Part shown: positions 1 to 64,000 of the stretch, piece by piece
How the letters are laid out: every line of letters starts with the position of its first letter
How positions within the stretch are numbered: the first letter of the stretch is position 1
Assembly (NCBI GenBank): GCA_003161615.1
Contig: PMOB01000006.1
Span: forward strand, 1-64,000
Direction of reading: 5' to 3'
From: Actinomycetota bacterium
GTDB taxonomy: Bacteria; Actinomycetota; Thermoleophilia; Gaiellales; Gaiellaceae
Length of the DNA stretch: 64,000 nt
The notes under the pieces: model-generated
Seen by the model: the letters and a program-made list of their open reading frames with translations, nothing else
The model's database searches: none
What the model was told of the DNA's origin: nothing
Made by a program: the position numbers and the translations under genes

Positions 1-68
1 GGGTGGCGGGAATCGAACCCGCATAACTAGCTTGGAAGGCTAGGGCTCTACCACTGAGCTACACCCGC
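1..68 (-). tRNA. tRNA-Gly(TCC), last acceptor bases cut off by window edge
   Basis: Reverse complement GCGGGTGTAGCTCAGTGGTAGAGCCCTAGCCTTCCAAGCTAGTTATGCGGGTTCGATTCCCGCCACCC gives a cloverleaf; anticodon TCC, T-arm GGTTCGATTCC. Confidence 0.95.
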
Positions 69-91
69 GGGGCGCTCGGTACGGTAGCGAG

Positions 92-841
92 ATGTTCCCC
101 TCGGCCGAGGCCGTGGGCCTGGCGCCTGCCCTCGCGATCGGGCTCGTCCTTTGCGCCCGCGGCGAGCGCTCCTCGCGCCCGCGCCTCGTCGCCGGAGCGC
201 TCGGCGTCGCGCTCGTCTTCGCCGCCTTCGTCACCGAGCTCGAGCCGCTCGCGAACCACACGTTTCTCTGGGCACATCTCCTCCAGAACGTCGTCATGGC
301 GGAGTGGGCGCCGGCTCTGCTGCTGCTCGCAATCCCGCCGCGAGTCGCGGCGCGCGCCAACGGCTTCCCGCTCTTCCGCCCGCTCGTTGCGCTGCCGCTC
401 TGGCTCGCGACGTACTACGTCTGGCACCTGCCGTGGATCTACGACGCGGCGCTGCGCCATCCCCACTCCCTCCTCCACGTCGAGCACCTGACCTATCTGC
501 TCGCCGGATGTTGCCTCTGGTGGCCGGTCGTGCACAGTCGGCGGCCGGCGGGAGTGAAGGCCGCCTATCTGTTCGCCGCCTTCGTCCTGGCTTCGCCGCT
601 CGGCCTGCTCCTCGCGCTGATCCCGCGCGCGATCTATCCCTTCTACGTCCACGCGCCGCGGACGTGGGGGCCGAGCCCGCTGGCCGATCAGCAGATCGCC
701 GGCGTGACGATGGCGGCGGAGGAGGCGATCGTCTTCTTCGGCGCCTTTACGGCGTTCATGCTTCGCTTTCTTGCGGACGAGCAGGCGTCGGGACATCTGG
801 TTCCGAGCGCTGCTCGCGGCTCCGCTCGCTCTCGGCATTGA
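92..841 (+). CDS. CtaG-like cytochrome c oxidase assembly membrane protein
   Basis: 249 aa multi-TM; HxxWxxHLLQNVVM and YVWHLPWIYDAAL...HVEHLTYL motifs typical of caa3_CtaG family. Confidence 0.8.
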   Translation: MFPSAEAVGLAPALAIGLVLCARGERSSRPRLVAGALGVALVFAAFVTELEPLANHTFLWAHLLQNVVMAEWAPALLLLAIPPRVAARANGFPLFRPLVALPLWLATYYVWHLPWIYDAALRHPHSLLHVEHLTYLLAGCCLWWPVVHSRRPAGVKAAYLFAAFVLASPLGLLLALIPRAIYPFYVHAPRTWGPSPLADQQIAGVTMAAEEAIVFFGAFTAFMLRFLADEQASGHLVPSAARGSARSRH

Positions 842-1661
842 GCTCGGCGCCGAGGAGCAGCGCGATCGCCGCGAGCCACAGCCACGTCAGCATCACGATC
901 ACCGCTGCGAGCGATCCCCACGTCTTGTTGTAGGAGCTGAAGCTCGAGGTGTAGACCGCGAAAGCGCCCGAAACCGCGAGCCAGACGGCCGACGCGAGCA
1001 CGGAGCCGGGAGTGATGAAGTGCCAGCGCCTGCGCGGCGCGTCCGGGCCGAGGTGGAGCAGCGTCGAGAACGCCGCGAGGAGCCCGAAGAGCAGGATCGG
1101 CCACTCGGCGATCCACCAGATCCACGCAACCGCGCCCGACGCGCCGCCGGCGTGGTCGGCGACGAGCTGTTCCAGCGCGGGCCCGAAGATCAGGAGCACG
1201 GCGACGAGGAGGAAGGCGGTGCCGATCACCGCGACCATCTCGACGGCGACGAGCCGTTTGCGGAGAAACGAGCGCTTGTCCTTCCGCTCGTAGGCGAGGT
1301 TGATGGCGGTCATGTAGGCCGTCATCGCGCCCGTCGTCGACCAGATGGCGAGGACGCCGCCGACCGCGGTCATGGCGATGCTCGTCGACTGGTTCCGGCC
1401 CAGCCGCTGCAGGCTGCTGCCGAGGAGGCTCGTCGCCTGGCCCGGCATGAAGTGCCGGAAGTGCTCCATCAGGGTCGAGATCGTCGCCGGCCCCGCGACG
1501 AGCGTGAAGATGCCGACCGCGACGAGCAGCACGGACGGAATCGCGAAGAACGTCGAGTACGCGAGCGCCGAGGCGAGCATCGTCCCGTTGTTGTCGAGGA
1601 ACCGCTTGAACGCGCGGATGAGGAGCGCGCGCCGGTCGCGGAAAGAGAGGCGGTCTGTCAC
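756..1661 (-). CDS. YihY/BrkB-family inner membrane protein
   Basis: 301 aa; ALAYSTFFAIPSVLL..., STTGAMTAYMTAINLAYE, VIVMLTWLWLAAIALLLGAELNAE. Confidence 0.88.
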   Translation of the reverse strand: MTDRLSFRDRRALLIRAFKRFLDNNGTMLASALAYSTFFAIPSVLLVAVGIFTLVAGPATISTLMEHFRHFMPGQATSLLGSSLQRLGRNQSTSIAMTAVGGVLAIWSTTGAMTAYMTAINLAYERKDKRSFLRKRLVAVEMVAVIGTAFLLVAVLLIFGPALEQLVADHAGGASGAVAWIWWIAEWPILLFGLLAAFSTLLHLGPDAPRRRWHFITPGSVLASAVWLAVSGAFAVYTSSFSSYNKTWGSLAAVIVMLTWLWLAAIALLLGAELNAESERSREQRSEPDVPTPARPQESEA

Positions 1662-1701
1662 TGGGAGGGAACGGCGGGCATCTATGGCGAGTTGCGGAAG
1701 T

Positions 1702-1774
1702 CGGGGCGGGCAGAATCGAACTGCCGGCCTCCCGGACCCAAACCGGGTGCTCTACCAGGCTGAGCTACGCCCCG
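1702..1774 (-). tRNA. tRNA-Pro(TGG)
   Basis: Reverse complement CGGGGCGTAGCTCAGCCTGGTAGAGCACCCGGTTTGGGTCCGGGAGGCCGGCAGTTCGATTCTGCCCGCCCCG folds as cloverleaf; anticodon TGG. Confidence 0.96.
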
Positions 1775-1824
1775 AATCCAGCCAGTGTAGGGAGCGTGTC
1801 GGCGTCGCGTAATCTCGGGAACCG

Positions 1825-3120
1825 ATGCGTCTCACCATCCTCCACACGAACGACATCCACGGCCGCATCGAGGGGCTCGCGCGCATCGCGACGCTCGTCG
1901 AGCGGATCAAGGAGGAGACGCCGCACCGCGTGATCTACGTCGACGCCGGTGACGTCGAGGAGACGACGACGCGCCTCTCGAACCTGACCAAGGGCGTCGC
2001 GATGCACCGCCTGCTCTCAGCTGCCGGCTGCGAGGTAGCCGCGGTCGGCAACGCGGTTTGGCTCCGCTACGGACCACAGGTGATCCCGGCGCAAGCAGAG
2101 GCGGCGAGCTACCCGCTCCTGCTCGCCAACCTCGAGCCCGTCGAGGGAGTGCAGGCGACCGCGCTGATCGACAGCGTCGGCTTCGTCGGCGTCACCGACC
2201 CGTTCCGCAGCTTCCTCGACGGAGACGTCGACTACGGGATCCGCGCCACCGACGAAGTGGAAGCCGTCCGAGCCGGTGCAAGCGAGCTGCGCGCGCAGGG
2301 AGCCGAGCTCGTCGTCTGCCTCTCGCACCTCGGCTACAGACGAATCGCTCACGACATCGAGGACGGGACGATCGACCCCGAGCTCGCCGAACAGGTGCAG
2401 GGCGAGGTCGACGTGATCGTCGGCGCGCACTCTCACGACTTCCTGCCGGAGGGTGAGCGTGTTGGCTCGGTTCTCATCGCGCAGACAGGATCGTTCGCCG
2501 AGCACCTCGGTCGGATCGACATCGACGGCAGCGAGATGACCGCGTCCGTGATCCCGGTCGGCGATGACATCCCGCCGCATCCGCGCGTGCTCGAGGCGGT
2601 CGCCGCGGCGGAGGCCTCGCTCGACTCGTCGCTCGACGAGATCGTCGCCGAGCTCGACGAGCCGATCGACGCGCAGTGGGTGGCCGAGATGCTGCGCGAG
2701 CGGATGGGCGCCGAGATCGCGCTAGCGACGTCGGCGGTGATGCTCGACTATCCGCTCCCCGCCGGGCCGCTCCGCCGCCGCGAGCTCTGGGAGGCATGCC
2801 ACTCGACGGCGAATCCCGCTGTCGCCGAGCTCACGGGCGAGCAGCTCGCCCGGATGATCGAGAAGGGGAGCGACCCGGAGTTCCAGCAGACGACGACCGG
2901 CCCGCTGCGCGGCAAGCCGCACGGGCCGCTCCATGTCGCGGGCGACGCGAGCCCGATCGATCCCGGCCGGACGTACGTCGTCGCGGCGACCGACTTTGAG
3001 CTCGAGAACTACGGCGGACTGATCGAGCCGGAGTGGCGGCTGAACGTCCGCTACGACTTCCCGACGATCATCCGCGAGGCGATCGAGGAGAAGCTCGGAG
3101 CGGCTACTCGGTTTCCATGA
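1825..3120 (+). CDS. 5'-nucleotidase / metallophosphatase family protein
   Basis: LTILHTNDIHGRIEG start, VDAGDVEE, VVCLSHLGYR, VIVGAHSHDFLPEG metallophosphatase motifs and 5'-nucleotidase C-terminal domain. Confidence 0.88.
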   Translation: MRLTILHTNDIHGRIEGLARIATLVERIKEETPHRVIYVDAGDVEETTTRLSNLTKGVAMHRLLSAAGCEVAAVGNAVWLRYGPQVIPAQAEAASYPLLLANLEPVEGVQATALIDSVGFVGVTDPFRSFLDGDVDYGIRATDEVEAVRAGASELRAQGAELVVCLSHLGYRRIAHDIEDGTIDPELAEQVQGEVDVIVGAHSHDFLPEGERVGSVLIAQTGSFAEHLGRIDIDGSEMTASVIPVGDDIPPHPRVLEAVAAAEASLDSSLDEIVAELDEPIDAQWVAEMLRERMGAEIALATSAVMLDYPLPAGPLRRRELWEACHSTANPAVAELTGEQLARMIEKGSDPEFQQTTTGPLRGKPHGPLHVAGDASPIDPGRTYVVAATDFELENYGGLIEPEWRLNVRYDFPTIIREAIEEKLGAATRFP

Positions 3121-3588
3121 GCGACCGCAGCTCTTCGAGCTTCTCGCCGCGGAGCTCGTCCCGCTCGCCGCGGTCGAGCCGCGAGAGCAGCTCCCGCACG
3201 AGGGTCGCGAGCTCGAGCGGGTTGAACGGCTTCGTCACGTAGTCGACGCCGCCGATGTCGAGGCCACGGGCGCGGTCGCGGAACTCGGCGCGCGCCGTGA
3301 GGAAGATGATCGGGATGTCGCTCGTCCGCTCGTCCGCGAGCAGCGCCTCGGCCACGCTCCAACCGTCGAGGCCCGGCATCATCACGTCGAGGAGGACGAC
3401 ATCGGGCTGCTCGGCGCGCGCGAGGTCCAAGCCGGCCACGCCGTCCGCCGCCTCGAGGACGCGCATGCCCTCAGCCTCGAGGTTGACCCGGCACAGCAGC
3501 CGGATCGGCGCCTCGTCGTCGATGACGAGAACCGTCGTTCCCGCAGGATTCACCGGCGCGCTATTCCCGTCCATTCCCATTCCGGCAC

Positions 3589-3592
<4 letters not shown>
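3104..3592 (-). CDS. response regulator (REC domain)
   Basis: TVLVIDDEAPIRLLCR, DVVLLDVMMPGLDGW, IIFLTA, VTKPFNPLEL. Confidence 0.92.
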
Positions 3593-6711
<3,119 letters not shown>

Positions 6712-6779
6712 TGGGCGGTGAGATTGTAGGAGTCTCGCGCGGGATCAGTCGACTCGCCGGACAGGTTCGTCCTGCGACC

Positions 6780-6966
6780 TTTCCCCAACACGAACCGTAG
6801 TTGTCCATGTTGCAAAGATGGGCCGTGCGGCCCATTGTCCGTGCGGCAAACGCCCACTAGCGTTTCAGTCACTGGGCGATGCGAACCGCGGCGCGTCCTA
6901 GACGTTTCGCGGCTAGCAACGGGAGAGCCCGCCGCACCGACCCCCCGAGCGGCGGGCTTTTCCATT
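6780..6966 (+). ncRNA. Candidate structured small RNA or ispH leader ending in an intrinsic terminator
   Basis: ATGGGCC-gtgc-GGCCCAT hairpin, AAACGC-ccacta-GCGTTT hairpin, then terminator; no ORF. Confidence 0.35.
6924..6966 (+). terminator. Rho-independent terminator
   Basis: GCCCGCCGC-accgaccccccga-GCGGCGGGC followed by TTTT. Confidence 0.75.
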
Positions 6967-7031
6967 TTCGAAGCCGGCTCGCGCGCCCCTCTCACTCATC
7001 GCTAACACCCGCGGGCTATCGTGGCCGCGTA

Positions 7032-7972
7032 GTGGTAAAGCGCCTTCTCCTCGCCTCGCCCCGCGGCTATTGCGCGGGAGTCGAGCGGGCGGTCGAGACG
7101 GTCGAGCGGGCTCTCGCGCTGTACGGAAAGCCCGTCTACGTCCGCAAGCAGATCGTCCACAACTCGCACGTCGTCCGAGATCTCGAGGCGCGCGGCGCCG
7201 TCTTCGTCGACGAGCTCGCCGGCGTGCCGGAGGGAGCGACAGTCGTCTTCTCCGCGCACGGGATCGCGCCGGCGGTGCGTGCCGAGGCGGATGACCGGGC
7301 GCTGACCACGATCGATGCGACCTGCCCGCTCGTGACCAAGGTGCACACGCAGGCCCGGCGCTACGCCGAGGCGGGCTACGCGATCGTCCTCGTCGGCCAT
7401 GCCGGGCACGAGGAGGTCGAGGGGACGCTCGGCGAGGCGCCCGACGCGATCGTCCTCGTCCAGTCGGCGGAAGATGCCGAGCGTGTCGCGATTCCCGGCG
7501 GCAAGCCTCTCGCCTACATCACGCAGACGACGCTTTCGGTGGACGAGACGACGGAGATCGTCGCGGTGCTGCGCCGCCGCTTCCCTCACATCGAAGGCCC
7601 GGCGCGCGAAGACATCTGTTACGCCACCTCGAACCGCCAGTGGGCAGTGAAGGAGTTGCTCGAGGAGGTCGATCTCCTGCTCGTCGTCGGCTCGCTGAAC
7701 TCGTCCAACTCGCTGAGGCTCGTCGACGTGGCGCGCGCAGCTGGGATCGAGGCGCATCTCGTGGACGACCTCGCCGGGATCGACGAGAGTTGGCTCGACG
7801 GCTGCGAGACGGTCGGCCTGACGTCGGGCGCGTCGGCGCCGGAGCGGCTCGTCCGCGAGGTCTGCGACTGGTTCCGCGCGCGCGGAGCCGAGGTCAGCGA
7901 GCGGAAGCCCGTCCACGAGGACGTCAACTTCAAGCTGCCCGTCGAGTTGCGCCGCGCCGAGCGCGCGGCGGC

Positions 7973-7976
<4 letters not shown>
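7032..7976 (+). CDS. ispH: 4-hydroxy-3-methylbut-2-enyl diphosphate reductase
   Basis: LLLASPRGYCAGVERAVETVE, HNSHVV, FSAHGIAP, DATCPLVTKVH, CYATSNRQ, VVGSLNSSNSLRL; GTG start in longer ORF. Confidence 0.96.
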
Positions 7977-11020
<3,044 letters not shown>

Positions 11021-11106
11021 CGGGAAGGCAAGTCTAGGGCGCAGCGTTCTTATATTTGTGGGTGGGGAGAAGACCTCTTCACCGCAGTAGAAACGGAAAG
11101 GAAACG

Positions 11107-11415
11107 ATGGCAACGAACGTCACCGACGCCACCTTCGAGAGCGAGGTCCTCCAGGCGGCCGAGCCCGTGCTCGTCGACTTCTGGGCCGAATGGTGCGGGC
11201 CGTGCCACGCGGTCGAGCCCGTTCTCGAGCGGATCGCCGAGGAGCGGAACATCAAGCTCGTGAAGGTGAACATCGACGAGAACCAGGAGCTCGCGATCCG
11301 CTACGGGATCCAGTCGATCCCGAACACGATGCTCTTCGAGGCGGGCGCGCCGAAGGCTGCGGCTGTGGGCGCGATGCCGAAGGGCATGCTCGAGAGCCAG
11401 CTCGGTCTCTCGTAG
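11107..11415 (+). CDS. trxA: thioredoxin
   Basis: VLVDFWAEWCGPCHAVEPVLE; SIPNTMLF cis-Pro. Confidence 0.94.
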   Translation: MATNVTDATFESEVLQAAEPVLVDFWAEWCGPCHAVEPVLERIAEERNIKLVKVNIDENQELAIRYGIQSIPNTMLFEAGAPKAAAVGAMPKGMLESQLGLS

Positions 11416-11485
11416 AGGTCTTACCGCGCTGCGGAGCGCACGACCCCTGTCGCGCTCCGCGTGCCCTCACGATCTATGCGGCGAG
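11416..11485. repeat. Hairpin region, possible partial copy of dispersed three-hairpin element
   Basis: GCGGAGCGC (11431-11439) / GCGCTCCGC (11452-11460) perfect inverted repeat between convergent genes; CGCGCTCCG..TGC..TATG(C)GGC shared with 35388-35415. Confidence 0.35.
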
Positions 11486-11650
11486 CTACTCGGCCGTCGG
11501 CTGAGCCGGCTCGCGCGCCGCGAGGAACCGTAGAAACTCGGCGTGCTTGGCGAGGTAGTCCTCGAGCTCGGCGAGCCCGGCGCCGGCCCAGTCCTCGAGC
11601 CAGGTCTCGGAGATGTCGTCGTCGATGCGATGGAAGCCCCGCTCGCTCAT
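11486..11650 (-). CDS. small acidic hypothetical protein (54 aa)
   Basis: Below the ORF-track cutoff; MSERGFHRIDDDISETWLEDWAGAGLAELEDYLAKHAEFLRFLAAREPAQPTAE; plausible composition and codon use. Confidence 0.6.
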   Translation of the reverse strand: MSERGFHRIDDDISETWLEDWAGAGLAELEDYLAKHAEFLRFLAAREPAQPTAE

Positions 11651-11683
11651 GCGAGGCATGATCGACCCGGTTTCGCGAAATGA

Positions 11684-12523
11684 CTATGGGCCGTTCGGCT
11701 CAACTTGCGGGGACGCGGGACCCACTTCCTCCAGCACGGCGTCGCTGAGACTGGGCCAGGCCTCCTTGGCCCAGTCGCCGAAGTCGCGCCCAGTGAGGAC
11801 GCCGCAGGCGATGCCGGCGGCGGGATCGACCCAGAGGAAGGTGCCGCTGCGGCCGAAGTGCCCGAACGTGCGTGGCGAGTTCCGAGAGCCCGTCCAGTGC
11901 GGCGACTTGGAGTCCCGCAGCTCGAAGGTCAGGCCCCAGTCGTTCGGCTTCATGCGGCCGAGGCCGGGCAGGACTCCGTCGAGGCCCGGGAACTGGACGG
12001 ACGTCGCCTCCGCGAGCGTCTCGGCGGCGACGAGCGTCGGCGCGAGGAGCTCGCGACCGACCGCGAGCAGGTCGGCGAGCGGGCCGCGATAGCCGGACGC
12101 GGGCGAGCCGTCGAGCCAGCCGCGCAGGCCGAGCGGCGTCACGACCGCGTGCTGGAAGTAGTCGGCGAACGGCATCTCGGCGCGCTGCTCGAGGAGCTCG
12201 GCTGCGAGCTCGATTCCGGTGTTCGAGTAGATGCGGCGACGGCCGGGCTCCGCGATCGGCTCCGAGCCGTCGATCGGCAGCCCGGAGGCGTGAGCGAGGA
12301 GATGGCGGAGTGTCGCGCCCGGCGGACCGGCCGGCTCGTCGAGGTCGACCGTCCCCTCCTCGAGGGCGACGAGCAGCGTGATGCCGGTGAGCAGCTTCGT
12401 CACCGAGGCCCACGGGACCTCGACCTCCTCCGCCCCGTGGGTCGCGACCACTCCGGCGTCGCGAACCACTCCCGCTGCCGCGCCCGGCGCGTCCCATCCG
12501 TCGATCAGCTGCAGCGCGTCCAC
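11684..12523 (-). CDS. serine hydrolase, beta-lactamase/class C-like family
   Basis: VPWASVTKLLTGITLLVALEEG (SxxK), YSNTGIELAAELLE, HFGRSGTFLWVDP. Confidence 0.88.
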   Translation of the reverse strand: MDALQLIDGWDAPGAAAGVVRDAGVVATHGAEEVEVPWASVTKLLTGITLLVALEEGTVDLDEPAGPPGATLRHLLAHASGLPIDGSEPIAEPGRRRIYSNTGIELAAELLEQRAEMPFADYFQHAVVTPLGLRGWLDGSPASGYRGPLADLLAVGRELLAPTLVAAETLAEATSVQFPGLDGVLPGLGRMKPNDWGLTFELRDSKSPHWTGSRNSPRTFGHFGRSGTFLWVDPAAGIACGVLTGRDFGDWAKEAWPSLSDAVLEEVGPASPQVEPNGP

Positions 12524-12671
12524 GGCGCGGGATACTAGGCGCGTGGAGCGCCGCTCCGTTGCTCCGGTCTCGGGATGCTCGATCCGGCCTGGAAGGTCGA
12601 GATCGAAGCGGACGCCGCCCTGCCGGAGTAGCCGGCTTTCTTCCTGCAAAGCAGGGCAATAAGGTTCCGGC

Positions 12672-13889
12672 ATGACGGATTCGCTGATCCCTCCGTCGAT
12701 CACGGGTACGGGCTTGAGCTTCCCGCCGGGCGGCAGCGTGCTCGACCACGCCTTCGGCCAGAGCGACCCGTACACGCTCGGGGTCGAGGAGGAGTACATG
12801 CTCCTCGACGCCAAGACGTTCGACCTCGTCCAGCACATCGACACGGTGCTCGCAGCCGTCGCCGGTCATGAGCTCGAGCCGCGGATCGACTCCGAGCTCA
12901 TGCAGTCGGTGCTCGAGGTGGCGACGCCGGTCTGCCACACGCCGGCGGAAGTCCGGCAGCAGCTACTCCGCATCCGCAGCTACGTCTGCGACGTCGCGCG
13001 GGAGAAGGGCCTGCGCGTCGGCTCGGCAGGCACGCATCCGTTCTCGCTCTTCGAGCGCCAGCGGATCACGGCGAAGGACCGCTACCGGGCGCTCGTCGAC
13101 CAGATGCAGTACATCGCGCGTCGCGAGCTGATCTTCGGGATGCACGTGCACGTCGCGGTCGACGACGCGGAGAAGGCGATCCAGGTCGTGAACGCGCTGA
13201 TTGCGCACCTGCCCGAGCTCGTCGCGCTGTCCGCGAGCTCCCCGTTTTGGCGCGGCGAGCCGACCGGCCTCCGCTCCTCTCGGCACATGGTCTTCGCCGC
13301 CTTCCCGCGCTCGGGCCCGCCGCCGCGCTTCCGCGACTACTCCGACTACGCGCAGGTCGTGAACCAGCTGGAGAAGACCGGCTGCATCCAGGACTACACG
13401 CACATCTGGTGGGACATCCGTCTCCATCCGCGCCTCGGCACCATCGAGATCCGGATCTGCGACGCGGTGACGCAGCTCGACGACGTGATCGCGATCACCG
13501 CGTACTGCCAGGCGCTCGTCAAGCACTACGCGGAGCTCGTCGACCGCGGCGAGGAGACCCCGTCCTTCCACCGGATCCTGACGACCGAGAACAAGTGGCT
13601 CGCCGCGCGCTACGGGCTCAGCGCGCCCGTGATGGACCTCCACACCGGCCGGCGCAACCGTATTCCGGTCGCCGCGCTTGTGCGGCGGACGCTCGAGACG
13701 ATCGAGCCGCACGCGCGCGACCTCGGCTCCGAGGAGGAGCTCGCGGGCCTCCAGGAAATCCTCAGCCGCGGCAACGGCGCCGACCGTCAGCTCCAGGTCT
13801 TCAACGCCAACAAGGACATCGTCGAGGTCGCCCGCGAGATCGCGGAGGCGACCGAGGTGGCGGCGGAGCCCGAACCCGCGGCCGCGTAG
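12672..13889 (+). CDS. carboxylate-amine ligase, glutamate-cysteine ligase type 2 (YbdK-like)
   Basis: YTLGVEEEYMLLD, FGMHVHVAV, HIWWDIRLHPRLGTIEIRICD. Confidence 0.9.
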   Translation: MTDSLIPPSITGTGLSFPPGGSVLDHAFGQSDPYTLGVEEEYMLLDAKTFDLVQHIDTVLAAVAGHELEPRIDSELMQSVLEVATPVCHTPAEVRQQLLRIRSYVCDVAREKGLRVGSAGTHPFSLFERQRITAKDRYRALVDQMQYIARRELIFGMHVHVAVDDAEKAIQVVNALIAHLPELVALSASSPFWRGEPTGLRSSRHMVFAAFPRSGPPPRFRDYSDYAQVVNQLEKTGCIQDYTHIWWDIRLHPRLGTIEIRICDAVTQLDDVIAITAYCQALVKHYAELVDRGEETPSFHRILTTENKWLAARYGLSAPVMDLHTGRRNRIPVAALVRRTLETIEPHARDLGSEEELAGLQEILSRGNGADRQLQVFNANKDIVEVAREIAEATEVAAEPEPAAA

Positions 13890-13899
13890 ACTCGACGCC

Positions 13900-14361
13900 G
13901 TGCTCGAGGTTGGGGAAAAGGCGCCGCTCGAAGCCGGCGTGTGGACGACGCCGCGTGAGCGCGCGACGATCGGCGACTTATTGCACGAACGCCCGCTCCT
14001 GCTTCTCTTCTATCTCTTCGACTGGTCGACGACCTGAACAAGTGAGCTCGAGCTCCTGCGTGACAGGAGAGAGGAGCTCCAGGCGGCCGGCGTCGAGCCG
14101 TACGCGATCTCGCGCGACTCGCCGTACACGCACGTCGCGTGGATGCAGGCGCTCGACCTCGACTTCCCGCTCCTCTCCGACTGGAACGCCGACGCGACGC
14201 ACGGCTTCGGCGTCGAGTACGAGCACAACGGGATGAGGGACGTCTCGCGCCGGAGCGCCTTCCTCCTCGACCGCGACGGCGTCGTGCGCGGCGCGTGGGC
14301 GTACGCGAACGACGAGCTGCCCGACCTCGACGAGCTGATCGCCGCGGCGAAGCTCTTGTAG
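13900..14361 (+). CDS. peroxiredoxin-like redoxin, candidate selenoprotein with in-frame TGA (Sec) at codon 46
   Basis: GTG at 13900, one frame to 14361 interrupted only by TGA 14035-14037: VLEVGEKAPLEAGVWTTPRERATIGDLLHERPLLLLFYLFDWSTT[U]TSELELLRDRREELQAAGVEPYAISRDSPYTHVAWMQALDLDFPLLSDWNADATHGFGVEYEHNGMRDVSRRSAFLLDRDGVVRGAWAYANDELPDLDELIAAAKLL; TGA occupies peroxidatic Cys of AhpE/BCP-type Prx. Confidence 0.82.
14044..14079 (+). promoter_or_regulatory. Candidate bacterial SECIS element
   Basis: GAGCTC-gag-CTCCTG-CGTGA-CAGGAG-agag-GAGCTC: two 6-bp stems, 5-nt apical loop with G at position 2, 21 nt between TGA and apical loop. Confidence 0.7.
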
Positions 14362-14392
14362 TCGTCCGGCGAATCGCCTTTACTCCCGCAGC

Positions 14393-14971
14393 ATGGAAAC
14401 CACTTCTGCGCACGTTCCCGAGAGCAGGGCCGGCTGGATCACTCCCGCCATCCTCCTCACCGTCGTCGGCGTGTTTCTCCTCTTCGCCTTCAAGGCGACT
14501 GACGCCAGCACGACCTGGTTCGCCGCCTTCAAGCTCATCCACGTCAGCGTCGCCGTCTTCTGGGTCGGTGGCGGTCTTCTCCTCACCGCGCTCGCGATTC
14601 GCGCCGAGCGCGCTGACGATCCCGAAGAGATCGCGACCATCGCCCGGCAGGCGACGTTCGCCGGCGAGAAGCTGTTCGCGCCTGCGGGTGGCGTCGTCCT
14701 CGCGATGGGGATCGCGATGGTGATCAACCAGCACATCGGCTTCGGCACGACTTGGGTCGACATCGGGCTCGCCGGCTTCGCGGTCTCGTTCATCACCGGG
14801 ATCGCCGTTCTCTCCCCCCGCGCGAAGAGAATCGCGGGGCTGTGCGAGACCGTCGGAGCAGCGGCTCCGGAGACGCAAGCCGCGATCAACGAGATCCTCC
14901 TCATCGCCCGTCTCGACGTCGCGCTGCTCGTGCTCGTCGTCGCCGACATGCTGATGAAGCCGTTCAGCTAA
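14393..14971 (+). CDS. DUF2269-like membrane protein
   Basis: 192 aa, about four TM; FKLIHVSVAVFWVGGGLLLT, GITLARLDVALL-like C-terminus (LLIARLDVALLVLVVADMLMKP). Confidence 0.7.
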   Translation: METTSAHVPESRAGWITPAILLTVVGVFLLFAFKATDASTTWFAAFKLIHVSVAVFWVGGGLLLTALAIRAERADDPEEIATIARQATFAGEKLFAPAGGVVLAMGIAMVINQHIGFGTTWVDIGLAGFAVSFITGIAVLSPRAKRIAGLCETVGAAAPETQAAINEILLIARLDVALLVLVVADMLMKPFS

Positions 14972-15114
14972 GTCACTTGACCTGAAGACGCTGCTCGAGA
15001 CGGGCGAGCCGCTCACCACCTAACCGATGAGTTTCGCGCTCGCGGCGAGTCTCTTTCCCAGAGGCTCGCCGATCAGCGAGACTCAGCACAGTCCCGCGAA
15101 TCGAGGAGAGATCG

Positions 15115-16188
15115 ATGTCGAAGACCCTGTTGACCGTCGCCACCCGCAAGGGCACCTTTCTGCTCGAGAGCGACGACCGGAAGAGTTGGACGCTGAGCGA
15201 GCCTCTCTGCGAGGGCTGGCCGATTTACCACGCGATCTACGACGCGACATCCGACTCGATCTACGCCGCCGCGGCAAGCGAGTGGCACGGCTCGGCCATC
15301 TGGCGCAGCCGCGACCACGGCGCGACCTGGGAGATGTCGAGCGAAGGCCTCACATACGGGGACGAGGACGGGCGGAAGGTCTCCAAGGTCTCGACGCTCG
15401 CGCGCGCCGGCGACCGGCTACTCGTCGGCGCCGAGGCGCCGGGCATCTTCGAAAGCAGAGACAACGGCGAGACGTGGTCACTCCTCTCCACCCTCTCCGG
15501 CCAGCACGGCAGCGAGGCCTGGGACGACCCCGCGAACCAGCCGCCCGGCCATCTCGGGATCTCCGGCTTCGTCACCGACGCCGAAGACTCCGACAACTTC
15601 TTCGCGATCGTGCAGGGCGTCGGCGCGTTCCAGACCGACGACGGCGGCTCGTCCTGGGCGCCGCGCAACAGCGGCCTGCGGCGCGACTGGCCCGGCGATT
15701 ATGAGGACGTGGGTTTCTGCGTCCACAAGCTCGTCCGCTCGTCGAACCCGGAGCGGATGTATCAGCAGAACCACGTCGGCATGCATCGCTCCGATGACGC
15801 CGGCCAGTCGTGGACGGAGATCACCGAGGGACTGCCGGGCGACTTCGGCTTCGCGGCCGCCGTCCATCCGCACGACACCGAGTCGTTCTACGTCATCCCG
15901 GTCGACGGCGGACACGGCAGGACGATGCACGAGGGAAAGGCGACGGTCTGGCGCACGCGCGATGCCGGCTCGAGCTGGCAGCCGATGCGGAACGGGCTGC
16001 CGCAGGTGGACGCGCACCTCGGCGTGCTCCGGCAGGGGATGACGATGGACAAGCACGACGTCCCCGGCGTCTACTTCGGCACGAGCACCGGCCAGGTCTT
16101 CGCGAGCGCCGACGAAGGCGAGACGTGGAGCGAGATCGCGAGTTACCTGCCGTCGATCTCCTCCGTCGACGTCGCGATCGTCGACTAG
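15115..16188 (+). CDS. BNR/VPS10-like beta-propeller repeat protein (exo-sialidase-like fold)
   Basis: Repeated Asp-box motifs: SRDHGATWE, SRDNGETWS, TDDGGSSWA, SDDAGQSWTEI, TRDAGSSWQ, SADEGETWS. Confidence 0.88.
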   Translation: MSKTLLTVATRKGTFLLESDDRKSWTLSEPLCEGWPIYHAIYDATSDSIYAAAASEWHGSAIWRSRDHGATWEMSSEGLTYGDEDGRKVSKVSTLARAGDRLLVGAEAPGIFESRDNGETWSLLSTLSGQHGSEAWDDPANQPPGHLGISGFVTDAEDSDNFFAIVQGVGAFQTDDGGSSWAPRNSGLRRDWPGDYEDVGFCVHKLVRSSNPERMYQQNHVGMHRSDDAGQSWTEITEGLPGDFGFAAAVHPHDTESFYVIPVDGGHGRTMHEGKATVWRTRDAGSSWQPMRNGLPQVDAHLGVLRQGMTMDKHDVPGVYFGTSTGQVFASADEGETWSEIASYLPSISSVDVAIVD

Positions 16189-16198
16189 GAGAAGCGAG

Positions 16199-16462
16199 AT
16201 GGCCGACGTCCGCCTGCCCGGGACGCTGACGCCGCTCTTTCCCGGCTTACCACGCCGCCTCGAGGTCGGGGCGGCGACGGTGCTCGGCGCCTTCGACGAG
16301 CTCGACGCGCAGTGGCCGGGACTCCGCGACCGCCTCGTCGGGGAAGGCCCGACACTGCGCTCGCACATCCACGCCTACGTCGACGGCGAGCGCTCCAGGC
16401 TCGACACACCGCTCGCTGCGGGCTCCCGCCTCGACGTGATCGCCGCCATCTCGGGCGGCTAG
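16199..16462 (+). CDS. MoaD/ThiS-like beta-grasp protein with C-terminal Gly-Gly
   Basis: 87 aa; HIHAYVDGERSRLDTPLAAGSRLDVIAAISGG*. Confidence 0.8.
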   Translation: MADVRLPGTLTPLFPGLPRRLEVGAATVLGAFDELDAQWPGLRDRLVGEGPTLRSHIHAYVDGERSRLDTPLAAGSRLDVIAAISGG

Positions 16463-16469
16463 AGCGCTC

Positions 16470-16697
16470 GCCTGGGCCAGTGCTTACTCTCACTTGACCT
16501 TCTCGATCTTCCGCCGGAGGCTAAGCCTCGCGCAGCGGGCTTAGCCGGAGGCTTTCCCCGCTCCCCGGCGCGCGCCGGAGGCGCCCGCCGCGGCGGCCAA
16601 CAAAGCTCTACTGCACGAGTGCGCGGAAGACCGCGCTCTTCCGCGCGCGAGTTCGTTGCCTTTCCGCGAGCGAGTGCGAAGCACTCGCGAGCGAGCG
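16470..16697 (-). repeat. Dispersed three-hairpin intergenic element, copy A
   Basis: Hairpins GCGAGTGC/GCACTCGC (16670-16688), GCGCGGAAGA/TCTTCCGCGC (16621-16646), GGCTAAGCC/GGCTTAGCC (16519-16546); reverse complement aligns to 35323-35574. Confidence 0.65.
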
Positions 16698-17477
16698 CTA
16701 CATGCCCATCGAGTGGTAACCGGAGTCGACGTAGAGCGTCGTCCCGGTCACGTTCACTGCGCCGTCTCCGAGGAGATACGCGGCGCCGGCGCCGACATCG
16801 TCGGCGGTGATGTGGCGGCGGAGCGGCGAGCGCTCCTCGACGATGTCCTCCATCGTCGTGAAACCGGCGATCGAGCGCGCGGCGAGCGTGCGCACCGGCC
16901 CGGCCGAGACGGCGTTGACGCGGATGTTCTTCTCCCCGAGATCCCACGCGAGGTACTTCACGCAGGAGTCGAGCGTCGCTTTCGCCACGCCCATCACGTT
17001 GTAGTGCGGCACCGCCCGCTCGCCGCCGAGATAGGTCATCGTGACGATCGAGCCGCCGCCGGCCTTCTCCATCAGCGGCTCGGCCGCGCGCGCACACGCG
17101 ACGAGGGAGTAGGCGGAGATGTCTATCGCCAGCCAGAAGCGGTCGCGCGGCGTGTCGGTGAAGCGGCCCTCGAGATCCTCCGCGGCGGCGAAGGCGACGG
17201 AGTGGACGAGGAGGTCCAGCTCGCCGCCGAACGCCTCCCCCACCTCGCCGAAAACGCGCGCCACGTCGTCGTCCGAACGGACGTCGCACTCGGTGACGAG
17301 CGCTGCGTCGACCGAGCCCGCGAGGTCGCGGACAGTCGACTCGATCCGCTCGCCCTGGTACGTGAAGGCGAGCTTCGCGCCGCCGGCCGCGAGCTGCTGT
17401 GCGATCGCCCACGCAATCGAGCGCTTGTTGGCGACGCCGAGGACGAGACCGCGCTTCCCCTCGAAAGATCCGGACAC
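16698..17477 (-). CDS. fabI: enoyl-ACP reductase FabI
   Basis: GLVLGVANKRSIAWAIAQ, MTYLGGERAVPHYNVMGVAKATL, VNAVSAGPVRTLAA. Confidence 0.95.
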   Translation of the reverse strand: MSGSFEGKRGLVLGVANKRSIAWAIAQQLAAGGAKLAFTYQGERIESTVRDLAGSVDAALVTECDVRSDDDVARVFGEVGEAFGGELDLLVHSVAFAAAEDLEGRFTDTPRDRFWLAIDISAYSLVACARAAEPLMEKAGGGSIVTMTYLGGERAVPHYNVMGVAKATLDSCVKYLAWDLGEKNIRVNAVSAGPVRTLAARSIAGFTTMEDIVEERSPLRRHITADDVGAGAAYLLGDGAVNVTGTTLYVDSGYHSMGM

Positions 17478-17518
17478 GGGCGCGATCCTACGGGATGCAG
17501 TTCGCCGGGTAGCCTGTC

Positions 17519-20500
17519 GTGGTGCGCCGCGCCGCGATCCTGCTGGGGCTGAGCGCGGCCCTCGCCGCTCCCGCCGTCGCGGCAGCGACCGTCTTCCCCG
17601 GGAAGCACCTCGTCCCGATCAAGTTGCACGGACCGCGGCTGCGGCAGGGGACGATCCACCTCCAGCCGGCGGATCCGCGTGTGCGCGTGATCGCCAGCCT
17701 CCCCCTGCCACCGCTCGCGCGCCGCTACGGCCGCGGGCTCGCCGCCTATGGAGGACGGCGGATGCTCGCCGTCCACAGCGCGACCTCGCGGGCGTATCTC
17801 GCCGAGCTCGCCACGGCCCAGGTGCGGGCCGTCGCCGAGCTCCACGCGCAGATCCCGCAGGCGCGCGTGCAGGAGCGCTTCTCGATCCTGCTCGACGCGG
17901 TCACCGTCAGCCTTCCGAATTCGAAGCTCCCGAAGCTGCTCCGCGAGCGGGAGTTCAAGCACGTCTATCCCGTCTTCCACTACACGCTCGCCGACGACAC
18001 GTCGCCGGGAGTGATCGGCGCGCCGCAACTCGAGCAGGCGCAGGGCGCCGACGGCCACGGCATGAAGATCGCGGTCGTCGACGACGGGATCGACCAGACG
18101 AATCCCTTCTTCAGCGCGACCGGCTACACGTATCCCGCCGGCTTCCCGAAAGGGGACACGAGCTACACGACCGCGAAGGTGATCGTCGCGCGGGCGTTCC
18201 CCGGTCCGGGCAGCGGGCAGGCGGGGAAGCTGCCGCTCGACCCGCTGACGTCGTTCCACGGGACCCACGTCGCGGGGATCGCCGCGGGAGATGCAGGGAC
18301 GACAGCGCCGGCGAGCGACGCCCATCCGCAGGTGACGGGGCTGAGCGGCGTCGCGCCGAAGGCGTGGCTCGGCAACTACCGCGTCTTCACGATCCCGACC
18401 CCGTTCGGCGACGAGGCGGACTCGCCGGAGATCATCGCCGCCTTCGAGGCTGCGGTCGCGGACGGGATGGACGTCATCAACTTCTCGGGCGGCGGCCCGC
18501 AGACCGATCCTGCGAACGACGCGATGATCCCGGCGGTCGAGAACGTCGCGCAGGCGGGCGTTGTGCCTGTGATCGCGGCCGGCAACGAACGCGACCAGTA
18601 CGGCGACGGCTCGGTCGGCTCGCCGGCCACCGCTCCCGACGCGATCGCCGTCGCGGCGACGTCCAACACCCACGTCTTCGCGCCGGCGCTCAACGCCACG
18701 ACCGCGGGCGCTCCCGCGGACCTGCACGGCATCCCGTTCCAGCCGGACTTCGGCAGCGCCGCCGCGTCGATCTGGGCGGGCGGGGAGACGCTCGTCGACG
18801 TCGGCACGATCACCGGAACCGACGGAAACCCGGTCGACCGGCACCTGTGCGGGCCGGCGGACGACCGCTCGTCACCCGACGGCAACCTGCCGGCGAACTC
18901 GCTGACGGGGAAGATCGCGCTCGTCTCGCGCGGGCTCTGTCCGTTCGTGACGAAGGCGCTGCAGGCGATCGACGCGGGCGCGACCGGGATGATCCTCGTC
19001 GACAACCGCGAGGGCGAGGCGGGACCGATCCCGCTGCCGCTCGGGAAGCCGGCCGGGATGATCTCCAACCTCGACGGCGCCGACCTGCGGACGTTCATGG
19101 ACGCACACGGCGGTGTGCTGCAGTTCACCGTCGGCGCCTCGGTGCAGGAGCTCGAGACGGGTCGCAGCGGGATCATCACGGACTTCTCGTCCTCCGGCCC
19201 GACCGCCTTCGGACACGATCTCAAGCCCGACATCTCGGCGCCGGGCGGGCAGATCATCTCCTCGACGCTGCCGAACACCGACAGCTCGCGCTTCGCCGTC
19301 TTCGACGGCACGTCGATGGCGACGCCGCACGTCGCCGGCTCCGCCGCTCTTCTCCTCGAGCTCCACCCGAGCTGGACGCCGGCGGAGGTGAAATCCGCGC
19401 TGATGTCGACCGCGAATCCGGCCTGGCAGAACACCGCTCGGACGGTGGAAGCGCCGGTGATCGACGAGGGCGGCGGACTCGTCTGGCTGCCGCGCGCCGC
19501 GAATCCGCTCCTCTTCACCGAGCCTGCGTCGCTCAGCTTCGAGGACGTGAACGTGCTCCACGGCGCGGCGAGCAAGGCCCTTCTCCTGCAGGTGTCGGAC
19601 GCCGGCAGTGGCTCCGGACTGTGGTCGGTCAGCGTCGAGGCGCAGGCGACGACGGCCGGCGCCTCGCTCGACGCGCCCGGCACCGTGAGCATCACTCCGA
19701 ACGGCGAGATGGACATCCCCGTCACCGCGAAGGCCGCCGCGAACGCGACGCAGGGGGAGAACTACGGCTTCATCGTCCTCACCAAGGGGTCCGACACGCG
19801 GCGGATCCCGTACCTCTTCTATGTCGACCGGCCGGCTCTCGCGAGCCTCTCCGTGCTGCCGCTGCCAAAGCTCACACTCGGCGACACGGCGAAAGGCACG
19901 AGCCACGTCGCTGCCTACCGCTTCCCGGTCGCGCCGTTCGGCAACGCGCCCGACATGGCGCCGATGGACGAGACCGGCTCCGAGCAGGTCTACTCGCTCC
20001 TGCTCACGCATCCCGTCGCGAACGCGGGCGTCTCGGTGCCGCTGCAGAACGGGATCGTCGACCCGTGGCTCCTCGGCGCCGACGACGAGAGCACCGTGCA
20101 GGGCTATGACGGGACGCCGCTCGACGTCAACGGCCTCACGTTCGACTACAACTTCGACATCTCGTCGGCAGCCGTCTCGTTCCCGAGCGTGCAGAAATAC
20201 TTCGTCGCCGTCGATTCCGGCACCGACCCGTACACCGGCGGGAGCCTCGCGGGGAGTTACATCCTCAACTCCTGGGTCAACGACGTCACGCCTCCGTCGC
20301 TGCAGGTGCTGACGAGGCGCGTCTCCGCCGGCCGGCCGACGATCGCGGTGCGGACGCTCGACTCGCAGTCCGGCGTCGACCCGTTCTCTCTCGTGCTCGC
20401 CTACCACGGCGTCCTCGTGGGCTCGCTCGCCTATGACCCGATCAGCGGGCTCGCGATCTTCCCCCTGCCGAAGGCGGCCCCGAAGCTACCCGCCGGCCGG

Positions 20501-20887
20501 CTGCGGATGCTGTTCGCCTCGTCCGACTACGAGGAGGCGAAGAACATCAACACGACGGGGAACAACATCCTCCCGAACACGCGGACGGCGGCGCACAAGC
20601 TGCGTGTGGTGCACGGCCCGACCGCCAACTGGCTGCTCCCGTCAGGCGGCACGTGCGTCGCGCCGCACTCCGGGCTCCTCGTGACGGCGGACGCGCCCGG
20701 CGGCGTGAAGAGCGTCCACTTCCTCCTCGACGGCCGGCGGCTCGCGAACGGCAAGCACGACGCATTCGATCTCTGGAGTGGGAAGCTTGGCCGCGTGAAG
20801 AAGGGCAGGCACAAGCTCGAGGTCGTCGCGCTGACCAAGTCGGGCCGGAGCGCTACGAGCCGGATCCCCATCCACACCTGCGGATGA
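17519..20887 (+). CDS. secreted S8 subtilisin-like serine peptidase with PA domain
   Basis: Signal peptide; IAVVDDGIDQTNPFF, HGTHVAGIAAG, GTSMATPHVAGSAALLLE; PA-like insert GLCPFVTKALQAIDAGATGMILVDNREG. Confidence 0.93.
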   Translation: MVRRAAILLGLSAALAAPAVAAATVFPGKHLVPIKLHGPRLRQGTIHLQPADPRVRVIASLPLPPLARRYGRGLAAYGGRRMLAVHSATSRAYLAELATAQVRAVAELHAQIPQARVQERFSILLDAVTVSLPNSKLPKLLREREFKHVYPVFHYTLADDTSPGVIGAPQLEQAQGADGHGMKIAVVDDGIDQTNPFFSATGYTYPAGFPKGDTSYTTAKVIVARAFPGPGSGQAGKLPLDPLTSFHGTHVAGIAAGDAGTTAPASDAHPQVTGLSGVAPKAWLGNYRVFTIPTPFGDEADSPEIIAAFEAAVADGMDVINFSGGGPQTDPANDAMIPAVENVAQAGVVPVIAAGNERDQYGDGSVGSPATAPDAIAVAATSNTHVFAPALNATTAGAPADLHGIPFQPDFGSAAASIWAGGETLVDVGTITGTDGNPVDRHLCGPADDRSSPDGNLPANSLTGKIALVSRGLCPFVTKALQAIDAGATGMILVDNREGEAGPIPLPLGKPAGMISNLDGADLRTFMDAHGGVLQFTVGASVQELETGRSGIITDFSSSGPTAFGHDLKPDISAPGGQIISSTLPNTDSSRFAVFDGTSMATPHVAGSAALLLELHPSWTPAEVKSALMSTANPAWQNTARTVEAPVIDEGGGLVWLPRAANPLLFTEPASLSFEDVNVLHGAASKALLLQVSDAGSGSGLWSVSVEAQATTAGASLDAPGTVSITPNGEMDIPVTAKAAANATQGENYGFIVLTKGSDTRRIPYLFYVDRPALASLSVLPLPKLTLGDTAKGTSHVAAYRFPVAPFGNAPDMAPMDETGSEQVYSLLLTHPVANAGVSVPLQNGIVDPWLLGADDESTVQGYDGTPLDVNGLTFDYNFDISSAAVSFPSVQKYFVAVDSGTDPYTGGSLAGSYILNSWVNDVTPPSLQVLTRRVSAGRPTIAVRTLDSQSGVDPFSLVLAYHGVLVGSLAYDPISGLAIFPLPKAAPKLPAGRLRMLFASSDYEEAKNINTTGNNILPNTRTAAHKLRVVHGPTANWLLPSGGTCVAPHSGLLVTADAPGGVKSVHFLLDGRRLANGKHDAFDLWSGKLGRVKKGRHKLEVVALTKSGRSATSRIPIHTCG

Positions 20888-21639
20888 GCGAACAACGCGT
20901 TGCGGTCGTCACGGGCGCGTCGTCCGGGTTCGGCGTGGAGATCGCGCGCCGGCTCGCGGCGAGGGGCGACCTGTGCGTCCTGATCGCACGCCGCGCCGAC
21001 CGGTTGGAGGAGCTGGCTGCGGAGATCGGAGGCGAGGCGGAGCCGTGCGACGTGTCGGATCTCGCGGCCGTCGAAGCGGTCGCCGCGCGCGTCCTCGAGC
21101 GGCATCCGCGCATCGGCGTCCTCGTCAACAACGCCGGGATTCCGGGCCGGACGAGCTTCCTCGACGGCGATCCGGAGGTCGTCGAGCGGCTGATCCGCAT
21201 CAACTACCTCGGCAGCGTCTGGTGCCTGCGCGGCTTCTACCCCGGCCTGCTCGCGGCCGCCCCGTCGGACGTCGTGAACATCGTCTCGGTCTCGGGCGTC
21301 GTCGCCGGCCCGCCGAGCGGCCCATACTCCGCGTCGAAGCACGCGCAGCTCGCGTTCTCACGCACGGTCGCCGCGGAGCTGCGCAGCAAACGCATTCGCG
21401 TCCACACGGTCAAGCCCGGGTTCGCCCGGACCGAGGGCTTTCCGCAGGATTGGCTGCCACGGTGGGTGCAACCGATTGTCATCGGCCCGGACGACGTGGC
21501 GGATCACGTTCTCCGCTCGCTCGAGCACGGCCACGGCGAGACGACCGTGCCGCGGTTCTACGGTCCGCTCGGCGCGCTTCAGGACATGTTGCCGAACGTG
21601 TTCACACGTGTCCTTGGTCGCGCGCCGAAAGCTCCATAG
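20884..21639 (+). CDS. SDR family oxidoreductase
   Basis: VVTGASSGFGVEIARRLA, NNAGIPG, SVSG..YSASKHAQLAF. Confidence 0.92.
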   Translation: MSEQRVAVVTGASSGFGVEIARRLAARGDLCVLIARRADRLEELAAEIGGEAEPCDVSDLAAVEAVAARVLERHPRIGVLVNNAGIPGRTSFLDGDPEVVERLIRINYLGSVWCLRGFYPGLLAAAPSDVVNIVSVSGVVAGPPSGPYSASKHAQLAFSRTVAAELRSKRIRVHTVKPGFARTEGFPQDWLPRWVQPIVIGPDDVADHVLRSLEHGHGETTVPRFYGPLGALQDMLPNVFTRVLGRAPKAP

Positions 21640-21648
21640 AATCGCGAT

Positions 21649-22083
21649 ATGACGCTGGACATGGATCAGATGCGGCCGTCGGTCGACGATGTGATGGCGG
21701 TCGCCGACTTCCGGGCTGCGCTGCGCCGCTTTCTCCGCCAGAGCGAACGGATCGCGCGCCAGTCGGGGCTGACTCCCCAGCGCTATTCGCTGTTGATGAT
21801 GATCAAGGGCGCGCCGGACAGGAAAGAGCAGTCGACCGTGACTGAGCTGTCCGAGCGCCTCCAACTCGCGCAGAGCACCGTCACCGAGCTCGTGCGCCGG
21901 GCCGAGGAAGCGGGCCTGATCGAGCGGGAGCAGTCGCAGCGCGACGCCCGCGTTGCCCATCTCCGGCTAACGCAGGAAGGCGAGCGGCGGCTGATGCTCT
22001 CCTTCACCGAGCTGGCGAAGGAGCGCGACCAGTTGCGCGACGCCTTCTCTCAGCTCGACGGCGGCGTCGCCGGCTACGTCTAG
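21649..22083 (+). CDS. MarR family transcriptional regulator
   Basis: wHTH: LTPQRYSLLMMI...STVTELSERLQLAQSTVTELVRRAEEAGLIEREQSQRDARVAHLRLTQEG. Confidence 0.9.
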   Translation: MTLDMDQMRPSVDDVMAVADFRAALRRFLRQSERIARQSGLTPQRYSLLMMIKGAPDRKEQSTVTELSERLQLAQSTVTELVRRAEEAGLIEREQSQRDARVAHLRLTQEGERRLMLSFTELAKERDQLRDAFSQLDGGVAGYV

Positions 22084-23093
22084 TCCCGGATGGCGCGCGT
22101 GGCGCGCCCCGGCGAGCTCTCGATCCCGCACGCGATCTCGTAGCCGATCGTCCCGGCGATGTCGGCGTGGCGCTCGATCAGGATCCCGTCGCCGATCAGC
22201 GTCACCGGTGCCCCGACCTCGAGTTCGCGGTCGAGCTCGACGGCGACCGCATCCATCGAGACGGTGCCGACCGCACGGCGCCGCTCCCCGTCCACTAGCA
22301 CCTCGGTGCCGGTCATGTCCCGCCGGAAGCCGTCGGCGTAGCCGACCGGGACGATGCCGATCCAGGTCGGCCGCTCGGCGACGAACCAGCGGCCGTATCC
22401 CGTGCTCTCGCCCGGCTGGAGGAGGCGCACCTGCGCGAGGTGGCTGCGCCAGGAGAGCGCCGGGCGCAAGCCGTCCTCCGCCGGATCCGTGTTGTACGGA
22501 GAGATCCCGTAGAGCGCGATGCCGCAGCGGGCGGCGTCGAAGCGAGCCTCGGGGATGCGCAGCGCGGCGGCGCTGTTCGCGAGATGGCGCGTCAGGTGCG
22601 CATAGGGCTCGGTGGCCTCGCGGAAGCGCTCGATCTGCTGCGCCGCGAAATCGGGGTCGCTGTCGGAGGTCGCAAGGTGGCTCATCAGGCCGACGACGTT
22701 CGCCGGGAGCTCCGGCAGCTCGGCCCGACCCCAGCGGCCCATTCCCGTGTCGAGCTTGAGGTGGACCGGGATGTCCGGCGGGATCTCGCCGTCGCGCACG
22801 ACGGCCAGCTCGAGCCGCGCCTCGCGAGCCTCGGCGACCTGCTCGGTCGGCCCCATGACGAGGATGCGCGCGTCGGGAAGCTCACGGCGGAGCTCGAGCG
22901 CCTCGTCGACGGTGGCGACGCAGAGAGCCGTCGCACCCGCCTCGAGCGCAGCGCGACCGACATCGACGGCGCCGTGGCCGTAGCCGTCCGCCTTCACGAC
23001 GGCCCAGAGCTCCGCGCCGTCGAGCGCCTCGAGGAGCCGGCGCGCGTTGTGGCGAATCGCGCCGAGGTCGACGGTGATCTCGCTCCGGTGCAC
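22080..23093 (-). CDS. alr: alanine racemase
   Basis: LWAVVKADGYGHGAVDVG PLP-lysine motif; GYGRWFVAERPTWIGIVPVGYADGF. Confidence 0.95.
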   Translation of the reverse strand: MHRSEITVDLGAIRHNARRLLEALDGAELWAVVKADGYGHGAVDVGRAALEAGATALCVATVDEALELRRELPDARILVMGPTEQVAEAREARLELAVVRDGEIPPDIPVHLKLDTGMGRWGRAELPELPANVVGLMSHLATSDSDPDFAAQQIERFREATEPYAHLTRHLANSAAALRIPEARFDAARCGIALYGISPYNTDPAEDGLRPALSWRSHLAQVRLLQPGESTGYGRWFVAERPTWIGIVPVGYADGFRRDMTGTEVLVDGERRRAVGTVSMDAVAVELDRELEVGAPVTLIGDGILIERHADIAGTIGYEIACGIESSPGRATRAIRD

Positions 23094-23103
23094 GGCGGCC
23101 AGC

Positions 23104-24420
23104 CTAGGCCAGAACGCTGGGAAGCGCCTCGATCACGTCGCTCGCGACGAGGCCGTAGCGCTGCGTCGCCGCGTGCGCCGCGAGCTGTTGCGCTGCGCAG
23201 GCCGCTGCCGCTGCCCGCTGCGGCTCCATTCCCTTTGCGAGGAACGCCGCTGTGATTCCGGTCAGGACGTCGCCCGTTCCCGCGGTCGCGAGCGACGGCA
23301 GCCCGAGCGCCGCGACGAGGACGCCGCCGCCCGGCGCTGCGACGAGCGAGTCCTCGCCCTTGAGCACGACGACGCAGCCGAACTTCTCCGCCGCTTCCCG
23401 CACCGACGCGAGCCGGTGCGCGGCGATGTCCCGCGACTCGCGCCCGAGCAGGCGCGCGAGCTCGCCCTCGTGCGGCGTGAGGACACGCGGCGCGGGCCAA
23501 TCCTCAGGCTCGAGCTCGAAGAGCGCGTCTGCGTCGACGACCGCCGGAACCTCGACCTCGGCGAGCAACCGCCGCACGAGCGCCTTCGCCTCCTTGTCCC
23601 GCCCGAGCCCCGGTCCGACTGCGAGCGCCCTCGCTTTCGCCGCGGCCTCGGACACCTGCTGCAGCGGCCGCTTGACCGCCTCGAGCACGAGGGTCTCGAG
23701 CACCGGCAGCGATTCCTCCGGCGCACAGATCGTGACGTAGCCGGCGTCCGCCCGCAGTGCAGCGCGCGCGGCGAGCGCCGCAGCTCCGGTCATCCCACGT
23801 GACCCGCCGACGATGAGGACGTGGCCCGCCGTGTACTTGTTGTCGCCGGCCGAGCGGCGCGGCACCTCGTCCAGGATCACCGGCATGACGAGCGCGTTCT
23901 CGGTCTCGCCTGATACCAGGCCGATCTCTGCAACGACCACCTCACCCGCAAGGAACCGCCCCGGGGCCACGGCGAGACCGACTTTCGGCCCGTGCATGGT
24001 CACGGTGACGTCCGCGCGCACCGCGGCGCCTTCCATCTCGCCGGTGGACGCGTTCACGCCGGAAGGGATGTCGACCGCTACGACCGGCACGCCCGCCGCG
24101 TTGATCCGCTCGATCTCGGCCGCGGTCTCGTCCCGCGGCGCACCCTTCATCCCCGTGCCGAGCAGCGCGTCGATCACGACGTCGGGCCGCTCATCGACGA
24201 GCTCGCGTCCTTGGCCCTCGAGGAGCTCGCCGGCGATCCGCCCGTCTCCTCCGTTCGCTCCTCGGCCGGCGTGGATCGCGATCCGGCGCGCGTCGGGGAA
24301 GCGCCGCATGACCTCCTCCGCCACCGCCGCTCCGGCGCGCTGCATCAGCGCGTCGACGTCGTGGCCCGCCTCGGCGGCGCGCATCTCCTCCGCGGTGTAG
24401 AGGGGCTCAGTCGCCGCCAC
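23104..24420 (-). CDS. nnr: bifunctional NAD(P)H-hydrate epimerase/dehydratase
   Basis: AGRGANGGDGRIAGELL..., YTAGHVLIVGGSRGMTGAAALAARAALRAGAGYV-like, LTPHEGELARLLG, ATAGTGDVLTGI. Confidence 0.94.
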   Translation of the reverse strand: MAATEPLYTAEEMRAAEAGHDVDALMQRAGAAVAEEVMRRFPDARRIAIHAGRGANGGDGRIAGELLEGQGRELVDERPDVVIDALLGTGMKGAPRDETAAEIERINAAGVPVVAVDIPSGVNASTGEMEGAAVRADVTVTMHGPKVGLAVAPGRFLAGEVVVAEIGLVSGETENALVMPVILDEVPRRSAGDNKYTAGHVLIVGGSRGMTGAAALAARAALRADAGYVTICAPEESLPVLETLVLEAVKRPLQQVSEAAAKARALAVGPGLGRDKEAKALVRRLLAEVEVPAVVDADALFELEPEDWPAPRVLTPHEGELARLLGRESRDIAAHRLASVREAAEKFGCVVVLKGEDSLVAAPGGGVLVAALGLPSLATAGTGDVLTGITAAFLAKGMEPQRAAAAACAAQQLAAHAATQRYGLVASDVIEALPSVLA

Positions 24421-24778
24421 TGGCGATCGCCACCGCCTGCGCGAGCTCGCGCGAATGCGTCATGGAGAGATCGACGGAGGCGGCGCCGACCGCGGCGGCC
24501 CGCTCGGCGAGCCTGCCAGAGAGCCGCACCGCAGGCTTCGGCCGGCCGACGATCTCGATCTCCTGCCAGGCGAAGGCTCGCGCGACGCCGAAGCCGAGCG
24601 CCTTGCCGACCGCCTCCTTCCCTGCGAAGCGACCCGCGTAGCTCTCCGCCGGATTCCGGCGGGAGTCGCAGTACGCCCGCTCCGCCTCGGTGAAGCAGCG
24701 CTCACGAAAGCGCTCGTATCGCGCGAGCGAGCGCCGGATCCGCTCGATCTCGATCAGGTCGGTGCCGACCGAGATCAC
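24407..24778 (-). CDS. acpS: holo-ACP synthase
   Basis: ISVGTDLIEIERI, YAGRFAGKEAVGKALG, LSMTHSRELAQAVAI. Confidence 0.94.
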   Translation of the reverse strand: MISVGTDLIEIERIRRSLARYERFRERCFTEAERAYCDSRRNPAESYAGRFAGKEAVGKALGFGVARAFAWQEIEIVGRPKPAVRLSGRLAERAAAVGAASVDLSMTHSRELAQAVAIASGGD

Positions 24779-25551
24779 AGGTGCTCCTCGAGCCAGTCGG
24801 GGAGGTGCGCGATGGAGGAGACGATCCCGTCCGGCTGGATGCGCGACCGCTCGACCGTGTCCGGCCGGAACTTCCCCGTCCGCACGAGCACCGCGCGCAT
24901 CCCGACGCCGCGCGCCCCGATCACGTCCGTCTCGAGGTCGTCTCCGACCATCCAGGTCATGGACGGCTCCGCGTCGAGCGCCTCGCACGCGGCGTCGAAG
25001 TACGCCGGGCTCGGCTTGCCGAGGACGGTCGCTTCGATCTGCGCCGCGTACTCGAGCCCCGCGACATAACAGCCGGTGTCGAGCAGCGGCCCGCGCTGCG
25101 TCTGCCACCAGCGGTTGCGATGCATGCAGTAGAGCTCCGCGCCAAGCTCGAGCTCGGCGAAGGCGCGCGCGAGGTTCATGTAGGAGAAGACGAGGTTCGT
25201 CTCCGGGGAATCGTCCGCGCCGCCGATCAGGACGGCCTGCGCGTTCTCGCCGACGAGCTCGACTCCCTCGAGATCGCCGACTAGCGCGTGCATCACGAGG
25301 GCGAGCACGCGGCGACCGCGCAGCGCCGCGACAGCCGCGTCCGCGGTCGTCTGCACCTCCTCGGCCTCGAGCTCGATCCCCATCGCCTGGAGGTCCTGCG
25401 CGAGCTTCGCCTTCGAACGCGTCGTCGCGTTCGTGACGAAGCGGAGCCGGTGGCCGTCGCTGCGGAGCCGCCGCACCGCGTCGGCCGCGCCGGGGATCGG
25501 CTCACCGGAAACGTGCAGAACCCCGTCCACGTCGAGGAGAATCGCCGCCAT
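24775..25551 (-). CDS. HAD-IIA family hydrolase
   Basis: ILLDVDGVLHVSGEPIPGA, RFVTNATTRS, LGKPSPAYF, MVGDDLETDVIGARGVGM. Confidence 0.93.
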   Translation of the reverse strand: MAAILLDVDGVLHVSGEPIPGAADAVRRLRSDGHRLRFVTNATTRSKAKLAQDLQAMGIELEAEEVQTTADAAVAALRGRRVLALVMHALVGDLEGVELVGENAQAVLIGGADDSPETNLVFSYMNLARAFAELELGAELYCMHRNRWWQTQRGPLLDTGCYVAGLEYAAQIEATVLGKPSPAYFDAACEALDAEPSMTWMVGDDLETDVIGARGVGMRAVLVRTGKFRPDTVERSRIQPDGIVSSIAHLPDWLEEHL

Positions 25552-25957
25552 GGCTGCAGACTCTATTCGCGTCACGCGTTCGGTCCTGCTGCCGCTCGGC
25601 GAGATCGAGCTCCAGGTCTCCCGCTCGAGCGGGCCGGGCGGACAGCACGCGCAGAAATCCGAGACGCGGGTCGTCGCCGTCTTCGACGTCGAATCCTCGG
25701 GCGTCCTGACCGAGGGGCAGAAGAAGCGCGTGGTCGCGAAGGCCGGGACGGTCCTGCGCGCCGTCGCGCAGGACGAGCGGAGCCAGTCGCGCAATCGAGA
25801 GCTCGCGGTCGAGCGGCTCGTGGCCGCGCTGCGGGAGGCGCTGCGCGTCGAGCGGAAGCGGGTGCCGACTAAGCCGACGAAGGCGGCACGGGAGCGGCGC
25901 CTCTCCGATAAGAAGCGGCGCAGCCAGACGAAGCGGCTCCGCCGCGAGCTCGAGTGA
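25550..25957 (+). CDS. peptide-chain-release-factor-like (ArfB/YaeJ-type) protein
   Basis: GGQ: VSRSSGPGGQHAQKSETRVVAVFDV; basic C-terminal tail RRSQTKRLRRELE. Confidence 0.88.
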   Translation: MAADSIRVTRSVLLPLGEIELQVSRSSGPGGQHAQKSETRVVAVFDVESSGVLTEGQKKRVVAKAGTVLRAVAQDERSQSRNRELAVERLVAALREALRVERKRVPTKPTKAARERRLSDKKRRSQTKRLRRELE

Positions 25958-25958
25958 G

Positions 25959-27785
25959 CTACTCGACAGTGACGGTCTTGGCGAGGTTCCGCGGCTGGTC
26001 GACGTTGAGCCCGCGCAGCCGCGCGATCCGGTAGGCGAGGAGCTGCAGCGGCATCACCGCGAGCGGCGCCTGGAGGAAGTTCGGCGTCCGCGGCACGTAG
26101 ATCACGTCGTCGGCGTGGTGCTGGATGTCCTCGTTGCCGTCCGTCGCGATCGCGATCACGTGCGCGCCGCGCGCCCGGGTCTCCTGAATGTTGGAGACGA
26201 TCTTGTCGTAGACGTGGATGTTCGTCGCGACGACGACGACCGGCGTCCCCTCCTCAAGCAGCGCGATCGGGCCGTGCTTCATCTCGCCGGCCGAGTACGC
26301 GTCGGTCGGGATGTACGAGATCTCCTTCAGCTTCAGCGCGCCCTCGAGCGCCACCGGCAGGCCGATGTGGCGGCCGAGGTAGAGGAAGAACGGCTTGTCG
26401 TAGAAGCGCTGCGCGATCGACTCGATCGGGTGGTCGCCGTCGAGGAACTCCTGCATCTTCTCCGGCAGCTCGTGCAGGCGGTCGAGGATGAACTCGATCT
26501 CCTCCTGCGGCAGCGTGTGTCGAATCTCGGCGAGCTTCAGCGCCAGGAGGCTGAGGAGAGCGACCTGCGCCGTGAACGTCTTCGAGGCCGCGACGCCGAC
26601 CTCCATCCCGCAACGTGTGTAGAGCGTCGCGTCGACCTCGCGCGTGATCTGCGTGCCCATCAGGTTCGTGATCCCGAGCGTGCGCGCACCGTGCTCGCGC
26701 GCGAGCTTGACGGCATTGACCGTGTCGCGCGTCTCGCCGGACTGTGAGATCCCGATCACGAGCGTGTCCTTCGAGAGGACGGGATTGCGGTAGATCCACT
26801 CGCTCGCGATGTCCGGCTCGACCGGCAGGCGGGCCCACTCCTCGATGATGTAGCGGCCGACGACGCCCGCGTGGTAGGCGGTGCCGGCGGCGACGATCAC
26901 GATCCTGCGCAGGTTCTGGACCTCCGTCTCGGTCATGCCGAGCGCATCGAGCATGAGCTTGTGCCCGCGGACGCGATCCCCGATCGTCTCGGCGACCGCC
27001 TCGGGCTGCTCGAAGATCTCCTTGAGCATGAAGGTCTCGAAGCCGGACTTCTCGGCGCTCTCCTCGTCCCAGTCGATCTCTTGCGGCGCCGACATCTCGA
27101 CCTCGGTGCCGTCGACGAAGACACGGACGCTCGCCGGCGTCAGCTCGATGACCTCGCCATCCCCCGGGTGGAGGACGGTGCGCGTCTCGCTCAGAAACGC
27201 CGCGATCGAGGACGCGAGGAAGTTCTCCCCCTCGCCGAGACCGACGACGAGCGGCGTCTGATTGCGGACGCCGACGAGAAGATCGGGATGGTCGTGATGG
27301 ATCGCGACGATAGAGAAGTGGCCCTCGAGCTGCGGATAGACGCGCGCGAGCGCCTGCGTGAGGTCGCCGTCGTAGGACTGCTCGAGCAAATGGACGACGA
27401 CTTCGGCGTCGGTCTCGGACGTGAAGGTGTGGCCCGCCTCGGTCAGCTGCTCGCGCAGCTCCATGTAGTTCTCGACGATCCCGTTGAGGACGATCGCGAG
27501 ACGGCCGGGGTCGCAGCCGGTGAGCGGGTGCGCGTTCCGCTCGGTGACGCCGCCGTGGGTCGCCCAGCGCGTGTGGCCGAGGCCGTGGTGGGTGCGGGAG
27601 CCGTTCGATTGGGCGGCCGCGACGAGGTTGTCGAGGTTGCCGACGGCGCGGACGTATTCGAGCTCCGCGTCCTCGCGCAACGCAAGCCCGGCGGAGTCGT
27701 AGCCGCGGTATTCGAGCCGCCGCAAACCGTCGAGGAGAAGCGGCTTCGCCTCGCGTGATCCGACATATCCGATGATCCCGCACAC
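25959..27785 (-). CDS. glmS: glutamine-fructose-6-phosphate aminotransferase
   Basis: CGIIGYVG N-terminal nucleophile, HTRWATHG, SIS domains, C-terminal NLAKTVTVE; GTG start. Confidence 0.97.
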   Translation of the reverse strand: MCGIIGYVGSREAKPLLLDGLRRLEYRGYDSAGLALREDAELEYVRAVGNLDNLVAAAQSNGSRTHHGLGHTRWATHGGVTERNAHPLTGCDPGRLAIVLNGIVENYMELREQLTEAGHTFTSETDAEVVVHLLEQSYDGDLTQALARVYPQLEGHFSIVAIHHDHPDLLVGVRNQTPLVVGLGEGENFLASSIAAFLSETRTVLHPGDGEVIELTPASVRVFVDGTEVEMSAPQEIDWDEESAEKSGFETFMLKEIFEQPEAVAETIGDRVRGHKLMLDALGMTETEVQNLRRIVIVAAGTAYHAGVVGRYIIEEWARLPVEPDIASEWIYRNPVLSKDTLVIGISQSGETRDTVNAVKLAREHGARTLGITNLMGTQITREVDATLYTRCGMEVGVAASKTFTAQVALLSLLALKLAEIRHTLPQEEIEFILDRLHELPEKMQEFLDGDHPIESIAQRFYDKPFFLYLGRHIGLPVALEGALKLKEISYIPTDAYSAGEMKHGPIALLEEGTPVVVVATNIHVYDKIVSNIQETRARGAHVIAIATDGNEDIQHHADDVIYVPRTPNFLQAPLAVMPLQLLAYRIARLRGLNVDQPRNLAKTVTVE

Positions 27786-27832
27786 GTTGCGCTCCTTTCC
27801 CTCTGCGGCGGAAAACTCCCCCTGAAAACGCG

Positions 27833-27857
27833 AAAAGCCCGGCTTCACGACCCGGGC
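27833..27857 (-). terminator. Intrinsic terminator between glmM and glmS
   Basis: Minus strand GCCCGG-gtcgtgaag-CCGGGC-TTTT. Confidence 0.65.
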
Positions 27858-27875
27858 CGCAGCGTCGCGGGCGGG

Positions 27876-29141
27876 TCAGCCGAGCTCGTCTGTAACAAGC
27901 GCGGCGACTGTAGCACAGAGGGTTTCGGCCGCTTCCCGGCTCTCCGCCTCGGCGAGAATCCGGACGACAGGCTCCGTTCCGGATGGCCGGACGAGCACGC
28001 GGCCGGTTCCGTCGAGCTCCTCGTTGATGCGCGCGACCCGGTCGAGAAGGCGGGTGGGGAGCGGCCCTCGCGCGGCGCGCGGCAGGTTCTGGACGACCTG
28101 CGGGAAGCGCTCGAGGACGGACGCGGCTTCGGAGAGGCTCCGCCCGCCGAGCGCGTGGCAGAGAAGGAGCGCCGCGACGAGCCCGTCGCCGGCGACATGG
28201 CCGTCGAGCCAGAGGATGTGGCCGGACTGCTCGCCGCCGAGCCGCGCGTTCTCGCGCCGCAGCGCTTCGAGGACGTAGCGGTCGCCGACGTCGGTCGTGA
28301 TGACACGGATGCCGCGCTCCTCCATCAGTCGATGGAAGCCGAGGTTCGTCATCCCGGTGACCGCGACGGTGTCGACCCCGAGCTGGAGGGCGAGGACGGC
28401 GAGGATTTGATCTCCGTCGAGTGGCACGCCGCGCTCGTCCACCGCGAGCATCCGGTCGCCGTCGCCGTCGAACGCGACGCCGAGGTCGAACTCACCGGCG
28501 CGCACGGTGTCGGCGAGCGCCCGGAGGTCGGTGGCGCCGCAGCCGGCGTTGATGTTCGTGCCGTCGGGCGCGTCGCCGATCGCGGTCACCGTCGCTCCGA
28601 GTTGTTCGAAGGCGCGCGGCGCGAGCCCGGAGTAGGCGCCGTTCGCGCAGTCGACGGCGATGCGGAGACCGGCGAGGTCGGCGGCGAAGCGCTCGAGCAC
28701 GAGTGCGAGGTACTCGTCCGCCAAGCCCTCGGCGCGCTCGACGCTGCCGCCGGCCCGGGCGGGCTCGTCGAGGAGCGCCTCGATCTCCTCCTCAGCCGCG
28801 TCGCTGAGCTTGCCGCCCATGCGGTCGAAGAGCTTGACGCCGTTGTACTCGGGCGGATTGTGGGAGGCGGAGATGACCGCGCCGAGGTCGAGCCGCAGCA
28901 GCGCGACGGCCGGCGTCGGCAGGACACCGGCGAGGACGGCCGTTCCCCCCGCCGCCGCGATCCCGCGCGCGAGAGCGTCTTCGAGCTCGGGGCCGGAACC
29001 GCGCGTGTCGCGTCCGACGAGGACACGGCCGCCGCCGCACCAGAGCGCAGCCGCCTTGCCGAGCCGTTCAACGAGCTCTGGCGTAAGCGATTCGCCCACG
29101 ATCCCGCGGACTCCGTCCGTGCCGAAGTACTGGCGCGCCAC
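27876..29141 (-). CDS. glmM: phosphoglucosamine mutase
   Basis: YFGTDGVRGIVGESLTPE, ISASHNPPEYNGVKLF, DGDGDRMLAVDE, RPSGTEPVVRI; GTG start. Confidence 0.96.
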   Translation of the reverse strand: MARQYFGTDGVRGIVGESLTPELVERLGKAAALWCGGGRVLVGRDTRGSGPELEDALARGIAAAGGTAVLAGVLPTPAVALLRLDLGAVISASHNPPEYNGVKLFDRMGGKLSDAAEEEIEALLDEPARAGGSVERAEGLADEYLALVLERFAADLAGLRIAVDCANGAYSGLAPRAFEQLGATVTAIGDAPDGTNINAGCGATDLRALADTVRAGEFDLGVAFDGDGDRMLAVDERGVPLDGDQILAVLALQLGVDTVAVTGMTNLGFHRLMEERGIRVITTDVGDRYVLEALRRENARLGGEQSGHILWLDGHVAGDGLVAALLLCHALGGRSLSEAASVLERFPQVVQNLPRAARGPLPTRLLDRVARINEELDGTGRVLVRPSGTEPVVRILAEAESREAAETLCATVAALVTDELG

Positions 29142-29152
29142 GGCGCGGGAGG

Positions 29153-29548
29153 CTAGCGCTTCGAGAACTGCGGCGCCTTGCGCGCCTTGTGCAGGCCGGC
29201 CTTCTTGCGCTCGACCTGGCGTGCATCGCGCGTCAGGAAGCCCTCGCGCTTCAGCGGGATACGCAGCTCGGGATTCGCCTCGACGAGCGCCCGGGCGATG
29301 CCGTGCCGGACGGCTCCCGCCTGTCCGGTCAGGCCGCCGCCATGGACGCGCACGCGGAGGTCGTACTGGCCCTCGACGCCCGCGACCTTGAGCGGCGAGA
29401 CGGCGATCGTCTGCCAGACGGCACGCGGGAAGTACTCCTGCAGCGTCCGGCCGTTGACCCACGTCGCGCCGTCGCCGGGGCGGAGGATGACGCGCGCGAC
29501 CGACGTCTTGCGCTTGCCGGTGCCGCGGTACTGCGCGATCGCGCTCAC
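29153..29548 (-). CDS. rpsI: 30S ribosomal protein S9
   Basis: [14 protein letters not shown] ... [19 protein letters not shown]. Confidence 0.98.
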
Positions 29549-29979
29549 GAATCGAGCTCCAAAAGCTTGGGATTCTGCGGGGCGTGCGGATGCTCGGGGC
29601 CGGCGTAGATCTTGAGCTTCGTGATCTGCTGCCGCGCGAGCCGGTTCTTGGGAAGCATCCCCTTGACGGCGACGCGAAGCACCTCGGTCGGCCGGCGGTC
29701 GAGCTGCTCGCGGAGCGTCCGGCTGCGCAGCCCGCCGGGATAGCCCGAGTGGCGGTAGTAGCGCTTCTGGTCGAGCTTGTTGCCGGTGACGTGGATCTTC
29801 TCCGCGTTGACGACGATGACGAAGTCGCCGGTGTCGACGTGCGGCGTGAACTGCGGCTTGCGCTTGCCGCGGAGCGTGTCGGCGATCTGCGTCGCGAGAC
29901 GGCCCAGGGTCTTCCCCTCGGCGTCGACGAGATACCACTCGCGCGTGATCTCTCCCGGCTTGGCGCTGTAGGTCTTCAT
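29545..29979 (-). CDS. rplM: 50S ribosomal protein L13
   Basis: [42 protein letters not shown]. Confidence 0.98.
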
Positions 29980-30530
29980 GAAAAGCGGCGGACAGGAGCC
30001 CGCCGGCGGCGGATTGTAGCGAAAGCCCGTTGCAATCCCGCCTCGAACTCGGCCGCGCCACCGTGCGACGGATGGCGGACGTAGGGAGCGTCGAGCGCGG
30101 CCTCGGCGACGCGCCCAACGGCGATCGCGATGCGTCCTTGCAGGACTTCGTCGAGGTAGGGGCGTGCCGCGTCGACTTCGTCCGGGCGGGGCCGGCGATT
30201 GGACGTCTCGGTGCCGGGATGGGTCGGCACGACGTTCCAGAGGAGAACGTCCTCGGAGCGGCCCAGCCGCGCGAGGACGCGATGGACGATCGTCGCCGTC
30301 GCCTCGGCCGGGCCGGCGCCGCCGAGCTGGCGCTCGGACGTGAACGGGATCCCGCTCATGCGCGCGCCGCGATAGCCCGCCGCCTCGCCGACGAGAACGA
30401 TCTCCGCTTCAGCGCGAGCGTCGAGGTAGCGCGAGAGCCGTTCGCGCAGGAGCTGCGACTCGGCGTACTGGTTGAAGGTCGCGCCGATCTGCGCCTCGGC
30501 GAGCCGGTCTGCAAACTGCGCGTCGGCCAC
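29976..30530 (-). CDS. uracil-DNA glycosylase family protein
   Basis: [49 protein letters not shown]. Confidence 0.85.
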
Positions 30531-30549
30531 ACCGGCATTATCGATCGCG

Positions 30550-31098
30550 ATGAGGACAGTCGCGATCGTCTTCGCCGTCGGTTGGGCCGTGTTCGGGCTG
30601 GACTGGCTTGCAGCGGCGTTCTCGATGAAACGCGGCAGGATCCCGTGGTCGCGCGAGCTGCGCATCCGGGCGCTCATCCTCGTCCTCGCCGTCGTCCTCG
30701 TGCGCGTCGGCGCATTCCGCGGATACGGCGTGCAGTCGGATGCATGGCGATCGGGCTTCGGGCTCGCGCTCTTCGCCGCTGGACTGCTCTTCGCGGTCTG
30801 GGCTCGGATCCACATCGGCCACAACTGGGGAACGCCTATGACGCAGAAGAACGAGCCGGAGCTCGTGACGAGCGGCCCGTATCGCCTTGTCCGCCACCCG
30901 ATCTACTCGGGAATCCTTGTCGCGAACGTCGGCACAGCAATGGCACTGAGCTGGTTCTGGTTGGCCGCCTTCGGGCTGGCGGCGATCTACTTCGTCTACA
31001 GCGCAACCGTCGAGGAGAAGTTCTTGACCGAGCAGTTCCCGGAGGCGTATCCGGCCTACAAGCGGTCGTCGAAGATGCTCATCCCGTACCTGCTCTGA
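30550..31098 (+). CDS. isoprenylcysteine carboxyl methyltransferase family protein
   Basis: TSGPYRLVRHPIYSGIL, EEKFLTEQFPEAYPAYKR. Confidence 0.9.
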   Translation: MRTVAIVFAVGWAVFGLDWLAAAFSMKRGRIPWSRELRIRALILVLAVVLVRVGAFRGYGVQSDAWRSGFGLALFAAGLLFAVWARIHIGHNWGTPMTQKNEPELVTSGPYRLVRHPIYSGILVANVGTAMALSWFWLAAFGLAAIYFVYSATVEEKFLTEQFPEAYPAYKRSSKMLIPYLL

Positions 31099-31102
31099 GT
31101 GG

Positions 31103-32623
31103 CTACTCCCACTCGATCGTGGCGGGAGGCTTCGACGTCACGTCGAGCACCACGCGGTTGACGCCGGGAATCTCGTTCACGATCCGCGCCGAGATCGTCT
31201 CGACGAGGTCGTACGGGAGGCGCGCCCAGTCGGCCGTCATCGCGTCGTCGCTCGTGACCGCGCGGATCACGATCGGGTAGCCGTACGTCCGCTCGTCGCC
31301 CTGCACGCCGACTGACCGGATCGCAGGGAGGACGGCGAAGGACTGCCACAGCTCGCCGTAGAGGCCGGCGCGCCGCACCTCTTCCTGCAGCACCGCATCC
31401 GCCTGGCGGAGGATCTCGAGCCGCTCGGCGGTGACGGCGCCGATGATCCGGATCGCGAGACCCGGACCGGGGAACGGCTGGCGCCAGACCATCCGCTCGG
31501 CCATCCCCAGCTCCTCGCCGACGCGCCGCACCTCGTCCTTGAACAGCATCCGCAGCGGCTCGACGAGCTTCATCTTCATGTCGTCGGGCAGGCCGCCGAC
31601 GTTGTGGTGCGACTTGATCGTCGAGGCAACGCCCGCCGTGCCGCCCGACTCGATCACGTCGGAGTAGAGCGTCCCCTGCACGAGCCACCGAACATCGCCG
31701 AGCTTCCCCGCCTCGTCCTCGAAGACGCGGATGAACTCGCGGCCGATGATCTTGCGTTTCTCCTCCGGCTCCTCCACCCCGTCGAGCAGCTCGAGGAACC
31801 GCTCCTGCGCCTGGACGTGGACGAGCGGGACGTGGAAGTGCTCGCCGAACGTCTCGACGACCTGCTGGGCTTCGTCTTGCCGGAGAAGACCATGGTCGAC
31901 GAAGACACACGTCAGCTGGTCGCCGATCGCCTTGTAGACGAGGAGCGCGGCGACCGCCGAGTCGACGCCGCCCGACAACGCGCAGAGCACGCGCTCGCTG
32001 CCAACCTGCGCGCGGATGCGCGCGACCTGCTCCTCGATCACCGCCGCGGGCGTCCAGGCGGGCGGCGCGGCGGCGACGGTGTAGAGGAAGTTCTTCAGGA
32101 CGTCCATCCCGTGCGGCGTGTGCACGACCTCGGGGTGGAACTGGACGGCGTACAGCCCGCGCTCGGTGTCCTCGAAGGCGGCGACCGGGGTGGCGGGAGA
32201 AGACGCGACGACGCGGGCGCCCTCGGGGGCCGCGACGACGGTGTCGCGATGCGACATCCAGACGGTCTGCTCCGGCGGCGTGTCGGCGAGGAGTGCCGAC
32301 TCCTCCACGTGCATCTCGGTGCGCCCGAACTCCGAGACGCCGGTGCGGTCGACGCGGCCGCCGAGCTCGAGCGCCATCAGCTGCGCGCCGTAACAGATGC
32401 CGAGCGTCGGGATCCCCAGCTCGAACAGCGCCGGATCGACGCGCGGCGCGTCGTCGGAGTAGACCGACGCAGGCCCGCCGCTCAGGACGAGCGCGTACGG
32501 GTTCCGCGCGCGCACCGCCTCCGGCGTGATGGTGTGCCCGACGAGCTCCGAGTAGACGCGGCACTCGCGCACGCGGCGCGCGATCAGCTGGGAGTACTGC
32601 CCACCGAGGTCGAGCACCAGCAC
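31103..32623 (-). CDS. guaA: GMP synthase (glutamine-hydrolysing)
   Basis: [25 protein letters not shown]-terminal [18 protein letters not shown]. Confidence 0.97.
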
Positions 32624-32666
32624 GGGACGCTCCCCACGAACCGGGAGCTCGAGGACCTCTGCCGGC

Positions 32667-34220
<1,554 letters not shown>

Positions 34221-34239
34221 CTAACAGGGCGGAGCTAAC

Positions 34240-35322
34240 GTGCCCGCGGTGCGCACCCTGATCGTCAGTGTCGGCCTTCTCCTGCTCGCCGGCGTAGCGG
34301 CCGCTGCGACATCGCAGCCGCTGACGCTCGGACGCAGCAACTCGCCCGTCGACGCGGTCGCCCAGGACGGCGGCCTGGTCGGGTGGCTCGCGGGGAACGG
34401 TGCCCGGTGCAACGTCGTGCACGTGCTCGCGCCGGACGGGACGGAGGTTCTCCCCCAGCCCGCGACCGCGAGCATGACCTGCCACTGGGATCTCTCCGTC
34501 GGCCAGCCGCAGCTCGCGCTCGCCGCCGACGCGTCCTCCGCTCTCTGGACGCTGCACGAGACGGGCTCGGTCCCCTTCGACTACGTGATGACCGCGAAAG
34601 TCGGTGGGCGCGAGCAGCAGGTCGACCGGCTGGCGCACGAGAGCGACGGCACCGGCTGGTGGCTCGGGGGAATCGCCGGCGCCGGCTCGATCCTCGCCTA
34701 CTCGTCCGTGGACGTCGAGTACGTCGACCCGCTCGGCTGCGCCTCGGGCGACTCGTGCAAGAAGAAGATCGCGGGCGGCGGGATCCAGGTCGTTTCCGGC
34801 GGCCATGCGTCCGCTTTGCTCGGAAGCTCTCCGGCTCTCGACCTCGTGTCGTCGGCCGGACGGATCGCGTTTGTGCAGGCGACCACGGTCGACAAGAACG
34901 GAGCGCCGGCGCCTAACCGCACCGCACCGATCGAGGTCGCGGATCCGGATCAGGGCACGCTCATCAGCCAGGCGCAGCCAGACGGTTTCCCCCTCGCAAT
35001 CGCGCTCGCGCCGCGGGTGCTCGCTGTCCTCACGCGCAACGGCCGCACCGACGAGGTCGCGTGGTACGACGCCGACGACGGGATGAAGCTCGGCAGCGTC
35101 AACGTCCCGCGCCGCACAGCGCCGGAGCTCGCGGCGAGCGACCACCTCGTCGTCTTCCGGGTGGGCAGGACGATCCGCGCCATCGTGCTCGGCACCAGCC
35201 GGATCCGCATACTTGCGCGCGCCGCGAGCACGCCGGTCGGCCTCTCCTTCTCGCACGGCCGCATCGTCTGGGCGGAGAACACCGCCACCGCCGGCCGGAT
35301 CCAGGCGCTTTCTCTTCGGTAG
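34240..35322 (+). CDS. secreted beta-propeller-like hypothetical protein
   Basis: GTG start, signal peptide, repeating beta-rich blocks ending in IVWAENTATAGRIQALSLR. Confidence 0.65.
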   Translation: MPAVRTLIVSVGLLLLAGVAAAATSQPLTLGRSNSPVDAVAQDGGLVGWLAGNGARCNVVHVLAPDGTEVLPQPATASMTCHWDLSVGQPQLALAADASSALWTLHETGSVPFDYVMTAKVGGREQQVDRLAHESDGTGWWLGGIAGAGSILAYSSVDVEYVDPLGCASGDSCKKKIAGGGIQVVSGGHASALLGSSPALDLVSSAGRIAFVQATTVDKNGAPAPNRTAPIEVADPDQGTLISQAQPDGFPLAIALAPRVLAVLTRNGRTDEVAWYDADDGMKLGSVNVPRRTAPELAASDHLVVFRVGRTIRAIVLGTSRIRILARAASTPVGLSFSHGRIVWAENTATAGRIQALSLR

Positions 35323-35574
35323 CTCGCGAAGCTGCGCTTCGCTCGCTGGGATAACGGAACTCCGCGCGTCCGAGAGCGCGGTCTCGGCCGCGCTCCGTGC
35401 TGCTATGGCTTTCGATGCTCTGGATGAGATGGCTACCCCGTGCGCTCGCGCGCGGCGGAGGCCGGCGCGAGCGCAGTCCGGCCTGCGGTTAAGTCGCCGC
35501 TACGCGGACGTCTTAGCCTCCGGCCCTTTGCGACGACTGAGGTTCAAGGGTCGAACCCACTCTGGGTTACGCCG
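35323..35574 (+). repeat. Dispersed three-hairpin intergenic element, copy B
   Basis: GCGAAGC/GCTTCGC (35326-35342), GAGCGCGG/CCGCGCTC (35374-35395), GGTTAAG/CTTAGCC (35487-35518); same hairpin order as 16470-16697. Confidence 0.65.
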
Positions 35575-36528
35575 CTAGGTGGTGACGCGCTCGAGTTCTT
35601 CGATCTCGACGCCGGCGGCTAGGCGTTGCGCTTCGCGCGGGTCGAAGCGTCCGGCGCCCAGCTCGACCACCGACGCGGCGGCGCAGCCGATCGCCGTGCG
35701 CAGCGCGTCGCCGGCGGCGGCGCCGTTGAAGCGCTCCGACAGGAAACCGCCGAGGAGGACGTCGCCCGCGCCGACCGGCGCGATCGGGTCGACGCGCGGA
35801 ATCGAGGCGCGGAAGCGGTGCACCTGCCGTTCCTCCCGAACGAGCGCGAAGCACGACGTCTCCTGCGTGATGAGGACGTTGTGGGCGCCGAGGTCGGCGA
35901 TCGTCTCGAGCGCCATGACGAAGTCCTCGTCGTCCATGAACTCCTGGCCGACGAGGCTCTCGGCCTCCTGCTGGTTCGGCGAGACGAGGAACGGCTCGGC
36001 CTCGACGCCGAGCCGCAGCGGCTCGCCCTCGCAGTCGAGCACGCAGTGGATGCCGCGCCGGGTGAGGTCGCGGATCGCGTCGGCGTAGAACTCGTTCTCG
36101 ACATCGCGCGGCAGCGAGCCGGAGAAAACGACGTAGCTCGCAACGCGCGAGAGGTAGTGGAGCTTGTCGGTGAGCCTCTCGAGCTCGTCCGGTCGCACGG
36201 CCGGGCCCCACTCGTAGACCTCGGTGAGCGAGCCGGCGGTCGGGTCGACGACCGCGATCGAGGTGCGCGACTCGTCGGAGATCCGGACGAAGTCGTTGAG
36301 GATCCCCTCGAGCGCGAGGTCCTCGACGATGCGGTCGCCGGTGCGCCCGCCGGCGAGGCCGGTGGCGATGACGGGCGTCTCGAGCTGCTTCAGCGCGCGC
36401 GCGACGTTGATCCCCTTGCCGCCTGCACCGGTGAGGCTGTGGCTTGCCCGATGCCGGTGGCCGAACTGGAAGTTCGGGACAGTCAGCGTCCGGTCGACTG
36501 CCGCGTTGAGGGTGACAGTGACTATCAA
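35575..36528 (-). CDS. 1-phosphofructokinase family (PfkB) sugar kinase
   Basis: MIVTVTLNAAVDRTLTVPNF, GGKGINVARAL, VSPNQQEAESL, APVGAGDVLLGGFL. Confidence 0.92.
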   Translation of the reverse strand: MIVTVTLNAAVDRTLTVPNFQFGHRHRASHSLTGAGGKGINVARALKQLETPVIATGLAGGRTGDRIVEDLALEGILNDFVRISDESRTSIAVVDPTAGSLTEVYEWGPAVRPDELERLTDKLHYLSRVASYVVFSGSLPRDVENEFYADAIRDLTRRGIHCVLDCEGEPLRLGVEAEPFLVSPNQQEAESLVGQEFMDDEDFVMALETIADLGAHNVLITQETSCFALVREERQVHRFRASIPRVDPIAPVGAGDVLLGGFLSERFNGAAAGDALRTAIGCAAASVVELGAGRFDPREAQRLAAGVEIEELERVTT

Positions 36529-36541
36529 GGGCGGCCGCAGG

Positions 36542-36871
36542 TTACTTGACGCGGATCGTCTGACCGACCTGGAGCGACGTCGGGTCGACGCCGGGATTGA
36601 GCTGCTCGAGCCGGGCGACGGTTGTGCCGTGGCTCTGCGCGATCGACCCGAAGGTGTCGCCGGACTGGACGGTGTACGTGCGCACGGCCTTGTGGGAGTG
36701 GTGCTTCTTCCGGTGGGTGCGCGTCGTCGTGGTCCGCGTGGTCGTCGTCGTGGGCGGCGGCGCGTGGTGCCCGCTGCGATGGAGCTCGAACCGCACGAGA
36801 AGCACGGCGATCGTCACGACGGCGAGGAAGGCGACGGGGCCCGCGTAGCGGGCGAAGCGCCGGTCTTTCAC
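36542..36871 (-). CDS. LysM domain membrane-anchored protein
   Basis: N-terminal TM, Thr-rich linker, YTVQSGDTFGSIAQSHGTTVARLEQLNPGVDPTSLQVGQTIRVK. Confidence 0.9.
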   Translation of the reverse strand: MKDRRFARYAGPVAFLAVVTIAVLLVRFELHRSGHHAPPPTTTTTRTTTTRTHRKKHHSHKAVRTYTVQSGDTFGSIAQSHGTTVARLEQLNPGVDPTSLQVGQTIRVK

Positions 36872-37692
36872 CTCACGCTGAGAGCGAGGGCGCGCAGCTC
36901 GCCCGCGAGCTCACCAGCGGCGGCGGCCGCCGCGTCTCGCCAGCCCGAGCCGGAGTCGGCGTAGATCACCGAGCGCGAGGCCGACGGGAGCGCACCTGCC
37001 GGGCCGGCCGTGAACGCAGCCGCGAGCTCCTCCGTCCGGCCGCCTTGCGTACCCACGCCCGGCAGGAGAAGGACGGCTCTCGGCATCAGGCGGCGCGCCT
37101 CCGCGACCTCCCGCGGGAAGGTGGCCCCGATCACCGCGCCGACGGAGGAGAAGCCGGACTCGCCGAGACGATCCGCGCCCCACCGGTCGACGAGCTCCGC
37201 CACGTGCTGCCAGAACGGGCGTCCGTCGGCAAGCGGCTGGTCCTGCAGGTCGACGCTGCCCGGGTTGGAGGTCTTGACGACGCACAGGACACCGAGCCCC
37301 TCGTGTGCGAGGAACGGCTCGATCGAGTCCCGCCCGATGTACGGGTTGACGGTCACCGCATCGGCGACCGGAGCGAACGCGGCCGCGTAGGCGATCGCCG
37401 TCGACGGGACGTCACCGCGCTTAGCGTCGGCGACGACGAGCAGCCCGGCCTGCCGCGCGTAGCGACAGACAGCGAGGAGGCCTGCCCAGCCATCGGCTCC
37501 GAGCGCCTCGAAGAACGCCGTCTGCGGCTTGACCGCCACCGCGACGTCGGCGACCGCGTCGACAATCCCGCAACAGAACTCGACGGCGTCGACGCCCTTC
37601 GGCATGAGCGCCGGATCAGGATCGAGGCCGACGCAGAGGGGAGCGCCTTTCTCCTCCACCGCCGCGGCGAGCCGATCCGCGAAATGACTCAC
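36868..37692 (-). CDS. pyrF: orotidine 5'-phosphate decarboxylase
   Basis: LCVGLDPDPALMP, VVADAKRGDVPSTA, LLPGVGTQGG. Confidence 0.95.
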   Translation of the reverse strand: MSHFADRLAAAVEEKGAPLCVGLDPDPALMPKGVDAVEFCCGIVDAVADVAVAVKPQTAFFEALGADGWAGLLAVCRYARQAGLLVVADAKRGDVPSTAIAYAAAFAPVADAVTVNPYIGRDSIEPFLAHEGLGVLCVVKTSNPGSVDLQDQPLADGRPFWQHVAELVDRWGADRLGESGFSSVGAVIGATFPREVAEARRLMPRAVLLLPGVGTQGGRTEELAAAFTAGPAGALPSASRSVIYADSGSGWRDAAAAAAGELAGELRALALSVR

Positions 37693-37716
37693 GGCTCCCA
37701 GGATACGAGAAGGCCC

Positions 37717-37750
37717 GGAAAACAAGAGGCCGCCCGGAGGCGGCCTCTTG
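37717..37750 (-). terminator. Rho-independent terminator downstream of HU gene
   Basis: CAAGAGGCCGCC-cgga-GGCGGCCTCTTG perfect 12-bp stem, TTTT on minus strand. Confidence 0.9.
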
Positions 37751-37777
37751 ATCCTCGGAGGAGACGTAATCCGATCG

Positions 37778-38071
37778 CTAGTAGGACGATCCCCCGCTCT
37801 TGACGGCCGTCTTGAGCGTGCTGCCCGCCGAGAACTTCGGCACGGTCGCCGCCGGGATCTGGACCTTCTGGCTCGGGTTGCGCGGATTGACCCCCATCCG
37901 CGCGGCGCGATTGGCCGTTGAGAACTTGCCGAATCCCGTGAACGCCACTTCGCCACGGCCCTTCAGTGTGTCGGTGACGCACTCGAGGAACGCGTCGACA
38001 GCCTTGCCGGCGTCGCGATTCGAGAGACCCGAGCGGCGGGCCACCTCGGAAACAAACTCCTGCTTCGTCAC
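37778..38071 (-). CDS. HU family DNA-binding protein
   Basis: TKQEFVSEVARRSGLSNRDAGKAVDAFLE, GFGKFSTANRAARMGVNPRNPSQKVQIPA. Confidence 0.96.
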   Translation of the reverse strand: MTKQEFVSEVARRSGLSNRDAGKAVDAFLECVTDTLKGRGEVAFTGFGKFSTANRAARMGVNPRNPSQKVQIPAATVPKFSAGSTLKTAVKSGGSSY

Positions 38072-38134
38072 TCTCTCCTCCAGTCGTTGATCGCTTGCAG
38101 GCCTAAACGACCCTACCAACTCCGCGTTTGCGGC

Positions 38135-38692
38135 TCAACCAAGCGGTTTTGCGGGGGTTTTCTGAGCCTCTAGCAGTGATCCTGCCCGAAAGAGCGGACG
38201 GAGCCGCACCGCTTGGCGCGCGAGAGCGTCCGATCCACCCTCCTCGCGGTCGACCACACAGACCGCCGTACGGACGACTAGACCCGCCTCGCGGGCCGCT
38301 CCGATCGCCTCGAGGAGAGCTCCGCCGGAGGTCACGACGTCCTCGACGAAGCACACGTTCTCGCCTTCCGCGAACGGACCTTCGATGCGATTCGCGGTGC
38401 CGTACTCCTTCGCGGCGTCGCGCACCATCAGGAACGGGAGGCCGGAGACGAGCGCCGCCGAAGCGGCGAGAACGACTCCGCCGAGCACCGGCGCGGCGAG
38501 CCGAACGGCCTCTGGCTCGTGCTCTGCGACCACCGCGGCGATCCGCTCGCCGATCGGTGCGAGCAGATCGGGGCGCGTCTCGAAGCGGTACTTGTCGAAG
38601 TAGTAGCGCGAGCGCTTGCCCGAGCGGAGGAGGAAGTCTCCTTCGAGATAGGCAGCGTCGACGAGCGCCTGCCGCAGCTCAGCGTCGTTCAT
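38135..38692 (-). CDS. pyrE: orotate phosphoribosyltransferase
   Basis: GDFLLRSGKRSRYYFDKYRFETRPDLL, FVEDVVTSGGALLEAI. Confidence 0.95.
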   Translation of the reverse strand: MNDAELRQALVDAAYLEGDFLLRSGKRSRYYFDKYRFETRPDLLAPIGERIAAVVAEHEPEAVRLAAPVLGGVVLAASAALVSGLPFLMVRDAAKEYGTANRIEGPFAEGENVCFVEDVVTSGGALLEAIGAAREAGLVVRTAVCVVDREEGGSDALARQAVRLRPLFRAGSLLEAQKTPAKPLG

Positions 38693-38915
38693 CGATCGGC
38701 CACTCGGAGGGAGTCTTGTGGACGGCCGCAAGAACCTGGCGGGCGAGCGGGAGAAGCCGCTCCGCCTCGCCGGAGCCGTCGAGGAACGTGACGAAGGAGC
38801 CGTCGTCGAAGTAGACGTCGACGCGCTCGCGCCGCCAGCCGAGCCACGCGCGATAGGCGAGGCCGGCGGCAAGGCCGCCGCTGAGGAGGCTCGAGACGGC
38901 GAAAGACCTACGCAT
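38679..38915 (-). CDS. small membrane-anchored hypothetical protein
   Basis: 78 aa with N-terminal TM; overlaps pyrE start and the upstream gene. Confidence 0.6.
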   Translation of the reverse strand: MRRSFAVSSLLSGGLAAGLAYRAWLGWRRERVDVYFDDGSFVTFLDGSGEAERLLPLARQVLAAVHKTPSEWPIDERR

Positions 38916-39324
38916 CGTCGCCCGTCTTCCGTCTCCGTCCCCAGCTCCGACGCGCTTGCGGCGGAGCCGCCGGCGGCTGCGGCTCCGGCTCGGCGGGCCG
39001 CAGCGAAGCGAGGCAGCGCTTGAGGTCGTAGAAGACGAGGCCCGGCGCCTGCCGCGACGCCGTCACGGCGACTATCGTCGGCTTGCCCGCCGCGCCGACC
39101 GCGAAGACGTCCCCCTCGCGAAGCGACGCGTGGAGCTGCGTGACCGCACCGCCGCCTTCCGCCGCGCCTTCGAGCAGCGCCCGGCCGGCTCGCGCGACGG
39201 CGGTCGCCCACCAATCGCTGACGCCGACGGCGCCGAGCGGCTCGGAGTCGACCCCGAACACAGTCGCCGCTTCGATCTGCGGCGAGATCTCCACGAGGTC
39301 GGCGAGCGCCTGTGCCGCATTCAT
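38908..39324 (-). CDS. roadblock/LC7-like protein
   Basis: AQALADLVEISPQIEAATVFGVDSEPLG...DVFAVGAAGKPTIVAVT. Confidence 0.6.
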   Translation of the reverse strand: MNAAQALADLVEISPQIEAATVFGVDSEPLGAVGVSDWWATAVARAGRALLEGAAEGGGAVTQLHASLREGDVFAVGAAGKPTIVAVTASRQAPGLVFYDLKRCLASLRPAEPEPQPPAAPPQARRSWGRRRKTGDDA

Positions 39325-39366
39325 CGCGGCCGACGCTACCACCGTAGGGAGTGCAGACTCTCCCAA

Positions 39367-40188
39367 GTGCGGATACGGCGTCGTCAGCTCGTGCGCAAGT
39401 TCTTCGCCGATCGCGGCACCCACCTCGCCGCGATGGTCGCCTACTTCGCGCTGCTCTCCTTCGTCCCCCTGATCTTCCTCGCGCTCTCGCTCTTCGGCCT
39501 CGTGCACCGCGCCGACGCCGGGAACTTCTTCGTCCATGAGCTGAAGCGCGCCTTCCCGGGAACCTCGCTCGGGAGCATCATCGTGCTCGTCCGGCGGGTG
39601 CAGGACAACGCCGCCGCGCTCGGGATCATCGGCGGCGTCGGCCTTCTCTGGTCGTCGCTCTCGCTCTTCAGCGCGCTCGAGTCGGCGCTCAACATCGTCT
39701 ACGGGCTCCCCAATCGCCGCTTCTTCCACGGGAAAGGGATCGCGGCCGCGTTGATGGCGAGCGTCCTCGTCACGCTCTTCGCCAGCCTCATCGTCGGGGC
39801 GCTCGGCGTCGACGCACTGAAGCACTACCTCGGCTTCGGGCACAGCCCCGTGGTCGCTTATCTCCTCTCTGTCGCGGCGTCGCTGGCCGGCGTCTTCGTC
39901 TTCCTGTTCGCCGTCTACCGCTGGCTACCGAACACGCAGATCCGGTGGCCGGAGGCCCTGCCCGGAGCGGTGCTCGGGGCGCTGCTGCTCGAGGTGTCGT
40001 TCCAGGCGCTGCCGCTCTTCGTCCGCTTCGCCGACGTCAATGTGACCCTGCGGACGCTCGGCGGCCCGGCCATCCTGCTGCTGTGGCTTTACGTGATGGC
40101 GAACGTGATCGTTTTCGGCGGCGAGCTCAACTGGTGGTGGAGAGAGCGCCGAAAGGTCGAGGGACCCGAAGAGGCGCCCGCGACGTAA
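39367..40188 (+). CDS. YihY/BrkB family protein
   Basis: THLAAMVAYFALLSFVPLIFLALSL, LPGAVLGALLLEVSFQ, ILLLWLYVMANVIVFGGELNWWW. Confidence 0.93.
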   Translation: MRIRRRQLVRKFFADRGTHLAAMVAYFALLSFVPLIFLALSLFGLVHRADAGNFFVHELKRAFPGTSLGSIIVLVRRVQDNAAALGIIGGVGLLWSSLSLFSALESALNIVYGLPNRRFFHGKGIAAALMASVLVTLFASLIVGALGVDALKHYLGFGHSPVVAYLLSVAASLAGVFVFLFAVYRWLPNTQIRWPEALPGAVLGALLLEVSFQALPLFVRFADVNVTLRTLGGPAILLLWLYVMANVIVFGGELNWWWRERRKVEGPEEAPAT

Positions 40189-40195
40189 AGAAGGC

Positions 40196-40690
40196 ATGGC
40201 GGCGAAGACGGCGGTCGTGGTCCTGTTGGTGACGGCGCTCACCGCCGGCTGCGGCGGCGCGTCGCGGCCCGACTTCGCGCAGGCGCACGGCTGGCACGTG
40301 CTCGCCGAGCCCGGGCAGATCGTCTCCGCGGCCAACGTCCCGTTTGCCTCGGCCGACCGGTCGCAGAGCGCACCGATTCGGACCGTCGCGTCACTCCCGC
40401 GGCAAGGCATCGTGATCTGGGTCCAATGGCTCCGGCGTGGCAAGGTCCCTGCCGAGGATCGGCACTTCTCGCGAAGGTCGCTGCCCCTGCGGGTTCAGGG
40501 AATGGCGGCGGTTCAGCCAGAGGGATTCACGTGTCCGCCGTCGAGCGGGAACGGCTGCTCGACCCGAGCAATACAAGCGGCGAGCACGAGGTGGGACGTC
40601 GCCGTATGGGTCTTCTTCGGAACAGCACATCCGTCCAGTGCCACCGTCGCGGTGGCCAATCGCGAGCTCGCTCAGCTGCGATTCGCCTAG
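40196..40690 (+). CDS. putative lipoprotein
   Basis: N-terminal lipobox VTALTAGCGG; 164 aa. Confidence 0.65.
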   Translation: MAAKTAVVVLLVTALTAGCGGASRPDFAQAHGWHVLAEPGQIVSAANVPFASADRSQSAPIRTVASLPRQGIVIWVQWLRRGKVPAEDRHFSRRSLPLRVQGMAAVQPEGFTCPPSSGNGCSTRAIQAASTRWDVAVWVFFGTAHPSSATVAVANRELAQLRFA

Positions 40691-41247
40691 CCGAGCGCGG
40701 CGAGCAGCGCCCGCGCCGCGCGGGCCCGGTGGGAGTTCTCCGCCTTCCACTCGTTGCCGAGCTCCGCGACGGTCTGCTCCTCCCCGTCGGGGACGAAGAC
40801 CGGGTCGTAACCGAAGCCCTCGCTGCCGCGGGCGTCGTGCGCGATGCGACCCTCGAGGATGCCGGTGCCGCGCAGCTCGCGGCCGTCCGGCGTCAGGAGG
40901 ACGAGCTCGGACGTGTAGTGGGCGGCGCGATCGTCGACGCCGGCGAGCTCGCCGAGGAGTTTCGCGATCGCAGGCGCGCCCTCTGGCGCGTATCGGGCCG
41001 ACAGCACGCCGGGCCGTCCGTCGAGCGCGTCGACCTCGAGCCCCGAGTCCTCCGCGAGCACCCAGCCGCCGGCGTGCTCGCGCCCGAACGCCGCCTTGAT
41101 CCGCGCGTTCTCGTAGTACGTCGCGCCGGTCTCGGGCGGGTAGTCGTCGCGGTCAAGCGACTCGATCGTCCAGCCCGGCAGCAGCCGTTCGAGCTCCCGC
41201 GCCTTGTGTGAGTTGCGGGAGCAGAGAACCGCGCTACGGGAGCTCAC
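40687..41247 (-). CDS. rdgB: XTP/dITP pyrophosphatase
   Basis: [62 protein letters not shown]. Confidence 0.95.
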
Positions 41248-41950
41248 GCGCGACCGCCTCGGCCTGCAGCGTCGCGATCTCGCCGATCCCCGCCGCCGCG
41301 AGCTCCAGCAGCTCGTCGAGCGTCTCCCGCGCGAACGGGTCGCGCTCGGCGGTCGCCTGCACCTCGACGAGCCGTCCGTCGCCGGTCATCACGACGTTCA
41401 TGTCGGTGTCCGCGCTCGAGTCCTCGGAGTAGTCGAGGTCGAGCAGCGGCACGCCGTCGACGACGCCGACCGAGACCGCCGCGACCGAGTCGCGGAACGT
41501 CTTCGAGAGGCCGAAGCGCGCGAGTGCCCGCATCGCGGCGACGTACGCGCCGGAAATCGCCGCGCAGCGCGTGCCACCGTCCGCCTGGAGGACGTCGCAG
41601 TCGAGCCAGAGCGTCCGCTCGCCGAGCGCTTCGAAGTCGGCGACGGCGCGGATCGCGCGGCCGATCAGCCGTTGGATCTCGACCGTCCGTCCCTGCTGCT
41701 TGCCGCGCGACGCCTCCCGCTGGACGCGCTCGCCGGTCGACGCGGGCAGGAGCGAGTACTCCGCCGTGATCCAGCCCTTGCCCTGTCCCCGCAACCAGCG
41801 CGGGATGTCCTCGTCGACCATCGCCGTGCAGAGAATCTTCGTCCGCCCCTGGGTGACGACGACCGAGCCGTGCGGGTTCTCGAGGTAGTCCGGCTCGAAC
41901 GTGATCGCGCGGAGCTGGTCGGGCTTGCGGCCGCCCTCGCGCGCGCTCAT
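41234..41950 (-). CDS. rph: ribonuclease PH
   Basis: [61 protein letters not shown]. Confidence 0.97.
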
Positions 41951-42765
41951 GCCGCTGCCTCGAGCGTCGCGACCGTCACATGCTCGACGTCGTGCACCGG
42001 CAGCTGGAGGAAGCGCCGGCCGAGCTCGCGGAAGGCGTCCGGATCACCGGTCGTGAGGAAGCGGTAGTCGCCGACGCGGCCGCGCTCGTTCTCCGCTCCC
42101 TTGCGCGCCAGCGTCTCGGCGACCTCGCGCGCCGTCTCCTCCGCCGAGAAGACGAGGGTCACGTCGCGCCCGAAGACGCGCTCGAAGATCTTGCGGATCA
42201 GCGGGTAATGCGTGCAGCCGAGGATCACCGTGTCGACGCCCGCCTCCTGCAGCGGCGCCGCGTACTCGCGCACCGCGCGCTCGGTCTCCTCGCCGTACGG
42301 GTCGTCCCCCTCGATCAGCGGTACGAGCCGCGGGCACGCGACGGGATGGAACGTGATGCCGGCGTCGAGCGCGTGGACGAGCTCGGCGTAGCGGCCGGCC
42401 TCGACCGTCGCCTCCGTCGCGAGCAAGCCGACCTGCCGGTTGCGGGTCGCCTGGACGGCAGCGTGCGCCTCCGGCGTGATCACGCCGACGACCGGGACGC
42501 TCAGCTCCTTCTGCAACCGCGGCAGCGCGGCGGAGGTGGCCGCGTTGCAGGCGACGAGGATCAGCTTCACGTCCTGCTGCTCGAGATACGTGCCGATCTC
42601 GCGCGCGAAGCGGCGGATCTCCTCGAGCGGACGCGGCCCGTACGGCAGCCGCGCGTGGTCGCCGAGATAGACGAAGTCCTCGTTCGGCATCGTCACGAGG
42701 CACTCGTGGAGGACGGTCAAGCCGCCGACTCCCGAGTCGAACACACCGACGGGGCGCGCATCCAT
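41947..42765 (-). CDS. murI: glutamate racemase
   Basis: [38 protein letters not shown]. Confidence 0.96.
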
Positions 42766-42799
42766 GGCGCTGATCGTACTTCGGCGCTAGCGTGAGGCT

Positions 42800-44191
42800 G
42801 TGGTTCGGAGAAGCGCTCTGCTCGCGGTGTGCGCGGTGGCGCTCGTGTGCGCCGGTGGATCGTCGGCGGCGCGGGTGCGCTCGGCGGCGCCACAGGAGAT
42901 CGCGATCACGGTTTCAGGAGGCGTACAGCTCGCGTGCGGGCTCGTCCTTCCCACCGGCTCGGCACCCGCCGGCGGCTGGCCCGGGCTGCTCCTCTTCCAC
43001 GGGCTCGGCCAGTCCCAGACGACGATGGAGCAGATCGCCCTCGCGGCGTTCGCTCCGGCCGGCTTCGCGTCGCTCGCGTGCGACGCGCCCGGCACCGGAT
43101 CCTCCGGCGGCACGTTCGGCCTCGACGGCCCGACCGACGTGCAGGACGCGCGCGACCTCTTCGACTGGCTCGCGGCGCGCCCCGACGTCTCCGACACCGA
43201 GATCGGCGCCTTCGGGCTTTCGCTGGGAGGCGGCCTAGTCTGGAACGCCGCGGTCGCCGGCGTGCCGTTCAAGGCGATCGTCCCGGCGATCACATGGACG
43301 AGCCTCTCGTCCGCGCTTGCCCCGAACGGAGTCCCGAAGAGCGGCTCGATCGCGCAGCTCGCGCAGGTGATCCCATTCGGGAAATGGGATCCGTCGCTCG
43401 TGCAGGCGCGGAGCGATCTCCTCAGCGGCCAGGTGACGCCGGCGGTGACGGCCGTCGCAACCGCACGCTCGTCGCTCTCGAAGCTCCATTCGCTCACCGT
43501 CCCGACGCTGCTGCTGCAGGGGAGGCACGACTTTCTCTTCGACATCGATCAGGCGCGCGCGGCGTACAACCTGCTCGCAGGACCGAAGCGTCTCTACATC
43601 GGCGACCTCGGCCATCCGCCGGCCGCAAACCCGGCGGACGAGGAGTCGAAGTACCTCGGCGAGGCGGTCGCGTGGTTCGCGCACTACCTCGCCGGCGGCC
43701 CGGCGGTCACGCAGGGAGTCGAGCTCGCGCACGATCCCTGGAACGGGACGACGACGACGTTCAAGACGATGCCGAAGAGCCGGCTGGCGAGCGTGAACCT
43801 CCCCGGCGCGACGACGCTCAAGCCGGCCGGCTTCGTCACGCGCTCGGCGCGCCTTACCGGCGGGCCTTTCCAGACCTTCGGCGACGCTTATATCCGCGTG
43901 CGCTACTCCGGCGCGCAGGGCAACACGGATTGGGGCCACCTCGTTGCGACGGTCTCGGTGAAGGGCCGCTCGACGCCCGTCACGGAGGGAGCGGCGCCGA
44001 TCGGCGCCTCGGCGGGAGTCGTGAAGATCCCCCTCATGGACGAGTCCGTCCCGCTTCCCCGCGGCAAGAAGCTCGTCGTCACCTTCGGGGCGACGTCGCG
44101 GGATCACGTCTACTACACGAGCGTCCCGCAGAGCGCGAGGATCACGATTGGCCGCGCCACGCTGGTGCTCTCGCTGCTCGCCACGCGGTAG
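42800..44191 (+). CDS. secreted alpha/beta hydrolase (X-Pro dipeptidyl-peptidase-like)
   Basis: Signal peptide, LLLFHGLGQSQTT, GAFGLSLGGGLVWNAA, LLQGRHDFLFD, C-terminal jelly-roll-like domain. Confidence 0.85.
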   Translation: MVRRSALLAVCAVALVCAGGSSAARVRSAAPQEIAITVSGGVQLACGLVLPTGSAPAGGWPGLLLFHGLGQSQTTMEQIALAAFAPAGFASLACDAPGTGSSGGTFGLDGPTDVQDARDLFDWLAARPDVSDTEIGAFGLSLGGGLVWNAAVAGVPFKAIVPAITWTSLSSALAPNGVPKSGSIAQLAQVIPFGKWDPSLVQARSDLLSGQVTPAVTAVATARSSLSKLHSLTVPTLLLQGRHDFLFDIDQARAAYNLLAGPKRLYIGDLGHPPAANPADEESKYLGEAVAWFAHYLAGGPAVTQGVELAHDPWNGTTTTFKTMPKSRLASVNLPGATTLKPAGFVTRSARLTGGPFQTFGDAYIRVRYSGAQGNTDWGHLVATVSVKGRSTPVTEGAAPIGASAGVVKIPLMDESVPLPRGKKLVVTFGATSRDHVYYTSVPQSARITIGRATLVLSLLATR

Positions 44192-44201
44192 CGTCCGCCG
44201 C

Positions 44202-45146
44202 GTGGCGGCGACCGTCCGGATCGGCACGTGCTCGTGGGCCGACGACGCCCTCTCGAAGTGGTTCTATCCGCCGAAGCTGCCCGCGAAAGAGAGGCTCGCC
44301 TGGTACGCCGAGCATTTCGACACCGTCGAGGTCGACTCGACCTTCTACCGCCTGCCGAGCGAGTCGATGGTGCAGGGCTGGGCCGAGCGGACGCCGGACG
44401 GATTCACGATGCACGTCAAGGCGTTCGGGCTGATGACGCGGCATCCGGTCAAGGTGGAGACGATCCCGCCCGATCTCCGCGACGAGATGCCGGTGGACGA
44501 GCGCGGCCGCGTCGACCGGCCGCCGCGCGAGCTCCGCGGCGAGATCTTCCGCCTCTTCCTCGAGGCGCTCGAGCCGTTGCGGACGGCCGGGAAGCTGGGC
44601 GGGATCCTTATGCAGCTACCGCCGTACGTCGTCTCCAAGGACGCGTCCCTCGACTATCTCGAGTGGGCGCGCGAGCAGCTGGACGGGTACGAGATGCTCG
44701 TCGAGTTCCGCCACCGCTCGTGGCTCGACGAGCAGACGCGCGCCCACACTCTCGCCTTCCTCGAGCGGATCGGCGCCTCGTACGTCACCGTCGATGCGCC
44801 GCGCTCCGACACGGCGAAGAACCTCGTCCCGACCGTCGTCGCGGCAACCTCGCCGCTCGCCTACGTCCGTCTCCACGGCCGCAATCTCGCGACGTGGAAC
44901 AAGCGCGGCGGCTCGGCGGCGGAGCGCTTCGACTACCTCTACTCCGACCAGGAGCTCGCCGAGTGGATGGAGCCGCTGCGCGAACTCGCCGGCCAGTCCG
45001 AGCAGGCGTACGCCTTCTTCAACAACAACGCCTCGTCGGAGGATCCGGACAACCCGCTGCGGCGCGTTTCCCAAGCCGCGACCAACGCGCGCCAGCTGCG
45101 CGGGCTGCTCGACGTCAACAACATCGCGGCGAGCGGCGGGGCGTAG
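44202..45146 (+). CDS. DUF72 domain protein
   Basis: VRIGTCSWAD..WFYPP...LAWYAEHFDTVEVDSTFYRLPS, EFRHRSW, YAFFNNN. Confidence 0.93.
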   Translation: MAATVRIGTCSWADDALSKWFYPPKLPAKERLAWYAEHFDTVEVDSTFYRLPSESMVQGWAERTPDGFTMHVKAFGLMTRHPVKVETIPPDLRDEMPVDERGRVDRPPRELRGEIFRLFLEALEPLRTAGKLGGILMQLPPYVVSKDASLDYLEWAREQLDGYEMLVEFRHRSWLDEQTRAHTLAFLERIGASYVTVDAPRSDTAKNLVPTVVAATSPLAYVRLHGRNLATWNKRGGSAAERFDYLYSDQELAEWMEPLRELAGQSEQAYAFFNNNASSEDPDNPLRRVSQAATNARQLRGLLDVNNIAASGGA

Positions 45147-45156
45147 GGTTCGACGG

Positions 45157-45858
45157 ATGAACGTTCTCTCAGTCGTGCACGGCGAGGATGCTCGCACCGA
45201 GCTGTTCGCGCCGGTGATCGCGGCGGCCGGCCACCGCCTCGACGAGTGGAGCTTCGCCTCGGCCAACGATCTGCCGCACCCGCTCGATTCCTACGGCGCT
45301 GTACTCGTCTTCGGCGGCGCGATCCATCCGGATCAGGACGACCGGCACGACTGGATGAAGGACGAGCTCGCTTGGCTAGAAGACCTGATCGAGCGAGGCG
45401 TGCCGACGCTGGGCATCTGTCTCGGCTCGCAGCTCCTCGCTCGAGCGGCCGGCTCGTGGGTCGGCCCGCTGGTCGAGCCGGAGGTCGGCTGGGCGGAGGT
45501 GGAGCTCACAGAGGAGGGCCTCGCCGATCCCGTCCTCTCGGCGCTGCCGCCGAGCTTCGAGGCGCTGCAGTGGCACCACTACCAGCACGGCTTGCCCGAG
45601 GACGCCGTGGTGCTAGCGCGAAATGACGCCTGTTTGCAGGGATTTCGCCTCGGAGATGCGTGCTGGGGAATCCAGTTCCACCCGGAGGTCACGGAGCCGC
45701 AACTCGAGCGTTGGATCGCCGAGGACGGCACACCGTTCGGGACGGACCGACTGCTTTCGGAGACGCGGACGTTGATCGGCGAATGGAACGAACTGGGCCG
45801 CCGGCTCTGCCGCGCCTTCATGGCAACGGCCGAGCAGCTCGCCGTTCGAGCCGCTTGA
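45157..45858 (+). CDS. class I glutamine amidotransferase
   Basis: LGICLGSQLLARA, WGIQFHPEVT. Confidence 0.92.
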   Translation: MNVLSVVHGEDARTELFAPVIAAAGHRLDEWSFASANDLPHPLDSYGAVLVFGGAIHPDQDDRHDWMKDELAWLEDLIERGVPTLGICLGSQLLARAAGSWVGPLVEPEVGWAEVELTEEGLADPVLSALPPSFEALQWHHYQHGLPEDAVVLARNDACLQGFRLGDACWGIQFHPEVTEPQLERWIAEDGTPFGTDRLLSETRTLIGEWNELGRRLCRAFMATAEQLAVRAA

Positions 45859-45874
45859 GGCACTTCTCCTCGCG

Positions 45875-46672
45875 TTAGCCGCTGCGGTCCTTAACCCGTG
45901 GCGCCGGCAGGATCTCGGTAGGTCCGTTGTCCGCATACGGGTTCGGCGCGTGGAACGTCCTCGTCGTCCCGTCGCCGAAGTGGACGATCAGCGCGATCGC
46001 GTCCGTGCTCGCGATCGAGTCGTAGTCCGCGTAGAAGGAGTTGTCCACGATCGGGATGCTGCGCGTGACTCCACCGACGTCGGCCTCGACCGAGCTGACG
46101 TTGTCGGCCACGAGCCCGAAGACGCCGAGCGGGCCTGTCGGCCCGGGCGGAGCGTTGCCGGGCCAGGCGGCCCAGGCGACGCCGTCCAGCGCCGGGTTGT
46201 CGTGCATCCACGTCGGCAGGCAGATCCCGCCCACTTGAGGCACGAGGTAGACGCAGGCGCTGCCGTCGTTCCCCGGGAACGCGTAGAGGTCGAGAGTCTG
46301 ATTCCCGAGCGTCAGCCCGCTCTGGACGAGGCGCAGGCGCTGCTCGGCCTCGCTCACCGTGAGACCGGTCGCCGAAGCGATGTCGGGAAGCGAGTCCGTC
46401 GGCATGCTCGACGGCCAGGGAACGGTCGGCAGGCTCTCGAGCCCGGACAGGCCGGCGGTGAAGCCGGGCGAGGGGCTGAGGACGTGATACGCGAACGCCG
46501 AGGCCGCGCCCGCGAGGGCGAGCGCCGCGACGGCGACCGCGACGACCGTCCGGCGCCGCGAAGCGCGGCGCGGGCGAGGATCCGCGGCGCGGGCGACCGC
46601 ATCCGCCCAGAGATCGCGGGACGGAGCGACGCGGTCGAGTGCCCGGAGTTCGTCAGGCCAGTTCGTGTTCAT
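45875..46672 (-). CDS. membrane-anchored protein, candidate noncanonical anti-sigma factor
   Basis: Cytoplasmic N-terminus about 40 aa, one TM (VVAVAVAALALAGAASAFAY), extracellular domain; 20-nt overlap with upstream sigma gene. Confidence 0.55.
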   Translation of the reverse strand: MNTNWPDELRALDRVAPSRDLWADAVARAADPRPRRASRRRTVVAVAVAALALAGAASAFAYHVLSPSPGFTAGLSGLESLPTVPWPSSMPTDSLPDIASATGLTVSEAEQRLRLVQSGLTLGNQTLDLYAFPGNDGSACVYLVPQVGGICLPTWMHDNPALDGVAWAAWPGNAPPGPTGPLGVFGLVADNVSSVEADVGGVTRSIPIVDNSFYADYDSIASTDAIALIVHFGDGTTRTFHAPNPYADNGPTEILPAPRVKDRSG

Positions 46673-47180
46673 CGGTACCTCCTGTCGACCACGCGCGCAT
46701 CGCGGCGGCGCTGCCGTAGCAGCGACGCAGGTTCTCGCGGGCACGGTGGAGCTGGACGCGTACGGCGACCCGGCTCGACCCGGTCGCGTGTGCGATGTCG
46801 GCGATCGAGAGATCGGCGTAGTAGAAGAGGAAGACGGCCGCGCGCTGCTGTGGCGTCAGGAGCGCGAGGGCCCCGAGGGAAAGAGCCAACGCGACATCGC
46901 CGCTTTCGGCCTTATCCGGAACGAGAGGCTCCGCATGGTCTCGCCTCTCGTCCCGCAGCCGCTGGGCCGCCTGGCGAAACGCGACCCGGTAGAGCCACGG
47001 CAGGAGAGAACGGATTCGCCCCCTGTGCACGAGAGCGCGGGCGAATGCCTCGGCGACGGCGTCGTCTGCGATCTCGGCGCGGCCACCGGAAAAGGCGTAG
47101 ACGCCTCGCCACAGCTGTGCCCCGTAGTCCCGGTAGGCACGCTCGATCGCTTCCTCGGATGTCGAGACTTCCATTGACAC
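46653..47180 (-). CDS. ECF-type RNA polymerase sigma factor
   Basis: Region 2 IADDAVAEAFARALVHRGRIRSLLPWLYRVAFRQA, region 4 LLTPQQRAAVFLFYYADLSIADIAHATGSSRVAVRVQLHRARENLR. Confidence 0.9.
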   Translation of the reverse strand: MSMEVSTSEEAIERAYRDYGAQLWRGVYAFSGGRAEIADDAVAEAFARALVHRGRIRSLLPWLYRVAFRQAAQRLRDERRDHAEPLVPDKAESGDVALALSLGALALLTPQQRAAVFLFYYADLSIADIAHATGSSRVAVRVQLHRARENLRRCYGSAAAMRAWSTGGTDEHELA

Positions 47181-47223
47181 CGATATAGAGCCTGGCGCGG
47201 CTCCGAAGGTTACGCCCGGCGCG

Positions 47224-48006
47224 CTAGCGCTCCATCGGCAGCTCGTCGTGCCGGCTCCACTCGTGCCACGAGCCGGGGTAGTTCCGCGCGTCGTAGCCCG
47301 CCGCCCGCAGCGCGAGTGCTGCCAGCGCCGAGCGCGAGCCGGAGTGGCAGTACGCGACGATCTCCGCTCCCTCCGGCAGTCCGACGAGCTCGCGCACGCG
47401 GTCCGGCGAGGCCGGGAGCCCCGGCCCGTCGAACAGCTCGCCCAGCTCGAGGAGCCGCGCGCCGGGGATGTGTCCTTGCCGCGGGTCGCAGGCGCTGCCG
47501 CGCCGGCCGGTGTATTCGTCCGGCGTTCGCACGTCGAGGATCGTCAGCGACTCGTCGCCAAGCCGCTCCAGCAGTTCCTGCCGGGTCGGAAGCGCACGCG
47601 GGTTTGGCTCGAGGTCGGCCTCCCGCACCGGCTCGAGCTCGACCGTCCCCTCCTCGAGCTCGCCCTGCCAGCCCGCCATGCCGCCGAGCAGAACGGCGAC
47701 GTTCGGATGCCCGGCGAGCTCCGCCATCTGCAGTGCAGGCATCGCGCCCACTCCATCGCCGCGATCGACGAGGACGAGACGTTCGCGGCCCGTTATCCCG
47801 TGCCGCCGCAACCGCAGCGCGATCTCCTGCGCGAGCGTGCGCGCCGTCTCCTCGTCCGCCGCGGGCGGCGGCGAGCCGAGCACGAGCGGCCGCGAGCCGG
47901 GGATGTGCCCGCGCGTGTGCGCGTTCGGGCCGCGCACGTCACCGACGACGAGATCCTCGTCGCCGAGGTGCTCCGCAAGCCAGGTGGCATCGACGACCGA
48001 GTTCAC
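47224..48006 (-). CDS. tandem rhodanese sulfurtransferase
   Basis: Two rhodanese domains, C-terminal active-site YCHSGSRSALAALAL. Confidence 0.92.
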   Translation of the reverse strand: MNSVVDATWLAEHLGDEDLVVGDVRGPNAHTRGHIPGSRPLVLGSPPPAADEETARTLAQEIALRLRRHGITGRERLVLVDRGDGVGAMPALQMAELAGHPNVAVLLGGMAGWQGELEEGTVELEPVREADLEPNPRALPTRQELLERLGDESLTILDVRTPDEYTGRRGSACDPRQGHIPGARLLELGELFDGPGLPASPDRVRELVGLPEGAEIVAYCHSGSRSALAALALRAAGYDARNYPGSWHEWSRHDELPMER

Positions 48007-48581
48007 AGCGCGGCGACGATACCCGCTTCGGCCGCGACGGCGGGACGCTCGAGCACCCGCTCGAGCCAGCCGGCGAGCGTGGGATACGGCTCGAAGTCCA
48101 CGCCGAGCATGTCGCGCGCGCGGAGGATCCACGGGACGTAGGCGATGTCCGCGAGCCCGTACTCCGCGCCGCCGAGGAACGGCCGCTCGTCCAGCGCCGA
48201 ATCGAACCTGCGCAGTGCCGCGTCGAACCCCTCCGCCGCACCGTCCTCGCCGCGCCGGAAGGCGTAGTACGGGTCGGTCAACTCGTCATCCCGAAAGATC
48301 AGCAGCCGTGCGAAGGCGCGATCGGCGGGATCCGCCGGCAAGAGCGCAGGCTCGGGATAGCGCTCCTCGAGGAACTCCATGATCACGGCGGACTCCGGCA
48401 GCGGCCGGTCGTCCTCCTCGAGCACCGGCACGCGGCCGCTCGGGTTCTTCTCGTACAGCCACGCCGGCCGGTCGGAGAGGTCGATCTCCACCACGTCGAC
48501 CTCGACGTTCTTCTCGGCAAGGACGATCCGCACGCGCGCGCAGTACGGGCAGCGCGGCGCGTCGTACAGCGTGAGCGTCAC
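48003..48581 (-). CDS. glutathione S-transferase-like protein
   Basis: LTLYDAPRCPYCARVRIVLAEKNV, NPSGRVPVLEEDD, ESAVIMEFLEERYPEP. Confidence 0.88.
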   Translation of the reverse strand: MTLTLYDAPRCPYCARVRIVLAEKNVEVDVVEIDLSDRPAWLYEKNPSGRVPVLEEDDRPLPESAVIMEFLEERYPEPALLPADPADRAFARLLIFRDDELTDPYYAFRRGEDGAAEGFDAALRRFDSALDERPFLGGAEYGLADIAYVPWILRARDMLGVDFEPYPTLAGWLERVLERPAVAAEAGIVAAL

Positions 48582-49447
48582 AGCTGGACTCCCAGGACTT
48601 CCGCGATCTGCTTGTACAGCTCGTCCGCAGGCGGCAGATCCGCCGGCGAGGTCGCGGTGCGCGCGACCGCGCGGACGCGCGCGGGGTCGGCGTTCGTCAG
48701 GCGGGCGACGACGGTCGGATTCGCGCCGAGCGCCATCACGTCGCCGGGCGGCAGCTCGCCGAAGTACTCCGGCACGGAGAGGTACTCGTCGACCATCGAG
48801 CCGCGGTCGAACAGGACGTAGCGGACGACCGCGCCCGCCTCAAGCGTCAGCGCGACCGAGACGCCCGTCGTGAAGGAGAGCTCGCGCGCGAGGTTCCGCA
48901 GCTCGTCGGGCTGCGCCTCGACGCGCGTCCAGCCGTCGCCGGCGGCCAGTTCCGGCTCGCGCCGCAGAACCTTTGTCGCGTCGCGGCGCACCTTCTCGAC
49001 GTCGTCGTTCTGGACGTGGACGGCGCCGATCGTCGCGCCTTCCTGCCCTGCGGAGACGAGCGCTGTCACCGGCGCGGCGAGCGTGCGCTCGACCGTCGTG
49101 AAGCCGAGCCGGTCGTAGAGGCGCTTCGCGGCGGCGTTCGACTCGAGCACCTCGAGCGCGAGCAGCTCCGCTCCTTGCTGCTGGACGTACTCGGCGGCAG
49201 CGCGGACGAGCTCCGTCCCGAGCCCTTTGCCGCGGCCGGCCGGACGGACGTAGAGCAGGTCGAGCAGCCAGGTGCGGTCGCCCTTGCGGTCGAGCGCGGC
49301 GACGCCGACGTCGTCGGCGAGGAGGACGTAATCCCACTCGTAGTCCTCGTCGTCGTCGTGCCAGAGCTCGTCCGGCACCTCGCCCTCGAACTCCGCGCGC
49401 AGCTCCTTCACGAGCTTCCGGTCGTCTTTCGTCGCGGCGCGAATCAC
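48578..49447 (-). CDS. GNAT family N-acetyltransferase
   Basis: LLDLLYVRPAGRGKGLGTELVRAAAEY, ALEVLESNAAAKRLYDRLGF. Confidence 0.9.
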   Translation of the reverse strand: MIRAATKDDRKLVKELRAEFEGEVPDELWHDDDEDYEWDYVLLADDVGVAALDRKGDRTWLLDLLYVRPAGRGKGLGTELVRAAAEYVQQQGAELLALEVLESNAAAKRLYDRLGFTTVERTLAAPVTALVSAGQEGATIGAVHVQNDDVEKVRRDATKVLRREPELAAGDGWTRVEAQPDELRNLARELSFTTGVSVALTLEAGAVVRYVLFDRGSMVDEYLSVPEYFGELPPGDVMALGANPTVVARLTNADPARVRAVARTATSPADLPPADELYKQIAEVLGVQL

Positions 49448-49454
49448 GCTGCGG

Positions 49455-50660
49455 CTAGAGGTGGGAGGTCAGGCCGGCACCGGAGGCGTCCGTGTCCACG
49501 TCGCTTTCGGCGTTCGCGTACCACGACTTCCAGTACGTGCCGTCGTCGAGGTCACGCGCGAACGGCGTCAGGCGGAGCGGATTGAACGTGTCGCACATCA
49601 CGGCGAGCTCGTGCGTCTCACGAACGCCGATCGACTTCTCCGCGAGACCGGGCTGCGGGCCGTGCGGCAGGCCGGAGGGATGGAGCGTGATCGAGCCGAC
49701 CTCGACTCCCTTCCGCGAGCCGAACTGGCCGGAGACGTAATAGATCATCTCCTCCGACTGCAGATTCGAGTGGTGGTACGGGATCGGCACCGCTTCCGGG
49801 TCGAAGTCGAGCTTGCGCGGACAGAACGAGCAGATCACGAAGTTCTGGCCGGCGAAGGTCTGGTGTGACGGCGGCGGCTGGTGGATCCGACCAGTGATCG
49901 GCTCGAAGTCGTGGATCGAGAACGTCCACGGATAGAGGTAGCCGTCCCAGCCCACGACGTCGAACGGGTGGTAGTCGACGATGTACGTCTGGTAGCCGCC
50001 GCGCACGCGCACCCTGACCGGGAACTCGCCGGTCTCCCGCACCGTCTTCAGCTCGGTCGGCGGATGGATGTCGCGGTTGTAGTACGGCGCGCCCTCGAGC
50101 AGCTGGCCGTACTCGTTGCGGTAGCGGTGCGGAATCTCGATCAGGCCCGGCGTCTCGAAGACGAGGTAGCGCTGCGGGCCTTCGGGACGGAAGCGGTAGG
50201 TCGTTCCGCGCGGCACGACGACGTAGTCGCCTTCTTTGTACGGGAGATCGCCGAAGGTCGTCTCCAGGATCCCGGATCCCTCGTGGACGAAGATCACCTC
50301 GTCGCCCTCGCCGTTGCGGAAGAAGTAGTCCATCGTCCCGCTCGGCCGGCAGAGGGAGATCTCGACGTCGTTGTTCCACATCAGGAGCCGGCGGCCGGTG
50401 ATCTCGTCGCCTTCGGGTGCGGTGTCGAACGTCTTGAAGTGGAGGTGGGTGTGCTGCTCCGGGACCCACTCCTCGCGCTCGATCGGCTGGAAACCGCCGA
50501 GCGCCATGACTCGGCAGGGCGAGTGGAGGTGGTAGAGGATCGACTCGTTCCCGGTGAACCCCTCGAGGCCCATGACCTCCTCGGTGAGGAGGGTGCCGTT
50601 CTCCCGGAACTGGACGTGGCGCTTGCGGGGAACGTCGCCGAGGCGCTGGTAGAACGGCAT
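49455..50660 (-). CDS. hmgA: homogentisate 1,2-dioxygenase
   Basis: MPFYQRLGDVPRKRHVQFR, FVHEGSGILETTFG, HPPPSHQTFAGQNFVICSFCPRKLD, PYHHSN, PSGLPHGPQPG. Confidence 0.93.
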   Translation of the reverse strand: MPFYQRLGDVPRKRHVQFRENGTLLTEEVMGLEGFTGNESILYHLHSPCRVMALGGFQPIEREEWVPEQHTHLHFKTFDTAPEGDEITGRRLLMWNNDVEISLCRPSGTMDYFFRNGEGDEVIFVHEGSGILETTFGDLPYKEGDYVVVPRGTTYRFRPEGPQRYLVFETPGLIEIPHRYRNEYGQLLEGAPYYNRDIHPPTELKTVRETGEFPVRVRVRGGYQTYIVDYHPFDVVGWDGYLYPWTFSIHDFEPITGRIHQPPPSHQTFAGQNFVICSFCPRKLDFDPEAVPIPYHHSNLQSEEMIYYVSGQFGSRKGVEVGSITLHPSGLPHGPQPGLAEKSIGVRETHELAVMCDTFNPLRLTPFARDLDDGTYWKSWYANAESDVDTDASGAGLTSHL

Positions 50661-50669
50661 TTGCCTAGG

Positions 50670-51623
50670 TTATCCCAGCGCCAAATCCGCAAGTCGCGCG
50701 CCGACCGCCGGCGCGAACTTGAAGCCGTGGCCCGAGCACGCGGAGCCGATCACGATGCGGCCGCGGCGCTCGAGGATGAAGCGCTCGTCGGGAGTCGTCG
50801 TGTAGAGGCAGGACTCGGCGCCGACCGGCTCGGGGTCGACGGTCGGCAGCCGTCGGCTGACCCAGGCCGAGATCCGCTCGACAAGCTCGGCATCAGGCTC
50901 GGCGGTCTCGTCGGGATCGGCCTCGGCACCGGCGTGATGCGCGCCGGCCTTGAGCCCATGCACCGGATCGTGGAGAGAGAACATCGCGTGGGCGCTGTGC
51001 TCGTCGAGCTCGACGATTGAGGGAAGAGGGGCACCCTCGTGGCGGAAGTACGCGACCGTCTCCCTGGTCACTTTGAGCGGCAAATCGGGGAAGAAGCGGC
51101 CGATCCACGAGCCGGCGGTGACGACGACGACATCGGCGTCGAGCGCGTCGAGGTCGTCCACGCGCGAGCCGTACCGGACGTCGATGCCGTCGAGGAAGGC
51201 GTGGCGCGCGGCGTCCGCGAGCACGACGCCTGCGCGGTCGACGAAGAGCGCAGCCCAGCCCTCGGGGACCTGCGCGCCGAATGCCAGCGCCTGCTCCGGG
51301 CTGAGGAAGCGATGTGGCACGACGCAATCCTCGAGCGCGCGCGCCGAGGTCAGCTCTGGATCCGGGGCGACCTCGATCAGCCCGTACAGCCCGAGCAGTT
51401 CGGGGTCGAGCTCGTTCCAACCGGCGTATGCCTCCTGGGCCAGGCGGATCCATTCCGATTCGGGATAGACGACCCGGAAGATCCGCGTGCGACCGTGGCT
51501 CGAGCCGCGGTCATGGTCCAGCTCGAACTGCTCGTGGACGACGACGTCCGCGCCGCGCCGCGCAAGTTGCCACGCTGTGGCGGCGCCCATGATCCCTGCC
51601 CCGACGACTGCGACACGCGTCAC
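50670..51623 (-). CDS. FAD-dependent oxidoreductase (sarcosine oxidase-like)
   Basis: VAVVGAGIMGAATAWQLARRGADVVVHEQFEL.. GSSHGRTRIFR, CLYTTTPDERFILE, GSACSGHGFKFAPAVG. Confidence 0.92.
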   Translation of the reverse strand: MTRVAVVGAGIMGAATAWQLARRGADVVVHEQFELDHDRGSSHGRTRIFRVVYPESEWIRLAQEAYAGWNELDPELLGLYGLIEVAPDPELTSARALEDCVVPHRFLSPEQALAFGAQVPEGWAALFVDRAGVVLADAARHAFLDGIDVRYGSRVDDLDALDADVVVVTAGSWIGRFFPDLPLKVTRETVAYFRHEGAPLPSIVELDEHSAHAMFSLHDPVHGLKAGAHHAGAEADPDETAEPDAELVERISAWVSRRLPTVDPEPVGAESCLYTTTPDERFILERRGRIVIGSACSGHGFKFAPAVGARLADLALG

Positions 51624-52147
51624 GCGGCGATCAGGTCTCCCGGATAGAGCAGCGTGTTCTCCGCCGCATGTGCGACGAGCCGCTCCCAGTCGACGCCCGG
51701 CGGCACGTCCTCGTCCGGCGTCGTGACGACCGGGCCGAGCGCCAGCGCGAAGTCACGCGACTTCTCCCCCGCGAGCTCCGGCGACGTCCATTCGACGAGC
51801 GGCGTGAAGCCGCCGATCGCACCGTCGAGCCCGATCACTGCGGCGTGCCGTTCGACCGGCACCGCGCCGGCGACCGGGATCTCCGCGCCGGCAGCGACGA
51901 TCGCGGCGGGATTCGCGAAGCGGAAGTCGTCCCCCTCGAAGATCCGCACCGACGGCGGATGGAGGACGGGCGCGCGAAAGACGACCTCCGCGACCGGGTA
52001 GAGCGCGTGCTCGCGCGCCTGGCCGCCGCCGGTGAAGAAGGCCTGCACCGTCTGCGCCGCGAGCTGGATCACGCGGTCGCCGTCGAGCCGGCCGGGCCAG
52101 CCGCGCTCGAGGTCCATCTCCACCGGACTGAACATGACGAGTTTCAT
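51620..52147 (-). CDS. truncated fumarylacetoacetate hydrolase (FAH)-like protein
   Basis: 175 aa; VRIFEGDDFRFANPAAIV, GEKSRDFALALGPVVTTPDE, ends at LLYPGDLIAA. Confidence 0.65.
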   Translation of the reverse strand: MKLVMFSPVEMDLERGWPGRLDGDRVIQLAAQTVQAFFTGGGQAREHALYPVAEVVFRAPVLHPPSVRIFEGDDFRFANPAAIVAAGAEIPVAGAVPVERHAAVIGLDGAIGGFTPLVEWTSPELAGEKSRDFALALGPVVTTPDEDVPPGVDWERLVAHAAENTLLYPGDLIAA

Positions 52148-53502
52148 GGCTCGGTGTGGACGATGACATCGCCGATCTCCGGGCGCTCCCGGCGGATCCG
52201 CTCCTCGATTCTGCTCGCGCGCGCGTGCGCTTCGGCGAGCGGCGTCGACCCGTCGACTCGCAGCGTGAGGTAGGCGACGAGGCCTTCGTCGGTGTGGAGG
52301 AAGCGCAGCTCGCGGGGCATCGTGTCGGTCTCCTCCAGCACGATCCGCGCTACGAGCTCGCGGTCGATCCGGACGTCCCACGCAGGCGGGCTCGTCCCTT
52401 CTGCCGCCTCGGTCAGCGGCTCGAGGTGCGTCTGGACCGAGACCACCTCCGGCACCTCGTCGCGAATCGTGTGCTCGACCTCCTCGGCGATCGCGTGCGC
52501 CTCGACGAGCGAGAGGTCGGCCGGCAGCTTGAGGTGGAGAGACAACTCGGTGCCCGACTCCAGCTCGACGGCGGTGACGTTGTGCACCTCCCGCACGCGC
52601 GGGACGCCGAGCGCGGCGGCATGGGCGCGCTCACGGACGGCGCCGACGGCCTCCTCCGGCTCGACGTGGACGACGACATCTGCCTCCGGCAGCGCGGCCT
52701 GCACGGCCCGCTCCACGGCGTCCGCCGCCGCGTGGCCCTGGCGGATCCCGGAGTCCGCCGAGACGCCGATCACGACGTCGGCGAAGTGGCGGCCCGCCGC
52801 CTGGCGCATCCGCAGCCGCCGCAGGTCGACGGGAGGCGTGATCGCCGCGATTGCCTGGCGCGCGGCGGCGGCCGCGTCGGCGGGAGCCCGATCCATGAGC
52901 ACGTCGACGTTCCGCCGCATCAGGCGTCCCGCTGCAGCGAGGACGAGGAGCGCAACGAAGAGCGCCGCCACCGCGTCTCCCTTCGGGTGGCCGCCGCGCG
53001 CGAGGAGGAGGCCTGCGAGAACGGCGAACGAGCCGGCGAGATCGCTCGCGAAGTGGAGCGCGTTCGAGGCGAGAGCCGCGCTGTGGTAGCGGCGCGCTGT
53101 CCGCGCCGAGGCGGTCGTCCTCCCCACGTCGACGAGAATCACGACACCGATCACGAGCAGTGCCCACCACGCGGCGTGCACCGGTTGCGGGTTGCTCGAC
53201 CCGAGCCGCAGCACCGCGCGCACGGCGATGTAGAGGCTGGCGAGGACGAGGAATGCAGCCTCGGCGAGCGCAGCGAGATGCTCGGCCTTGCCGTGTCCGT
53301 ACTGGTGGCCGGGGTCGGCCGGCCGCACGGCGACGCCGACCGCGAAGAACGTGAGGAGCGCCGCGATGAGGTCGGTGCCGGAGTGGATCGCCTCCGAGAC
53401 GAGCCCGAGGCTGTGCGTCTCGAGACCGGTGGCGAGCTTGAGCGCGATGAGCGCGCAGGCGGCGAAAACGGAGGCGAGGGCTGTCCGGCGTTGCGGGCTC
53501 AT
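52144..53502 (-). CDS. cation diffusion facilitator family transporter
   Basis: SEAIHSGTDLIAALLTFFAVGVAVRPADPGHQYGHGKAEHLAAL, tandem cytoplasmic dimerisation repeats. Confidence 0.95.
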   Translation of the reverse strand: MSPQRRTALASVFAACALIALKLATGLETHSLGLVSEAIHSGTDLIAALLTFFAVGVAVRPADPGHQYGHGKAEHLAALAEAAFLVLASLYIAVRAVLRLGSSNPQPVHAAWWALLVIGVVILVDVGRTTASARTARRYHSAALASNALHFASDLAGSFAVLAGLLLARGGHPKGDAVAALFVALLVLAAAGRLMRRNVDVLMDRAPADAAAAARQAIAAITPPVDLRRLRMRQAAGRHFADVVIGVSADSGIRQGHAAADAVERAVQAALPEADVVVHVEPEEAVGAVRERAHAAALGVPRVREVHNVTAVELESGTELSLHLKLPADLSLVEAHAIAEEVEHTIRDEVPEVVSVQTHLEPLTEAAEGTSPPAWDVRIDRELVARIVLEETDTMPRELRFLHTDEGLVAYLTLRVDGSTPLAEAHARASRIEERIRRERPEIGDVIVHTEP

Positions 53503-53524
53503 CCGCGGAAGCCTAGAGCTGCGG

Positions 53525-54268
53525 TCAGACCGGCTCGGGCGGCCAGATCAGCGCGTCCTGCCGGAAGGCGAGATGGCAGAGCGGCGCACCCGTCAGTTCG
53601 ACCGGGGCGATCGAGGCCAGGTCGATCTCCGCTTCCGCGGGGCAGAGGAGCCAGCGGTCGTGGTGCATCTCCGCTCTCGCGTCCCTCGCGAAGAGGCGGT
53701 AGCGCTCGGTCAGGAACCACTCGAGCGAGTCTGGCTCGGCGTGGAAGGACTCCCCGGTCGCCCGGTAGCGCCCTGAGAAGACGCGGCCCGGCTCCCCGAC
53801 CCGCACGCACTCGGCCTCCGCCCACCCTCCCGACTCGTCGAGCGTCATCCGCGCATGGAACGCCGGCACGCGGTAGATCCGGCGCACGCCGAGCGCGGCA
53901 AGCCGGCTCGAGGCGTCGATGCTGAAGAACCAGACGCCGGGGAGACCGTCCGGGCCGAGCACGTAGGTGCGCACGTTGAGCTGGAGAAAGTTCGAGATTC
54001 CCGGCACCGGCAGCGCGCCGCGCGCCCGCAGCGCGCGCACCCGGAAGAAGACGAGGCTGAGCCAGGCGCTGCCGTCCTGCTCCTCGATCGCGAGCTCGCC
54101 GGGAACGAGCGGGCGTAGCTCCGAAGCGGCGACCGGCCAGTGCGCCCAGAGCGTGTGCTCCCACGTCTGGCCGAGCGTCCAGCGGCTGTTCGGTAGCGGG
54201 AACGGCCGGTGACCGACGCGGCGCAGCGCGCGCGCCTGCCGGCTCGCCGCCCTCGCATCGTCGAACAA
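53525..54268 (-). CDS. DUF2071 (YqjF-like) protein
   Basis: ALWAHWPVAASELRPLVPGELAIEEQDGSAWLSLVFFRVRALRARGALPVPGISNFLQLNVRTYV. Confidence 0.88.
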   Translation of the reverse strand: MFDDARAASRQARALRRVGHRPFPLPNSRWTLGQTWEHTLWAHWPVAASELRPLVPGELAIEEQDGSAWLSLVFFRVRALRARGALPVPGISNFLQLNVRTYVLGPDGLPGVWFFSIDASSRLAALGVRRIYRVPAFHARMTLDESGGWAEAECVRVGEPGRVFSGRYRATGESFHAEPDSLEWFLTERYRLFARDARAEMHHDRWLLCPAEAEIDLASIAPVELTGAPLCHLAFRQDALIWPPEPV

Positions 54269-54280
54269 ATGCGCCTCCTT

Positions 54281-55378
54281 CTAGAGATTTCCGCGCAGAG
54301 CCTGCTCGCGCTCGATCGCCTCGAAGAGGGCCTTGAAGTTCCCCTCGCCGAAGGTCGTCGCGCCGTGCCGCTCGATCACCTCGAAGAACACCGTCGGCCG
54401 GTCTTGCGCCGTCTTCGTGAAGATCTGCAGGAGGTAGCCGTCGTCGTCGCGGTCGACGAGGATGTTGTGCTGCTGGAGAACGGCGTAGTCCTCGGCGATC
54501 TCGCCGACGCGCACCGGAGCCTCGTCGTAGTACGAGTCGGGCGTGTCGAGGAAGAGGAAGCCGCGTTCCTTCATCGCCGAGACCGTGCCGACGATGTCGC
54601 TCGACGCCAGAGCGATGTGCTGAACGCCGGCGCCGCCGTAGAACTCGACGTACTCCTCGATCTGGCTCTTGCGCTTGCCCTCCGCCGGCTCGTTGATCGG
54701 GAACTTGATCTTCCCGTTGCCGGACGACATGACCTTCGACATCAGCGCCGAGTACTCCGTCTGGATCTGGTCGTCGCCGAAGTGGAGGATGTTCGTCATC
54801 CCGAAGACCGTCTCGTAGAACTCGACCCAGGGGTTCATCCGGCCGAGCTCGACGTTCCCGACCATGTGGTCGAGAGCCAGGAGGCCGACACCGGCGTCGC
54901 GGTGGCCGTTCGAAGAGACCGAGACGTAGCCGGGAACGAACGGGCCGTTGTAGGCCGAGCGATTGACGAACGTGTGGATCGTGTCGCCGTAGGTCGCGAT
55001 CGCCGAGCGCTCGAGCGTCCCGAACTCGTCCTCGACCGTGTACGGCTCCGCGACACTGCGCGCGCCGCGCGAGACGGCCTCGCGATACGCCTGCGTCGCG
55101 TCGGGGACGGTTAGCGCGATGTCGCGGACGCCGTCGCCGTGCTTCGCGAGGTGCTTCGTGATCTCGTGCTCCTCCCGCAGCGCGCTCGTGACGACGAAGC
55201 GGATGTCGCCCTGCTCGAGGACGTAGGAGGCGCGGTCTCGGACGCCCGTCTCCGGCCCTGCGTACGCGGTGCGCGTGAAGCCCATCGCGTGCTCGTAGAA
55301 GTAGGCGGCCTGCTTCGCGTTCCCGACCCAGAACTCGACATGATCCCAGCCGTCGAGCGGCATGAAGTCTTCGGCCAT
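54281..55378 (-). CDS. hppD: 4-hydroxyphenylpyruvate dioxygenase
   Basis: DHVEFWVGNAKQAAYFYEHAMGF, LDHMVGNV, GAGVQHIALASSDI, FTKTAQDRPTVFFEVIERHGATTFGEGNFKALFEAIEREQ. Confidence 0.95.
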   Translation of the reverse strand: MAEDFMPLDGWDHVEFWVGNAKQAAYFYEHAMGFTRTAYAGPETGVRDRASYVLEQGDIRFVVTSALREEHEITKHLAKHGDGVRDIALTVPDATQAYREAVSRGARSVAEPYTVEDEFGTLERSAIATYGDTIHTFVNRSAYNGPFVPGYVSVSSNGHRDAGVGLLALDHMVGNVELGRMNPWVEFYETVFGMTNILHFGDDQIQTEYSALMSKVMSSGNGKIKFPINEPAEGKRKSQIEEYVEFYGGAGVQHIALASSDIVGTVSAMKERGFLFLDTPDSYYDEAPVRVGEIAEDYAVLQQHNILVDRDDDGYLLQIFTKTAQDRPTVFFEVIERHGATTFGEGNFKALFEAIEREQALRGNL

Positions 55379-55396
55379 GGGCCGATTATGCCTGGG

Positions 55397-56311
55397 CTAG
55401 TCCGTGCGGAGGATGCGCCAGGCGGCGAAGGCGATCAGGAGAAGCGCCACTCCGGTGAAGAGGGCTGTCTCGGTGAGCTGGAGCGGCCAGAAGTGGCTCT
55501 CGGGCTGGTAGACGGCATGGAAGAGGGCCTTGTTGAGATTCGGCGCCTGGAACTTGACGCCGCCGCCGGTAAAGCCGCCGCCGCTGATTACCCGATGGCC
55601 ATGGAGGGTCGCGAAAAAGTTCAGAACCTTGGCGTTGTTGAACGAGGCCGGCGGGCGACCTCTCCATGTTGCGTGCACGGCCGCCACGAGGTGATCGCGA
55701 AGCTTGAAATCGACCATGATCCGCGCGGCGAAGTAGGCGACGAAGCCGACAATGAGCGAGGCGGCGGTGCGCCGCCAGACGGCGCCGAGCGCGAGCGCGA
55801 GGCCGAGCGCGAAGAGCGTGTAGCCGAGCATTACGGTGCCGGTCGTGTCGAAGACGCCGGTGTCGAGACGTCCGTCGAGGTGAGCTATCGGCGTTCGCCA
55901 CCAACTGAAGAGCGCGATCAGGCCCCCGGCGGCCAGCAGGGCGGCAACGACCGGCAAGCCGAGCTTGCCGAGCAGCCAACGCCGGCGCGTGATGCTTTGC
56001 GTCCAGGCGAGCCGGTACGTCCCGTTCTCGAGGTCGGACACGAGGGGCGCGGCGAGCAGTACGCCGATCAGGCCGGGTAGGAGGTTGAACCAGCTGGCGA
56101 GGTTGCTGATCCCTCCGAACCGCGCCCGGAACAATCCGATCGCACTGTCGCACCGCAGCGCCTGGTGGACGATGCAGGCGCCGAGACTGTTGTGCTGGTA
56201 CGCGTCCCACATGTTGAGCCCGGTGGGAACGAGCCACGCCGTCAGAAGGGCGAGGACACCGAGAACGACGAGCGTCTCGGTCCGCTGCAGGCGCCAGCTG
56301 AGCCAGATCAC
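55397..56311 (-). CDS. ABC transporter permease
   Basis: Six-TM, LVSDLENGTYRLAWTQSITRRRWLLGKL; follows ATPase gene by 4-nt overlap. Confidence 0.85.
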   Translation of the reverse strand: MIWLSWRLQRTETLVVLGVLALLTAWLVPTGLNMWDAYQHNSLGACIVHQALRCDSAIGLFRARFGGISNLASWFNLLPGLIGVLLAAPLVSDLENGTYRLAWTQSITRRRWLLGKLGLPVVAALLAAGGLIALFSWWRTPIAHLDGRLDTGVFDTTGTVMLGYTLFALGLALALGAVWRRTAASLIVGFVAYFAARIMVDFKLRDHLVAAVHATWRGRPPASFNNAKVLNFFATLHGHRVISGGGFTGGGVKFQAPNLNKALFHAVYQPESHFWPLQLTETALFTGVALLLIAFAAWRILRTD

Positions 56312-57192
56312 GACGCCACCGCCTCGCGCCGGCGCGCCGCGTCCTGGCCGAGATACGCGAGGACGATCTCCTCGAGGTCGAGCTCGTGCACCGTCCAGCG
56401 CGCGTCGTAGACGTGGCCGTTCGCGCGGACGAGCAAGGTCGTCTGCCGCTCGGCGTGACTCTCGCGCACGACGTCGTGCATCCGCGCCACCTCGCCCGCG
56501 TCGTCTCGCGGACCGGTGAGCAGGCGGTGGGAGGCGACGATCTCCTCGATCGGCCCGACGAGCTGCGTCCGTCCGACGGCGAGGATGACGAGGTGGTCGC
56601 AGACCCGCTCGAGGTCGGCGAGGATGTGGGACGAGAGCACGACCGTCAGCTCGCGCTCGGCAACGGCCTCCAGCACCGACTGCATGAACTCGCGCCGGGC
56701 GAGGGGGTCGAGCGACGCGACAGGCTCGTCGAGAAGGAGAAGCGCCGGGCGCTTCGCGAGGGTTAGCGTGAGCGCGACCTGCGCGCGCTGTCCCCCGGAC
56801 AGGCTCCGCACCTTCTTCTTCAGCGGCAGATCCAGCTCGGCGATGCGAGCGCGCGCCGCCTCGTCGTCCCACGCGGGGTTGAGCTTCCGGCCGACGCGCA
56901 GCATCTCCGCAACGGTGAAGCCGCCGTACAGCGGATGCTCCTGCGCGAGGAAGCCGACGCGCGGCAGCGCCTCGGCCGCGTCGGCGTGCGGATCGAGCCC
57001 GAGCACGCGCACCGATCCGGCGCTCGGTCGGCTCAGGCCGACGGCGAGGCGGAGCAGCGTCGTCTTGCCGGCGCCGTTCGGGCCGACGAGCGCGGTCACG
57101 GAGCCGCGCGGGATCTCGAGCGTGCAGTCGCGCAGCGCCCACTGGGAGCCGTACCGCTTGCCGAGCTCGTGGGTGGAGAAAGCGGCGTTCAC
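56308..57192 (-). CDS. ABC transporter ATP-binding protein
   Basis: ALVGPNGAGKTTLLRLAVGL, LSGGQRAQVALTLTLAKRPALLLLDEPVASLDPLAR. Confidence 0.95.
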   Translation of the reverse strand: MNAAFSTHELGKRYGSQWALRDCTLEIPRGSVTALVGPNGAGKTTLLRLAVGLSRPSAGSVRVLGLDPHADAAEALPRVGFLAQEHPLYGGFTVAEMLRVGRKLNPAWDDEAARARIAELDLPLKKKVRSLSGGQRAQVALTLTLAKRPALLLLDEPVASLDPLARREFMQSVLEAVAERELTVVLSSHILADLERVCDHLVILAVGRTQLVGPIEEIVASHRLLTGPRDDAGEVARMHDVVRESHAERQTTLLVRANGHVYDARWTVHELDLEEIVLAYLGQDAARRREAVAS

Positions 57193-57581
57193 GCCACGCG
57201 CCTCGCAGAGCTGTGCTGTTCGGAGAGGAGCGCCTCGATCGCCTGCTCGTCGAGCCCTGCGGCGCGCGCCTGCGCGAACCACTGCCGCAACGAGCGACGC
57301 AACTTGCCGAAGTCGTCTCCCAGCGGTGCCGGTGCGGAGGTCTTCACGAACGTTCCCTGACCGCGGCGACCCTCGGCGATCCCGTCGCTCTCGAGCACCC
57401 CGTACGCCTTGAGCACGGTGTTCGGGTTGATCGCGAGGCTCGTCACGACCTCCTTCACGGTCGGCAGCTGGTCGCCCGGCTGCAGAATCCCGAGCTGGAC
57501 CGCGTGGCGCACTTGCTGCACGAGCTGGAGATAGGTCGGCACGCCGGAACGCGAGTCCAGGTGGAAGGCGATCAATGCCAT
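57189..57581 (-). CDS. GntR (YtrA-like) transcriptional regulator
   Basis: GVPTYLQLVQQVRHAVQLGILQPGDQLPTVKEVVTSLAINPNTVLKAYGVLESDGIAEGRRGQGTFV. Confidence 0.94.
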   Translation of the reverse strand: MALIAFHLDSRSGVPTYLQLVQQVRHAVQLGILQPGDQLPTVKEVVTSLAINPNTVLKAYGVLESDGIAEGRRGQGTFVKTSAPAPLGDDFGKLRRSLRQWFAQARAAGLDEQAIEALLSEQHSSARRVA

Positions 57582-57582
57582 A

Positions 57583-57600
57583 TATCTAGTGTTATAGATA
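57583..57600 (-). promoter_or_regulatory. Palindromic operator abutting the GntR gene start
   Basis: TATCTA-gtgtta-TAGATA inverted repeat 1 nt upstream of the ATG. Confidence 0.65.
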
Positions 57601-57615
57601 AACTACGGCAGCGTG

Positions 57616-58518
57616 TCAAGCGCCCGGCGTAGCCGCCGCGACCGCCTGTCGCCGCAGCCGCCGCTCGAGATAGAGGCCCAAGAAGATGAGGAGCCCGCCG
57701 GCGATCTCGAGGGGATGGAGCGACTCGGAAAGCAGCACGAGCGCGAACAGCACGCCGAAGAACGGCTGGAGGTTGTTGACGATCACCGCGCGCGCAGCTC
57801 CGACGCGGTTGACGGCCGTGAACCAGAGGATGTTCGTCAGGAAGAGCGGACCGACGACCGCATAGGCGAAGCCGAGCCACACGAGCGTCCCGAAGTGGAA
57901 CTGCTGGTGCGAGACCTGCGGGATCGAGATGAGCGCGAGCGGCGCCCAGCCGATCGCGAGCACGACTGCGCTGATCCGGTACGGCGAATACCGGCGCATG
58001 AGCGGCGCGATCGCGACCGTGTAGCACGCCCACGTCAGCGCCGTGCCGACGGCGATGACGTTGCCCTTCGTGCTCGTGCTGAAGCCGCCGCCCGCGCCGA
58101 CCGCGACGAGCGCGACGCCGGCGAACGTGACCACCGCGCCGACCCAGAACGCGCGGGTGAGCCGCTCGAGCCGGAAGAGGAGCGAGACGATCGCGACGAA
58201 GACGGGCGTCGTCCCGAAAAGGAGCGAGACGGTCGAGGCCTGCGCGAACTTCAGGCTGTAGACGAAGCAGAGCTGGTTGCAGAAGATCATCGCGGCCGCG
58301 ATCGCGACGTAGCGCCAGTCCTCCCGGGCGATCCGGAAGGAGCCCTCGCGCCGGTACGTGAAGATCCAGAAGAGCGAGATCGCGGCGAAGTAGCGGATCG
58401 TCCCGTAGGCGAGCGGCAGCCAGCCGTGCTCGAACATGTACTTCGTGACGGTGACGTTCAGCGCCCACAGGAGCACCGCCCCCAACAACATCGCGTACTC
58501 GGGAGAGGGCCTGCGCAC
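57616..58518 (-). CDS. EamA/DMT family transporter
   Basis: Ten-TM, duplicated EamA: ALLLWALNVTVTKYMFEHG... AARAVIVNNLQPFFGVLFALVLLSESLHPLEIAGGLLIFLG. Confidence 0.93.
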   Translation of the reverse strand: MRRPSPEYAMLLGAVLLWALNVTVTKYMFEHGWLPLAYGTIRYFAAISLFWIFTYRREGSFRIAREDWRYVAIAAAMIFCNQLCFVYSLKFAQASTVSLLFGTTPVFVAIVSLLFRLERLTRAFWVGAVVTFAGVALVAVGAGGGFSTSTKGNVIAVGTALTWACYTVAIAPLMRRYSPYRISAVVLAIGWAPLALISIPQVSHQQFHFGTLVWLGFAYAVVGPLFLTNILWFTAVNRVGAARAVIVNNLQPFFGVLFALVLLSESLHPLEIAGGLLIFLGLYLERRLRRQAVAAATPGA

Positions 58519-58552
58519 TATCTCGACGCTACATTCCTCTAGGGTTTCTGCG

Positions 58553-58828
58553 ATGCCAGAGCCGACTTTCGCCGACGTCGACGCCCTCGTCGGGCCTGCG
58601 ACACCGCACTTCGCATACCAGCTGCGGGCGCGCGTCCGCGAGCTCGTCCGCGACCTGCCGGACGACCATCCGGTGCGCGTCTACGCGGAGGAAAAGGTCG
58701 CGCTGCTCGACCGGCTCGGCTACGCCTCCTCGAAGGCGGTCGACAGCCACCGGGAGCCGCGGACGCGTCCCGGCTGGGGCGAGCTCCCGAGCTCGGCGCC
58801 CGCCGACGAGCCGCTGCCACGGGCATGA
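58553..58828 (+). CDS. small conserved-looking hypothetical protein
   Basis: 91 aa; MPEPTFADVDALVGPATPHFAYQLRARVRELVRDLPDDHPVRVYAEEKVALLDRLGYASSKA; 4-nt overlap with next gene. Confidence 0.65.
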   Translation: MPEPTFADVDALVGPATPHFAYQLRARVRELVRDLPDDHPVRVYAEEKVALLDRLGYASSKAVDSHREPRTRPGWGELPSSAPADEPLPRA

Positions 58829-59559
58829 GCCTCGACGGCGCCTCGGTGCTGGTCACCGGGGGAACGCGCGGGATCGGCAGGGCGATCGCCCTTCGCCTCG
58901 TCGCCGACGGCGCGAGCCGCGTGACGCTCGGCTACATGCGCAACGACACCGCGGCCGAAGAGGCGGCGGGGCTGATCCGCGACGCCGGCGCCGAGCCCGT
59001 CCTCGTGCGCGGCAACGTCGCCGAGGCGAAGACGGTGGCGAAGCTCGCCGCCACCGGGCCGTTCCGCATCGTCGTCCACAACGCGGCGACGGGCGTGATC
59101 CGGTCCGCACTCGAGACCGAGGACAAGCACTGGGACTGGACGCTCGCCGCGAACGCTCGCGCGCTCCTCTCCCTCGCCCGCGCCACCGCGCCACAGATGC
59201 ACGAGGGCGGCGCGATCGTCGCGATCTCGAGCCTCGGCTCGCAGCGCGTTCTCCCGAACTACGTCCTGATCGGCGTCTCGAAAGCGGCGCTCGAGACGGC
59301 CGTCCGCTACCTCGGCGTCGAGCTCGCACCACGCGGGATCCGCGTCAACTGCGTCTCCGGCGGCGTCGTCGACACCGAGGCGCTCGACTGGTTCCCGAAC
59401 AAGGAGCAGATGCTCGCCTCCGTCAAGCGGACGCCCGCAGGCCGGCTCGTCGAGCCAAAGGACATGGCCGCGGCGGTCTCCTTCCTCTGCTCGGACGACG
59501 CCGCGATGATCTGCGGCCAGACGCTCGTCGTCGACGGCGGCTACTCGCTGCCCGCGTAG
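58825..59559 (+). CDS. SDR, FabL-like enoyl-ACP reductase
   Basis: HWDWTLAANARALL, ISSLGSQRVLPNYVLIGVSKAALETAVRYLGVELAPRGIRVNCVSGGVVDTEALDWFPNKEQM, TPAGRLVEPKDM, MICGQTLVVDGG closely match the FabL pattern. Confidence 0.82.
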   Translation: MSLDGASVLVTGGTRGIGRAIALRLVADGASRVTLGYMRNDTAAEEAAGLIRDAGAEPVLVRGNVAEAKTVAKLAATGPFRIVVHNAATGVIRSALETEDKHWDWTLAANARALLSLARATAPQMHEGGAIVAISSLGSQRVLPNYVLIGVSKAALETAVRYLGVELAPRGIRVNCVSGGVVDTEALDWFPNKEQMLASVKRTPAGRLVEPKDMAAAVSFLCSDDAAMICGQTLVVDGGYSLPA

Positions 59560-59563
59560 CGCG

Positions 59564-60205
59564 ATGGAGCCGACCGAGGAGAACCTCCGCGCGTTCGACG
59601 CCAGGCACCGCGCGCATCACGAGCCGGACGTGCTGCCTGAGCTCGTGGCGAGGACGCTAGGCGAGCTCGGAAAGAAGAAGGTGTTGCACCTGCTCTGCTC
59701 GACGGGCGAGGCGACGGCCGCGCTCGCGGAGCTCGGGGCGGTCGTCACCGGGGTCGATCCGCGCGCCGGGGCGCTCGAGGCGGCGCGGGAGCGGTGGCCG
59801 AAGATCCTCTGGGTGGACGGCGACCCGCAGGAGCTGCCGCGACAACTGCGGCGCGCGCGTTTCGACCTCGTCTACTCCGGCGAAGGCGTCCTCGACCGGC
59901 TGCACGATCTCGAGACATGGGCCGGCGGAATCGCGGCGGCGCTCAAGGCCGGCGGGGAGTTGCTCGTCTTCGACGACCACCCGGTGGCGGACTGCGTCGA
60001 CGGGCTGCTCCGCTGGCGGAGCGACTACTTCCGTGATCCCGCCGAGCCCGACCGGCTGTGGCGGATGGGGCAGATCGTGAGCGCGCTCGCGCGGGCGGGG
60101 CTGCACGTCGTCGCGCTCGAGGAGTACCCGGGCGGAACGTCCCGCCGCCGCCACGACCGGCGAATCCCGGCGACGTTCCTACTCTACGCGCGCAAAGCCG
60201 CCTAG
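59564..60205 (+). CDS. class I SAM-dependent methyltransferase
   Basis: VLHLLCSTGEATAALAELGAVVTGVDPRAGALEAAR. Confidence 0.85.
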   Translation: MEPTEENLRAFDARHRAHHEPDVLPELVARTLGELGKKKVLHLLCSTGEATAALAELGAVVTGVDPRAGALEAARERWPKILWVDGDPQELPRQLRRARFDLVYSGEGVLDRLHDLETWAGGIAAALKAGGELLVFDDHPVADCVDGLLRWRSDYFRDPAEPDRLWRMGQIVSALARAGLHVVALEEYPGGTSRRRHDRRIPATFLLYARKAA

Positions 60206-61119
60206 CGGCCGAGCCGCAAGATGCGCCCCACCGTCGCACGGGCAATCATCCCCGCCATCGCGGGGTTCTCCTGGAGCCGCCGCACCGAGTACGCGTACCA
60301 CTGCTCGCCGTAAGGGACGTAGACGCGAAGCCGGTGACCCGCGGCGACGAGCTCGTCGCGCCGCTCCTCCCGCACACCGAGCAGCATCTGCAGCTCGTAC
60401 TCGAGCGGCCCGAGCCCCCGCTGGGAGATCCGCCCGAGCGACTCGCCGATCAGCCACTCGTCGTGGGTTGCCACGCCGACATAGCAACTTGCGTCGAAGA
60501 GCGCGTCGAGACAGCGGAGGTAGCTCGCGCGCACCGCCTCGAACTCCGTGAACGCGATCGCGCCTCGCTCGAGATAGATCCCCTTGCAGAGCCGGACGCT
60601 CGGCCGAAGTTCGGCGAGCGCGGCGATGTCATCGAGCGTCCGCCGCAGTCGCGCCTGGAGGACGACGCCGATGTTGTCGTGCCCCTCCTCGCGCAACTCG
60701 CGATAGAGGCGCAGCGTGTCGTCGGTCGTCGACGAGTCCTCCATGTCGATGCGCACGGAGTTGCCGTAGCCGGCCGCGGTGCGCACGACGTCGAGGAGGT
60801 TCTCGCGGCAAAGCTCGTACGAAAGCCCGAGCCCGAGCGCTGTGAGCTTGACGCTGACATTCGAGTCGAGTGCCGCCTCGTCGATCGCGGCGAAGACGTC
60901 GCGGTACGCCTGCGCGATGGCGCGCGTCTCCTCCTCGCGCGTGATCTCCTCGCCGAGGACGTCGACCGTCGCCATCTTCCCGCCGGTGTTGAGATCGCGG
61001 ACGACCGCGACCGCGTCGGCGAGCGTCTCGCCCGCGATGTACCGGGCCGAGAAGAGCTGCACCACGGGCTTCGGCACCGCCGGCAAGAGGCGGACGATGG
61101 CGGAGTCGAGGAGCGACAC
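60202..61119 (-). CDS. proline dehydrogenase
   Basis: FSARYIAGETLADAV, SVKLTALGLGLS, VRIDMEDSSTTDDTL, VRLCKGIYLE, YVPYGEQWYAYSVRRLQENP. Confidence 0.92.
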   Translation of the reverse strand: MSLLDSAIVRLLPAVPKPVVQLFSARYIAGETLADAVAVVRDLNTGGKMATVDVLGEEITREEETRAIAQAYRDVFAAIDEAALDSNVSVKLTALGLGLSYELCRENLLDVVRTAAGYGNSVRIDMEDSSTTDDTLRLYRELREEGHDNIGVVLQARLRRTLDDIAALAELRPSVRLCKGIYLERGAIAFTEFEAVRASYLRCLDALFDASCYVGVATHDEWLIGESLGRISQRGLGPLEYELQMLLGVREERRDELVAAGHRLRVYVPYGEQWYAYSVRRLQENPAMAGMIARATVGRILRLGR

Positions 61120-61170
61120 GGGCGGCGCGATTCTACGCGGGCGGTGTAATTTCCCGGCGACAACGCTGCG

Positions 61171-61193
61171 GCACTCCACCCTGGAAGGAGTGC
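61171..61193 (+). promoter_or_regulatory. RBS-sequestering hairpin upstream of 61196 ORF
   Basis: GCACTCC-accctggaa-GGAGTGC; GGAG Shine-Dalgarno lies in 3' arm, 2 nt before ATG. Confidence 0.5.
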
Positions 61194-61195
61194 AA

Positions 61196-61819
61196 ATGGC
61201 AACGTCTCTTCTCCTCTGGCTCGCGACGCTCGGCTTCCTGTTCGGGATTGCCCTCGTCACCGGCCGCGTCGTCACCGGCGACTGGCGCGGCATCCTCGTC
61301 GACACGCGGAACAAGCTCAGCATCGCGCGACTCCAGCTCCTGCTCTGGACGGCCTTCATCCTGTCCGCCTACCTCGCCGTTGCTCTGGCGAACGTCGCCG
61401 CGGGCGCGGCGAATCCGCTCGGGATTTCCGTGCCGGAGGGCTTGTGGGCGGCGATGGGAGTGAGCACGGCGTCGCTCGCAGCGGCGCCCTATGTCCTCAA
61501 CCGGCAGCCCGGCAAGCTCGCGACGAACGCCTCACCGGAGACGGCGAGCTGGCGGGATCTCGTCAGCGACGAGGTCGACGGCTTCGACCACCTCGTGGAT
61601 CTCGGAAAGCTCCAGATGGTGCTCGTCACGGGCGTGCTTCTCGTCGCCTATGCGGTCGCGCTCGCCGACCGGCTCAGAGCGGGGCCGGCAGTCGTCCACT
61701 CGCTTCCTGCCGTGAACGACGCGTTCGTGATCCTGCTCGGGATCAGCCACGCGGGCTATCTCGCGAAGAAGCGCGCGCCGCGCTCGGGTGCGACGAGAAC
61801 CGCTAGCTCTCGCGCATGA
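61196..61819 (+). CDS. hypothetical membrane protein
   Basis: 207 aa, four predicted TM; NKLSIARLQLLLWTAFILSAYLAVAL. Confidence 0.75.
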   Translation: MATSLLLWLATLGFLFGIALVTGRVVTGDWRGILVDTRNKLSIARLQLLLWTAFILSAYLAVALANVAAGAANPLGISVPEGLWAAMGVSTASLAAAPYVLNRQPGKLATNASPETASWRDLVSDEVDGFDHLVDLGKLQMVLVTGVLLVAYAVALADRLRAGPAVVHSLPAVNDAFVILLGISHAGYLAKKRAPRSGATRTASSRA

Positions 61820-62099
61820 ACCCCTGGCGCGCGGCGCTGACGAGCGCCACCGCCTCGGGGAAGAGAACGCGCATCGCGTCGCGCAGGGCGATCGTCTGCT
61901 CGTCGACGCCGCCCGTCGGCTGCATCTGCTGCAGCGCTGCCGAGGTCAGTTCGACGGCGGTGTTGAGCGTGAGGGTCGCGAACTGCTCGCGCTGCGCCTC
62001 GTGGACGCTCTCCGCCTGCTGCTCTGCGAACTCCCGCAGCCCGCGCATGATCTCCTCGGGGTCGCCCCCGAACGGCAAGCCGAATCCTCCACCTTCCAT
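61803..62099 (-). CDS. hypothetical protein
   Basis: 98 aa, helical; MEGGGFGLPFGGDPEEIMRGLREFAEQQAESVHEAQ. Confidence 0.6.
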   Translation of the reverse strand: MEGGGFGLPFGGDPEEIMRGLREFAEQQAESVHEAQREQFATLTLNTAVELTSAALQQMQPTGGVDEQTIALRDAMRVLFPEAVALVSAARQGFMRES

Positions 62100-62121
62100 G
62101 CGGCCAGGGTAGCGGCGCGGC

Positions 62122-62670
62122 TCAGCTCAGCGGCAGCTTGTATGAGCGCTCGACATCGGCCGTGAGCTCCTCGACGGCTCCGATCGCCGACTGCATGGCG
62201 GCCGCGAAGGGAGAACCAACGCTCGCGCCAAGCGCCCCCTCCAGGCGGCGTGAGGCGCTGCCGATCGCGTCGAGATAGGCCCCGCTCGCGACGCACGGTA
62301 CCGGCTGGAGCGTCTCGGCGAGCGCCGCCGCGGCCGTCTCCGCCTCCTCGATCCCTTCCGGCGCCTCGGTCTCGCGCAACTTGGCGAGCCGCGCGCGGAG
62401 CTCGGCAAGATCGCCGCCGCCCGCCGACTCCTCCGCCACCTCGCACAGCGCGGTGAGCGAAACCGCCTCCCGCACGAGCCGAACATCGTTTATCGGCTGC
62501 GCGTCGCCATCGAGCCCGAGCCAGGAGTGGCCGTCCGCCGAGGCGAACGCGCAGAGGTAGACGCGGCGGCCAAGGGTCTCCGCGACGAGCACGCCCGCGA
62601 GCTCCTCCCCGTCCGCCGCGAAGGCGGCAGCTGCGGCCGCGATCCGCGCGACGTCGTCCGCCACAGCCAT
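62122..62670 (-). CDS. hypothetical protein
   Basis: 182 aa; internally consistent reading frame, codon bias. Confidence 0.6.
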   Translation of the reverse strand: MAVADDVARIAAAAAAFAADGEELAGVLVAETLGRRVYLCAFASADGHSWLGLDGDAQPINDVRLVREAVSLTALCEVAEESAGGGDLAELRARLAKLRETEAPEGIEEAETAAAALAETLQPVPCVASGAYLDAIGSASRRLEGALGASVGSPFAAAMQSAIGAVEELTADVERSYKLPLS

Positions 62671-62687
62671 GCAGGGAGAATAGGCGC

Positions 62688-63401
62688 GTGGAGTCGACCG
62701 CCCGGACGCGTCACGCCCGCGAGCTGTTCGCGCCGCTCGGCGGGACGTATGACCGCTATGCGCGTTTGCTCTCGCTCGGCCAGGACCCGCGCTGGCGCGC
62801 TTTCCTCGTCACGCGGATCCCGCCGGATGCGCGGCGCGTCCTCGACGTGGCGAGCGGGACGGCGGCGGTCGCGATCGAGCTGGCGCGCGCGGAGCCGGAG
62901 CGCACCATCGTCGGCGTCGACCAAAGCGCAGAGATGCTCGCGGCCGGCCGCGCCCGCGTCGGGGCTGCGGGACTCGCCGACCGGATCGAGCTGGGCGAAG
63001 GACACGCCGAGTCGCTTCCGTTCGCGGACGGCGAGTTCGACGCCCTTACGTTCACGTATCTCCTGCGGTACGTCGACGACGTCCCCGCGACGCTGCGGGA
63101 GCTTGCGCGCGTCGTGCGGCCGGGCGGTGTGATCGCGATGCAGGAGTTCGGCCTGCCGCGCGGCGTCTGGCGGCCGTTGTGGGAGCTGTACGTCCGCGTC
63201 GGCCTGCCGGCGGCGGGCGCGGTGATCGCGCCGGGCTGGCACGAGGTAGGGAGCTTCCTCGGGCCGAGCATCCGCGACTTCTGGACGCGCCGGCCGGAGC
63301 CGGCGCTGCTCGAGGCGTGGCGGGAAGCCGGGATCGAGAGCGTCCAGGCCCTCCGGCTCAGCGTCGGCGGCGGCATCGTCGTCTGGGGACGGCGCGCGTG
63401 A
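62688..63401 (+). CDS. UbiE-like class I methyltransferase
   Basis: LFAPLGGTYDRYARLLSLGQDPRWR, VLDVASGTAAVAIELA, GHAESLPFADGEFDALTFTYLLRYVDD, VLRPGG-like VVRPGGVIAMQEFG. Confidence 0.9.
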   Translation: MESTARTRHARELFAPLGGTYDRYARLLSLGQDPRWRAFLVTRIPPDARRVLDVASGTAAVAIELARAEPERTIVGVDQSAEMLAAGRARVGAAGLADRIELGEGHAESLPFADGEFDALTFTYLLRYVDDVPATLRELARVVRPGGVIAMQEFGLPRGVWRPLWELYVRVGLPAAGAVIAPGWHEVGSFLGPSIRDFWTRRPEPALLEAWREAGIESVQALRLSVGGGIVVWGRRA

Positions 63402-64000
63402 ACCTCTCGCGGCCTCGCCCCGCCTTCTACGCGCTCGAGTCCGGCGGCTGGCGCGACTACGTCACCCTCCTCCATCCGCCGTACACGCTCTGGCACCTCT
63501 CCTATGTCGCGGTCGGTGCCGCCCTCGCGCCGCGCATGGACTGGGCGCTGCTCGGCTGGACGACGCTGGCGTTCGCGCTCGCCATGGGGGTCGGCGCGCA
63601 CGCGCTCGACGAATTGAGCGGGAGACCGCTGCAGACGCGAATCCGGACGCGGACGCTCGTCGCACTCGCCGCAGTATCGATCGGCGCCGCTTGCGCGATC
63701 GGCTGCGCGATCGCAGTCTCGCGCGACCTCTGGCTCCTCGCCTTCGTCGCAGTCGGCGGCTTCATCGTCGTCGCGTACAACCTCGAGCTGTTCGGCGGCT
63801 CGCTCCATGGCGGCTTTTGGTTCCCGGCGGCCTGGGGCGCGTTCCCCGTCCTCACCGCGTATTTCGCCGCCGCGCACACGCTGCGCGGCGCCGCGTTCGC
63901 CGCCGCCGCCTACGCGTTCGCCTCGAGCTGGGCACAGCGACAACTTTCGACGCCGGTCCGGCTCGTCCGGCGACGGGTCGTGGCGATCGACGGGGAGATG
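63398..64000 (+). CDS. integral membrane protein (UbiA-like?), runs off window
   Basis: Open frame from GTG 63398 (VNLSRPRPAFYALESGGWRDYVTLLHPPYTLWHLSYVAVGAALAP...) to window end; absent from ORF track as no stop. Confidence 0.7.
   Translation, partial: MNLSRPRPAFYALESGGWRDYVTLLHPPYTLWHLSYVAVGAALAPRMDWALLGWTTLAFALAMGVGAHALDELSGRPLQTRIRTRTLVALAAVSIGAACAIGCAIAVSRDLWLLAFVAVGGFIVVAYNLELFGGSLHGGFWFPAAWGAFPVLTAYFAAAHTLRGAAFAAAAYAFASSWAQRQLSTPVRLVRRRVVAIDGEM

Follow-up and report, generated by a model that had tools for sequence, protein, structure and literature searches.

Positions 13900–14361 on the plus strand of the window (the whole stretch of 64,000 nt analysed here, which is the start of contig C8 in a 2.3-Mb assembly) translate as a single reading frame from a GTG start to a TAG stop. 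The sole interruption is a TGA at positions 14035–14037. Read through this codon, the frame encodes 153 residues with a predicted selenocysteine (Sec) at position 46, and cysteine is absent from the whole sequence. The GTG at 13900 lines up with ATG or GTG starts of relatives. The standard ORF list cuts the gene in two, a piece that ends at 14037 and a piece at 14143–14361. The translation thus agrees with a first-pass annotation of the locus, which had described one peroxiredoxin-like frame with this one TGA, no cysteine elsewhere, and two ORF fragments that make the gene easy to miss.

The gene lies 10 nt downstream of an open reading frame on the same strand (positions 12672–13889) for a YbdK/GCS2-family glutamate-cysteine (carboxylate-amine) ligase (PF04107, 210.6 bits; PRK13515, PRK13517 and TIGR02050 over the NCBIfam cut-off). 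In a survey of loci up to L058, the two genes are adjacent in 7/7 testable congeners and in at least four other loci and are not adjacent elsewhere; the arrangement is a property of the genus and not of the family. The ligase is a probable operon partner in the genus of the window. A thioredoxin gene (WCGPC motif, TIGR01068 over the cut-off) is found 2.5 kb upstream at positions 11107–11415, also on the plus strand.

The read-through protein, with the TGA taken as one residue, matches the AhpC-TSA family (PF00578) with 79.8 bits (gathering cut-off 26), and the match spans the TGA. The nearest solved relative by sequence is a BCP/PrxQ protein of Aeropyrum pernix (2cx3, E-value = 2.7e-16). An AlphaFold2 model made from an alignment of 44 relatives has a mean pLDDT of 96.2 and resembles Sulfolobus Bcp4 (3hjp, TM-score 0.92) and Mycobacterium tuberculosis AhpE (TM-score 0.88). 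Residue 46 is at the N-terminus of the helix formed by residues 44–55 of the model. It aligns with the peroxidatic Cys of Cys-peroxiredoxins, and its codon aligns with the TGC or TGT of six orthologues.

The T/SxxU active-site core is present as Ser43-Thr-Thr-Sec46 (family motif WSSTU). The Pro of the motif PxxxTxxU/C is usual in PF00578 but does not define the family; here Leu39 is found in its place, seven residues before residue 46 (YLFDWSTTU). Leu occupies this position in 95% of the orthologues with TGA, and Pro is found in two orthologues with Cys (L067 and L068). The placement of the TGA at the peroxidatic column, proposed from the sequence at the outset, is thus borne out by the alignments to orthologues and Cys-peroxiredoxins, although the canonical Pro is replaced by Leu. 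Arg118, the conserved active-site Arg, is invariant across the 44 sequences. No Cys at all is present in 52/65 of the TGA orthologues, and in the remaining ones Cys is at no conserved place that would mark a resolving residue.

A SECIS-type hairpin begins 15 nt after the TGA. The apical stem-loop at positions 14053–14069 of the plus strand has a 6-bp stem and a 5-nt loop (CUCCUG-CGUGA-CAGGAG); the loop is 21 nt past the UGA and has G and U at its positions 2–3. An optional lower helix (14044–14049 paired with 14074–14079) extends the element to positions 14044–14079 (MFE –19.9 kcal/mol, z –2.8); this helix varies among relatives and is not conserved across the family. The bSECIS model has an apical loop of 3–9 nt with G in the first two positions, an upper stem of 4–16 bp, a distance of 16–37 nt from the UGA and an MFE of –7.5 or lower (PMC13188914). 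The hairpin in the window lies within these limits (5-nt loop, 6 bp, 21 nt, and –8.7 kcal/mol for positions 14050–14072). The bare 17-mer gives –7.4 kcal/mol, and strict scoring by bare-hairpin energy with a cut-off of –7.5 failed 25 of 67 TGA genes, the window gene (–7.4) included, mostly on energy. One version of this model accepts 14% of all TGAs in the window, so the generic SECIS criteria alone are weak evidence. An Rfam scan of the locus gave no match to a SECIS family, just sub-threshold chance matches. When the same genome was searched for further copies of the hairpin sequence, the only exact match was that in the peroxiredoxin gene, and mismatched matches were at the level of the reversed control.

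Comparison of the relatives is more informative. A hairpin of at least 5 bp is present in 66/67 TGA genes (the exception, L096, has merely 3 contiguous pairs), whereas 6/6 Cys genes show 0–1 bp. The loop has G followed by U in 64/67 TGA genes and G followed by G in three, both of which the bSECIS model allows. TGA and Cys genes alike encode the amino acid motif LLRDR here without variation. Its coding in the TGA genes is almost always CTC CTG CGT GAC AGG: CGT encodes Arg54 in 62/65 and AGG encodes Arg56 in 64/65, and each codon accounts for 4.5% at other Arg codons. In the Cys genes, Arg54 is CGC or CGG, and Arg56 is CGC or CGG plus one AGG. Unlike the frozen Arg54 and Arg56, the invariant Arg118 is written with at least four codons; this contrast is the safer measure of codon freezing, binomial values treating the sequences as independent. 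In synonymous resampling the core 15-mer appeared in 2 of 5000 draws, and pair 7 changes on both sides (G-C in 37, C-G in 5).

In 101 genomes of the GTDB family of the window, an orthologue with TGA at the codon for residue 46 is found in 67, with exactly one TGA per frame, and an orthologue with TGC or TGT in six (G024, G032, G046, G057, G063 and G069). In Thermoleophilia assemblies from the public genome collection, too, this codon is TGA. The TGA orthologues reach down to about 46% protein identity with no other stops, and the frame downstream is conserved, its divergence being concentrated at third codon positions. The terminators of the TGA-form genes are 53 TAG, 11 TGA and 4 TAA; this avoidance of TGA is modest, given that gene-like ORFs of the window likewise end most often in TAG (16/31). 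A scan of 398 genomes of the phylum shows matches at E ≤ 1e-30 confined to the family. More distant TGA-bearing peroxiredoxins exist in other families of the phylum; four of these (L164, L169, L173 and L175) have the TGA at the same position in a YVFDxGxxU[ST]xEL-like motif or in YVFDFSPTUSNEL. Also seen was a second and separate Sec-peroxiredoxin paralogue (L104:195- in G004, L105:195-692 in G034 and L108:186-683 in G019). It has the motif FTGSxEGGUQ, and a Cys form of it (GQGC) occurs in a genome that gave no matches to selA, selB or selD.

The Cys forms of the window gene fall at three separate places inside the TGA clade, in a tree made by a quick method with the Sec position masked and rooted on Cys outgroups. 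A change from Sec to Cys that occurred three times is the simplest reading, parsimony counts giving no direction. Three of the Cys orthologues, from one genus (L063, L064 and L065), have an additional Cys (ISCDSP) at the place of Arg72 in the TGA orthologues. This is possibly a resolving Cys that was gained with the Sec-to-Cys change.

The genome of the window has the complete Sec machinery. The first-pass annotation had named selA, selB, selD and tRNA-Sec as the genes to look for, and all four are present: selA (500 bits), selB (349) and selD (323) are above the NCBIfam cut-offs, and the tRNA-Sec has the anticodon UCA (Rfam 60.4 bits, above the cut-off) and is found by ARAGORN as well. selA, selB and the tRNA-Sec are also on C8, at about 103–109 kb, and selD is on contig C24. 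SelD is of the Cys type (GGCAAK) here and in 31/31 genomes read (L018, L178–L207); thus SelD itself is no selenoprotein in the family sample.

Among the 101 family genomes, the TGA form is present in 65/86 with SelD and in 2/15 without (Fisher P = 7e-6, uncorrected for relatedness); among near-complete genomes the values are 21/29 and 0/6. selA or selB is found in 53/67 genomes with the TGA form and in 17/34 others (P = 0.0055, also uncorrected for relatedness). Both genes are absent from 14/67 TGA genomes, and missing contigs are the likely cause, because the completeness of these assemblies is 58%–91% and selD is present in 13 of the 14.

The genome of the window also encodes a formate dehydrogenase alpha subunit (FdhA; L176, G000:C17:62781-64637, minus strand) with one in-frame TGA, which is at the classical Sec site (VDSCNRTUHAPS); a hairpin whose loop is GGTCT comes after it. 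A second, larger FDH-like molybdopterin frame of about 1090 aa, also with one TGA, was seen in other genomes (G014:C93, G038:C106, G065:C48 and others). The idea that the peroxiredoxin is the sole selenoprotein is weakened both by the FdhA of the window genome and by this larger frame, which is present in many relatives initially taken to have no FdhA. Sec-FdhA was not detected in three near-complete genomes with the Sec-peroxiredoxin (G001, G005 and G027).

The UGA at the peroxidatic position, the SECIS-type hairpin after it and the complete Sec machinery of the genome together indicate that the gene very probably encodes a 1-Sec peroxiredoxin in which the TGA is read as Sec at the active site, a conclusion drawn from sequence comparison. 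This is in line with the original proposal of a genuine selenoprotein gene, which now has behind it the Sec machinery, the conservation of the TGA, and the conservation at the RNA level of the hairpin in TGA genes only. It could be argued from the splitting of the gene by a standard ORF caller that the gene is a decaying pseudogene and its TGA a genuine nonsense mutation. The first-pass annotation had looked to random decay of the downstream frame in close relatives as a sign of this, and the frame is conserved instead; the same TGA recurs in 67 genomes, to about 46% identity, with no other stops, and a pseudogene is thus extremely improbable. An error in sequencing or assembly of a TGC or TGT codon is to be considered as the window is known from a single assembly. 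Close relatives, in which TGC or TGT had been proposed as the mark of such an error, keep TGA; four independent assemblies (L021, L022, L023 and L025) carry it too. Moreover, the true Cys orthologues have no hairpin; codon and hairpin therefore change together, and an error at this codon is scarcely credible. The sequences of the relatives thus exclude both sequencing error and pseudogene decay.

Two other explanations accept the open frame and are very unlikely, if slightly less so. The UGA may be read as another amino acid, by genome-wide recoding (e.g. UGA = Trp) or by nonspecific readthrough, and as a general caution an open frame under a given code does not prove the identity of the residue. 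UGA is however a normal terminator here (12/31 gene-like ORFs of the window), the orthologues have Cys and not Trp at this position, and the hairpin and the Sec machinery are present. The hairpin, for its part, could be a by-product of codon bias or of protein constraint and not a SECIS element, as the invariance of LLRDR and the 14% of window TGAs accepted by one version of the SECIS model might suggest. The codons used are nevertheless rare ones (CGT and AGG) and the Cys orthologues encode LLRDR with others; the rarity of the core 15-mer among synonymous draws and the covariation of pair 7 also speak against a by-product.

If the gene encodes a 1-Sec peroxiredoxin, SelB with Sec-tRNA(Sec) would bind the hairpin and insert Sec at the UGA, as in established SelB-dependent decoding. 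With its selenol activated by Ser43 and by Arg118, which is invariant (a role suggested for the Arg by peroxiredoxin structures), Sec46 would reduce H2O2 or organic hydroperoxides and be converted to a selenenic acid, as is known of peroxiredoxins. Because the protein has no resolving Cys, the selenenic acid would need an external thiol for its reduction. Candidates, which are guesses, are the thioredoxin encoded upstream and a low-molecular-weight thiol connected with the YbdK/GCS2 ligase encoded next to the gene.

The AhpE subfamily has a 1-Cys mechanism with reduction by mycothiol/mycoredoxin. M. tuberculosis AhpE (Rv2238c) is like the window protein in length, in fold and in having no resolving Cys; it differs in having Cys instead of Sec, and the identity is about 28%–30%. 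The BCP/PrxQ proteins give the best sequence match and a high fold match, but have Cys for Sec and a second Cys that the window protein does not have, and the BCP equivalog score is 43.6 (cut-off 140). The score with the PrxU equivalog (NF040737) is 43.5 bits (cut-off 270); no NCBIfam equivalog fits this peroxiredoxin group. Known Sec-peroxiredoxins (T/SxxU; PrxU of Eubacterium acidaminophilum; PMC1794560, PMC5029168) share with the window gene the UGA at the peroxidatic position, the AhpC/TSA fold and a SECIS element, and a dependence on SelA, SelB and SelD is presumably common to both. Unlike them, the window protein has no resolving Cys and has Leu for the motif Pro, and its host is an uncultured member of the Thermoleophilia.

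The Sec-peroxiredoxin family comprised 12 proteins in 2006 (PMC1794560) and 91 proteins from 78 organisms in 2016 (PMC5029168), and it is listed as a selenoprotein family in 2026 (PMC13188914). Since the family is already known, the gene represents a clade-wide new member and not a new kind of selenoprotein. Searches of the open-access literature gave no paper on the subject that links selenocysteine to Thermoleophilia, or selenocysteine and peroxiredoxin to Gaiella; a groundwater MAG survey mentioned in PMC13188914 might include such genes.

In the 2006 survey (Table 1), peroxiredoxins are listed with Cys-to-Sec conversions only (PMC1794560). The nested Cys forms described here suggest that conversion from Sec to Cys, the reverse direction, occurs too. 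These forms constitute a natural experiment, at three places in the tree, each without the hairpin and with the protein motif retained. Selenoproteins are rarely kept by aerobic bacteria according to a review (PMC13188914), yet the genome of the window carries haem-copper oxidase genes. That the Sec-peroxiredoxin is a core antioxidant of these soil actinobacteria, and that it, more than formate dehydrogenase or a Sec-type SelD, is one main reason for the persistence of the Sec trait, is a doubtful proposition at present; it draws on the Cys-type SelD of the 31 genomes read and on the three near-complete genomes in which no Sec-FdhA was detected. Standard ORF calling cuts the gene into fragments, so that in the genomes of this family a soil selenoprotein that is widespread may go unrecognised.

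Follow-up and report, generated by a model that had tools for sequence, protein, structure and literature searches.

A near-invariant hairpin behind the in-frame UGA of an actinobacterial peroxiredoxin gene as a probable bacterial SECIS element

The current model of the bacterial SECIS element (bSECIS) describes a stem of 4–16 bp carrying an apical loop of 3–9 nt, in which base 1 or 2 is a G, most often with G or U next to it on the 3' side (PMC13188914). The loop is placed 16–37 nt from the UGA, and the minimum free energy is at or below −7.5 kcal/mol (PMC13188914). In the E. coli fdhF SECIS, G23 and U24 lie in the apical loop and a bulged U17 is required (PMC8659212). Among the proteins decoded in this way, experiments have verified the peroxiredoxins with selenocysteine (Sec) of the TxxU type (PF00578) as a selenoprotein family (PMC13188914), and in the Sargasso Sea survey only one family was more abundant than the Sec-peroxiredoxins (PMC1088965). 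Both the Sec-peroxiredoxins and the bSECIS model were thus already known, and what appears to be new here is a divergent subfamily member. The family is not named in the main text of the deep-Sep paper, and a literature search combining Thermoleophilia and selenocysteine returned no relevant paper in the literature covered, which was mostly that outside subscription journals.

The window analysed here is the first 64 kb of one contig (C8) of the genome, and the features discussed below are collected in Table 1. Within the window, the peroxiredoxin frame is interrupted by a single TGA and is otherwise open to its stop codon. When the TGA was translated as U, the product matched Pfam AhpC-TSA (2.1e-22), and phmmer alignment to 2cx3 and other solved peroxiredoxins placed U46 at the position of the peroxidatic cysteine.

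Table 1. Coordinates of the peroxiredoxin locus and of the selenocysteine genes in the same genome
Feature	Location	Strand	Remarks
AhpC/TSA peroxiredoxin ORF, predicted selenoprotein	13900..14361	+	GTG start; 153 residues; Sec = residue 46 (TGA translated as U)
In-frame UGA, inferred Sec codon, at peroxidatic Cys position	14035..14037	+	phmmer alignment; TGC/TGT in 7 homologues
Putative bSECIS core hairpin CUCCUG-CGUGA-CAGGAG	14053..14069	+	≥5-bp stem: 71/72 TGA vs 0/7 Cys; null 0.0026; CGT/AGG codon bias
Apical loop CGUGA, G-U at loop positions 2-3	14059..14063	+	CGUGA 69/72, CGGGA 3/72 TGA homologues
Outer GAGCUC stem, 5' arm	14044..14049	+	pairs with 14074-14079 in fold; conservation not above null; probably incidental
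Outer GAGCUC stem, 3' arm	14074..14079	+	pairs with 14044-14049 in fold; conservation not above null; probably incidental
GCS2/YbdK-type carboxylate-amine (glutamate-cysteine) ligase	12672..13889	+	NCBIfam and Pfam GCS2; ends 10 nt before selenoprotein start
selA	C8:102959-104182		same contig as window
selB	C8:105606 onward		same contig; beta-barrel and C-terminal winged-helix domains (SelB-wing_3)
tRNA-Sec, anticodon TCA	C8:108619-108709		same contig
selD	contig C24		same genome
Formate dehydrogenase alpha (FdhA), second selenoprotein (L108)	G000 C17:62781-64637		one in-frame TGA

We searched 129 genomes of the same order and found the protein in 79, with a TGA-interrupted match in 73 and an uninterrupted Cys match alone in 6. 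Detailed comparison was made between 72 TGA genes and 7 Cys genes, in which this codon is TGC or TGT. One of the seven comes from a TGA genome, where it is an additional copy, and the TGA match of G083 was excluded from the 72 because its TGA sits four residues later. Downstream of the TGA, the reading frame was conserved to its end among the 72 homologues. The nearest named relatives are metagenome-assembled Thermoleophilia, which makes this class the likeliest source of the window. When ~400 genomes were sampled across the class, close family members turned up in this order only. More distant peroxiredoxins with an active-site TGA were found elsewhere in the phylum. A different hairpin was observed in L110–L112 and L121 from this distant group, with a varied stem and a loop reading AGUU or GUU, and by sequence the stem changes look compensatory. 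A related peroxiredoxin with the motif FDFTGS(M/P)EGGU, whose TGA is located four residues later, was noticed in G083 (L102) and G085 (L121) and perhaps represents an additional Sec subfamily.

A first-pass annotation, made from the sequence alone, had described a bSECIS-like hairpin at 14038–14079 with two 6-bp stems and a 5-nt loop having G as its second base, 21 nt after the UGA. Sequence and coordinates agreed exactly with this description: 3' of the UGA come ACAAGU, the first GAGCUC, GAG, CUCCUG (14053–14058), the CGUGA loop, CAGGAG (14064–14069), AGAG and the second GAGCUC. RNAfold of 14025–14095 returned the same double stem at −30.8 kcal/mol, with a z-score of −2.17 against dinucleotide shuffles, 7/200 of which were equally good. 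This single-sequence fold is modest evidence for the hairpin. The spacing of 21 nt lies inside the bSECIS range, as do the sizes of the 5-nt loop and of the inner stem, which has 6 bp in the window and 5–8 bp in 71/72 homologues. The free energy was −8.7 kcal/mol for +13 to +35, that is, below the threshold of the model, and −7.4 kcal/mol for the bare 17-nt core. Loop positions 1 and 5 (C and A) were unpaired. As the stem ran without a bulge in the fold and in the homologues, it offers no counterpart to the bulged U17 of E. coli. When further copies of the core were sought across the genome, 14053–14069 was the sole perfect match; a single match with 3 mismatches was located elsewhere, with no UGA in place.

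Conservation separated the two kinds of genes sharply. Positions +16 to +32 after the UGA, reading CTCCTGCGTGACAGGAG, were nearly unchanged across the 72 TGA genes. The 5-nt loop was closed by an inner stem of five or more pairs in 71/72 TGA genes but in 0/7 Cys genes, and the stem reached at least 6 pairs in 67/72 TGA genes. As a null, we used synonymous recoding of the same proteins, in which the inner stem formed in only ~0.3% of cases. The two loops encountered, CGUGA (69/72) and CGGGA (3/72), both carry the loop G. The arginine codons of the LLRDR motif followed the same division: the first was CGT in 69/72 TGA genes versus 0/7 Cys genes and the second AGG in 71/72 versus 1/7 (Fisher p of 4e-8 and 2e-7, relatedness of the genes being ignored), whereas elsewhere in these genes CGT and AGG account for 5.2% and 4.4% of arginine codons. 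Cys genes used CGC or CGG at these codons with one exception, G058 (L089), which retains AGG and may, by its looks, carry a decayed SECIS. Conservation at the RNA level hence extended beyond that of the protein and was tied to the Sec codon.

On the maximum-likelihood tree, the Cys genes required four changes on well-supported branches, and the hairpin was gone in each of these four independent Sec/Cys changes. An independent-pairs test agreed in 4/4 cases, four events being too few to reach significance. Compensatory changes, which the first-pass annotation had suggested looking for, were few. The seventh pair (+15/+33) was G-C in 42 genes and C-G in 5, and G stood at +33 in 5/6 genes with C at +15, so that true covariation is present on a small scale. 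The innermost pairs were invariant in TGA genes and gave no classical covariation, and the other pairs varied too little to count; a core this constant leaves little room for such a signal. Support for a putative bSECIS comes instead from invariance at synonymous sites and from its loss in the Cys genes.

Could the TGA be an ordinary nonsense mutation or a true stop, with the hairpin a by-product of protein constraint? LLRDR is conserved in the Cys proteins as well, and the fold of the single sequence is moderately unusual at most. Yet the TGA stands at one codon in 72 homologues, in front of a frame conserved to its end, and the rare synonymous codons are fixed in TGA genes only. Together with the near failure of synonymous recodings to form the stem, this codon fixation led us to reject protein constraint alone as the cause of the inner palindrome; it was this explanation that the first-pass annotation had named as one that would speak against its proposal. 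Its opinion that the TGA is no simple nonsense mutation was borne out, and we regard the nonsense or stop explanation as highly improbable. Equally little credit goes to the idea that UGA is reassigned or read by another route (a near-cognate tRNA, or a code in which UGA means Trp or Cys), the hairpin acting as a generic pause or readthrough stimulator. Stem-loops 3' of a stop codon can indeed stimulate readthrough in general, but the neighbouring genes are normal under table 11, the codon alternates with Cys and not with Trp, and the genome holds a complete Sec apparatus. Moreover, the loop shows the SelB-type G-U, and a loop G-U is also seen, on other stems, in FdhA and in some of the more distant TGA peroxiredoxins.

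The extent of the element was a separate question. A bSECIS comprising the full double stem at 14044–14079, as first described, agrees with the lowest-energy fold computed for the window sequence. However, the outer GAGCUC arms were fully paired in 10/72 homologues, not above the 15% of synonymous recodings, and many homologues have GAGATG where the window gene has GAGCTC. We therefore rejected the outer stem as a part of the element, which should be given as 14053–14069, and consider the larger version unlikely. The outer stem is probably incidental and bears no sign of selection, so that only the inner half of the double stem originally proposed was upheld. That a genuine bSECIS at 14053–14069 directs Sec insertion into a Sec peroxiredoxin is the reading that we favour, at a probability of roughly 95%. 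Its basis lies in the sequence itself, in conservation, in the absence of the hairpin wherever Cys is used and in the machinery; the initial assignment as a bSECIS is likewise supported by the published constraints, by synonymous conservation restricted to TGA genes and by the complete set of Sec genes.

As regards this machinery, selA, selB, selC and selD, which together define the Sec-decoding trait, are all found in this genome. The TGA of its fdhA gene is followed by a hairpin unlike that of the peroxiredoxin, with a loop beginning in G-U. At least one of tRNA-Sec, selB, selA and selD occurred in 73/73 genomes with a TGA-interrupted match. tRNA-Sec or SelB was detected in 57/73 genomes with the UGA peroxiredoxin versus 28/56 other genomes of the order, and tRNA-Sec, selB or selA in 59/73 versus 29/56. 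The other 14 UGA-peroxiredoxin genomes had selD alone among the four markers; all are drafts, most of them <90% complete. The co-occurrence of tRNA-Sec and SelB with the UGA peroxiredoxin was weaker than hoped, probably as a result of fragmented drafts.

From these elements, we infer the steps from RNA recognition by SelB to catalysis and re-reduction of the enzyme as follows. SelB-GTP carrying Sec-tRNA-Sec would bind the apical loop, at the G-U of positions 2-3, via its C-terminal winged helices, and this binding would coincide with the presence of the UGA in the decoding site. Sec-tRNA would then enter at the UGA in place of release factor 2. The predicted product is a 153-residue peroxiredoxin with a peroxidatic Sec and no cysteine, a "1-Sec" enzyme that would reduce peroxides. 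Because the window protein has 0 Cys over its whole length, its oxidised Sec would need an outside reductant, presumably a thiol or thioredoxin. Cys was likewise missing from every position in 55/72 Sec homologues. At least one additional Cys (e.g. at +26 or +74) was observed in 6/7 Cys homologues (L061, L062, L064, L084, L089 and L098), which perhaps reflects gain of a resolving Cys.

The gene immediately upstream encodes a GCS2 ligase, which adjoined the peroxiredoxin in 17/30 loci examined. The two genes possibly form an operon, and the retention of the ligase beside the peroxiredoxin in these loci makes it plausible, on genomic context, that it is a thiol partner of the latter. More tentatively, and with the odds against it, one may speculate that SelB of this lineage reads the stem sequence too, the 17-nt core CUCCUGCGUGACAGGAG being a lineage-specific, bulge-free class of SECIS. 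As part of this speculation, the "1-Sec" peroxiredoxin without the Pro would form a subfamily of its own, in many loci next to a gene for a GCS2 ligase, from which its reducing thiol might come.

Standard annotation would end this gene at the UGA, and a residue at the heart of catalysis would thereby be lost from view in many soil actinobacteria that are uncultured. With 72 Sec and 7 Cys homologues and four switches, the family also amounts to a clean natural experiment, in which an RNA signal is written in rare codons with Sec and absent with Cys. Being near-invariant, this bSECIS should be useful for probing recognition by SelB proteins other than that of E. coli.

In comparison with known systems, the protein resembles the TxxU family, including PrxU of Eubacterium acidaminophilum, in its membership of the AhpC/TSA family, its peroxidatic Sec and the Ser/Thr at −3 from it. 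It differs in that the window protein and 69/72 homologues have Leu in place of the Pro at −7 of the PxxxTxxU (PxxxT/SxxC) motif, in its score of 43.5 bits with the NCBIfam PrxU equivalog NF040737 against a curated cut-off of 270, and in the complete lack of Cys from most copies. The Leu and the low score lead us to view the window protein as a divergent relative of the TxxU family, apparently a separate subfamily and not PrxU itself. As for the RNA, the hairpin shares with the fdhF SECIS its place right after the UGA and the G-U of the apical loop, whose positions 2-3 we take to be the equivalents of G23/U24; by the same assumed register, the distance between UGA and loop exceeds that of fdhF by roughly one codon. 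Unlike the E. coli element, it has a continuous stem of 6–8 bp without the bulged U17. A near-invariant 17-nt core, no bulged U and no active-site Pro are what make this system unusual. The hairpin stays within the limits of the bSECIS model and differs from it by a 17-nt core sequence almost invariant across an order; the probable bSECIS system is unusually well preserved in this soil-actinobacterial lineage.
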